Shown here: piece after piece, positions 1-39,739 of the stretch
Layout: each line of letters begins with the position of its first letter
Position numbering within the stretch: position 1 is the stretch's first letter
DNA from: Thermodesulfobacteriota bacterium
Lineage (GTDB): Bacteria; Desulfobacterota_D; UBA1144; Nemesobacterales; CSP1-2
Direction: 5' to 3'
Assembly: GCA_036397855.1 (NCBI GenBank)
Contig: DASWID010000033.1
Coordinates: 1 to 39,739 of the forward strand
DNA length: 39,739 nucleotides
Position numbers and translations under genes: made by a program
The notes under the pieces: generated by a model
Databases searched by the model: none
What the model was told of the DNA's origin: nothing
What the model saw: only the letters and a program-made list of their open reading frames with translations

Positions 1-258
1 ATATCAAACGAGTGCTATACACCAACCGAAAAGCAGATAGAGGAGGCTAAATATCAACTCGACTTCTATCATGAAATGGGAGGCGGCTCTATGTTTGATC
101 CAAAGACAGGGCAGATGATAGACGAGGCAACTGCAAAGATAACGCTTATGAGGGTTTCTAAGGCTTACATGGCAGGGCTTGTGGATAAGGAATATGTAGA
201 TTCCATGGCCAACAAAAGTAAATCCATTACAGGCTACGATATCAGGAAAGGTAAATAA
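1..258 (+). CDS. C-terminal part of an unidentified protein (cut by window edge)
   Basis: An open frame runs from the first base to a TAA at 256-258, giving 85 codons with no in-frame stop, so the gene starts outside the window. The visible residues are hydrophilic with many Lys and Glu, and there is no membrane segment. An internal ATG at 76 follows no convincing ribosome site, so I read this as the tail of a longer protein rather than a small gene. I recognise no family. It points toward the lytic transglycosylase gene on the other strand, with 100 bases between the two stops. Confidence 0.5.
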   Translation: MSNECYTPTEKQIEEAKYQLDFYHEMGGGSMFDPKTGQMIDEATAKITLMRVSKAYMAGLVDKEYVDSMANKSKSITGYDIRKGK

Positions 259-358
259 GAATTTACATCAATGAACAACAAATAAACTGGAAAGTATGTC
301 CAAATGATTACCTAATTCTAATGTCTCTTCTATCCTTAAATCAAACGAGCCAAACGCT

Positions 359-1336
359 TTAATACGTATTGAAAATGCAAGCCTGATTGAGTGTGGATTG
401 CGTTGTATGATCCATTTCCCTCGTAATTAAAAACTCCGCAATAGGCTGAAAATTAATTAAGGCTGGAAGACAGATGTCATTTGAGGACTTGAGGGCTATT
501 TGACTCTTATTTGCGAACTCTTGATCTTCTTTCGCTGACCCAATCACTTCCGAGGTAGATAAATGGCTTTTTTTCTCAATTTCTGTGTCATTGACCTCTT
601 TCATGTCATCACCTCGTTTTTTTGATGAATCGTCGCCAAATTCAATCATCGACACATCATTTATCAGCGGTTTAGTTTCAACCTTTGCAGAATTTACACC
701 TTTCCCAGTTTTTCCATTTTTCAGGTAGTTAAAGTGAGCAAGGACTTTATCTACGTAATTGATGGTTTCTGAATAAGGTGGGATTCTATACCCATACTCG
801 ATTACAGCTTCTTCCCCAGCATTATATCCCGCAAGCGCCAGTCGAAGATCACCGTTAAACATTCTGGTAAGTTTCTTGAAGTACTTCACCCCCCCCCTTA
901 TATTTTCCGCCGGATCATATGGGTCGCTCACACCATTTCTTCTGGCGGTCTCAGGCATTAACTGCATCAACCCCATAGCACCTTTTGGGGATACTGCACT
1001 CGGGTTAAAGTTAGATTCAACCTTTATTATTGCTTTTATGAGCCTCGGATCGATCCCATTGTAACTCGCTCTTTCATTTATGTGATAGTCGAAGTTGTTT
1101 GAATACTTAAACGAGCCGGGGGACCGATGGCGAGAGACTCCAATGGTCTGCCAGGGGATTTTAATACGCTTATAGCCCTTTTCTTTCGGAGGAATGTTAG
1201 TAATATAAATTACGCCATTCTTTGTCTTTTGATAGAACATTTGCGCACTGGAAGGAAAAGCAGAAAAAGATAAGACAGAGGTAAATACAACGACAAAGGT
1301 CAAATTTACTATTCTAAACTTTTTTCTTAATTCCAT
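359..1336 (-). CDS. Lytic transglycosylase (SLT family) with N-terminal DUF4124-like segment
   Basis: Predicted to cleave the MurNAc-GlcNAc bond of peptidoglycan, forming 1,6-anhydro ends. A signal peptide covers about residues 1-31 (basic MELRKKF start, hydrophobic stretch, SSA before the likely cut). Residues 33-60 resemble DUF4124, often found on envelope proteins. The SLT domain spans about 85-205, with catalytic Glu107 in VESNFNP, GLMQLMP at 122-128 and YNAG at 171-174. The last 100 residues are low in hydrophobics and unassigned. I chose the ATG at 1336 because a GGAGG-rich ribosome site lies just before it; a TTG eight codons upstream is less likely. The family is clear, the exact physiological role is not. 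Confidence 0.88.
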   Translation of the reverse strand: MELRKKFRIVNLTFVVVFTSVLSFSAFPSSAQMFYQKTKNGVIYITNIPPKEKGYKRIKIPWQTIGVSRHRSPGSFKYSNNFDYHINERASYNGIDPRLIKAIIKVESNFNPSAVSPKGAMGLMQLMPETARRNGVSDPYDPAENIRGGVKYFKKLTRMFNGDLRLALAGYNAGEEAVIEYGYRIPPYSETINYVDKVLAHFNYLKNGKTGKGVNSAKVETKPLINDVSMIEFGDDSSKKRGDDMKEVNDTEIEKKSHLSTSEVIGSAKEDQEFANKSQIALKSSNDICLPALINFQPIAEFLITREMDHTTQSTLNQACIFNTY

Positions 1337-1386
1337 CCCCCCTCCTTCATGAAGGACCAATTAATTGAAAGTTAAAAATCGTCCAT

Positions 1387-1415
1387 ATTTTAAACCCTCA
1401 TAACGAATTTGTCTA
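1387..1415 (-). promoter_or_regulatory. Candidate sigma-70 promoter of the lytic transglycosylase gene
   Basis: On the minus strand TAGACA (1410-1415) and TAAAAT (1387-1392) are separated by 17 bases, each one mismatch from consensus. The predicted start of transcription would leave a leader of about 45 bases before the ATG at 1336. Found by eye only. Confidence 0.45.
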
Positions 1416-1460
1416 TAGTCTTTTTTCGTTCGCCAACAATCCAGTGTTCTTTAGGATCGA

Positions 1461-2315
1461 TCATATGAAGTCTTTCTTAAAACTCGCTGCATTACTCAAG
1501 ATATCCCTTAGGCGCGCCAAATTGCCCTTCTCTATCGTAACCCTGATTTTCTCGATCTCGTTCTTAAAATCCTCTATAGCTGCAAGCACATTTTCCCTAT
1601 TAGCCATAAAAATGTCGCTCCACATTTCCGGCGAACTCTCACCAATTCTTGTAAAGTCCTTTAGACCTCCACCAGCAAAATCTAAGATATCTGGGGTCCA
1701 CCCTTCAGGTGCTATCGAGTTTAATAACGCATAAGCGACTGTGTGGGGAAGATGACTTACATATGCGAACACCCTATCGTGAGCCTCCGGATTCATTGTA
1801 TAAACCTTAGCACCGATACATTCCCAAAGCTTCCTTACCCTACTAAGTGATTGATCATCGGTATTAACAGTTGGAGTAAGTATACACTTCTTCCCCTTAA
1901 AAAGTTCAGAGCTGGCATGAAATATGCCAGAGCGTTCGGTTCCAGAGATAGGATGTCCTCCGACAAAACTAACATCCTTCGGTAACAGGTTCTCAATCTC
2001 CATCACTACCTTTGCCTTTACGCTTCCCACATCAGTTACAGTAGTCTTAGGAGATAAAATGGACGCTAACGATTTCGCGATCTTCGGAATAATCCCCACA
2101 TAGGTAGCGATCACAACAACGTCCGAATTATTGACAGCATCTCTAAGATCTTTTGAACCCACGTCGATAATATGTTCGCGAATAGCATAGTCAATTGCGC
2201 CATCATCGATATCTACTCCATAGACCTCACCCACATTCCCTGCCCGTTTTAAAGCCCAGGCAAGTGATCCCCCTATGAGACCAAGCCCAATTACAGTAAT
2301 TTTCGAATAGTCCAT
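1461..2315 (-). CDS. tyrA: Prephenate dehydrogenase TyrA
   Basis: Oxidatively decarboxylates prephenate to 4-hydroxyphenylpyruvate using NAD(P)+, the tyrosine branch of aromatic amino acid synthesis. The 284-residue protein opens with a Rossmann fold, GLGLIGGS at 10-17, and carries the conserved GGHPISGTE segment around His121, the family's catalytic histidine. The C-terminal half is the usual helical dimerisation domain; no chorismate mutase or ACT domain is attached, so it is the monofunctional type. The ATG at 2315 has GGAG seven bases upstream. It follows hisC after a 389-base gap filled with palindromes, and the gap has its own candidate promoter, so it may be transcribed separately from pheA-hisC. 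Confidence 0.93.
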   Translation of the reverse strand: MDYSKITVIGLGLIGGSLAWALKRAGNVGEVYGVDIDDGAIDYAIREHIIDVGSKDLRDAVNNSDVVVIATYVGIIPKIAKSLASILSPKTTVTDVGSVKAKVVMEIENLLPKDVSFVGGHPISGTERSGIFHASSELFKGKKCILTPTVNTDDQSLSRVRKLWECIGAKVYTMNPEAHDRVFAYVSHLPHTVAYALLNSIAPEGWTPDILDFAGGGLKDFTRIGESSPEMWSDIFMANRENVLAAIEDFKNEIEKIRVTIEKGNLARLRDILSNAASFKKDFI

Positions 2316-2372
2316 AGATTAACTCCATTGATTCCCACACTTTTACTTTATAACGTGTCACAGAAGGTTTGT

Positions 2373-2378
2373 ATTATA
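2373..2378 (-). promoter_or_regulatory. Candidate extended -10 element upstream of tyrA
   Basis: The minus strand reads TGTTATAAT, a perfect TATAAT with the TGn extension, about 58 bases before the tyrA ATG. No good -35 hexamer is seen 16-18 bases upstream, which extended -10 promoters can tolerate. Confidence 0.35.
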
Positions 2379-2430
2379 ACATGTATGCAGTTTGGAGGAT
2401 CGCGAGTCCTTTATTTATTCGTTCAAGGTA

Positions 2431-2458
2431 GTAGAGACGCAAAATGTTGCGTCTCTAC
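2431..2458. repeat. Perfect hairpin, 12-bp stem and 4-base loop
   Basis: GTAGAGACGCAA at 2431-2442 pairs exactly with its complement at 2447-2458 around the loop AATG. It lies between hisC and tyrA. It has no T-run after it, so it does not look like a terminator; it is more like a dispersed palindromic element. Confidence 0.75.
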
Positions 2459-2530
2459 AAAATGGTCACGTAAAAACATATGCGATAGGAAATTTTAGAG
2501 GCTAATTCTGAAAACCGCGGCATCGGATAG

Positions 2531-2550
2531 CCGAGGTTTTCCAACCTCGG
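2531..2550. repeat. Dispersed hairpin repeat, copy 1 (8-bp stem, TTCC loop)
   Basis: CCGAGGTT and AACCTCGG flank a four-base loop. A second member lies at 35052-35069 with a changed but still paired stem and a similar ATAG sequence before it, so both belong to one structured repeat family. Confidence 0.6.
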
Positions 2551-2610
2551 AATTGTATATGCCTTTGGTACATTGGTGCCAGATTAATGCATTTGGATAT
2601 GACAAAGTAT

Positions 2611-2634
2611 GGAGGACTAAAGTCCTCCGCTACA
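2611..2634 (-). repeat. Dispersed palindromic repeat, copy 1 (24 bp)
   Basis: GGAGGACT-AAAGTCCTCC palindrome plus a flanking GCTACA. The reverse complement of these 24 bases is identical to 36131-36154. The rest of the hisC-tyrA gap shows no gene. Confidence 0.7.
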
Positions 2635-2704
2635 CATCAAAAATCGCAGATGGAAGCCGTACCTAGAAAAATGACTTTGCATTTATTGGCAGGAGGGACT
2701 CTTT

Positions 2705-3805
2705 CTATTTACCCAGAACCCTTTTGATTGCCCAGATGAACCGTTCGTTTTCTTCGGGCAATCCAACGGTGACCCGCAGATGCGTTTTCAGCCCATAATT
2801 AATCACAGGCCTCACGATAACCCCAAGCTTGAGAAGGGAATTATAAACCGATATTGGATCGGATTTCAAATCAATAAGAATGAAATTGGAAAACGACGGC
2901 GTAAAGCATATGTTTATTTTTTTCAACTCCCTGGAAAAATAAGATAGACCATCTTTGTTTATAAGCCTTGCCTTGGATACATGATTGTTATCATCAAGGG
3001 CAGCAAATGCAGCTACCTGGGCAAGCAGATTGGCATTGAATGGCTGTCTTACTCGATGCATAGGAGAAATGATCTCCGGCGATGAGATTCCATATCCAAG
3101 CCTAAGTCCAGCAAGGCCATAAACCTTCGAGAATGTTCTCACAGTTATCACCGACTTGCCAAGACTCTGATAGTCTAACGAATTCGGATACTGAGGTTCG
3201 TCTACGTACTCAAAATAGGCTTCATCTATAACAACAACGATCTCTTCAGGTACCATTTCCAAGAACCACTCGAGCTCTTGTCGCCTAACGATAGTTCCGG
3301 TCGGATTGTTGGGATTAGCAATGAACACAGCCCTCGTTTTAGAAGTTATACGTGAATAAATATCCTCTAGATTATGAGTAAGATCTGGCATTGGGGAAAT
3401 GATTACCCTTGCTCCAACTGCCTGCGTTACTATTGGAAACACAATAAACGCATACTCACCCATCACAGCTTCATCCCCGGCTTTCATGAAGGTTCTTGCG
3501 ATGATATCTATGACATCGTTCGATCCGTTTCCAAAAATCAAGCTCTCAGGTCTTGTGTTGAGTCTCTCCGCAAGCTTTTGTTTAATGTAATACGCATCAC
3601 CATCGGGATACATGTTTACAGAAGTCAAGGCCTTTCTTATTGCTTTCTTAGCGAGAGGGGACGGCCCCAATGGATTTTCATTTGAAGCTAGCTTAATAGC
3701 ATTTCTTATCCCCAGCTCTCGTTCGAGCTCTTGAACCGGCTTTCCAGGAATATAGGGCACTAAAGTATTCACATACTCGTTTGGAGTTATCAAATTACCC
3801 CTCAA
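2705..3805 (-). CDS. hisC: Histidinol-phosphate / aromatic aminotransferase HisC
   Basis: A PLP-dependent fold-type I aminotransferase of 366 residues, the usual HisC length. SNENPLGPSP (41-50), ANPNNPTGT (163-171), the VVIDEAYFEY segment (191-200) and the PLP lysine at about 227 in TFSKVYGLAG are all present, with the C-terminal substrate Arg in LRVTVG. HisC converts imidazole acetol phosphate in histidine synthesis; enzymes of this family also transaminate prephenate or arylpyruvates. Its place directly after pheA (18 bases) and before tyrA suggests an aromatic role here, which is inference. The start is uncertain: TTG at 3805 keeps the full N-terminus, while a TTG four codons later sits close behind GAGGGG. 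Confidence 0.9.
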   Translation of the reverse strand: MRGNLITPNEYVNTLVPYIPGKPVQELERELGIRNAIKLASNENPLGPSPLAKKAIRKALTSVNMYPDGDAYYIKQKLAERLNTRPESLIFGNGSNDVIDIIARTFMKAGDEAVMGEYAFIVFPIVTQAVGARVIISPMPDLTHNLEDIYSRITSKTRAVFIANPNNPTGTIVRRQELEWFLEMVPEEIVVVIDEAYFEYVDEPQYPNSLDYQSLGKSVITVRTFSKVYGLAGLRLGYGISSPEIISPMHRVRQPFNANLLAQVAAFAALDDNNHVSKARLINKDGLSYFSRELKKINICFTPSFSNFILIDLKSDPISVYNSLLKLGVIVRPVINYGLKTHLRVTVGLPEENERFIWAIKRVLGK

Positions 3806-3823
3806 TTAGCAATCGGGAAAATA

Positions 3824-4909
3824 TTAATTTCTTGCTCCCCTTGGATAAGAACCCAAGACCTTTAAGTTAATACACCTTTTCTTCACCCTTGATAATACTT
3901 TTTGTATCTTCTTATCATCTGAGTGCCCCAAGAAATCTACAAAAAATATGTATTCCCAAGGCCTCTCCTTAGATGGCCTGGATTCAATTTTTGTAAGATT
4001 TATTCTTGCCTCAGCAAAAGGTAGGAAAAGAGAATTCTGCAATGCCCCCGGCTCATCCTTCAGAGAAAATACAATAGAAGTTTTATCATCACCTGTTGCC
4101 GGACAACTAACATTGCCAATAACCCAAAACCTTGTCGTGTTCTGAACACTATCCTCAATGTTCTTTTCAACAAACTTCAGCTTATAAATAGATGAGGCAA
4201 ATTCGCCAGCCACTGCTGCAATCTTCTTGTGTCTGGAAGCTAGTTTTGCACCCTGCGCTGTACTCGCTGTCTCTCTCAGCTCTACATTTCTAAGATGCTT
4301 ACTCAGCCACTTTTTGCATTGCGCCAAGGCCTGGGGATGTGATGCCAAGATCTCAATATTGTTTATATCTCCGGTCCTTGACAGAAGGCAATGACTTATC
4401 TTTTCGAAGTACTCCGAAGAGATCCTCACATCCGATCTTGAAATCATATCTAAAACACCCCCAACCGAACCCTCCATTGAGTTTTCGACAGGAACAATAC
4501 CAAACGTGCTCCGTTGCCTCTGAACCTCTTCAATGACCTCTTCAAAGCTTAAGAAAGGTACAAGCTCCGTCGAACTGCCAAACTCATGAAATGCGGCCTG
4601 ATGTGAGTAACTACCCTCTGGACCCAGGTAGGAGACCTTTATAGGTTCTTGAAGCGCTCTGCAGCTTGAAATTATCTCCCGGAAAACACTGCTAACGGAT
4701 ATGTCCGAAAGTGGACCTGTGTTCCTTTTCCTTATTTGCCTCTCAATCTCGCTCTCCCTTACCGGGTCATAGACGCTAGACGAATTTTCTTTCTTAAACC
4801 TGCTTATCTCCAACGCGAACCTCCCTCGTTCATTCAAAAGTTCTAGTATCTTATCATCTACCTTGTCAATCTTTTTCCTTAGAATTTCTAGATCTTCGGC
4901 AGAAACCAT
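3824..4909 (-). CDS. pheA: Bifunctional chorismate mutase / prephenate dehydratase PheA
   Basis: Makes phenylpyruvate from chorismate in two steps, committing carbon to phenylalanine. Domains in order: AroQ-type chorismate mutase about 1-88, prephenate dehydratase about 91-268 with the catalytic TTRF at 258-261, and an ACT regulatory domain about 277-355 with the phenylalanine-binding ESRP at 309-312, so feedback inhibition by phenylalanine is likely. The 361-residue length fits the fused P-protein. The ATG at 4909 has AGGGA five bases upstream and a near-perfect promoter about 30-58 bases before it. First gene of a pheA-hisC-(tyrA) set. Confidence 0.95.
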   Translation of the reverse strand: MVSAEDLEILRKKIDKVDDKILELLNERGRFALEISRFKKENSSSVYDPVRESEIERQIRKRNTGPLSDISVSSVFREIISSCRALQEPIKVSYLGPEGSYSHQAAFHEFGSSTELVPFLSFEEVIEEVQRQRSTFGIVPVENSMEGSVGGVLDMISRSDVRISSEYFEKISHCLLSRTGDINNIEILASHPQALAQCKKWLSKHLRNVELRETASTAQGAKLASRHKKIAAVAGEFASSIYKLKFVEKNIEDSVQNTTRFWVIGNVSCPATGDDKTSIVFSLKDEPGALQNSLFLPFAEARINLTKIESRPSKERPWEYIFFVDFLGHSDDKKIQKVLSRVKKRCINLKVLGSYPRGARN

Positions 4910-4938
4910 ATTTTCCCTAGAGAGTAAAATTTGAATGA

Positions 4939-4967
4939 ATCATAGCTACATGGAAAATGCTTGTCAA
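4939..4967 (-). promoter_or_regulatory. Strong sigma-70-type promoter of pheA
   Basis: Minus strand: perfect -35 TTGACA at 4962-4967, 17-base spacer, and -10 TATGAT at 4939-4944. The predicted transcript would start about 20-25 bases before the pheA ATG, too short a leader for a classic attenuator. It lies in the gap between the DUF151 gene and pheA. Confidence 0.65.
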
Positions 4968-5030
4968 ATATACTCAAGAGAGTCGTTTTTGTTGAAGGAT
5001 CGTCAATATAATAGTTGGCCCAAATTTAGC

Positions 5031-5552
5031 TCATGTCCCCTTTTTTTCAACCTTAGACTCTATTGTTGCTGCATTCTCAAGCACAGACTTCGCAACAAAA
5101 ACGGGGGCATTCATTCGTGAGGCAAGAGCCAGCGCATCGCTCGGACGCGCATCTATCCTCAATACATTTCCGTTTACTGAAACCTCAACCTGTGCATAAA
5201 AAACCTGATCACGAAGATCAACTATCACCACCCTCTCTATCTTTGCATTCATTGTCCGAATGATTGCCGCAACTAAATCATATGTAAAAGGACGAGGTGC
5301 CACTTCACCGCTGAGACCGATTTCTATGGCCCTTGCTTCACATAATCCTATCCATATTGGCAGTACCTTTTCCCTCTGTTTATCTAACAAGAGTACAACG
5401 GGGGTCTGAGCTACCTGATCGAATCCTATTCCGCTTATATCCATCTGCACCTGTTCAGGTGTCTTCTGCTTTTTCTCCTCACTATCCGAAGTCCTAAGAT
5501 GTAAAAGAAATATTAAGCTAAGTATCCCTACCAATAACAATGTCGATCTCAT
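5031..5552 (-). CDS. Bifunctional nuclease family (DUF151/BFN) protein with N-terminal membrane anchor
   Basis: Residues 45-165 form a BFN/DUF151 domain: VLPIWIGLCEA, the PRPFTYDLVAAII helix, and RPSDALALASRMNAPVFV are typical. Some plant and thermophile members have been reported to have nuclease activity; the role in most bacteria is unknown. Unlike most members, this one begins with a hydrophobic segment (about residues 4-18, STLLLVGILSLIFLLHL), so the domain is probably tethered to or exported across the inner membrane. The ATG at 5552 has a good GGAGGT eight bases upstream. It precedes pheA but pheA has its own promoter. Family assignment is firm, function is not. Confidence 0.85.
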   Translation of the reverse strand: MRSTLLLVGILSLIFLLHLRTSDSEEKKQKTPEQVQMDISGIGFDQVAQTPVVLLLDKQREKVLPIWIGLCEARAIEIGLSGEVAPRPFTYDLVAAIIRTMNAKIERVVIVDLRDQVFYAQVEVSVNGNVLRIDARPSDALALASRMNAPVFVAKSVLENAATIESKVEKKGT

Positions 5553-5898
5553 CTTTATTACCTCCGATAACTTAGAATATCACATATAGATATTTTTTTC
5601 GCCAAATAGTAGATCTTAACAGGAAAAATCCACAACCAGATTTGCAAATCAAAAAGTATTCTTATTTACCTTAAGTAATGAAGGGATGGCCTGATAAGAT
5701 CCTTTTTTTAGATAGGAAAGGCGAATTGCATTATCAGACAGTTCTAAAATTTCTGAATCTTCGACGTATCTACCTTTTAATGAAACTCCTGTAAGAATCT
5801 ACAGGGAGTCTCTTACTTAATTGTATAAACACAACGGATTTCCCATATATTCACTGAGGTTGATCCTCATCATCAAGAAAGCAATAACAACTAATCAA
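5553..5898. other. Intergenic, no gene seen; one imperfect hairpin
   Basis: AT-rich gap between gspN and the DUF151 gene. An imperfect inverted repeat near 5785-5812 (CTCCTGTA with TACAGGGAG) could be a weak terminator after gspN, but it lacks a T-run. No convincing coding frame. Confidence 0.4.
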
Positions 5899-6789
5899 CT
5901 ATTGGCGTCTAGTATCTCTCACTACCTTCGGATTGCCAAAGGTCCCTAATATCTTACCCCCGAGAGTTCCATCACCTTTGGGACTCAAAAAAGACCTCAC
6001 TATCCCGATCTTAGCCTCGTCCGACAGGATATTTAGGTTTATCATCAGATCAATCTTTGCCCCCTTTGTAATATTCCAGAGGGGGGGGATCGAACCATAC
6101 ATATTCAGGTCAAAATCATTACCCTTGAAACTTAACTCATCCACTTTTGTAACTCCGTCCTCAATTTTACCCGTAAAGATCGATTCCAAATCCTTAAAGG
6201 GTGGAATAGGAAAGCCAATCAGTCTGAAATTGCTAATACTCATGTTGTCTATTTTAAGGGAAAAAACTCCAGAAGTTTCAGAACTAAAATCCAATGAAAA
6301 GTCACCGTGTAATATTCCAGTGAGTTGTTCGTCAGTCATACCGAGGTAACCAGCCATGATAGGATGGAACTTCTCTACGTCTATACCACTCAGCTTCGCA
6401 TTTATTCCAACAATTTGCCCTGTTTTATTGTCATAAATCAAATTCCCCTTCACGACGCCGCTCATAAGTTTCGCCCTAAATGGAAGTCGCAGATACTTAG
6501 ATAACAAACTAAACAGCGAAGGCCTCATTTTTACATCTTCTAACTTTACGTAAAGCTCACCGCCCCTATAGAGTTCGAGATCCTGTACCTTTACACTAAC
6601 TATTGGGGCAATGCTCACTGCGCCTAACTTAGCTTCAAATGGTGTATTCATTTCTATTCCGGATATGATTATTCCCCTGATCTCATCTGTAGGAAGTGTA
6701 TAGTAAAAGGAAAAGAAAAAGATAATTATAAAAAAAACCACATAGGATAGTGGCTTAAAGTATTTGGAGTTTTTAATTTTATCTTTCAA
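5899..6789 (-). CDS. gspN: Type II secretion system protein GspN
   Basis: A 296-residue protein with one N-terminal membrane helix (about 13-29) followed by a long beta-rich periplasmic part, the layout of GspN. Features include LGAVSIAPIVSVKVQDLELYRGG, residues near 135-175 with repeated strand patterns, and a C-terminal GTLGGKILGTFGNPKV stretch like that of the AsmA-like GspN family. In the secretion system GspN belongs to the inner-membrane assembly platform; it is absent from many systems. It starts with TTG, with AAGGTG nine bases upstream, one base after the gspM stop, implying translational coupling. Charge and hydrophobic layout fit; exact role is known only by family. Confidence 0.78.
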   Translation of the reverse strand: MKDKIKNSKYFKPLSYVVFFIIIFFFSFYYTLPTDEIRGIIISGIEMNTPFEAKLGAVSIAPIVSVKVQDLELYRGGELYVKLEDVKMRPSLFSLLSKYLRLPFRAKLMSGVVKGNLIYDNKTGQIVGINAKLSGIDVEKFHPIMAGYLGMTDEQLTGILHGDFSLDFSSETSGVFSLKIDNMSISNFRLIGFPIPPFKDLESIFTGKIEDGVTKVDELSFKGNDFDLNMYGSIPPLWNITKGAKIDLMINLNILSDEAKIGIVRSFLSPKGDGTLGGKILGTFGNPKVVRDTRRQ

Positions 6790-6790
6790 T

Positions 6791-7396
6791 CTATATCACC
6801 TTCTTGAATTCAAAACTGGATATTCGAAAATTGACATCAATTAAGTCAGGGTTATCAAACCTCGTCCGTATGCGAAGATTTGAAACCTTAAGCAAACTTG
6901 GTCTAATCTGGACCTCGTATAGCAAATCTACTATTTTGTTAAGCGGTATTTTCCTGATTTCAAGGTCGACGCTTTTTTCATTATACAAATCATCAATCAC
7001 CGGCCCACTCGTATTCGAGTCCTTGATGGAAAAGCTTCCCCTATCTATTTGCTCGTTAACCAGGATATCCTCAACCACTGAAATTAGTGCTTCACCTTCA
7101 TCTCCTGATTTAAAAGAGCTAGTTAGTTGACTTATCAGACGATTGGATTCCTCCAACTGCTTTCTAAGGTTTTCAATCTTCTCCAGATCAGAATTTAACG
7201 CATCTACCTTTTTAGTTAGCCTTTCCGTTCCAGATGCAAAAAATTGAAATATAATGAAAATTATGAACACCGAAATCGCAACAACAGAAACTATAACTGC
7301 CCTCTTATCCCTCTTAGAGGTCGATACCTGTTGAATCCTATCTCGAATTCGGTTATACAAAAGCTTTAAGCTCTCGATATGATTGCCAATTTCCAT
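6791..7396 (-). CDS. gspM: Type II secretion system protein GspM-like
   Basis: 201 residues: a cytoplasmic N-terminus, one membrane helix at about 33-53, a coiled-coil at about 58-92, then a ferredoxin-like periplasmic domain. This is the topology of GspM and of PilO in type IV pili; GspM partners GspL in the inner-membrane platform. Sequence alone is weakly conserved, so the call rests mainly on topology and position: it starts inside the gspL stop codon (one-base overlap, TAATG) and runs into gspN. It could be called PilO-like, but the GspN next to it favours GspM. Confidence 0.75.
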   Translation of the reverse strand: MEIGNHIESLKLLYNRIRDRIQQVSTSKRDKRAVIVSVVAISVFIIFIIFQFFASGTERLTKKVDALNSDLEKIENLRKQLEESNRLISQLTSSFKSGDEGEALISVVEDILVNEQIDRGSFSIKDSNTSGPVIDDLYNEKSVDLEIRKIPLNKIVDLLYEVQIRPSLLKVSNLRIRTRFDNPDLIDVNFRISSFEFKKVI

Positions 7397-8889
7397 TATT
7401 TAACCACCAGTGATACCTGGAACTTTATGGTATTATTTACAGAAGGATTCGTTGAGTCCCTATTAACTTTTTCGAACTTTCCTGATTCAGCAAGAGCCTT
7501 CTCTATATTTGCGACTTCCTGATAAGAATCACAGCTTCCAATTATCCTAACTGTTTTATCATTCTCGAAGTCTATTTCGTCTACCGTTAAATTAATACCA
7601 CTGGGTATGCTCAAAGAAACATCCTTCAAAACCTCCAGTGGAGGGGTTTTTCCGACAACACCCTGCACCAACTCGAGCTTCCCGTTTATTTTGTTGAATT
7701 CGGACTCCAAAAATTCAACGGGCTTAGGAATAACTTTTATATCTGGAAACGCTTCTTTAACGTTTGCTTCAATTTCTTTTTCAATTCTATCGACCCTATC
7801 CTTGAGCTCAAAATAACTTGAGCCATGACGATAGAGCAAAAGAATTAGTATAATCGCCAGTAATACAGATGGCATGATAAACTTCTTTTTAAGTTCCTCA
7901 TCACTGCCAGTGTACTGGTATTCTCCCTTCCTGAAATTTAGACCACTCCTCTTAAGTGCACTGCCGTAGAGTGCGAGTGCGAATGATTGGACAAGCGTAG
8001 GTGAAGATAAACCTAACTCAGGAATAAATATCTGTCTAACCTCTTTATCGAGCATACCCTTTAAGTAATCTGAAATCCCCGGCATTAGGGACATTCCCCC
8101 AGACAGCAGCACAGTTTTAATATCTTCCTTTAACTCCATCTCAAAAAACTTAATCGTCTTTTTTATCTCTCCAAGCACAGTATTCAAAGATTCTTGAACA
8201 ATATTAGCATAATCCCCCACTAGACCTTCACGTTTTATGGACTCAGCATCATCATATGTCGCTCCAAGGATCTTGGATATGCTTTCCGTCACAAGATCCC
8301 CTGCTTTTGACGTTGATCTAGCACGTCTAATTCCCCCGCCGTCAAAAACAGAAAAATCAATTCGTGTGGCACCGATGTCAATAATAATAAGCGGCCTCTC
8401 CTTAGGCATATAACTTTCCAGTGCAGCCATTGCAACTGGACCATATGTTACAATCTTTGGATCTATTCCTTCTACCCTACACATATCAAGAAGGTCTTTC
8501 ATATGATCTTTTTCAAACATACACACCAATGCTTCTGCGTTGTTCCCCCTCTTGACGAGGTGATAGCCATGAACCTTATCATCTGGATCAAAAGTGGAGA
8601 CATTTTCTAATTCGAATCCGTAGACTTGATCTATCTTTTTAGGTTCGACAAATGGGAATTGAATTACCTTAATCGAGATAGGCTCAAAGGGAATGGCAGT
8701 AGCTACTTCATTCGTTGGTAATGAATTTTCAGAAAAAGCACTTCTCAAGTTATGTATATTGTTCTGATTAAAGAATTCAGATTTAAGAGTTAGGGATTGA
8801 ACTACCTCGAGATCCCTGAAGCCTCTCCTTATCAGAATAACTTTGGTAGTGTCTCTTCCTATATCTAGACCTATGAATTTCCCGTACAT
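7396..8889 (-). CDS. gspL: Type II secretion system protein GspL (actin-like ATPase fold plus periplasmic domain)
   Basis: 497 residues. Residues 1-310 form an actin-like fold: GLDIGRDTTK at 7-16 (phosphate 1), IIDIGATRIDFSVFDGG at about 169-185 (phosphate 2) and SGGMSLMPGI at 263-272 (adenosine). A membrane helix lies at about 337-353, then a coiled-coil and a ferredoxin-like periplasmic domain. This is PilM and PilN fused in one chain, as in GspL, which links the secretion ATPase GspE to the platform. Genes for gspC-K and the secretin are not in the window. The ATG at 8889 has only a weak ribosome site. Upstream neighbour is comF, 70 bases away on the same strand. Confidence 0.85.
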   Translation of the reverse strand: MYGKFIGLDIGRDTTKVILIRRGFRDLEVVQSLTLKSEFFNQNNIHNLRSAFSENSLPTNEVATAIPFEPISIKVIQFPFVEPKKIDQVYGFELENVSTFDPDDKVHGYHLVKRGNNAEALVCMFEKDHMKDLLDMCRVEGIDPKIVTYGPVAMAALESYMPKERPLIIIDIGATRIDFSVFDGGGIRRARSTSKAGDLVTESISKILGATYDDAESIKREGLVGDYANIVQESLNTVLGEIKKTIKFFEMELKEDIKTVLLSGGMSLMPGISDYLKGMLDKEVRQIFIPELGLSSPTLVQSFALALYGSALKRSGLNFRKGEYQYTGSDEELKKKFIMPSVLLAIILILLLYRHGSSYFELKDRVDRIEKEIEANVKEAFPDIKVIPKPVEFLESEFNKINGKLELVQGVVGKTPPLEVLKDVSLSIPSGINLTVDEIDFENDKTVRIIGSCDSYQEVANIEKALAESGKFEKVNRDSTNPSVNNTIKFQVSLVVK

Positions 8890-8959
8890 CGCTTAAGTAA
8901 ATTACTTAATCTTTCACATTAAATCTAGGGCAAGTAACTTAAAAAGTCAAACTGAGAAT

Positions 8960-9676
8960 CTAATTTATAGTTCGCATTAATGTCAAGACCTGCACTTTTA
9001 TAGCACTGGATTTGAGAAGTACACGCGTGCATTCATTCAATGTAGAGCCAGTCGTGAATACATCATCCAATATTAAAATCGATTTCCTACTTACCCTGCC
9101 AGTATCCTCTACGATGAATGCACCCCTCACGTTTCTCCTCCTTTCAGTTTCATTACCCATTTCATACTGAGGCTTGGTATCCTTTACCTTCTTCAACACG
9201 AACGGGTTAAAAGGAACTTTTATACCCTTAGCTAAATCTTTTGCCATGACAATAGACTGGTTAAATTCTCTAGTTCTTAGTTTGCTTATATGAAGTGGGA
9301 CTGTGACTATCAAATCTATGTCATCTAGGTCTTTTGGATAATGTTCTAGCAAAATCCTTGAGAGCACTCTTCCGAGACTTAACTTCCCATGGTATTTAAA
9401 TTTGTGGAGAATCTCCCTTAGCCAACCTTCATACAACGCTACCGAACGAGCCCTGCGAAAATGATAACTCCCTGTGAGACACTTTCCGCAAAGATGTTCA
9501 TCATAACGAATATCCTTTATTGAATTATCTAATCCAAATGGAAGACCGCACCTTGAGCATATTTTTCTCCCGCCGATTAACCTAATATTCGATAAGCAAA
9601 AGTCGCATATTATATTTTCTCTCGACGGGGAATTACAAGAGTAGCAGATTCGTGGAAATATTAGGTCTAATATCAT
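8960..9676 (-). CDS. comF: ComF family protein (phosphoribosyltransferase-like, DNA uptake)
   Basis: 238 residues. The N-terminus has a double zinc-ribbon with paired cysteines (CYSC, CDFC, CSRC, CGKC within about 11-83). The C-terminal half is a PRTase fold with the PRPP motif in ILILDDVFTTGSTLNE near residue 205. ComF helps pull single-stranded DNA inward during natural transformation and is also widespread in bacteria without known competence, so the role here is by family. It lies 29 bases downstream of dnaN and just before gspL. The ATG at 9676 has no close ribosome site. Confidence 0.9.
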   Translation of the reverse strand: MILDLIFPRICYSCNSPSRENIICDFCLSNIRLIGGRKICSRCGLPFGLDNSIKDIRYDEHLCGKCLTGSYHFRRARSVALYEGWLREILHKFKYHGKLSLGRVLSRILLEHYPKDLDDIDLIVTVPLHISKLRTREFNQSIVMAKDLAKGIKVPFNPFVLKKVKDTKPQYEMGNETERRRNVRGAFIVEDTGRVSRKSILILDDVFTTGSTLNECTRVLLKSSAIKVQVLTLMRTIN

Positions 9677-9705
9677 TCTATGAGAGTGCCTTCTTTACTA
9701 CTATA

Positions 9706-10806
9706 TTATACTCTCATTGGCATGACAACGGACAGGTAATGTTCGTCGCCCATAGGTTTTATTACTGCCGGACTAAGTTCGTCGCTTAACCCGAATTCAA
9801 CCTTTTCCTCCGATATGACTTCGAGAATGTCCATCAGGTATCTTGCGTTAAATCCGAGCTCAATCTCTTCACCTGAATAGTCAACAGATATTACCTCTTT
9901 TGCTTCTCCAACCTCCGGGGAGACAGAAAGCAATGTCATTTCATTCTTGTTAATGCTTAGCTTAACACTCTTTGTCTTTTCAGAGGATAGTATAGATACC
10001 CTCCTAAGAGCGTTCAAAAGCTCCTCTCGCCCTAATTCAAAATTTGTCTTTGTGGACTTGGGAATCACCTGGTTATAATCGGGAAAATCTGCGTCGACAA
10101 GCCTCACGATCAGACTTATACCGTCACCCATAGCTACAAAAAAGTTTTTTTCACACCCAATCTTAACCACTTCTCCGAGCTTAAGCACTTTTCTAAACTC
10201 GGATACTCCCTTTTTGGGGACCACCACATTTTTCTGAAGCTTTATCTCCGTGCTCAAGTCACTTTCTACGATAGAAAGCCTATGACCGTCGGTAGCAGCT
10301 AGTTTAAGATTGCTTTCACCATTTTTCTCAAAGTAAATTCCCGCCAGGTTACGTCTCAGGTCATCAGGCGACACTGCGAAAATTGTCTTTGAAATCATGT
10401 CCTCAATCTTAGAACTTTGTGCTGAGAAAAGATGATCAGACGAAAATTGAGGAATCACGGGAAAATCATCGCTTGGAAGACCCGCAATTTTAAACGTCGT
10501 CGACGGAGATCTAAGCTCGACCCAATGATTCCCAATCTCTTCGATTTCGATCACTCCCGACGGCAGTTCATGCACGATCTCGTACAACTTTCTGGCCGGA
10601 AGTGATAAACTACCCACTTTGGACACCTCTGCATCACAATGAGCGATCATTGTTGTTTCAAGATCCGTGACGGTTAGCTCCAAAGCCTCTTTTGAAGCAT
10701 TAATAAGCACATGTGAAAGTACCGGCATGGTTGCGCGCCGTTCAGCAATTCCTTGAATTAGTGCAAGCTTCTCCGAGAGTTTCGATATATCAACCTTCAG
10801 TTTCAT
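9706..10806 (-). CDS. dnaN: DNA polymerase III beta sliding clamp
   Basis: 366 residues, normal for the ring-shaped processivity clamp that tethers DNA polymerase III and binds other replication proteins. Three repeated domains of about 120 residues can be followed; AATDGHRLSIVES in domain 2 and the closing SVVMPMRV at the C-terminus, part of the client-binding pocket, are hallmarks. The ATG at 10806 has TAGGAG eight bases upstream. It follows dnaA across a 217-base gap that contains the origin core; its ribosome site lies inside the AT-rich stretch next to the DnaA-trios. Confidence 0.97.
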   Translation of the reverse strand: MKLKVDISKLSEKLALIQGIAERRATMPVLSHVLINASKEALELTVTDLETTMIAHCDAEVSKVGSLSLPARKLYEIVHELPSGVIEIEEIGNHWVELRSPSTTFKIAGLPSDDFPVIPQFSSDHLFSAQSSKIEDMISKTIFAVSPDDLRRNLAGIYFEKNGESNLKLAATDGHRLSIVESDLSTEIKLQKNVVVPKKGVSEFRKVLKLGEVVKIGCEKNFFVAMGDGISLIVRLVDADFPDYNQVIPKSTKTNFELGREELLNALRRVSILSSEKTKSVKLSINKNEMTLLSVSPEVGEAKEVISVDYSGEEIELGFNARYLMDILEVISEEKVEFGLSDELSPAVIKPMGDEHYLSVVMPMRV

Positions 10807-10850
10807 TATTATTACTCCTAGTAAGATTTATTTAATATAATAAGTTAACG

Positions 10851-10865
10851 TAGTAGTAATAGTAG
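10851..10865 (+). promoter_or_regulatory. DnaA-trio array (five triplets) of the origin unwinding site
   Basis: TAG-TAG-TAA-TAG-TAG on the plus strand, which is 3'-GAT repeats read the other way, the single-strand DnaA-binding motif. GGC follows at 10866-10868 and the perfect DnaA box begins 10 bases later, in the orientation needed for DnaA loading toward the AT-rich side. Confidence 0.8.
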
Positions 10866-10877
10866 GGCATGTTAAAT

Positions 10878-10886
10878 TGTGGATAA
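10878..10886 (-). promoter_or_regulatory. Perfect DnaA box
   Basis: TTATCCACA on the minus strand, exact match to the consensus 9-mer. It is the box nearest the DnaA-trios and is the likely anchor for the initiator filament. Confidence 0.85.
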
Positions 10887-11023
10887 GTAACTTAACCCCC
10901 TAGCTATAAATATATTTTACTGTTGATAACCCTGTTGAGTTTATTGCTAACTTATAAACATATATCCACAATCTTTTGGACAACTTAGGTTTCCACACGT
11001 CGTCCCACAGCTCTATCAACATA

Positions 11024-12532
11024 TTATCCACTCCTAAGCGTTTCGATCTTCCTTGATACTGCATTAATGGTATTCTTGAGAGTCAAATCTTTCCCCATCA
11101 ATGACTCTATTTTCCTGACGGCATGTATCACTGTCGAATGATCTTTCCCTCCAAACTTCTCACCAATTTCGGGGAAAGATGCACCAGTATATCTTCTGGC
11201 GAAAAACATTGCAATTTGCCTTGGCATAGCAATATTTTTTTGTTTCTTGACAGATTTAAGATCTTGTATCTTGACGCCAAAATAGTTGGCTACCTCCTTT
11301 TGAATGCTCTCGATACTTAGAATTCCCCTGTCATGTTCCTTTATTATATTTTTCAATACCTCTTTTACAAGATCCATTGTAATTTCAGAATTTAAGAGCT
11401 TTGCATACGCTATAATGTTGATGAGTGTTCCTTCGAGTTCTCTGATGTTAGAAATGATGTTTTGTGATATAAATATGGCTACTTCATTAGGAAGCACTAC
11501 ACCTTCGGATTCAGCTTTTTTCTTAACTATTGCGACTCTGGTTTCTGTCTCGGGCGGTTGTATGTCAGTAATTAGCCCCCATTCAAATCTAGATCTAAGT
11601 CGCTCTTCGAGATAAGACATATCCTTTGGTGATTTATCACTGGTAAGTACGATCTGCTTTTTTGACTCATATAGGGTATTAAATGTATGAAAAAACTCTT
11701 CCTGTGTGCTTTCTTTTCCTGCTATGAACTGGATATCGTCAATCAGCACTACATCACAACCAAACCTATACTTGTTTCTAAACTCCTGCATTTTATTGGA
11801 CTTAATGCTGTTTATTACTTCGTTCGTGAAGTGCTCCGCCGATATACAGCAAATCCTTGCCATATGTGATGTGTTTTTTAGAATATAATTACCGATCGCG
11901 TTGATCAGATGTGTTTTACCCAATCCCACACCGCCGTAAATGAAAAGTGGGTTGTAGGCTTCGGCAGGCTTGCTTGCGACGGCTGTTGAAGCAGCATGGG
12001 CAAACTGGTTGCTCGGCCCCACTATGAATTTTTCAAATGTGTACTTAGGGCTGAGAAAACCTGTATAAAGTGTGTCAATTCTGCTTGTTGGAATGTTTGA
12101 ATCATCCTTCTTTTTGTCGACTGCCTTAGGAACGTCGGTTTCAGCTATGATTTGAACATCAAGTTTTTTCTCGTAGACCTCGTTTACAGTTTCAATGATG
12201 AAATCCTTATAATGTGTGATTATCCAGTCTCTTTCGAAGTCACTATTTGCCTTTAACGTTATGGTTGTCTGTGTTTCGGATATAAGTTTGAGTGGGGCAA
12301 ACCAAAAAAATACCTGGGGATTAGATTTCTTGCGGATTCTTTCAAGTACATCTTGCCATGAAAATTTATCTATTTCCTCAGAGTTATCCAACGCTGTGTC
12401 TTGTGTTTGTGATTCCATGGCCTGGGATTCGGAAGCGTTTAAGGGTAATTCTATTCCACCGTGAGTAATATCATCATCTTGATAATTTATGAGAGATTTG
12501 AGGTTTCGCCCGAGGGTTTTAGCTTTTGCCAA
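11024..12532 (-). CDS. dnaA: Chromosomal replication initiator DnaA
   Basis: An AAA+ protein that binds DnaA boxes and melts the origin. Domain I (about 57-125) contains SWQDVLERIRKK and FWFAPLKLIS; AAA+ domain III has Walker A GGVGLGKT at 201-208 ending and Walker B VVLIDDIQF; domain IV ends with the box-binding GGKDHSTVIHAV. At 502 residues it is longer than usual because about 55 residues precede domain I. The start is TTG at 12532, seven bases behind GGAGG; an overlapping ATG closer to that site opens only a six-codon frame. An internal ATG at 12418 would remove most of the extension but has a poor ribosome site. Confidence 0.97.
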   Translation of the reverse strand: MAKAKTLGRNLKSLINYQDDDITHGGIELPLNASESQAMESQTQDTALDNSEEIDKFSWQDVLERIRKKSNPQVFFWFAPLKLISETQTTITLKANSDFERDWIITHYKDFIIETVNEVYEKKLDVQIIAETDVPKAVDKKKDDSNIPTSRIDTLYTGFLSPKYTFEKFIVGPSNQFAHAASTAVASKPAEAYNPLFIYGGVGLGKTHLINAIGNYILKNTSHMARICCISAEHFTNEVINSIKSNKMQEFRNKYRFGCDVVLIDDIQFIAGKESTQEEFFHTFNTLYESKKQIVLTSDKSPKDMSYLEERLRSRFEWGLITDIQPPETETRVAIVKKKAESEGVVLPNEVAIFISQNIISNIRELEGTLINIIAYAKLLNSEITMDLVKEVLKNIIKEHDRGILSIESIQKEVANYFGVKIQDLKSVKKQKNIAMPRQIAMFFARRYTGASFPEIGEKFGGKDHSTVIHAVRKIESLMGKDLTLKNTINAVSRKIETLRSG

Positions 12533-12546
12533 TATTCATCCTCCAT

Positions 12547-12564
12547 GGCGGTGGGAAGACCGCC
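12547..12564 (-). promoter_or_regulatory. GC-rich hairpin in the dnaA leader, next to the ribosome site
   Basis: GGCGGT and ACCGCC form a 6-bp stem around a six-base loop in the dnaA mRNA leader, ending three bases before the GGAGG ribosome site. Such a stem could affect ribosome access; this is inference. Confidence 0.35.
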
Positions 12565-12639
12565 CTAAATTTCAACAAAAAGGCCACTCTAAACTGCAAA
12601 AATTTTAAGTTTTACCCCACCAAAGATAGTGTGAAGGTT

Positions 12640-12669
12640 ATGCTAACAGAAACCCGAAATATTTGTCAA
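12640..12669 (-). promoter_or_regulatory. Candidate dnaA promoter
   Basis: Minus strand: perfect -35 TTGACA at 12664-12669, 18-base spacer, -10 TAGCAT at 12640-12645 with the TGn extension (TGTTAGCAT). It gives a leader of about 100 bases that includes the hairpin at 12547-12564. Confidence 0.5.
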
Positions 12670-12754
12670 GGTTTTTTTAAAAATGTAATGATGCAAGTTA
12701 GTTACGAAGTCACTTTTTTAAAAATGGAGTTCTTTTTTTTTCTCTTCTGGGAGG

Positions 12755-12778
12755 ACCTATGTAGGTGAAAGTCACCTA
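12755..12778. promoter_or_regulatory. Nested inverted repeats upstream of dnaA
   Basis: ACCTA-TG-TAGGT (12755-12766) overlaps TAGGTGA-AAG-TCACCTA (12762-12778), so the middle arm can pair with either side. It could be an operator or a pair of exclusive hairpins. The remainder of 12790-13178 shows no gene and no consensus DnaA box. Confidence 0.35.
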
Positions 12779-13178
12779 AGTCACAGGCTTCATTGAAGAA
12801 AAGCATGATGAGATTTTTTGTAAAAAAATAAAAGAGTGTGAAGGATCAATATCTAAAGCAAAATTTTCACTTTTTTGACCTTAAAAGCCTTATCCTTAAC
12901 ACCTCACAATATCGTCTAGGGATCAACTGGGCAAATCCAGTACACAGAATTTAGCGACTGTGAATCATCTTCTTTTTCTCTTGGGACTCATAGCTACTCC
13001 AATTCATGAGATGCAAATTAAGGGCAGGCCACTGAAGGGTTTTTCATTGAGATCAACTTCCTTCTAAGCAAGGCTTAGGATTTATTTATGACCTTTCAAT
13101 TAGGTAAAGTAAATCAAATGAAAAAAACTTTCCTTTTAGGTTTTGAGTTGCTTTTACGTCCCACTAACCATAGATTGT

Positions 13179-14165
13179 TCACTTAAGGTAGGGGATAATC
13201 AAGAATCCTATGGAAGCAGGTAGCCAGAATGAGATGACACGGTAGGTAAGAATAACTGTAACACTTATGGGGTCTGGCACTCCAAGGCTGTCATACATAG
13301 CTGCCATTGAGCCTTCTACAATACCTACACCTCCAGGCAAGAAGGTTACTTTGCCTAAAAGTTGAGGCAACCCATAACCAAGTAATAATATGCCTGGCCC
13401 AACTGCATGACCGGCTGCGACAAAAAGGAAATAAAGTGTCAACATATCGAATGCGATGTTGAGAAATGCACCCAGAGAGGGACCTTGCCAACCGCCGACT
13501 CTTAAGACTTCGTATGCGCTAAATAGTTGTTTCATTGTGCGATTGATCCTCGAAGAATCAAATGGTCTGTGTCGAAAAGACGCCCAGGAATTAGCGATCC
13601 ATGTAACAAGCTTTGTTATTCGCAGGCGATTATGTATGCCCCATAGCAATAACCCGATTATCAGACAAAATATCATCAATATTATACTAAAGCTAAGAGC
13701 AAGCCATGTCGAAAGCCTATGTACTATTAATAGGTAGAGCAGGCCAACAAATGAAACAAGTATCAAAGCAACATTGTTAAACATGGTCGGGAGCCATCCA
13801 GCCAAGATAGCACCCTCGGCACTGACACCATGACTGTGTACCCATCGATAAGTTGCTGCTGCGTTGCCTATTAACCCGCCAGCTACCAATCCAATGCTTG
13901 ATGCGGCAGTAGCGATTAGTGTGCTAGATGAAATAGACATATGTTGACCTGCAACGGCAATTATTGATTTCAGGAGATATCCATTGCCTATGTAACTTAG
14001 GATTTGGGCTACAAGTGCTATTGCAACAGCCCACAATATAATATGTTTAACTACTTGGAACATTCTTTCGAGTGTTGTGAGTTGAGGTAGCATAAGATGT
14101 ACAGCGAGCCCTAGTAAGAGGAGTGGTACGAGGTATCGCCACACGCGGACTGTCAATTCTGGCAT
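13179..14165 (-). CDS. YbhN/AglD-type flippase-like integral membrane protein (LPG_synthase_TM family)
   Basis: 328 residues with about eight hydrophobic helices across the whole length. The C-terminal FLPGGVGIVEGSMAAMYDSLGVP followed by VILTYRVISFWLP is the signature of the UPF0104/YbhN family, the membrane half shared with MprF-type lysylphosphatidylglycerol synthases; there is no soluble synthase domain. Members are thought to move or handle lipids or lipid-linked sugars, but the substrate here cannot be told. The ATG at 14165 has no clear ribosome site. It lies 37 bases downstream of the Mg-type P-ATPase gene on the same strand. Confidence 0.82.
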   Translation of the reverse strand: MPELTVRVWRYLVPLLLLGLAVHLMLPQLTTLERMFQVVKHIILWAVAIALVAQILSYIGNGYLLKSIIAVAGQHMSISSSTLIATAASSIGLVAGGLIGNAAATYRWVHSHGVSAEGAILAGWLPTMFNNVALILVSFVGLLYLLIVHRLSTWLALSFSIILMIFCLIIGLLLWGIHNRLRITKLVTWIANSWASFRHRPFDSSRINRTMKQLFSAYEVLRVGGWQGPSLGAFLNIAFDMLTLYFLFVAAGHAVGPGILLLGYGLPQLLGKVTFLPGGVGIVEGSMAAMYDSLGVPDPISVTVILTYRVISFWLPASIGFLIIPYLK

Positions 14166-14202
14166 TGAGAGAGATTTGGATAAGTCCTTTATTTTATTGT
14201 CT

Positions 14203-16725
14203 TTAATCTTTTATCCTCTTATAAAAAACCTTCTTTGCTATTTCCGCAGCAAAAATATACAACCCCACGATTAAACCCAAGACGAATAGAAATGATGGTG
14301 GCAGCGGCCGAAAATTAAAGATCCTTGCAAGTTGTGTATATGGCAAAATAAGTGTCGCAACAATTATCAAAAGGGTTACCAGAAAGAGATATTTACTGGG
14401 TTTACTCTTGAAAAATGGCTTGCGAGTGCGTACAACAAGTACAATCAGAGAAGCGGATATTACAGACTCTTGGAACCAGCCGGTCCTGAATTGATCTATG
14501 GAAGCGTTTAGGATTATGAGAAGCACTCCAAACGTTAAAAAATCGAATACTGAGCTTACAATTCCGAAGGTTGCCATAAAGTTTCTGATGAAGTTAATAT
14601 TCCAGCGCCTTGGCTGATCAACCATTTCAGGGTCTACCATGTCCGTAGCTATAGTCATCTCCGGAAAATCTGTCATTAAATTTGTGAGAAGTATCTGCTT
14701 TGGAAGAAGTGGTAAAAAGGGTAGAAACAGAGATGCACCGGCCATACTGAACATGTTTCCAAAATTGGCACTCGTTGCCATGAAGACATACTTAAGTGTG
14801 TTCGCAAAAGTTGTTCTTCCCTCTCGAACTCCTTGTATCAGAACCCCTAAGTCCATGTCGAGCAACACTATATCAGCCGTTTCTTTAGCTACGTCAACGG
14901 CACTATCAACGGAAATACCAACGTCGGCTACATGAAGCGCCGAGGCATCGTTGATGCCATCCCCCATGTAACCGACTACGTTTCCAGCCTTTCTCAAAGC
15001 CAAAATGATCCGCTCTTTCTGATTCGGCTCGACCTCAGCGAATATGTCAACTGCATTTGCCGTTTTTAGAAGTGCTTCATCACTCATAGACCTCAGTTCA
15101 GAGCCAGTTATAGTTTGTGGGTTCGATAATCCTACTTGCTTACTCAGGCTTGCTGCGACCAGATGATTGTCCCCGGTTATTATCTTAAGCGAGACTCCTA
15201 GGTAGCGCAGTTGATTTATTGTCTCAATAGCTCCAGGCTTTGGAGGATCAAACAGAACAATAAAACCACAAAATGTCATGTCAATCTCGTCATCCTTGTT
15301 TATGCTTGTATTGGAACCCAAATTACGGTATGCGATGCCAAGGGTGCGAAATCCCTTGATACTCAATTCATCGAATCGTTCAAGTATCATTTCTCTAAAC
15401 GTTTCTAAATCAGCGATTGTTCCATCGGATTTCTCTACATAAGAGCATGCCGATAGCACGTTCTTGAGGGCGCCCTTCGTCACCATAAGATTTAAGTTAC
15501 CTTTAGAGAATGATATGCTCAGACGCTTTCTAGTAAAATCATAGGGCACTTCATCAAGCTTTTTGCAACCGGAGACATCAAACTGACAATGGTTGCGAAT
15601 CGCTGCATCGATTGGGTTTGCAAAGCCGGTTTCGTACAATGCATTTACATATGCATAAAAGAGAACCTTTTCATTTTCATTACCCTCCGCATCAAGCGCG
15701 GAATGTAATTTGACAATCCCGCTGGTAAGGGTGCCGGTCTTATCGGAGCAGAGGACATTCATGCTGCCAAAGTTTTCAATCGAAGAAAGACGTTTTACAA
15801 TCACCTTCTCTAAGGCCATTCGTTTTGCTCCATGGGCAAGGTTGATGCTAATGATCGCTGGTAGTAGTTGAGGGGTTAGTCCTACCGCAAGCGCAAGGGA
15901 AAATAGAAAAGACTCTATAACTGGACGTGCAAAATATACGTTTATTGCGAATATAGTCATTACGAGAGTAAGCGTAACTTCCATAAGAAGGTATCCAAAC
16001 TGTCTTACCCCGTGCTCAAAATCTGTTTCTGGGTGTCTGAGTTTTAGTCGTTTAGATATGCGGCCGAATTCTGTCTCGGTGCCAGTGTGCACTACAAGTG
16101 CGTTAGAGGTACCACTTATTCCATTAGTTCCCATATAAAGCACATTTGTCCGACGGGCGAGAACAGTTTCTGGTGGTAATACACCAACAATTTTTTCAAC
16201 TGGATAAGATTCTCCAGTCAACGTGGCCTCGTTTACAAAAAAGTCCTTAGATTCTAGGATAAGACAGTCACCGGGAATAATGTCCCCTGCTTTCAAGACC
16301 ACGACGTCTCCAGGAACAATCTCCTCGGTTGAAATTTCTATTGGGTTTGAATCGCGGAGTATGGTCGATCTTATCTGCACGATGGACAGGAGATTTTTTA
16401 CGGCGTTGACCGCCCCTCTTTCCTGCCAGAATCCCAGGAGACCGCTTGCAAGGATTATTATCAGTATGATGACGGCGTCTGTGGCGTCACCGAGAAAGAT
16501 GGACAAAAACGATGCGAATATCAGAATCAGTATTATCGGACTCTTAAATTGTGAAATAAGAAGAGAGATTGCGTCTGAACGTCCTTTTACTTTTAAAAGG
16601 TTCGGACCAAACTTTGTAAGACGTTCTTTAGCTTCGTCACTAGTTAAACCGGACGGAGTTGTCTTGAGTTCTTCTACTAGCTTAGTGGCAGGAACGCTCC
16701 AGAATTCATTTTTGAGTTGGTTCAA
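14203..16725 (-). CDS. mgtA: Magnesium-transporting P-type ATPase (MgtA/MgtB, type IIIB)
   Basis: 840 residues. An N-terminal cation-ATPase domain (SGLTSDEAKERLTKFGPN) precedes the actuator TGES at 170-173, the phosphorylated Asp328 in CSDKTGTLT, and the hinge GDGINDASAL; about ten membrane helices flank these. The overall order and the ALAVGLTPQLLPAIISINLAHGA helix match the MgtA group, which imports Mg2+ driven by ATP. Start TTG at 16725 with AGGA six bases upstream. No leader peptide or Mg-sensing riboswitch is apparent in the 93 bases upstream, so induction by low Mg2+ cannot be judged. Close paralogues with other ions exist; Mg2+ is by family. Confidence 0.88.
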   Translation of the reverse strand: MNQLKNEFWSVPATKLVEELKTTPSGLTSDEAKERLTKFGPNLLKVKGRSDAISLLISQFKSPIILILIFASFLSIFLGDATDAVIILIIILASGLLGFWQERGAVNAVKNLLSIVQIRSTILRDSNPIEISTEEIVPGDVVVLKAGDIIPGDCLILESKDFFVNEATLTGESYPVEKIVGVLPPETVLARRTNVLYMGTNGISGTSNALVVHTGTETEFGRISKRLKLRHPETDFEHGVRQFGYLLMEVTLTLVMTIFAINVYFARPVIESFLFSLALAVGLTPQLLPAIISINLAHGAKRMALEKVIVKRLSSIENFGSMNVLCSDKTGTLTSGIVKLHSALDAEGNENEKVLFYAYVNALYETGFANPIDAAIRNHCQFDVSGCKKLDEVPYDFTRKRLSISFSKGNLNLMVTKGALKNVLSACSYVEKSDGTIADLETFREMILERFDELSIKGFRTLGIAYRNLGSNTSINKDDEIDMTFCGFIVLFDPPKPGAIETINQLRYLGVSLKIITGDNHLVAASLSKQVGLSNPQTITGSELRSMSDEALLKTANAVDIFAEVEPNQKERIILALRKAGNVVGYMGDGINDASALHVADVGISVDSAVDVAKETADIVLLDMDLGVLIQGVREGRTTFANTLKYVFMATSANFGNMFSMAGASLFLPFLPLLPKQILLTNLMTDFPEMTIATDMVDPEMVDQPRRWNINFIRNFMATFGIVSSVFDFLTFGVLLIILNASIDQFRTGWFQESVISASLIVLVVRTRKPFFKSKPSKYLFLVTLLIIVATLILPYTQLARIFNFRPLPPSFLFVLGLIVGLYIFAAEIAKKVFYKRIKD

Positions 16726-16818
16726 CGATTATCCTATCTCCGAGATCTTACAAAAGCTCTCTAAGTTCATATATTCAAAAATATTTATACAAGATAGGAA
16801 AATCATAGGGCACTGACG

Positions 16819-17130
16819 TTATGTGTCCTTTACTCTGATCTTACAATCGTCGTACACCTCTTTTGGAATTATCGTCAGGGCGATTAGGATGACAGTTGGT
16901 ACAATGACCATATCATCGATGTGTCCGATCACGGGTATGAAATCAGGAATTATGTCGAAAGGAAAAAGTGCATAACCTATAGCGAGGCCGAGGAGTATTT
17001 TGGACAATTTAGGTGTACGAATGTCATTCAGCAATAATTTATATACTTTAATTTCGAACTTTAAATTTCTGGCAGTAAATTTAAATCTTTGAAACATGTA
17101 ATCAGTCTTAGACTTGAGATTGACGGCCAA
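16819..17130 (-). CDS. DUF1232 (YkvA-like) small membrane protein
   Basis: 103 residues. The central PFDIIPDFIPVIGHIDDMVIVPTVI stretch (about 56-80) is the DUF1232 hallmark, a hydrophobic hairpin of unknown function. The start is unsettled: TTG at 17130 is directly behind GAAAGGA, which is too close, and ATG at 17097 has no clear ribosome site. It sits five bases from the DUF1634 gene, in a same-strand string from the TauE/SafE permease to mgtA. Confidence 0.8.
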   Translation of the reverse strand: MAVNLKSKTDYMFQRFKFTARNLKFEIKVYKLLLNDIRTPKLSKILLGLAIGYALFPFDIIPDFIPVIGHIDDMVIVPTVILIALTIIPKEVYDDCKIRVKDT

Positions 17131-17135
17131 TCCTT

Positions 17136-17513
17136 TCAGATATGCCCTCCCGAAATACTATAAATCAAAACTGTTAGCACTATCAAAGTAACGACGACGT
17201 AAATGCTATCGCGTTGTAGAGCAAATGCAAAGACAGAAAATATAACACGCACCACGGGGGTGGCGATCAAAAGGAGGAGTCCAATTTGAATAATTCCGAC
17301 GCCGTCCAAAACCAGAAGTTCTTTCAGAATCCCTGATATGGTACGTAAACTCTTGGGCTCGCCTTTGAACACATGATACTCGGGTGAATTACTTCCATTT
17401 TGAATTAAGTACAATATCCCCCCAATAAAGACTATCACGGCAGCGACTATTACTGCGATTCTTAGGATATTGCCAATGATTTGATGTACCTCTTCATCTG
17501 TCAATTTACGCAT
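17136..17513 (-). CDS. DUF1634 membrane protein, partner of the TauE/SafE permease
   Basis: 125 residues with three hydrophobic helices (about 14-34, 72-92 and 100-120). RKLTDEEVHQIIGNILRIAVIVAAVIVFIGGILYL and the GIIQIGLLLLIATPVVRVIFSV helix are typical of DUF1634, whose genes are very often found beside a TauE/SafE permease, as here (13 bases downstream of it). It is probably an accessory subunit; biochemical function is unknown. Confidence 0.82.
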   Translation of the reverse strand: MRKLTDEEVHQIIGNILRIAVIVAAVIVFIGGILYLIQNGSNSPEYHVFKGEPKSLRTISGILKELLVLDGVGIIQIGLLLLIATPVVRVIFSVFAFALQRDSIYVVVTLIVLTVLIYSISGGHI

Positions 17514-17526
17514 ATTATTGAATATC

Positions 17527-18363
17527 TTAAAGCCTTCCAGTCAAACCATTATAAAGCATCTCTATAGCCAACACAAAGATCACCACGCCAAACACTATTC
17601 GTAATAGTCTAGTTTTGGAAATTACCAATACATGGGTTCCAAGGAATGATCCAATCAAGACCCCAAGCATTACGGGCATGGATAGTCCTGGATCAACATA
17701 TCCGCGGTTTAGGTAAACCCCTGCACTTGCTGCTGCAGTAACGCCTATCATGAAATTGCTTGTGGTAGTGGATACCTTGAAGGGGATACGCATAACTTGG
17801 TCCATTGCTATAACTTTCAGGGCACCTGAACCTATTCCTAGCAAACCCGAAAGTGTGCCTGCAATGAACATTATGCTGAATCCCGCTGGAATGGAACGGA
17901 CATGATAATTCTGCTGTCCTGTAAATGAAGGATAACTTCCGTCCATCCTAAGCCGTGACGCCAGTGGATCTGGTTTCTCTGGGCTTGAACTTTCCCGGCT
18001 AGGAAAAACAGATTGATAACCAGAGTATAGCAGCACAAGTCCAAAAATGACGGCAATCGTGGTGGTTGATACTCTAACTGCGAGAGAAGCTCCAGCAATT
18101 GCTCCGGTTGTGGTTGCTATCTCGAGAAACATTCCTACTCTTAGATTGGCAAATCCCTTTTTAACATAAGCCGCGGCTGAGGCCGAAGACGTTGCGATAA
18201 CAGATACTAGAGATGCTCCTATTGCATACCGGATGTCAATCCCAAAACCCAAAGTGAGTAATGGTATGATAACCACCCCTCCCCCTAGTCCTGTCAAAGC
18301 TCCTAAAAACCCTGCGAGAAAGGATCCCAGCCAAATAAGCAGTGAGAATTCCAATACGTCCAT
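17527..18363 (-). CDS. TauE/SafE (TSUP) family anion permease
   Basis: About 278 residues with eight predicted helices in two repeated halves; GALTGLGGGVVIIPLL (first half) and GTLSGLLGIGSGALKV (second half) are the paired TSUP motifs. The family exports or imports sulfite, sulfoacetate, thiosulfate or other organosulfur anions; the substrate is not shown by sequence. A less hydrophobic stretch at about 120-150 probably forms a cytoplasmic loop. I prefer the ATG at 18363 because AAGG is seven bases upstream; a GTG two codons earlier is possible. Coupled with the DUF1634 gene. Confidence 0.87.
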   Translation of the reverse strand: MDVLEFSLLIWLGSFLAGFLGALTGLGGGVVIIPLLTLGFGIDIRYAIGASLVSVIATSSASAAAYVKKGFANLRVGMFLEIATTTGAIAGASLAVRVSTTTIAVIFGLVLLYSGYQSVFPSRESSSPEKPDPLASRLRMDGSYPSFTGQQNYHVRSIPAGFSIMFIAGTLSGLLGIGSGALKVIAMDQVMRIPFKVSTTTSNFMIGVTAAASAGVYLNRGYVDPGLSMPVMLGVLIGSFLGTHVLVISKTRLLRIVFGVVIFVLAIEMLYNGLTGRL

Positions 18364-18433
18364 CGACACGCCTTCTCTTTAAACCCATTTACCCCGAATA
18401 TTCAACTTTACTCACAGTATGATCAAGATATTA

Positions 18434-18601
18434 CTAACTTATCATACGCGCTATAAAAAAAGCTGCACCTGCAGCCAGTCCCCCAACGAGTATTGTCTGA
18501 AGTGCGCCACGAATTGAGTTTATCCCAGTAAAACGTGCTTTGATATAGCCGAATATAAAAAGGGCTACTAACGTTAGTCCAATTGAAAGGAATAATGAAA
18601 T
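18434..18601 (-). pseudogene. Remnant of a VIT1/CCC1-family transporter (C-terminus only)
   Basis: The minus-strand frame ending at 18434 gives two hydrophobic helices with the linker FGYIKARFTGINSIRGALQ and the close GGLAAGAAFFIARMIS, the last part of VIT1/CCC1 iron or manganese transporters. Everything before it is missing: upstream of about 18601 the frame stays open but reads the antisense of another gene. A 95-residue product could in principle be made from 18721, but only the last 55 residues resemble the family, so I call it a remnant. Confidence 0.72.
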
Positions 18602-18608
18602 CTTAATA

Positions 18609-18770
18609 AGGGAAGAGGTAATGGAAAAGGTAATACTTGCCGAGGCTCCGATGAAAAGGATGCTTGAGCCTGAGGAAGTCGCAGAGCTTGCAGTATACCT
18701 CGCTAGCGATTCAGCGCGCAATATAACTGGGGCAGCAATCCCTATTGATGAAGGTTGGACGGCTCAGTAG
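18609..18770 (+). pseudogene. Remnant of a 3-hydroxybutyrate dehydrogenase-type SDR (C-terminus only)
   Basis: Plus strand, ending at TAG 18768-18770: PMKRMLEPEEVAELAVYLAS followed by DSARNITGAAIPIDEGWTAQ. This is the C-terminus of short-chain dehydrogenases, and the GWTAQ ending with the PMKR segment is especially like 3-hydroxybutyrate dehydrogenase. Similarity fades upstream of about 18606, exactly where the VIT1-like remnant on the other strand begins. No Rossmann fold or catalytic Tyr-Lys is present, so it cannot be active. Confidence 0.75.
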
Positions 18771-19082
18771 ATAGTCTTTGCTTAATTACATGATCTCCGT
18801 TAATAAATCTACAAGCCAGGTTCCGTACAAAATCATTTCTTTAATGCTCTCTGGTTATACATTATTGTCGATACGGGGAGTTGAGAAGCAATGCCGGGAG
18901 TCAGACAGGGTAAAAAAAAGACGGTTAAACTTCGAAACAAGAAATAGATTAAAAAAGTATCCGTTGAATAAAATCAACTTATACAAATCAATACATAGTT
19001 ACAACTTGAATTCTTAGAGTGTTCAGTAAAAAGATTATAATGTTTTCTAATATCATCTTAAGTTGAGCCTCATTTCTCCAAT
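18771..19082. other. Intergenic, no gene seen
   Basis: AT-rich DNA between the SDR remnant and the M16 peptidase gene. A 79-codon plus-strand frame exists but has low-complexity composition, no ribosome site and no recognisable domain. Confidence 0.4.
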
Positions 19083-20429
19083 TTAAATTTTATCACTATT
19101 TATTTCTTTCAGGTTACCTACAATAACAAGTACGTACCTATCAGGATGAAGATATTTTTGAGCCACTCTTAGAACATCTTGTTTGGATACGGACTTTATT
19201 TGGTCTCGATACTTATCGAAGTAATCGAGCCCTAGGCCGAAGAATTCCAGTAGGCTCATATTTTCTGCTACCTCTCTATCCGTTTCGATACTCAGCGGGA
19301 GACTTCCGATGAGGTATGCTTTTGCATCATCTAACTCTTCATCCGAAACCTCACTCTCGCTGATTCTTCTCATATTCTCCAGCACCAATTTAACAGCATC
19401 CAATGCACTCGGGTTTTTGGTCTGGAGTACTACCTGAAAGTTGCCGGGATATTTTCTCGATAAATAAGTACTGCCGACACTATAAGCGAGGCCCCTTTTA
19501 TCTCTAATGTCATTTACAAGTCTTGATGAAAAGCCCCCTCCCCCCAATATATAGTTCATAACCTGCAGCGGATAATAATCTGGATTATCCCTAGTGATAC
19601 CCAGGTGACCTAGGATGATATTTGCCTGAGTCACCTTACGGTCGAGCTTTAGAGATTTGGTTTTTTCAAGAGCAGGGGGTGGAGGGACACTATTCCTATT
19701 TATCTCCTTTTTTTTCCAGGTCCCGAAGCTATTTTCTATTAGATTCTTTGCCTCCTCGAGAGTTATATCTCCAGCTATAGAGATAGTTGTTCCATTAGGT
19801 ACGTAGTATTTTGAATGGAAGTTTATTATATCGGGTCTATTGATTCTCAGGATGCTCTCTTCATTCCCTTCTGCTATTCGACCGTAAGGATGGTCAACAT
19901 AAAGTGCTTTAAGGAATTCACGCTCTGCCAACCAACCAGGATCTTCCTCATTCTTTTTCAGTTCACCCTGAATTTCGCTGACGGTATCTTCAATCTCTTC
20001 TTGTGGAAAAGTAGGATTTATTATTATATCCCCTAGAATATGAAGACCTCTAGCGAGATATTTTTTTAATACAATAAGTTCGATTTCTGTGAAGTCATAG
20101 TCTGAGGTGGTAGTAAGAGAGGAACCAATAAAGTCTGCCTCTTCTGCAATTTCTACAGCTGACTGAGTTTTTGTTCCACTCGTGAGAAGTTCTGCAGTGA
20201 GATTTGCCAGACCGGCATTTTCTGCAGTCTCATTAATAGACCCAGCATCGATAAGAATATCTACTACTACCATTGGCACGCCGGGTCTTTCCGATACGAC
20301 AAGTACAATACCGTTGTCCAGAACAACCTTTTTACCCAGGGGTTCGGCAGATAGGGTGTTGAAGTTGAATAAACACAAAAACACGGCGAACATCGCTTTA
20401 AGTAGAAGATTTTGTGTTGACTTTCTCAT
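19083..20429 (-). CDS. M16 family peptidase-like protein lacking the zinc motif (non-catalytic partner)
   Basis: 448 residues with a signal peptide at about 1-28 (SAEP at the likely cut), so it is exported. Two M16 domains follow: VVLDNGIVLVVSERPGVPMVVVDILID at the start, and NYILGGGGFSSRLVNDIRDKRGLAYSVGSTY in the second half, the substrate-binding motif. At the place of HxxEH the sequence reads NLTAELLTSGT, so zinc cannot be bound. This matches the second chain of two-gene M16B peptidases, whose catalytic chain is encoded 16 bases upstream. Substrate is probably small peptides in the periplasm, which is inference. Confidence 0.85.
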   Translation of the reverse strand: MRKSTQNLLLKAMFAVFLCLFNFNTLSAEPLGKKVVLDNGIVLVVSERPGVPMVVVDILIDAGSINETAENAGLANLTAELLTSGTKTQSAVEIAEEADFIGSSLTTTSDYDFTEIELIVLKKYLARGLHILGDIIINPTFPQEEIEDTVSEIQGELKKNEEDPGWLAEREFLKALYVDHPYGRIAEGNEESILRINRPDIINFHSKYYVPNGTTISIAGDITLEEAKNLIENSFGTWKKKEINRNSVPPPPALEKTKSLKLDRKVTQANIILGHLGITRDNPDYYPLQVMNYILGGGGFSSRLVNDIRDKRGLAYSVGSTYLSRKYPGNFQVVLQTKNPSALDAVKLVLENMRRISESEVSDEELDDAKAYLIGSLPLSIETDREVAENMSLLEFFGLGLDYFDKYRDQIKSVSKQDVLRVAQKYLHPDRYVLVIVGNLKEINSDKI

Positions 20430-20445
20430 GAACTATTGCGATTAA

Positions 20446-21816
20446 TTAAGACGACTCAGGCGCCTTGGGAATCAGTGTTCCCACTGTTCTATTATCCTCA
20501 GATAGATATTTTCTGGCAACGTCCATAACATCCTCTGCTGTAACTTGCCTGATGCCAATTATATAATCTCTTACCATTTTCAATTGTCCTAAAATTTCAT
20601 ACTGACCAAGGAGATACGCTCTTCCGAAGAGTGAGTCCTGACCGAAAACAAATGAAGATTCTATTTGGTTTTTGGCCTTTTCTAACTCATTTTGTGGAAT
20701 AGGCTCTTTTTTTATTATATCTATCTCACCGTAAATGGTGTTCTCAACATCGGAGGGACTCTTTCCGGGCATTACCTGGGCATAGAAATACATGAGGTTT
20801 GGGTCAATACTGAGGCGGGAGTAATCCCCCTCTACGGAAAGTGCAATCTGCTTTTCATAAACCAAGCTATTGTACAGTCTTGAGCTGTCTCCTTCAGCTA
20901 GAATAGTAGTGAGAACATCCAATGCGTAGCTATCTTGACTTGTAAGGTTAGGCGTATGATAGGCAACAGTGACGAAGGGAAGTTCAGCGCTTCTATGGAG
21001 TGTAACGCGCCTTTCGCCCCTTTGTTGGGGTTCTATGCTCCTTATCACAGGCGGAGTTTTATCCGACTTTATTTTACCGAAACTTTTCTCAATTTTTGGA
21101 AGTAGCTTTTCTGTTTTAAAGTTTCCGACAACTACGAGGACTGCATTGTTTGGGACGTAGTGCCTCTTGTAATGGTTAATCAGGTCATCCCTAGATATTT
21201 GCTTTATATCAGAAAACCAACCGATAACTGGATTATGATATGGGTGGGCTTCGAATGCCACTGCTTCTACCTGCTCCAATAGGTCGGAAACAGGGTCATC
21301 CTCGGTCCTGAGGCGCCTCTCCTCCAAGACAACATTTCTTTCTGTATCAAAAAGTTTTTGGTCTATGAGCAAATCAACCATTCTGTCAGACTCAAGGTCG
21401 ATGAGTGTGTCGATTTTATCGGAGGGCATGCTTTCAAAGTACATAGTATAATCCTCGGTGGTGAAGGCATTATCATTGCCACCATTTTTCTGTACTATTT
21501 TCGAAAAGGTGTCGGGGCCATATTTTTTGGACCCTCTGAACATCATGTGTTCGAGTAAGTGGGAGATCCCGGTCTTACCGAATTGCTCATTCCTGGATCC
21601 TACCTTATACCAAACCTGAAGTGTAATAGTCGGTGTTCTATGATCCTCAAGAAGAAGAACCCTGAGACCGTTGTCAAGCGTAAAGTCTCTGACCTGCCAT
21701 GGATCCGGTGGTTTTGTGAGGGCAGGTTGAAGTGGTAAAAATAATAGAAGAAGGGCGAACAGTTTTATGATAGTTTCTTTTGAAATAGTAATGTGTGATT
21801 GGAAAGCTTGATTCAA
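20446..21816 (-). CDS. M16 family zinc peptidase (catalytic chain)
   Basis: 456 residues with a hydrophobic signal segment (about 16-34). Zinc-binding HLLEH at 86-90 in GKTGISHLLEHMMFRGSKKYG, with the third ligand glutamate in NVVLEERRLRTEDDP near 160-170, defines an active inverzincin. The second domain carries AEGDSSRLYNSLVYEKQIALSV. With the zinc-less partner downstream it should make a two-chain clamp peptidase. The start is uncertain: TTG at 21816 gives the listed N-terminus but has no ribosome site and lies within about ten bases of the predicted transcription start. Confidence 0.88.
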   Translation of the reverse strand: MNQAFQSHITISKETIIKLFALLLLFLPLQPALTKPPDPWQVRDFTLDNGLRVLLLEDHRTPTITLQVWYKVGSRNEQFGKTGISHLLEHMMFRGSKKYGPDTFSKIVQKNGGNDNAFTTEDYTMYFESMPSDKIDTLIDLESDRMVDLLIDQKLFDTERNVVLEERRLRTEDDPVSDLLEQVEAVAFEAHPYHNPVIGWFSDIKQISRDDLINHYKRHYVPNNAVLVVVGNFKTEKLLPKIEKSFGKIKSDKTPPVIRSIEPQQRGERRVTLHRSAELPFVTVAYHTPNLTSQDSYALDVLTTILAEGDSSRLYNSLVYEKQIALSVEGDYSRLSIDPNLMYFYAQVMPGKSPSDVENTIYGEIDIIKKEPIPQNELEKAKNQIESSFVFGQDSLFGRAYLLGQYEILGQLKMVRDYIIGIRQVTAEDVMDVARKYLSEDNRTVGTLIPKAPESS

Positions 21817-21831
21817 TTGTTTGAGAATTTA

Positions 21832-21859
21832 ATTATAAATATAAAACCGTTTTTATCAA
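21832..21859 (-). promoter_or_regulatory. Candidate sigma-70 promoter of the M16 peptidase pair
   Basis: Minus strand: -35 TTGATA at 21854-21859, 16-base spacer, perfect -10 TATAAT at 21832-21837. A 6-bp inverted repeat (TTTATC at 21852, GATAAA at 21870) overlaps the -35 and could be an operator. Confidence 0.5.
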
Positions 21860-21986
21860 CAAATCTGTCGATAAACGTGTTGCGGTGATAAGCAAATCAA
21901 AATCTCTTAGTGTGAATCGATTGAATTGTCTTCATGGATCATGGGAAAAGTTATGTGTTAAGGTCTTCGGTCATTAAATGTGGAGA

Positions 21987-22241
21987 TTATAGGATTGAAA
22001 TTTGGTCAAGTCTAAAATACACCTTTGACTGGAGTTGCGTATGATTCACTCGAGCCCTGATAAATCCGCCTGCCCTATGAAAAGCCTTAACCACCGTGTC
22101 AGCGCCATGGCCCTGGGCTTCTGGTGCCAGGCTGTATACCAGAATGCCTGAAAGGAGGCCACCCAGTGTAGTTGCAACTGGGATCAACCACAGACCGTGG
22201 GGTCCGATCGGCTCCAGGTGCAAACCGCTCTGATTTGGCAA
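21987..22241 (-). pseudogene. Remnant of a CLC chloride channel/transporter
   Basis: Residues 6-65 of this 84-codon frame (about 22047-22226) match the middle of a CLC protein: LHLEPIGPHGLWLIPVATTL, GGLLSGILVYSLAPEAQGHG and FHRAGGFIRARV. The family would continue with the GSGGSAGREGP selectivity region, but the frame instead turns to unrelated sequence and stops. A TGA stands directly before the first codon, so the N-terminus is lost as well. Non-functional. Other DNA from 21840 to 22300 shows nothing else I can name. Confidence 0.75.
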
Positions 22242-22303
22242 TCAAGGGGTTGATATTCGGCAAATTCAGGAGGAATATGTTTTGGGAGATCTTCAGTATA
22301 TAG

Positions 22304-22594
22304 ACAAATAACCGGGCGCTGAGTGCCCCGACAATTCCTAAAATCAGTTATCGACAAGAAGTCTCCATCTTCTCTCATTCATCAAAATTTTGCCTTGAGG
22401 CTCTCTATGTAAATACCTGGTTTCTCGATGGGTGTAGTCTATCCGTGTCTATTATTCCAGGAGATGTCGGGAAGTTAAACCCGATTTTAGATGATAAGCA
22501 TGGAGGAGAAATAATTTCAAAATTTGCCAATGCAATAGATGTGATATATCCTCTTGGGCTTTGTCTTAAGGAAGTGTTATCGGCGTTAGAATGA
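22304..22594 (+). other. Open frame running into the kup start, possible gene tail
   Basis: After a TAG at 22301-22303 the frame stays open for 96 codons and ends in TGA at 22592-22594, overlapping the kup ATG (ATGA). The last 60 residues look protein-like (IIPGDVGKLNPILDD, GEIISKFANAIDVIYPLG, KEVLSALE), but there is no ATG, GTG or TTG start until near its end. It may be the tail of a broken gene. I do not recognise a family. Confidence 0.3.
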
Positions 22595-24483
22595 TACCTA
22601 ACTCGTCCTCATCAGTCCATAAGGGGAGGAGGATGCCCCCTCTTGTGCTATTTGTTCTGGGTGTTGTTTTTGGGGACATTGGAACGAGTCCCCTATATGC
22701 GTTCAGAGAATGTTTTTCGGCCGGTCATGCGATTATGATCTCTCCTGAAAATGTATTTGGCATTCTTTCGCTTATGTTCTGGTCCCTGATAATAATTATT
22801 TCTGTCAAGTATGTATTGTTTGTAATGCGCGCAGACTATCATGGGGAAGGGGGCATTTTTGCATTACTCACGCTGGTTCTATCAAAGGGCAGGATAAGGG
22901 GTCGACGACTCCGCATCGTTACTGCCATAGGTCTTTTTGGTGCAGCGCTATTCTACGGCGATGGGATGCTGACACCCGCCATATCTGTGCTCAGCGCAAT
23001 TGAGGGACTTAAGGTCACCACATCAAGTCTAGATCCATTTGTTGTACCTATAACAGTAGGGATTTTAATTGGTCTGTTTCTATTCCAGAGGAGCGGTACG
23101 GGACTGGTGGGTAGGGTATTTGGTCCCGTAATGGTTATCTGGTTTTTGACTATTGCTATTCTTGGCGCGCGATGGATAATTGAGGTTCCGGAGGTGCTTA
23201 AATCCATAAATCCGGTATACGCATTAAACTTTTTCGTCATCAACAGGGTCGCGGGCTTTTTCGTTCTGGGCGCAGTTTTCCTTGTAGTTACAGGTGGTGA
23301 GGCGCTCTACGCCGATATGGGACACTTTGGGAAAATACCAATACGCATTGCATGGTTTACAATAGTTCTACCAGGGTTACTCCTCAATTACTTTGGCCAG
23401 GGTGCACTTTTGATCGAGAATCCGCATTCAGTGATAAATCCATTTTACTTGCTTTCCCCTTCATGGGGACATTATCCTCTTATCGCATTATCCACGGCTG
23501 CTACGATTATCGCTTCACAGGCGGTTATTTCGGGCGCTTTTTCATTGACTAGTCAAGCTTTGCAGCTTGGGTATATACCACGCCTGGTTGTGAGTCATAC
23601 TTCTCACCACGAAATCGGCCAGGTTTACGTGCCCGTAGTTAACTGGATTCTTTTTATTGGCACAGTTGGTATAGTGGTAGGCTTCGGTTCTTCAGCAAAC
23701 CTTGCCGGAGCTTACGGACTCGCAGTTGCCCTATTAATGGTTGTGACTACGGCTTTGATGTTTATCTGTGCAAGATCGCTTTGGGGATGGTCGCTTCTTT
23801 TCGCGGGGTTTGCCGCTACGCTCTTACTTTTTATTGAAATCTTTTTTTTGGGTTCTAATTTAGCAAAATTCAAGCAAGGCGCATGGTTTCCTCTTCTGGT
23901 TACGACTATTGTGTATGTAGTATTCATAACGTGGAAACAGGGGCGGACAATATTGCGAGATCGTATCAAAGTTGAGCGCTTACCCATGAAGAATCTTATT
24001 GACGACCTGGAGAAAAATCCACCGTTAAGGGTAAAAGGTGTAGCTGTATTTATGTCCAGTAACCCTTCAGGGGTACCCCGCACCTTGCTTCATAACCTGA
24101 AGCATAACAGGGTACTTCATGAGCATGTGATTATATTAACGGTCTTAAATGATGAGATCCCGAGAGTACCTGCTCATGAGAGGCTTGAGGTGCAGGAAAT
24201 TGCGCAAAACTTTTTTAGGATAATCGCACATTATGGCTTTATGGAAACTCCGGATGTGCCCGATATCCTTCATCTTGCCAGGAAGCATGGATTGGAGTAC
24301 AGCATTCACGAAACTACTTTCTTTCTTGGTCGAGAAACATTGGTTTTGGGACGATCACGAAAGTTGTCCAATCTGCAAAAAAGGCTTTTTATGTTCTTGT
24401 CACGAAACGCCCAGGATGCCACCTTACATTATGGCATTCCTACAAACAGGGCAATCGAAATCGGTATACAGGTTGAAATATGA
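22591..24483 (+). CDS. kup: Kup-family potassium uptake protein
   Basis: 630 residues: about twelve membrane helices in the first 430, then a soluble C-terminal domain. GVVFGDIGTSPLYAFRECF near the start, the YHGEGGIFALLTLV helix and the GGEALYADMGHFGK segment are Kup hallmarks. It imports K+ with protons. Start choice: ATG at 22591 overlaps the stop of the preceding frame and has no close ribosome site; ATG at 22633 follows AGGGGAGGAGG very closely and would remove 14 residues. One of very few plus-strand genes in this half, convergent with the UspA gene 11 bases beyond its stop. Confidence 0.93.
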   Translation: MIPNSSSSVHKGRRMPPLVLFVLGVVFGDIGTSPLYAFRECFSAGHAIMISPENVFGILSLMFWSLIIIISVKYVLFVMRADYHGEGGIFALLTLVLSKGRIRGRRLRIVTAIGLFGAALFYGDGMLTPAISVLSAIEGLKVTTSSLDPFVVPITVGILIGLFLFQRSGTGLVGRVFGPVMVIWFLTIAILGARWIIEVPEVLKSINPVYALNFFVINRVAGFFVLGAVFLVVTGGEALYADMGHFGKIPIRIAWFTIVLPGLLLNYFGQGALLIENPHSVINPFYLLSPSWGHYPLIALSTAATIIASQAVISGAFSLTSQALQLGYIPRLVVSHTSHHEIGQVYVPVVNWILFIGTVGIVVGFGSSANLAGAYGLAVALLMVVTTALMFICARSLWGWSLLFAGFAATLLLFIEIFFLGSNLAKFKQGAWFPLLVTTIVYVVFITWKQGRTILRDRIKVERLPMKNLIDDLEKNPPLRVKGVAVFMSSNPSGVPRTLLHNLKHNRVLHEHVIILTVLNDEIPRVPAHERLEVQEIAQNFFRIIAHYGFMETPDVPDILHLARKHGLEYSIHETTFFLGRETLVLGRSRKLSNLQKRLFMFLSRNAQDATLHYGIPTNRAIEIGIQVEI

Positions 24484-24494
24484 TTGTGTTCTTT

Positions 24495-25388
24495 TCAAAT
24501 TGGAACCAGCAACAAGGGGATATTTGTCCTACTGAAGACTCTGGGTGTTACACTACCTGACCAGAATGCGTCAGCACCAGCTTTTCCATGTGTACCCATG
24601 ACAATGAGATCAGCCTTTATTTCCAATGCCGTTTTTGCAATTATGTCTGACGGTTCTCCACGTGCTACCTCTCCGGATACAAGAACGCCCTCTGAGCTGA
24701 TTTCAGACGTAAGTCCTTTAAGGTAGTTAAGTGCCCTCTCTTCTTCGAGTTCCAGCATCTCGGCTGTAGCAACAGGTGCCAGGCGGCTTTCGGTCGCCCT
24801 AGGGCCAGAGAGTGTCGCAAGTGTTTGTATAACAACGATAAAATACAATGGACAACCTAAGACCCTCGCCAGATCCTTTGCGGTTCTTATACCCTTTTCG
24901 TGTTCTTCTGATATATCGAGTGGTACCAATATTTGACTGCAGGAGAATGGTTTGTCATTTAAAAACGCATCAGGATGTATCACCAAGACTGGTATATTTC
25001 CGATATTAATTGTCTGCTGTGCAATTGTTCCAAATAATAGTTGTTGGAGTCTTATTCGTCCGTGAGTGCACATTACAATCAGATCGCAATCAAGTTCCTT
25101 GGCGTGGTCCGCTAAGCTTTGGGCAACATGACCGACTTCCGTTGTATGGACGTGATAATCTACATTTAAGCTATCCGGGAAATAAATTTTTACCCTTTCA
25201 AGATAGGTCAACGCTTCTTCAGGAAACCTGATGTGGCGGTCGCTATGAATCTTTGTGGGAGCATGGCGTTCAATAATATGTATTAGAGTTATCTCCGACT
25301 TACAGTTCTGCGATAAATATAAAGCTATAGGCATTACTGATTCTGCCATTTTGGATCCGTCCAGTGGTATCAATATATGTTTAAACAT
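24495..25388 (-). CDS. Tandem universal stress protein (two UspA domains)
   Basis: 297 residues, two UspA domains at about 1-142 and 150-297. The second keeps the ATP-binding G-x2-G-x9-G-S pattern (GTHGKAGADAFWSGS) and ends FSRTNIPLLLVPI. The first has CTHGRIRLQQLLFGT, with Cys in place of the first Gly, so nucleotide binding there may be altered. UspA proteins bind ATP or other nucleotides and act in stress survival; some regulate transporters. The ATG at 25388 has TAGGAG upstream. It lies three bases after the mntH stop on the same strand and beside kup, so a link with ion transport is plausible but unproven. Confidence 0.9.
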   Translation of the reverse strand: MFKHILIPLDGSKMAESVMPIALYLSQNCKSEITLIHIIERHAPTKIHSDRHIRFPEEALTYLERVKIYFPDSLNVDYHVHTTEVGHVAQSLADHAKELDCDLIVMCTHGRIRLQQLLFGTIAQQTINIGNIPVLVIHPDAFLNDKPFSCSQILVPLDISEEHEKGIRTAKDLARVLGCPLYFIVVIQTLATLSGPRATESRLAPVATAEMLELEEERALNYLKGLTSEISSEGVLVSGEVARGEPSDIIAKTALEIKADLIVMGTHGKAGADAFWSGSVTPRVFSRTNIPLLLVPI

Positions 25389-25391
25389 ATC

Positions 25392-26699
25392 CTAGCTCCT
25401 AAAAAAGGTTTGAAATAAGAGAAACATGTTGAGTCCGATGATAAGTAGGGCAATTATGGTCGCGACAATGGTAGTAATCCTATGATTCACCAAAACACCC
25501 ATAACATCACTACGGCATGTGAACAGGACCAAGGGCACTAGTGCAAAGGGTATTCCAAAACAGAGGACGACCTGGCTTATGACCAGAGTCCTTGTCGGAT
25601 CAAGGCCCCAGGCGATTACCACTAGGGATGGTAGCATTGTCACCAGCCTTCTTACCCAAACTGGGATCTGTCGGTGTAAGAACCCCTGCATGATTACCTG
25701 TCCTGCATTGGTTCCAACCGTAGAAGAAGATAATCCTGAGGCGAGTAGGGAGATAGCGAAAACCCAGCTTGAGGCCTTCCCTAATAGGGGGGCCAGGGTG
25801 AGGTGTGCCTCTTCAATGGTACCGACAGTAGTCAAACCGTGCTTGTAAAAGGTCGCTGCTGCCATTATGAGCATTGCGGCATTCACCATTCCTGCTATGC
25901 CCATGGCGATTGTGACGTCGGCAACTTGAAAACGGAATAATCTGCGCAATCGTATACGATCCTTTACTATGATTCGTCCCTGCGTTAGGGCAGAGTGCAA
26001 AAAGATCACGTGTGGCATTACTGTGGCTCCTAAGATTCCAGTTGCAAGTAAGACGCTTTCAGGTCCTGAGAATCTAGGTACTACAGCGTTGAAAGCTACT
26101 TGTCCCCAATCTGGACGATCCAAGATAGTCTCAATTAGGTAACATCCAGCGATTATGCCAACCATAGTAGTTATGACGGCTTCCAAAGGCCTAAATCCGT
26201 AGCGTTCTAGGCTTAAAATCAGAAACGTAGATATGGCGGTCAATATTCCGCCCATCCATAGAGGAATGCCGAGTAGGAGATTAAAGCCAAGTGCAGCGCC
26301 AAGAAACTCAGCCAAATCAGTTGCCATGGCGACGACCTCCATCAATACCCACATGGAATAGACAATTGGGCGAGGGAATCGGATTCTGCAGTGCTCAGCC
26401 AGATTGTATCCTGTTGCGATTCCGAGCTTGGCTGACAGTGTCTGAATGAGCATCGCCATGAGGTTGCTGGCAACGATGACCCAGAGAAGTTTATAACCAA
26501 ACATTGATCCTCCCTGGATATTCGTTGCAAAGTTTCCCGGATCTACATAGGCGACACTTGCAATAAAAGCCGGACCAAGAAATGGAAACAGTCTTGCTAA
26601 CATTCCCTTACTTTTACGTCCTGATAGAACTTCCCTGGCTGCTTTGACGGTTCTTATATCGCCTGATTTGATGCTCTTATATTTTGCTGTGTCGTTCAT
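25392..26699 (-). CDS. mntH: Nramp-family divalent metal transporter (MntH-like)
   Basis: 435 residues with about eleven helices. Helix 1 carries the metal-binding DPGN at 53-56 and helix 6 the MPH motif in GATVMPHVIFLHSAL, both required for Mn2+/Fe2+ uptake with protons. The N-terminal 35 residues are polar, and GLSSSTVGTNAGQVIMQGFL is a typical late loop. The ATG at 26699 has a weak ribosome site; a TTGACA at about 26752-26757 upstream could be part of its promoter but the -10 is poor. Downstream UspA gene is almost contiguous. Confidence 0.9.
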   Translation of the reverse strand: MNDTAKYKSIKSGDIRTVKAAREVLSGRKSKGMLARLFPFLGPAFIASVAYVDPGNFATNIQGGSMFGYKLLWVIVASNLMAMLIQTLSAKLGIATGYNLAEHCRIRFPRPIVYSMWVLMEVVAMATDLAEFLGAALGFNLLLGIPLWMGGILTAISTFLILSLERYGFRPLEAVITTMVGIIAGCYLIETILDRPDWGQVAFNAVVPRFSGPESVLLATGILGATVMPHVIFLHSALTQGRIIVKDRIRLRRLFRFQVADVTIAMGIAGMVNAAMLIMAAATFYKHGLTTVGTIEEAHLTLAPLLGKASSWVFAISLLASGLSSSTVGTNAGQVIMQGFLHRQIPVWVRRLVTMLPSLVVIAWGLDPTRTLVISQVVLCFGIPFALVPLVLFTCRSDVMGVLVNHRITTIVATIIALLIIGLNMFLLFQTFFRS

Positions 26700-26893
26700 A
26701 AATACATCGAATGAGATAAACGAAGAGAGTGTCGTGGTAAAAGAGTCTTATGTCAAAGAATTACGATTCAGATTCAATTAAAGACAAATTTGTAGAGAAA
26801 AATTGATATGTAGAATTAACGAAACATAGATAAGCACGGTTCGGGAGAGTACTGAAGCCCATAATCATACCGTTTCGAAAAATTTCTCAGCAA

Positions 26894-28870
26894 TTATCGG
26901 TAAGTTTCTTTAGCCAGATCAAGAATATTTGCGCTGTCTTCGGGGCGAGATCCCAGGATATCCTTTAAATCAGGCTGTTCGATTGTTTCATTCTCCAGCA
27001 GGGCATGAGCAAGAGTGTGAAGTTTTTCGGCTTTAGCGGTCAAGAGTTCTCTCACATTTTCATGCGATTCGTCCAATAATCTTTTAATCTCCTGATCTAT
27101 CAACGCTGCTGTAGCTTCGCTGTAATCCCGACCCCTTGATAGTTCGTAGCCTAAGAACGGTTGGTCCTCATCAGCTTTGAATGCCAAGAGTCCAAGGTTG
27201 CTCATACCCCAGCGAGTCACCATTCGTCTTGCTAACCTAGTGGCTTCTACCAGGTCATTTTCTGCTCCTGTAGAGACTTCCCCAATGGCAATCTCCTCAG
27301 CGGTGCGTCCGCCGAGCAAGACTAAAATTCGACTTATGAGATAGGCACGACTGTAGTTGTATTGATCTTCCAAAGGCAGTTGCTTGGTTGCTCCGAGTGC
27401 AAGTCCATGCGGAATTATGGTGACCTTGTGGACTGGGTCAGCATTTGGAGTAAACCACGCGACTAAGGCATGTCCGGCTTCATGAAATGCAATTACTCGA
27501 CGAACCGTTTGATCAAGAATAACCTGGCGCTTTTCGCCGAGCGATATTTTGTCGAGCGCTTCTTCAAAGTCATCCATTGTGACTTCTTTCCGATCATTTT
27601 TGGCGGCTAATATTGCTGCTTCATTGCAAAGATTAGACAAGTCTGCTCCACTCATGCCAGTTGTTATACGGGCGAGTAGTTTAAGATCCACATTATCGGA
27701 GAGAGTCAATGGCTTTGAATGAATTTTTAGAATTCCCTCTCTCCCCTCACGATCGGGGAGACCTATAACAATCTGACGATCGAAACGTCCCGGCCTGAGT
27801 AAAGCGGGGTCCAGAACATCAGGACGGTTTGTCGCGGCCATAACTATAACTTCTTGCTTTTCATCAAAACCATCCATCTCGACCAGTAATTGGTTTAGGG
27901 TCTGTTCTCTTTCATCATTTACAGTTCCCATCCCCGCACCCCTTCTCCGAGCTACCGCATCGAGTTCGTCAATGAAGATGATAGATGGTGCCGCCTCTTT
28001 CGCCTGATTAAAAAGATCGCGTACACGGCTTGCTCCCACCCCAACAAACATTTCAACGAACTCTGACGCACTTATATTAAAGAATGGCACTTTTGCCTCA
28101 CCGGCCACAGCCCTCGCCATTAAGGTTTTCCCTGTACCCGGTCGCCCGAGTAGCAGTACTCCGCGAGGAATTCTGGCTCCCAGCTTATGGTATTTTTCGG
28201 GTCTGCTGAGAAAATCCACTTCCTGCTGCAATTGTGCCTTAGCTTCGTTAGCACCCGCCACATCTTCAAATGTTACTGAAGGTCGATTGGCTGTGTAACG
28301 ACGGGCTTGGCTTCGTCCGAATCTAAATATACTAGATTGATTTCTGACGGCTTGTCTACCCATCCATATGAAAAATACAATAAGAAGCAGGAAAGGAAGA
28401 ACACTTATTATTATTTCGGTAAACCGGGTATGAGCACGAGTTACCACATCTACCTCTACATTATGCTTCTCGAGAAGAGGCAATAAATTCGGGTCACCGA
28501 CATCCTGAGGAAAAATCGTTATAAACTTGGAATAGGTTTCGGTTGTAGTTGGTTTAATTTTTTCTTCGGGCGGTTCTGCGGATTTTTCAGAAGTAGATCT
28601 TTGGGTGACCGGTGCATTGGTAGCCCATTCGAAGGGTTTAACAAACTCGCCGGTGATTTTGTCACCATCGATCTGAATCCTTGACACATTATCTTCTTTA
28701 ATCTGTTCTAAGAAGGTCGAATAGGGTATGTTAGCCTCACGATTAACCTTTGGGAGGAATGTCATCAAGTTCCAAATAATAAGCCCTATTAAGATTAGCC
28801 ACCAGATATAATTAATCTTTTTGAATGGACTTTTTGACTCTTGCTTTTGCTCTTGTTGATCTGTGCTCAA
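26894..28870 (-). CDS. ftsH: ATP-dependent zinc metalloprotease FtsH
   Basis: 658 residues. Membrane helices at about 21-39 and 152-170 bracket a periplasmic domain; the AAA+ domain has Walker A GRPGTGKT at 242-249 (GPPGTGKT in most FtsH), Walker B IIFIDE at 297-302 and the second region of homology at 346-365. Zinc site HEAGH is at 463-467. FtsH degrades membrane and some soluble proteins as a hexamer. The start TTG at 28870 has AAGGA seven bases upstream. Its position between mntH and the copper ATPase, and its Pro-to-Arg change in Walker A, suggest it may be a second FtsH copy; whether another exists is not visible here. Confidence 0.96.
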
Positions 28871-29056
28871 TTTACGTCCTTTATACTAAAATAATAATGT
28901 CACAAGATGCTTTTGCAACCTCTTACTCGAGTCTGATGAAGCGATCATAATCGTTACTGCTACGCTCACTAACCTGATCTCTGGTGGAAGAGATCCTTCG
29001 ATTAAAGTATTTTGCTAACACAAGGTCGGTTTTAAAACCTACTTGAATTTCCGTTA

Positions 29057-31132
29057 TCAAATAATCTTCATTTTCTGGATCCTAAGGGAGTTTCCCAAAA
29101 CAAAGAGGCTGCTTATAATCATTATGAGAGCCGCAACTAAGGGCTTGAGGATTCCGGTTACAGCAAGGCCTATACCGACCACATTGTAACAAAAAGCCCA
29201 AGTGAGATTTTCCCTTATTTTCTTGATTGTTTTCTTAGCAAGTCTCAGAGACCATGGGATTTTTTTTAAATCATTTCCAAGCAAACTCATATCCGCAGAC
29301 TCTCGTGTTATGTCCGTACTGCACCCGATGGCGATTCCTATATCTGCAGCCATGAGTGCGGGTGCGTCGTTTATTCCATCTCCCACCATAGCACACAGTC
29401 CCTTTTTATAAGATTCAATCTCCCTTATCTTGTCTTCGGGTAATAGATCGCTTTTTGTTTTTACACCTATTGATGAGGTGATAGCTTCTGAAGCATCTTG
29501 ATTATCCCCTGTTATCATAATTACATCGATTTCTTGATCCTTCAGATCCGACATTGCATCGATAACGCCTTCTCTCAATTCCTCAGAGAATCGTATGAGC
29601 CCTTTCATTTCTTTGTCCCAGCCAAAAAATACAATTGATTTCCCCTGTGATTCAGGCCTTTTTTTTTGATCGAGAATGGCGGTGTTAAGCATAAGTCCCA
29701 TTTTAATCATGAATTTTTCGCTGCCTGTGTATAACGTCCGACCATTTACTTTCCCCTGAGCCCCCAAGCCGGGGTATGCTTTGAAATCGGAGACCGGTGG
29801 GATCGAACAGCCATTTTCTGAGGCAAACCTGACAAAGCTTTTTCCTAGAGGGTGCTCGGATGAGGATTCCACTGAAGCGATGATCGGTATGACTTCTGAT
29901 TCCCTTAATCCTGAATCTGGATCTATAAAAATAGAAGAAACGTTCAGGCTACCCTTTGTGATGGTTCCAGTCTTATCGAAAAAGATTCCCTTTATATGTG
30001 AGAGTTTTTCCACAGTCTCTCCTGTTCTTACAACTACCCCTTGCTTTGCCAATCTTCCAATCGCAACCCAAATTGCCATCGGGGTTGCAATTCCAAGTGC
30101 GCATGGACAGGAAATAAGTAAAACCGATAGCGAATTCATGATGGCCGAGTCAATTCCGGATTCATGAAACCAGAATAAGAAAGTCAGGGCTGAGGTTATT
30201 ATTGCAAGGGGTATAAATATCGAAGAGATCCTGTCTGCCAATCTCTCCATTGGCGCCCTGACTTTTCTCGCCTCCTCAAGCAATGCTACAAATCGCGAAA
30301 AAAACATCTCCTCCCCTACGTTAGTGACCCTGAATATCAACATTCCATCTAGATTCGTAGAACCCGAAAACACCTTGCTTCCCTTTTCTTTGAAAACGGG
30401 TTTTGATTCCCCTGTGAGCATCGATTCGTCTACACTGCTTTGTCCCTCTATGACTTCACCATCCACGGGGAAGGTTTCGCCCGGGATCACCCTGATAATA
30501 TCTTCCTCCCGTAAGGATTCGATTGAAACCCTTTCGTCTTTACCGTTTCTTATTATAATTGCTTCTTTAGGACTGAGTTCCAGAAGACCTTTTATCGCGT
30601 TCGAAGCCTGTGCTTTTGCGTTAGCTTCGAGCAACCTTCCGAGAGTTACAAGGACAAGTATCATTGATGCAGTGTCGAAGTAAACCATGTTCTTCCCTTT
30701 CAGTGTTGAATAAACAGAAAGTATAAAGGCTGAAAACGTGCCTATGACAATCAGTACGTCCATGTTAAGTGTCAAACTTGAAATCCATCTCAGGGAATTT
30801 TTGAGAATAGGTAAGCCAAGTAAAAGCATTACTGGTATTGCGAGGACCATTTCGATATAGTTAATTACGGTGGCGGTATTGCCCTCGAATGGATAAATGT
30901 AATCTGTAAAGCTCAGTATCATGATATTCATGGCAAAGAAGGCGCTGATTCCCAGCCTTAAGAGAATCCATAGCGCCTGTCCTTCCTCACCCTTTTCTCC
31001 CGTTATTCCGTTTGTGAGGAGGCATCCATAGCAACAAAACGATACCTTTTTTCCTGAGACTTCATGTGAGATAGGTTTATTGGGAAGGGGGAGTCCGCAT
31101 TGGTAACAAGATTCTGAGATGTTATACATCAT
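29057..31132 (-). CDS. ccoI: Copper-type heavy-metal P-ATPase, CcoI/FixI-like
   Basis: 691 residues. The N-terminus has no classical HMA domain; instead a cysteine cluster (C9, C12, C33, C34, C37) forms the metal-binding segment seen on CcoI/FixI ATPases. Core motifs: TGES 240-243, transport CPC 342-344, phosphorylated Asp386 in DKTGT, and GDGINDAPAL. Such pumps export Cu+ needed to assemble the cbb3 oxidase. The gene begins directly after the SafE-like gene's stop (TGA then ATG ATG), in the same strand and order as the oxidase genes, which supports the assignment over a detoxification pump. Confidence 0.9.
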   Translation of the reverse strand: MMYNISESCYQCGLPLPNKPISHEVSGKKVSFCCYGCLLTNGITGEKGEEGQALWILLRLGISAFFAMNIMILSFTDYIYPFEGNTATVINYIEMVLAIPVMLLLGLPILKNSLRWISSLTLNMDVLIVIGTFSAFILSVYSTLKGKNMVYFDTASMILVLVTLGRLLEANAKAQASNAIKGLLELSPKEAIIIRNGKDERVSIESLREEDIIRVIPGETFPVDGEVIEGQSSVDESMLTGESKPVFKEKGSKVFSGSTNLDGMLIFRVTNVGEEMFFSRFVALLEEARKVRAPMERLADRISSIFIPLAIITSALTFLFWFHESGIDSAIMNSLSVLLISCPCALGIATPMAIWVAIGRLAKQGVVVRTGETVEKLSHIKGIFFDKTGTITKGSLNVSSIFIDPDSGLRESEVIPIIASVESSSEHPLGKSFVRFASENGCSIPPVSDFKAYPGLGAQGKVNGRTLYTGSEKFMIKMGLMLNTAILDQKKRPESQGKSIVFFGWDKEMKGLIRFSEELREGVIDAMSDLKDQEIDVIMITGDNQDASEAITSSIGVKTKSDLLPEDKIREIESYKKGLCAMVGDGINDAPALMAADIGIAIGCSTDITRESADMSLLGNDLKKIPWSLRLAKKTIKKIRENLTWAFCYNVVGIGLAVTGILKPLVAALIMIISSLFVLGNSLRIQKMKII

Positions 31133-31828
31133 TCAATGAAGAAATGGCCCACTATGACCGAATTCGGATATATAGGGTAGAATTCCGCGTGCGAGCGTTA
31201 TTAAACCGAATATCACAACCAGGTATCCGGGGACGCGGCTGAGCCTTGCTTTAAATTTTGGTGTAATGAACTCGCCCACACCACCTAAAAAGAACATTGT
31301 AGGAATAGTTCCCAAACCAAAAGAGAGCATGACAAGGGCTCCTTTTATTGGGGAGCCTGATGCGGTGGCTGCGAGAAGAAAGCCGTAAACGAGAGGGCAG
31401 GGAAGAAACCCGTTAAAGATTCCAAGATAAAATGAGCCTGAAATTTCTCCATGGTTCAAAAAGGTTGCCATAATTTTTTTCAGTAAATTATAAAAGGGTG
31501 CGAATCCCGGGATATTTTTCTCTCCTATTAAGCCTGTTATCTGAAGTCCTAGATAGATCATAAAAATTCCTGCCAGAGAAGAAAGGATCACTTGGCCACT
31601 TACAAAAGCTCCTAGCTTTTCAATCCTAAGGCCCAGATAGCCTGCTAGCACACCCAAAAAGGTGTATGTAAAGATCCTGCCAATATTGTAGAGTAAGTGG
31701 CTAGACACCTTTCCAATGCGGCATTTCTTGGGTACAGAGGATATAGCTATCGGGAAACCTCCGCACATGCCCAGGCAGTGCATCGAACCCAATACGCCGG
31801 CTGTAAAAATCAAAAAATATTCAATCAT
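31133..31828 (-). CDS. SafE/DsbD-like membrane protein linked to cbb3 oxidase assembly
   Basis: About 231 residues with six hydrophobic helices. The opening FTAGVLGSMHCLGMCGGFPIA, with two Cys flanking a His, and the middle GIFNGFLPCPLVYGFLLAA are typical of the DsbD_2/SafE family whose genes commonly sit next to ccoI. A role in copper handling or cytochrome maturation is inferred from this context. The ATG at 31828 is preferred to a TTG six codons earlier; neither has a good ribosome site. Immediately followed by ccoI. Confidence 0.82.
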   Translation of the reverse strand: MIEYFLIFTAGVLGSMHCLGMCGGFPIAISSVPKKCRIGKVSSHLLYNIGRIFTYTFLGVLAGYLGLRIEKLGAFVSGQVILSSLAGIFMIYLGLQITGLIGEKNIPGFAPFYNLLKKIMATFLNHGEISGSFYLGIFNGFLPCPLVYGFLLAATASGSPIKGALVMLSFGLGTIPTMFFLGGVGEFITPKFKARLSRVPGYLVVIFGLITLARGILPYISEFGHSGPFLH

Positions 31829-31866
31829 AATATTCAAAATATTCAAACGAAATGAGAATTAGGACT

Positions 31867-31900
31867 GTCATTGCGAGAGATAAAGTCTCGAAGCAATCTC
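31867..31900. repeat. Dispersed 34-bp hairpin repeat, copy 1
   Basis: GTCATTGCGAG, 12 variable bases, then GAAGCAATCTC. The same outer sequences with equal spacing recur at 38027-38060; the variable core forms GAGA-TAAAG-TCTC here. It lies in the gap between ccoP and the SafE-like gene. Confidence 0.75.
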
Positions 31901-32019
31901 AAAAGGATGTGATCGCATTGCTAGAGCCTGTACTGAGACTATCGAAGTACTCACGATGACCCTCCTCTTTTTATTCATTAACGGTTATTACAATTCATAA
32001 TTCATAAAATTTCATAACA

Positions 32020-32694
32020 CTACTCCTTTCTAGGTAAGTCTTTCAACTCATCCGAGGTCCAGGCAGAGGTGCGATTTAAATTTTCACTTCTTACCTGTTC
32101 TACCATAACAGGTATTATTTCTACTGCTTCATTACCCCAACTGCTTCTGGCGTAAGTTAAAACTGCTGCGACCTCCTGATTTGAAAGTCTAGACCCCCAT
32201 TCAGGCATAACGTTATTAAAAGTAGTTCCTTTAACATCAATAGCACCACTGAGGCCGTGTAGAACTATTCGTATCGGAGTCTCAGGGTCTTTCAGCAGCC
32301 AGTCCGAACCCGCAAGCGGTGGAAATGCGCCCGGGACGCCCTGACCATTTTGCTGATGACATGCAGCACATACATTTGTAAACACCTCTTTCCCATCAAC
32401 TTCGGGTTCCTGTTCTGGTTGTCTTGGAGCAATTGCGGAGATTTCTCTATCCTCTGCTTCTCTTTCTAAAACATGTACATAAGGACCGAAGATTCCGCCA
32501 TATCGTCCCAGGTAAAAACCGGCCCAAAAGATCAGAAGTACTGAGACAGCCCAGAGCCACCATGGTGGTCGTTCAAGACCCTCTTCGGGTTCAGGCTGCT
32601 CACGGAACGCTTGTCTGTGAATGCCGAAAAGGTCATATTCTTCTTTTTCAGGACGGAAACGCCATTCAGAGCCTTCCTTTTTTTTATCATTCAT
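32020..32694 (-). CDS. ccoP: cbb3 oxidase c-type cytochrome subunit, CcoP-like, single haem
   Basis: 224 residues: a 43-residue cytoplasmic N-terminus, one membrane helix at about 44-62, and a cytochrome c domain with haem motif CAACH at 109-113 and the likely Met ligand in NNVMPEWG near 164. Classical CcoP carries two haem motifs; only one is present, with a 45-residue tail after the domain. It donates electrons from cytochrome c or the bc1 complex to CcoN-CcoO. It starts two bases after the ccoO stop, in the ccoS-N-O-P string. No separate CcoQ is seen. Confidence 0.88.
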   Translation of the reverse strand: MNDKKKEGSEWRFRPEKEEYDLFGIHRQAFREQPEPEEGLERPPWWLWAVSVLLIFWAGFYLGRYGGIFGPYVHVLEREAEDREISAIAPRQPEQEPEVDGKEVFTNVCAACHQQNGQGVPGAFPPLAGSDWLLKDPETPIRIVLHGLSGAIDVKGTTFNNVMPEWGSRLSNQEVAAVLTYARSSWGNEAVEIIPVMVEQVRSENLNRTSAWTSDELKDLPRKE

Positions 32695-32696
32695 GA

Positions 32697-33302
32697 TTAT
32701 TCTTTTTCTGTAATGCTATAAGTATGATTAAGGCTTAAAAGATAAGCCACCAGATCCAGTGCATCATCAGTCGCAATAATAACCTTTCCATTTGGTCTAT
32801 ACTCTACGGGAACAGGGACAATCCTTTTTCCCTGTGCTTTAAAAACCTGTTCTGAATATTCCTCTTCTTCCTCAAAAAGCCATGGATAAGGGGGCATTAT
32901 AGAACCTGGAGATGTAGCTCTTGGGTTATACAGATGAATCAGGTGCCAGTCTTCACTGGGTTGACGCGCTCCTATGTTAAAAAGGTCAGGTCCGGTGCGC
33001 ATTGTGCCAAGAAGTTGCGGTTTGTCATATACATAGTCTCCCGGGACAGATGGCCTCCCCCAGTTACGTTTCTGGTCCGCTCCAAAGCCTAATGGGCGTG
33101 TTTGCTGACTATGACAATATAGGCATCCATTTCTCATATAAATCTCTCTCCCGCGAAGCTGTTCTTCAGTATACGGTTTTAATTCCGGAGGCGGTTTTAT
33201 TTCGCTTATTTGAATTCCTGGAATAAACGTAAGCGCTGCCCAGCCAAGAAAGAGTGTGGCCAGAACCCCTAAGAAGAAGATAGAAGCCCTTATGTACATC
33301 AT
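32697..33302 (-). CDS. ccoO: cbb3 oxidase subunit II, mono-haem cytochrome c (CcoO)
   Basis: 201 residues. One N-terminal anchor helix (about 6-28) precedes the haem site CLYCH at 60-64 and the Met ligand in GSIMPPYPWLF near 137. GREIYMRNGCLYCHSQQTRP and the GPDLFNIGARQPSEDWHLIHLYNPR run are strongly CcoO-like. It passes electrons to the haem-copper centre of CcoN. The start overlaps the ccoN stop by four bases (ATGA), so translation is coupled. Confidence 0.94.
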   Translation of the reverse strand: MMYIRASIFFLGVLATLFLGWAALTFIPGIQISEIKPPPELKPYTEEQLRGREIYMRNGCLYCHSQQTRPLGFGADQKRNWGRPSVPGDYVYDKPQLLGTMRTGPDLFNIGARQPSEDWHLIHLYNPRATSPGSIMPPYPWLFEEEEEYSEQVFKAQGKRIVPVPVEYRPNGKVIIATDDALDLVAYLLSLNHTYSITEKE

Positions 33303-34738
33303 TTGGTAGCTGCCTCCAATTCATCACGCCACGGAGGTGTCAGTCTGACCGCGCCTTTTCTGAGAATCATGAGGGAGAAAAGGAATATGAATAACAATTG
33401 TCCAACAAGTATGAGTGCGCCGCCGATTGATCTGGCCGCCAGATATGGTTTGGTAACCTCGACTGATTCAATAAAAGGTCTAGATGCGTCATTCATATAT
33501 AAGCCCTGAAAAACCCCACCCACATTCATAGATAAGACATATAATATTATCCCTATGGCTACCAGCCAGAAATGAAATTTGATAAGAACCGGATAGGGCC
33601 ACTCCCACTTTACGAGCCTTGGCATTATGTAATAGATAGCTCCAAAGAGAATCATCGTGAGGAATGCGTATAAACCAAGGTGCGCATGACCGACAGTGTA
33701 ATGGGTGAAGTGAGTTATTTCGCTTTGGGAGCGTATCGCTTCGAAAGAGCCCTGAAAGCTCACCGCAGTGTAGCTCATCGCTCCGAAGACCACAAAGCGA
33801 AGGGTTGGACTGTATTTAAGCTTGTCAAAATGACCCACAGTCGTCAGATGATGGTTGATCGCCACCGTTATTACGGGAATGAACATAAGGACGCTTGCAA
33901 CGATAGACACACTTATAAGCCACGTCGGAAGAGGCCCGCCGACGAGATGATGGATACCATTCCAATTGTAAAAAAGCGCAAATGACCAGAAGCCAAGAAG
34001 TGATAGATAATAACTGTGTATGGGACGTCCGATTACTTTGGGTATAAAGTAATAAGCGGCGGCCAGACCCGCGGGGGTAGCCCACACTGTTAATAGATTA
34101 TGCGCATACCACCAGTTGACAGCTGCCTGCGTTACGCCGGAATAAATGTGGAGATTGGCAATGACATAAAGAATGGGGAACCATACTACAGATGCAAGAA
34201 TATACCATAGAGATACGTATATGTGCGTTACCCTGCGTGAATGAAAGGTTCGAAGTATAGAGAACGATAAACAGATGGCGGCTACTGCGATTACAGAGAC
34301 CGCTGCAGGAGGGAACTCCAGCCACTCCTGTCCCTGACTCCCGCCGTTTAGGATCGCGATTATTCCGTACAATACTCCAATATTCCAAAGAATGGCTGAA
34401 ATATATAATAGTCTTCGCCAATGGATTTCGGTATTGCATAACCTGGCGGTTAGCCAAATGTAGCAAGCTGCTATTGCCATAGAGGACCAGCCATAAACAA
34501 CGGCATTTAGGTGAGCAGGGCGAATTCTCCCGAACGTCAAGGCTGGTATGGATCCTAGCCAGTCAGGAAAGCTGAATTTTAATGCCGCGGTTAACCCAAG
34601 GATTGTTCCGACGAAAAGCCATAATATAGACGACGAAAAGAATAAGAGGACAGGAGCCGACACGGATTCATCGCTTGTTACACGTGAGGAGAGTTCAGGA
34701 GATTCTTCTACCTTCGAGATGTCACTGTCTGGACTCAT
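33299..34738 (-). CDS. ccoN: cbb3-type cytochrome c oxidase subunit I (CcoN)
   Basis: 479 residues, about twelve helices. The haem and copper histidines lie in IRPAHLNAVVYG, WWYAHNLLTVW, WNGIHHLVGGP and HYTVGHAHLGLYAF, and the Tyr of ALFYNWNGIHH fits the cross-linked Tyr of cbb3 enzymes. It is the catalytic core that reduces O2 to water and pumps protons, with high oxygen affinity, pointing to microaerobic respiration. The polar 25-residue N-terminus is longer than in some homologues. The ATG at 34738 overlaps the ccoS stop by four bases. Confidence 0.95.
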   Translation of the reverse strand: MSPDSDISKVEESPELSSRVTSDESVSAPVLLFFSSSILWLFVGTILGLTAALKFSFPDWLGSIPALTFGRIRPAHLNAVVYGWSSMAIAACYIWLTARLCNTEIHWRRLLYISAILWNIGVLYGIIAILNGGSQGQEWLEFPPAAVSVIAVAAICLSFSILRTFHSRRVTHIYVSLWYILASVVWFPILYVIANLHIYSGVTQAAVNWWYAHNLLTVWATPAGLAAAYYFIPKVIGRPIHSYYLSLLGFWSFALFYNWNGIHHLVGGPLPTWLISVSIVASVLMFIPVITVAINHHLTTVGHFDKLKYSPTLRFVVFGAMSYTAVSFQGSFEAIRSQSEITHFTHYTVGHAHLGLYAFLTMILFGAIYYIMPRLVKWEWPYPVLIKFHFWLVAIGIILYVLSMNVGGVFQGLYMNDASRPFIESVEVTKPYLAARSIGGALILVGQLLFIFLFSLMILRKGAVRLTPPWRDELEAATK

Positions 34739-34956
34739 CCTTCTTGCTCTCCGCCTTTATGATTTCTTTCAGGAATTCCAAAGACATTATCGGTCATCTT
34801 TCCAATGGGCTCGTCTTCATCAAATATTACGTAGGCTCCGGCATTCAGGTCTTTGAATTGCTTATTTCGCACGGCCCAGAAAAATGCGCCAATCGCCAGA
34901 GATCCGCCCAGGAGGACGAGGAAGATTAGAATGAGAGCGGCAAGGGGTAGATTCAT
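34735..34956 (-). CDS. ccoS: cbb3 oxidase assembly protein CcoS
   Basis: 73 residues: one N-terminal helix (LAALILIFLVLLGGSLAIGAFFWAV) and the signature FWAVRNKQFKDLNAGAYVIFDEDEP. CcoS is needed to insert copper and haem into CcoN. Here it is the first gene of the oxidase operon, overlapping ccoN by four bases, whereas it usually follows ccoI. I chose the ATG at 34956 because it fits the family's N-terminus; a GTG at 34977 lies inside a possible -10 element. Confidence 0.85.
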   Translation of the reverse strand: MNLPLAALILIFLVLLGGSLAIGAFFWAVRNKQFKDLNAGAYVIFDEDEPIGKMTDNVFGIPERNHKGGEQEG

Positions 34957-34968
34957 GAATCTTAATTT

Positions 34969-34974
34969 ATTATA
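34969..34974 (-). promoter_or_regulatory. Candidate -10 element for the ccoSNOP operon
   Basis: Perfect TATAAT on the minus strand just before ccoS. The -35 region (TTTATC) is weak. The transcript would have a leader of only a few bases before the ATG at 34956. No clear FNR palindrome was found. Confidence 0.3.
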
Positions 34975-35051
34975 CACTTTGAAATGCTCTTGATAAAAAC
35001 CTCGACAGGGTAAGTGTGAACGGGTTTATCTATTGAGTTGCAATCGATAGA

Positions 35052-35069
35052 CGGGGTTTTCTAACCCCG
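35052..35069. repeat. Dispersed hairpin repeat, copy 2 (7-bp stem, TTCT loop)
   Basis: CGGGGTT and AACCCCG around a four-base loop, partner of the element at 2531-2550. The gap 34978-35373 otherwise contains only an AAAGGGTTGA hairpin near 35262-35282, terminator-like but without a strong T-run, and no gene. Confidence 0.6.
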
Positions 35070-35373
35070 CTTCAAGCCTGATGCTCGCTTTTGTCATCCT
35101 CGAATGTGGTAATCGGGGATCCACACTAGCTGTTATGGCGAAGTGTAATGCCCTTTGGCGATCTCCATTATAAATTCATCAGAAAATCGGAGAAGAAGCT
35201 AGGTTGGAGATTACAAGGTATGTCTATGAGAGGGTATAATAGAAATAGATTAGTTATTAAAAAGGGTTGAGTCAACCTTTTCTTCGAGTTCTCATGACCC
35301 AGTAAAACGAAACGAGGTTTACTGGTTTGTATGTGAACTGGTTAGGGATTGGGGGTAAGAAAGCGAGAAGTGT

Positions 35374-35613
35374 TTGATAAAGATATCGAGACATGCCAGA
35401 AACAACATGAGATTCTATGAAATATCTAAACAAGATATTCAAAAGACGGTAGAATTACCTGATATCGTAGATAAAGAAGGAGAAAAGATGATAGCTATCA
35501 AAAATTTTCAGGATAGATTCTCGGGTTTTCCACTCAAGGTGGTATGTGAAAAAATTGAAGAAGAATTATTCGTTATTACAGCCTATCCACTAAAAAAGAA
35601 AATGTGGAGGTAA
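35374..35613 (+). CDS. DUF4258 family small protein (toxin-like)
   Basis: 79 residues. The pattern SRHARNNMRFYEISKQDI, VELPDIVD, LKVVCEKIEEELFVITAYP matches DUF4258, a small alpha/beta fold related in outline to RelE/BrnT-type toxins; activity is unproven. It starts with TTG at 35374 behind a weak GAGAAG site. It ends in GGAGGTAA, where GGAGG is also the ribosome site of the following DUF2283 gene, so the two are tightly coupled. Highly basic C-terminus. Confidence 0.7.
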   Translation: MIKISRHARNNMRFYEISKQDIQKTVELPDIVDKEGEKMIAIKNFQDRFSGFPLKVVCEKIEEELFVITAYPLKKKMWR

Positions 35614-35618
35614 AACTT

Positions 35619-35825
35619 ATGAAAGTAAGATACGACAAGGAATCCGACGCGGCCTATATCCAGATGTCATCCAAAAAGCCTGAAGGTGCAATTGAGATGG
35701 CTGAAGGTGTCATTCTTCATACAACATCAAAAAATGAGATTGTTGCTATAGAGATACTTGAGGCTGCTAAAAAGATTCCGATAAGGACACTGTTCAAACT
35801 TGAACTGACCACTTCAGGCATTTAA
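35619..35825 (+). CDS. DUF2283 family small protein (partner of DUF4258)
   Basis: 68 residues: MKVRYDKESDAAYIQM, EGVILHTTSKNEIVAIEILEA is the whole DUF2283 fold, a short beta-rich domain of unknown function often coded after DUF4258. The ATG at 35619 has GGAGG seven bases upstream inside the preceding gene's end. By position it would be an antitoxin or partner; this is inference. Confidence 0.78.
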   Translation: MKVRYDKESDAAYIQMSSKKPEGAIEMAEGVILHTTSKNEIVAIEILEAAKKIPIRTLFKLELTTSGI

Positions 35826-36489
35826 TCATTAAGCCACGATTCTTAAACAAATCAAAGACAACGACTACGTAACGCCAGATGTCTGATTTAATCAAACGCG
35901 TTCTAGTGAAGATATCCATGATTAACCCTCAATACCCTTAGACGAGCGTCACCTGAATCCGTCCCAATACCAGATAAGCAACCCCTTTTTCGTCTTTCCC
36001 GAAATTTGTTATCGGGAATCCATGAATAATAAGGTTTACTTTTCCTTTTCTGCTCCTTCTAATCCGTTCACACTGAGCCTGGTCGAAGTGCCTGTACTAA
36101 TTCAATCGAAGAGCCAGCAGTGAATAGAGATGTAGCGGAGGACTTTAGTCCTCCACTTATCTTCTAATTGATGATGAAATAAAGAAAGAGGACAAGGAAG
36201 AGGGATTTCTTGATGAGAAAAGTAGCTATGCTGGTTTAGAAAATAGTGGGGAAGGCGAAAAATAGGATAAAGGCGTCTATATAACAAAAAATGTCTGTTG
36301 TACCTATTTATTTGTGAAGCTGGGATCCCTTGTAGTATTGTTCTGAATCATGGATCGTGCATCCTGAATCCTGCATCGTATCACCATTTGTCAATTGTGA
36401 GAATAGGACCATTGTGATTTTTTCTAAATGATAGCCCCAAACTAGAAGGGGAGTGCGTTCCCTTTTTCAAATAAAAGATATTCTCTTCC
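35826..36489. other. Repeat-rich intergenic stretch, no gene seen
   Basis: Contains a hairpin with arms TTCCCGA (35996-36002) and TCGGGAA (36012-36018), the 17-base TTGTTATCGGGAATCCA (36006-36022) that recurs at 38003-38019, a GTTCAC...GTCGAAG repeat-like segment near 36064, and the 24-bp palindrome at 36131-36154. No coding frame with a recognisable product. Confidence 0.5.
36131..36154 (+). repeat. Dispersed palindromic repeat, copy 2 (24 bp)
   Basis: Exact inverse copy of 2611-2634; core palindrome GGAGGACT with AGTCCTCC. Confidence 0.7.
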
Positions 36490-36491
36490 TA

Positions 36492-36500
36492 TGATATAAT
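36492..36500 (+). promoter_or_regulatory. Extended -10 promoter of the monooxygenase gene
   Basis: TGATATAAT: perfect TATAAT at 36495-36500 with TG one base before it. No good -35. The leader would be about 30 bases and contains AAGGAG. Confidence 0.45.
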
Positions 36501-36535
36501 AAATTCTCCTAATCCCATTCAATAAGGAGAAAATC

Positions 36536-36856
36536 ATGTTCGTTACTATGAATCGAATTTTCGTAAGCCCGGAATATGCTTCTAAATTTGAGGAACGCTT
36601 CCGAAATCGGATTCATGCAGTAGACGAGATGCGGGGTTTTATACGTAATCTAGTATTACGACCTCAAGAACCTGAACAACCCTATGTAGTCATGACGTTT
36701 TGGCAATCAGAGGAGGATTTTAGAAATTGGGTTAATTCGGATGCTTTCAAACAGGGTCATGCTAAAAGTGGTACGCTCTCTAAAGAGGTATTTAGCAAGC
36801 CGAGCCATTTGGAAACATTTGAGACGTTTCTTGATACTAAAGCTTCCAGTGAGTAA
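36536..36856 (+). CDS. HmoA-like monooxygenase (ABM domain)
   Basis: 106 residues forming one antibiotic-biosynthesis-monooxygenase (dimeric alpha/beta barrel) domain: MFVTMNRIFVSPEYASKFEERF, then GFIRNLVLRPQ, then VVMTFWQSEEDFRNWVNSDAFKQGH. The FW...W...H arrangement resembles the haem-degrading HmoA/IsdG branch, so a haem-related role is possible but the key residues are not certain. The ATG at 36536 has AAGGAG seven bases upstream. It stands alone among repeats. Confidence 0.82.
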   Translation: MFVTMNRIFVSPEYASKFEERFRNRIHAVDEMRGFIRNLVLRPQEPEQPYVVMTFWQSEEDFRNWVNSDAFKQGHAKSGTLSKEVFSKPSHLETFETFLDTKASSE

Positions 36857-37161
36857 TAATTTAAAGGGGCATAATAAAACGACAAACGCAATAGAGCCCC
36901 TAAACCGGTATGGGGTTAAGGTCTGCCCCTAGAATTACACTATATACCACTAGATGTGTTATTTAAAATTATAATCATATGTTTGGGTAGGCTAAAAATT
37001 ATAGAGTTAATTGAAAGTAATCCTAAATAGATAATGTATTTAATGACAATCTTCCAAGTACTTTCGTGATTGATTGATGCAATGCTTTTAGCAATGCCCA
37101 GATAACAATTGGTATGCTGGATTTGATTAATTTTGTTTGGATATAGAGGAGGTGAATTGAT
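36857..37161. other. Intergenic, no gene seen
   Basis: AGGGGC and GCCCCT arms about 25 bases apart just after the monooxygenase stop may form a weak hairpin. A minus-strand frame of 175 codons crosses here but overlaps the DUF433 gene in antisense and has no domain. Confidence 0.4.
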
Positions 37162-37383
37162 ATGGCTACATTTGATAGAATTACTTTTGATCCAAAGACA
37201 ATGGGTGGTCGTGCGTGCATTCGTGGCATGCGTATACCCGTCTCTATAATCATAGGCCAGATCGCGCACGGCGCCACTGTTGAAGAGATCCTTACTGATT
37301 ATCCAGACCTTGAGCCGGAAGATATCAAGCAAGCTCTGGAATATGCCGCATGGCTGACACAGGAAGAGGTCAGCACTACTTAA
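37162..37383 (+). CDS. DUF433 antitoxin-like protein
   Basis: 73 residues: RITFDPKTMGGRACIRGMRI, PVSIIIGQIAHGATVEEILT, DYPDLEPEDIKQALEYAAW is the complete DUF433 domain, a winged-helix-like fold common as the antitoxin of DUF5615 toxins. The ATG at 37162 has GGAGG nine bases upstream. The DUF5615 gene follows six bases after its stop. Confidence 0.88.
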   Translation: MATFDRITFDPKTMGGRACIRGMRIPVSIIIGQIAHGATVEEILTDYPDLEPEDIKQALEYAAWLTQEEVSTT

Positions 37384-37389
37384 TATAAA

Positions 37390-37770
37390 ATGAGATTCCT
37401 TGCTGATATGGGCGTTGCGCAAAGCATAGTAGGCTGGCTTAGGAATGAGGGTCATGACGCTGTTCATTTACGGGAAGAAAAACTCCACCGCCTATCTAAT
37501 GGCGCAATCTTTGAGAAGGCGTATGCAGAAAGCAGAGTTATCCTGACTTTTGATCTTGATTTTGGGGAGATCATTGCACTTTCTGGTGGAAAGCCGGTAA
37601 GTGTCATTCTTTTCAGGCTACATAATACAAGGGCAGCCCATGTAATGGAGAGATTAAAAAAGGTTTTGAAAGACTCAGGGGATGATCTGGAGAAGGGAGC
37701 CATAGTTGTTGTAGAAGAGTCCCGCCATCGTACCAGGCGTTTACCAATTGGTACAAAAGGAGCAGAGTGA
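37390..37770 (+). CDS. DUF5615 PIN-like toxin
   Basis: 126 residues. FLADMGVAQSIVGWLRNEGHDAVHLRE, then VILTFDLDFGEII, is the DUF5615/Mut7-C-like PIN fold; Asp5 and the FDLDF aspartates are candidates for metal binding and RNA cleavage. With DUF433 upstream it makes a standard type II toxin-antitoxin pair. The ATG at 37390 shows no good ribosome site, consistent with coupled translation. Activity is inferred from family. Confidence 0.85.
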   Translation: MRFLADMGVAQSIVGWLRNEGHDAVHLREEKLHRLSNGAIFEKAYAESRVILTFDLDFGEIIALSGGKPVSVILFRLHNTRAAHVMERLKKVLKDSGDDLEKGAIVVVEESRHRTRRLPIGTKGAE

Positions 37771-38275
37771 CGGTATCTTGATACAAAGTAACAACACCAA
37801 GAAAAAAGTCCGGGAAAGACTATCTTGTGAACGCCTCTATTGGGAAGCCACCCCATGATCCTGAATCCTGTCACGGGCGCTTCAATACCCCACCCGTTCA
37901 CCCTGTCCTGAGTTGAATCAAACGGCCCGGTCGAATGGCCTGCACTGACTAAAATCGACCTGTTGGCTGGGTCGAACAGATCTCAAGAGTTGCTCCCGAG
38001 GATTGTTATCGGGAATCCACAGACGTGTCATTGCGAGTGGCAAGGCCACGAAGCAATCTCCTCCTTATCATCTTCGCAAAAAGCGAAGCCCTGTGGCAAT
38101 CTCCTTTTTATTTCTTCAAGAATTAGGATACTCAAACGGTAAGAAAGAAAAGGACAAGAATCCGGAAGTTCATGATGAGGGAGATAGGAAAAACCTTCAA
38201 AAAATAGCAGGGAAGAAGAAGAAAAAGAAAAATAACTCATTGATTCATGCCTGATAATCATCTAGCCAGCCCCTC
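37771..38275. other. Repeat-rich intergenic stretch before the IS element
   Basis: Holds a GTTCACCCTG...GTCGAATGG segment near 37900-37950, the second TTGTTATCGGGAATCCA at 38003-38019, the second 34-bp repeat at 38027-38060 and a partial third copy with CTTCGC-AAAAA-GCGAAG ending GGCAATCTCC near 38071-38105. No gene. Confidence 0.5.
38027..38060. repeat. Dispersed 34-bp hairpin repeat, copy 2
   Basis: Same ends and spacing as 31867-31900; the inner stem here is GTGG-CAAGG-CCAC, so base pairs changed together. A degenerate third copy follows at about 38071-38105. Confidence 0.75.
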
Positions 38276-38302
38276 GAATAACCCACCATTGGTGGGTTAT
38301 TC
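38276..38302 (+). repeat. Perfect 12-bp hairpin at the 5' side of the IS110-type element
   Basis: GAATAACCCACC (38276-38287) and its complement (38291-38302) enclose ATT. It lies about 20 bases before the transposase ribosome site, so it may block read-through translation from outside or be part of the element's left end. No matching arm was found beyond the transposase. Confidence 0.8.
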
Positions 38303-38335
38303 TTAATGAATCTTAGTCAACAAGGAGGGGCTGTA

Positions 38336-39346
38336 ATGATGCTATATTGTGCAATAGATTTACATTCGGACAATAACGTTTTAGTTATCATCAATAGTAA
38401 TGATAACATATTGTTTCAAAGACGCCTGCCCAATGATCTGGGGGTAGTGCTAAGTGTACTGGAACCTTATAAACACAGACTTGTGGGAGTTGCCGTTGAA
38501 TCCACGTTCAACTGGTATTGGTTGGTAGATGGTTTAAGTGAAGCTGGTTATACCACCACTCTGGTGAACACAGCTAAGGTTAAGCAGTACGAGGGATTAA
38601 AACACACTGAGGATAAGTATGACGCCTTTTGGTTGGCACATCTGATGCGATTAGGGATATTGCCTAAGGGATACATCTATCCTAGAAAAGAAAGAGCTGT
38701 GAGAGACCTACTGCGTAAGAGGGGCCAACTGGTTAATCATAGAACCATCCATGTACTTAGCATACAGAATCAATACTGGAGGAATACGGCGATTAAATTA
38801 AAAGCGGATTACATCAAGCGAAGGAGTGATTATTTAGAGGACCTTGAGGATGAGAACATTCAATTGGCACTCTCTAGCAACTATGAGGTTATGCGAGCAT
38901 CGCACAAGCAAATAGGAAAGATTGAGAAACGAGTTAAGCAACAGATGAAATTAAGGCCTGAATATGAGCTGCTTCTTGGGGTGGATGGAATTGGATATAT
39001 ACTTGCTCTAACGATTATGTTAGAGACTGGAGATATAAGTAGGTTCAAGAAGGTAGGAAACTACGCCTCATACTGCCGCTGTGTGGAGAGTAAACACACT
39101 AGTAATAATAAGAAGAAGGGTAAAGGGAATGAAAAGAATGGCAATAAGTACCTGGCTTGGGCTTTTGTTGAGGCAGCTAATTTTGCAACGCGATATAGTG
39201 AGAAGGCAAGGCGGTTTCATCAACGAAAGATGGCAAAGACAAATAACGTAGTTGCAACAAAAGCGTTGGCTCACAAACTGGCAAGGGCATGTTATTACAT
39301 AATAAGAGACCAGGTGCCTTATGATGAGGATAAATTATTTGGATAA
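38336..39346 (+). CDS. IS110-family transposase (DEDD recombinase)
   Basis: 336 residues from the ATG at 38336, which has AAGGAGGGG five bases upstream. The N-terminal RuvC-like DEDD domain has D8 (YCAIDLH), E55 (VAVEST), D93 and D96 (TEDKYDAFWLA). The C-terminal Transposase_20 domain covers about 205-290 (ELLLGVDGIGYILALTIMLE), with Ser252 or Ser256 in CRCVESKHTS as the candidate catalytic serine, then KYLAWAFVEAANFATRY. All key residues are present and the frame is intact, so the enzyme may be active. IS110 recombinases are guided by an RNA made from a non-coding end of the element. Confidence 0.93.
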   Translation: MMLYCAIDLHSDNNVLVIINSNDNILFQRRLPNDLGVVLSVLEPYKHRLVGVAVESTFNWYWLVDGLSEAGYTTTLVNTAKVKQYEGLKHTEDKYDAFWLAHLMRLGILPKGYIYPRKERAVRDLLRKRGQLVNHRTIHVLSIQNQYWRNTAIKLKADYIKRRSDYLEDLEDENIQLALSSNYEVMRASHKQIGKIEKRVKQQMKLRPEYELLLGVDGIGYILALTIMLETGDISRFKKVGNYASYCRCVESKHTSNNKKKGKGNEKNGNKYLAWAFVEAANFATRYSEKARRFHQRKMAKTNNVVATKALAHKLARACYYIIRDQVPYDEDKLFG

Positions 39347-39349
39347 GGA

Positions 39350-39645
39350 GTTTGAATGAAACGGTGAACCGGTTCTGGGGTTGGTTAAAAACCACAATGC
39401 CTGATTGGAAGCCGTTTCATTCGCAATAATATGATGCTGGTTATTAGTCTGATGCGCCTAAGCCATGAGCCAAAAAGGGGTTGGAAACCACAGAGATGGT
39501 AAGCCACAGGTCTGTTATAAACAAAGTGGACATGGTTTGGTACCGAAGATTTTTTGGGGCTTCTAATGAAGCCAGGGACGATTGATCGTCTTGATCCCGA
39601 TGGGTGACTGGTGCGGATCAGCTTAAGCTGATACTAATCCTTAAA
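39350..39645 (+). ncRNA. Candidate structured RNA / bridge RNA after the IS110 transposase
   Basis: GAATGAAACGG (39354-39364) pairs exactly with 39412-39422, closing a large loop that contains the palindrome GAACCGGTTC. Three compact hairpins follow: 39558-39573 (GGCTTC/GAAGCC), 39577-39590 (GACGAT/ATCGTC) and 39617-39632 (ATCAGCTT/AAGCTGAT). No coding frame fits. Bridge RNAs are encoded in a non-coding end of IS110 elements, on the right side in the IS1111 group; expression and exact limits are inferred. Confidence 0.45.
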
Positions 39646-39694
39646 GACAAAAATAACGGGTGCGTGTTGGATAAACTAGTAAGAGACTTATGAT

Positions 39695-39739
39695 ATGAAA
39701 AAAATTAAATGCAAAGAATTTCTTTACCCTATTGACAGG
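39695..39739 (+). CDS. Possible start of a gene cut by the window end
   Basis: ATG at 39695 opens a frame that stays open to the last base (MKKIKCKEFLYPIDR). No strong ribosome site precedes it. Too short to identify. Confidence 0.25.
   Translation, partial: MKKIKCKEFLYPIDR

What the first reader, a model, noticed from the sequence alone, without database searches (positions are those of the whole stretch)
39347..39645. Highly structured region after the IS110 transposase: candidate bridge RNA
About 300 non-coding bases hold an 11-bp long-range stem closing a large loop, an inner palindrome, and three compact hairpins in a row. IS110 recombinases are guided by RNAs transcribed from a non-coding end, with loops that pair with donor and target DNA. 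The left flank here has only about 60 bases between hairpin and start codon, so the right side is the better candidate, as in the IS1111 group. A complete element would be a new programmable recombinase system.
Basis: partly seen in the sequence, partly recalled or inferred. Interest (0 to 1): 0.7.

Follow-up and report, generated by a model that had tools for sequence, protein, structure and literature searches.

The report
Bridge RNA of an IS110-family element
The structured stretch after this jumping gene's enzyme is a conserved guide RNA whose loops spell out where the element inserts and which ends it joins, so this is an RNA-guided DNA-inserting element of a recently discovered kind, with some unusual details.

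Summary
The region folds far better than shuffled sequence (z = -3.9). It is conserved behind the transposase in about 60 relatives (49-82% aa identity). There 27 consensus pairs form in 94% of cells, against 26-40% when slid, and 23 of them show double-sided changes. Comparison of contigs and relatives fixes the element's ends: TG|ATAATCATCTAGCC... on the left (38254) and ...GGCTAATGGG|YG 14 nt beyond the contig end, about 1.5 kb in all. Its target is a dispersed genomic repeat, TTCAYGCC-YG-ACCCC, with 11 empty copies. Guide segments in the RNA change together with the flanks of each relative: left- and right-target guides and two-base handshakes, surviving permutation within clades. The RNA lies downstream and its guide order is that of IS1111 elements. 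Subterminal inverted repeats and a circle-junction promoter are present. However, the transposase lacks the IS1111 GL-P-SG motif (Ser-Asn in 69/69) and branches outside the IS1111-type sequences tested (ISGsu4-like clade). A second loop also tracks the left target, which I have not found described in the papers read. No transcript or activity was tested.

The parts
38252..38253 (+). core dinucleotide TG at the left junction; left target ends ...TTCATGCC at 38251
   Evidence: Empty copies of the repeat read AYGCC-YG-ACCCC; relatives share TG|ATAATCAT with unrelated flanks
38254..38335 (+). left end (LE) and 5' leader: ATAATCATC, sTIR, hairpin
   Evidence: Conserved across relatives up to 38254, then flanks diverge
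38263..38274 (+). left subterminal inverted repeat TAGCCAGCCCCT (right copy TAGCCAGTCCCT runs from the window end into C61/C44)
   Evidence: The right-end sequence changes with it across relatives
38267..38275 (+). CAGCCCCTC, pairs with the Shine-Dalgarno segment 38325-38333 GAGGGGCTG
   Evidence: Pairing kept in relatives: mean 6.85 nt against 5.23 permuted
38306..39346 (+). IS110-family transposase ORF; family start probably 38336; D18, E65, D103, D106, S266-N267
   Evidence: Pfam and NCBIfam above cut-offs; residues
39354..39422 (+). domain 1: target-binding loop closed by 39354-39364/39412-39422
   Evidence: Cognate arms pair at -25.9 against -15.9 kcal/mol for swapped arms, P 1e-4
39373..39381 (+). 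right target guide TTCTGGGGT (pairs with top strand ACCCCAGAA; 9/9 at the C44 flank)
   Evidence: RT against revcomp guide 5.53/7, permuted 4.01, P 5e-5; within clades P 1e-4
39397..39403 (+). left target guide ATGCC plus core TG (same letters as left target CATGCC-TG)
   Evidence: LT against guide 4.21/6, permuted 2.25, P 5e-5; within clades P 1e-4
39404..39405 (+). handshake bases AT of the target loop, match the first two bases of LE
   Evidence: Second base matches LE in 47/47 relatives, T or A; held-out L177 is G/G
39450..39620 (+). domain 2: multiloop closed by 39450-39457/39613-39620
   Evidence: Closing helix 96% paired, 5 of 7 pairs with double changes
39458..39540 (+). long arm of domain 2 with the second target-like loop
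   Evidence: 13-pair helix, 91.8% paired, 11 pairs with double changes
39508..39514 (+). second left-target-like segment AGGTC-TG
   Evidence: Tracks the left target across relatives, P 5e-5, within clades P 2e-4
39548..39554 (+). probable right donor guide GATTTTT, complementary to core G plus LE with one mismatch and one wobble
   Evidence: 6-7 of 9 identities to LE in most relatives; no covariation test
39600..39606 (+). left donor guide ATGGG-TG, same letters as right end TAATGGG-TG
   Evidence: Near-invariant ATGGGTG in both RNA and right end
39607..39608 (+). handshake bases AC of the donor loop, match the first two bases of right target ACCCC
   Evidence: +1 matches in 89% of 54 against 49% permuted, P 5e-5; +2 matches 58/58, two of them T/T; within clades P 2e-4
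39732..39737 (+). TTGACA, -35 hexamer of the circle-junction promoter (17 nt to GATAAT of LE)
   Evidence: 17 or 18 nt spacing in 32 of 41 relatives

Best explanation
The region encodes the bridge RNA (seekRNA) of a complete IS110-family insertion sequence of about 1.5 kb. Inferred cycle: the element excises as a circle; joining its ends builds a promoter (TTGACA from the right end, GATAAT from the left end) that transcribes the transposase gene and the 3' RNA. [quoted passage not shown] Domain 2, a multiloop, reads the circle junction: one segment matches the right end plus core, another is complementary to the left end. The DEDD/Ser recombinase, presumably as a tetramer, joins target and donor at the core. 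After strand exchange the two bases following each left guide pair with the other DNA (handshake). The element therefore inserts, in one orientation and without adding bases, into TTCAYGCC-YG-ACCCC of a repeat found many times in this genome. Shown by computation: conserved structure, element ends, target, guide-flank covariation, handshake covariation. Inferred: transcription, binding, order of events.
For: Fold z -3.9. Structure covariation: 94.2% of cells paired against 26-40% when slid; 313 double-change cells against 92 in shuffles. Stem of domain 1 covaries. Left and right target guides track each element's own flanks, also when guides are permuted only within average-linkage clusters of transposases at 65% identity. 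Handshake bases: 47/47 LE+2 against the base after the left target guide, RT+1 against the base after the left donor guide P 5e-5. Natural reprogramming: L116/L120 RT TCGCGATA, L139 TTGCAATA, L144 TTACTAC, each matched by its own guide. Held-out elements not used in the tests: L176 RT TCAACGAT 8/8; L177 third handshake state G/G. Empty sites: 11 copies of AYGCCYGACCCC, control 0. Circle-junction promoter. Published precedent: PMC11208160, PMC11187229, PMC11208158.
Against: No RNA, protein or transposition data. The right donor guide is only partly complementary and invariant, so untested by covariation. The left target guide is short (five informative bases, 34-45 of 48 matching). One right junction reads CG where the left reads TG, so the core may be YG or one base off. 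The window copy's own right flank is not known, because the assembly collapses two copies (C61 or C44). Permutation tests do not fully remove shared ancestry.
Confidence: 0.93

Rival explanations
1. The structure is a 3' untranslated region regulating or stabilising the transposase message, and the target matches are by-products of conservation.
For: It does sit in the 3' UTR of the transposase gene and the leader also has a regulatory-looking hairpin.
Against: Segments in loops change in step with DNA outside the element (left and right flanks), including between close relatives; an mRNA stabiliser has no reason to do so.
Confidence: 0.03
2. The element belongs to the IS1111 group proper, and its RNA is an ordinary IS1111 seekRNA.
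For: Downstream noncoding region of about 410 nt, subterminal inverted repeats, top-strand guide 5' of bottom-strand guide, as published for IS1111 elements.
Against: No GL-P----S(t)G motif: CR-V...SN in this clade, Ser-Asn in 69/69; in the tree the GLVP-type sequences form a separate clade.
Confidence: 0.15
3. The second loop's match to the left target is not a guide but a leftover of duplication between the two loops, kept similar by chance or gene conversion.
For: Only the left half tracks the target; its right-side partner does not (P 0.17 within tight clades); in several relatives (L106, L110, L091) it has not followed a changed target.
Against: It tracks the left target within clades (P 2e-4), and in L144, L120, L139 it is the same as the first guide over five or more bases at unusual targets.
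Confidence: 0.45

Closest known systems
IS1111-group seekRNA elements (ISEc11, ISPa11, ISKpn4; PMC11187229)
   Same: RNA downstream of the transposase gene; subterminal inverted repeats; top-strand match 5' of bottom-strand match; promoter formed at the circle junction; natural retargeting between relatives
   Different: Transposase lacks the IS1111 GL-P----S(t)G motif and branches elsewhere; the conserved RNA is longer (about 320 nt against 82/154 nt RNAs reported for ISEc11); extra loop tracking the left target
IS621 bridge RNA and recombinase (PMC11208160, PMC11208158)
   Same: Target loop and donor loop, left and right guides for both DNAs, two-base handshake, DEDD plus Ser catalytic residues
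   Different: RNA is in the right end, not the left; guide order reversed; handshake bases follow the left guides (bottom strand) and not the right guides; donor loop is a multiloop; core TG not CT; Ser-Asn in place of Ser-Gly
ISGsu4-like IS110-family elements (named in record AP028202, L176)
   Same: Transposase about 50% identical, same clade, same RNA, same ends
   Different: Different targets and guides; I found no published description of their RNA in the papers searched

Membership tests
IS110 family (DEDD recombinases) | Pfam DEDD_Tnp_IS110 and Transposase_20; NCBIfam IS110 equivalog | tested here: met
   55.2 and 56.2 bits over cut-offs 29 and 21.3; NF033542 176.9 over 140
IS110 family (DEDD recombinases) | D, E, D, D and catalytic Ser | tested here: met
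   Present in the window protein; D1 in 54 of 55 and the other four in every relative that covers the position
IS110 family (DEDD recombinases) | SG in a G--P----SG motif (conserved in IS110-group transposases, PMC11187229) | tested here: not met
   Ser followed by Asn in 69/69; G and P absent; IS621 has SG
Bridge RNA systems | Conserved structured RNA at the longer noncoding end | tested here: met
Bridge RNA systems | Guides complementary to both strands of the target, flanking the core | tested here: met
Bridge RNA systems | Guides complementary to donor (circle junction) | tested here: inconclusive
   Left donor guide identical to the right end; right donor guide only partial; donor sequences too invariant for covariation
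Bridge RNA systems | RNA bound by the recombinase and required for transposition | not testable with these tools
   Needs RNP purification and assay
IS1111 group | Subterminal inverted repeats of 7-17 bp | tested here: met
   TAGCCAGCCCCT/TAGCCAGTCCCT, covarying across relatives
IS1111 group | Longer noncoding region downstream; top-strand guide 5' of bottom-strand guide | tested here: met
   About 410 nt right against 82 nt left; guide order
IS1111 group | Transposase related to IS1111 over its full length, GL-P----S(t)G motif | tested here: not met
   Motif absent; separate from GLVP-type sequences in the tree (small reference set)

The most novel reading that the evidence does not exclude
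The RNA carries two left-target guides: one in the target loop and a second in an arm of the donor multiloop, next to the right donor guide. The second domain could then read the left junction (left target plus left end) of the integrated element and direct excision, while the first domain directs insertion. How one bridge RNA serves both excision and insertion is a question left open in the IS621 structural paper (legend seen). In addition, because the handshake bases follow the left guides, bottom strands rather than top strands would be exchanged first in this group.
Probability: 0.25. Interest if true: 0.75.

Novelty: new variant of a known kind. Interest (0 to 1): 0.5.

Why it matters
It gives a well-aligned bridge RNA family, with element ends, core, guides, handshakes and natural target changes, in a clade whose transposase signature differs from both the IS621 and IS1111 types. 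That is a ready set for testing retargeting and strand order, and for asking how one RNA serves excision and insertion. The practical use, programmable DNA insertion, is already known for this kind of system.

Tried and rejected
Rfam search of the whole window: no match. Viral contigs: no relatives. First core assignment GA was dropped for TG, because relatives have A on the left but T, G or C on the right after TG. A conserved RNA on the left side was looked for and not seen: only the element end, sTIR and SD hairpin. RNAalifold did not recover the stem of domain 1 because the arms misalign; it was tested instead by duplex energies of matched against swapped arms. The second loop's right-side segment as a right-target guide: rejected (P 0.17 within tight clades). 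Consensus scans for promoters and terminators inside the integrated element gave nothing above chance. TIGR-Tas model hit (26.6 bits, cut-off 100) discounted.

Full report
What is there. The window is a whole contig (C33) of a 3.1-Mb draft genome; its nearest relatives bear Desulfobacterota/Deltaproteobacteria titles. ORF 38306-39346 is an IS110-family transposase. The reported structure is real: the 11-bp stem is 39354-39364/39412-39422, and the region folds at z = -3.87 with no shuffle as good.

Ends and target. The last 119-127 bases of the window are the start of two other contigs, C61 (reverse complement) and C44, and a second left end lies on C177, so the genome has at least two copies. 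Left: repeat ...TTCATGCC-TG then ATAATCATCTAGCC. Right...CTATTGACAGGGACTGGCTAATGGG then YG-ACCCC. Many empty copies of the same repeat read ...AATAACTCATTTATTCAYGCC-YG-ACCCC without the element. AYGCCYGACCCC occurs 11 times, the reversed control 0 times. The element is therefore about 1.5 kb (38254 to 14 nt beyond the window), with about 82 noncoding bases on the left and about 410 on the right. A decayed right end without transposase lies on C173.

Relatives. A scan of genome contigs gave 80 loci. Their left ends share TGATAATCATCTAG with unrelated flanks, and their downstream regions share one RNA. On 57 sequences the consensus structure has 34 pairs, 24 with compensatory change. For 27 of these pairs, 94.2% of cells pair, against 74.5% in shuffles and 26-40% in slid versions; 23 pairs have double changes. 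RNAalifold missed the stem of domain 1 because of alignment; matched arms pair at -25.9 kcal/mol against -15.9 for swapped arms, P 1e-4.

Guides. In domain 1 a 5' segment is the reverse complement of the right flank and a 3' segment repeats the left flank plus core. Right flank against guide: 5.53 of 7 against 4.01 when guides are permuted among elements. Left flank against guide: 4.21 of 6 against 2.25 (both P 5e-5). Permuting only within clusters of similar transposases keeps both significant. Clear cases of natural retargeting: L116 and L120 TCGCGATA, L139 TTGCAATA, L144 TTACTAC on the right; L114 ACG, L144 AGT, L097 GCA on the left. Two plasmid elements not used in these tests behave as expected on the right side: L176 matches 8 of 8, L177 matches 7; on the left L176 matches 4 of 5 and L177 only 2 of 5. 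In domain 2, ATGGGTG repeats the element's right end plus core, and GATTTTT is mostly complementary to the left end. The base after ATGGGTG equals the first base of the right target far more often than permuted (P 5e-5), and the second matches in 58 of 58, including two T/T changes. The second base after the left target guide equals the second base of the left end in 47 of 47, T or A, and G/G in held-out L177. These correspond to the handshake bases described for IS621, here attached to the left guides.

Second loop. The long arm of domain 2 contains a segment that tracks the left target too (3.38 of 6 against 2.26, P 5e-5; within tight clades P 2e-4), but its right-side partner does not track the right target (P 0.17). 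In some relatives it has not followed (L106, L110, L091). I could not find this described in the papers read, but figures are not held, so I cannot say it is unreported. The role in excision is speculation.

Expression. Joining the ends gives TTGACA-17-GATAAT; the spacing is 17 or 18 in 32 of 41 relatives. The left inverted repeat pairs with the Shine-Dalgarno segment and this is kept (6.85 against 5.23 nt), which may keep transposase translation low.

Placement. Published work reports bridge RNAs in the right end of IS1111 elements (one predicted in 93%) and in the left end of IS110 elements, donor-binding bases in multiloops in many IS1111, reversed guide order in IS1111, and some IS110-type elements with downstream noncoding regions. 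This element has the IS1111 layout, but its transposase lacks the motif of that group and lies outside it in a small tree; Ser is followed by Asn in 69 of 69. I therefore describe it as an IS110-family bridge-RNA element of an ISGsu4-like clade with IS1111-like layout.

Limits. All evidence is comparative. Permutations reduce but do not remove shared ancestry. The reference set for the tree is small. The core may be TG or YG.

Noticed in passing
38267-38275 and 38325-38333: The left inverted repeat can pair with the Shine-Dalgarno segment of the transposase gene; pairing is kept in relatives with compensating changes (G004: CAGTCCCTC/GAGGGACTG).
   Followed up: partly
39508-39514: Second left-target-like segment in the donor domain that partly follows target changes across relatives.
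   Followed up: partly
L023:1127-1310 (contig C173): Decayed right end of a related element, 79% identical, without a transposase gene.
   Followed up: no
38083-38254 and about 20 other places in the genome: Dispersed repeat ending ...AATAACTCATTTATTCAYGCCYGACCCC serves as the target; the genome also has 17 Y1_Tnp (REP-associated type) matches, and one such gene (C125, L163) ends directly at TGACCCC, as if the repeat came from such genes.
   Followed up: partly
transposase residues 266-267: Catalytic Ser is followed by Asn, not Gly, in 69 of 69 relatives; the sister Vibrio sequence (L178) has Ser-Ala.
   Followed up: partly
L104:3789-4128: In one relative a short insertion follows the left donor guide (GATGGGTGTCCCCCAAGAGGA...), beginning like a right target TCCCC; it may be a small insertion at the guide itself.
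   Followed up: no
37162-37770: DUF433 and DUF5615 gene pair, a toxin-antitoxin-like arrangement, just left of the element.
   Followed up: no
35374-35825: Overlapping DUF4258 and DUF2283 gene pair, another possible toxin-antitoxin pair.
   Followed up: no
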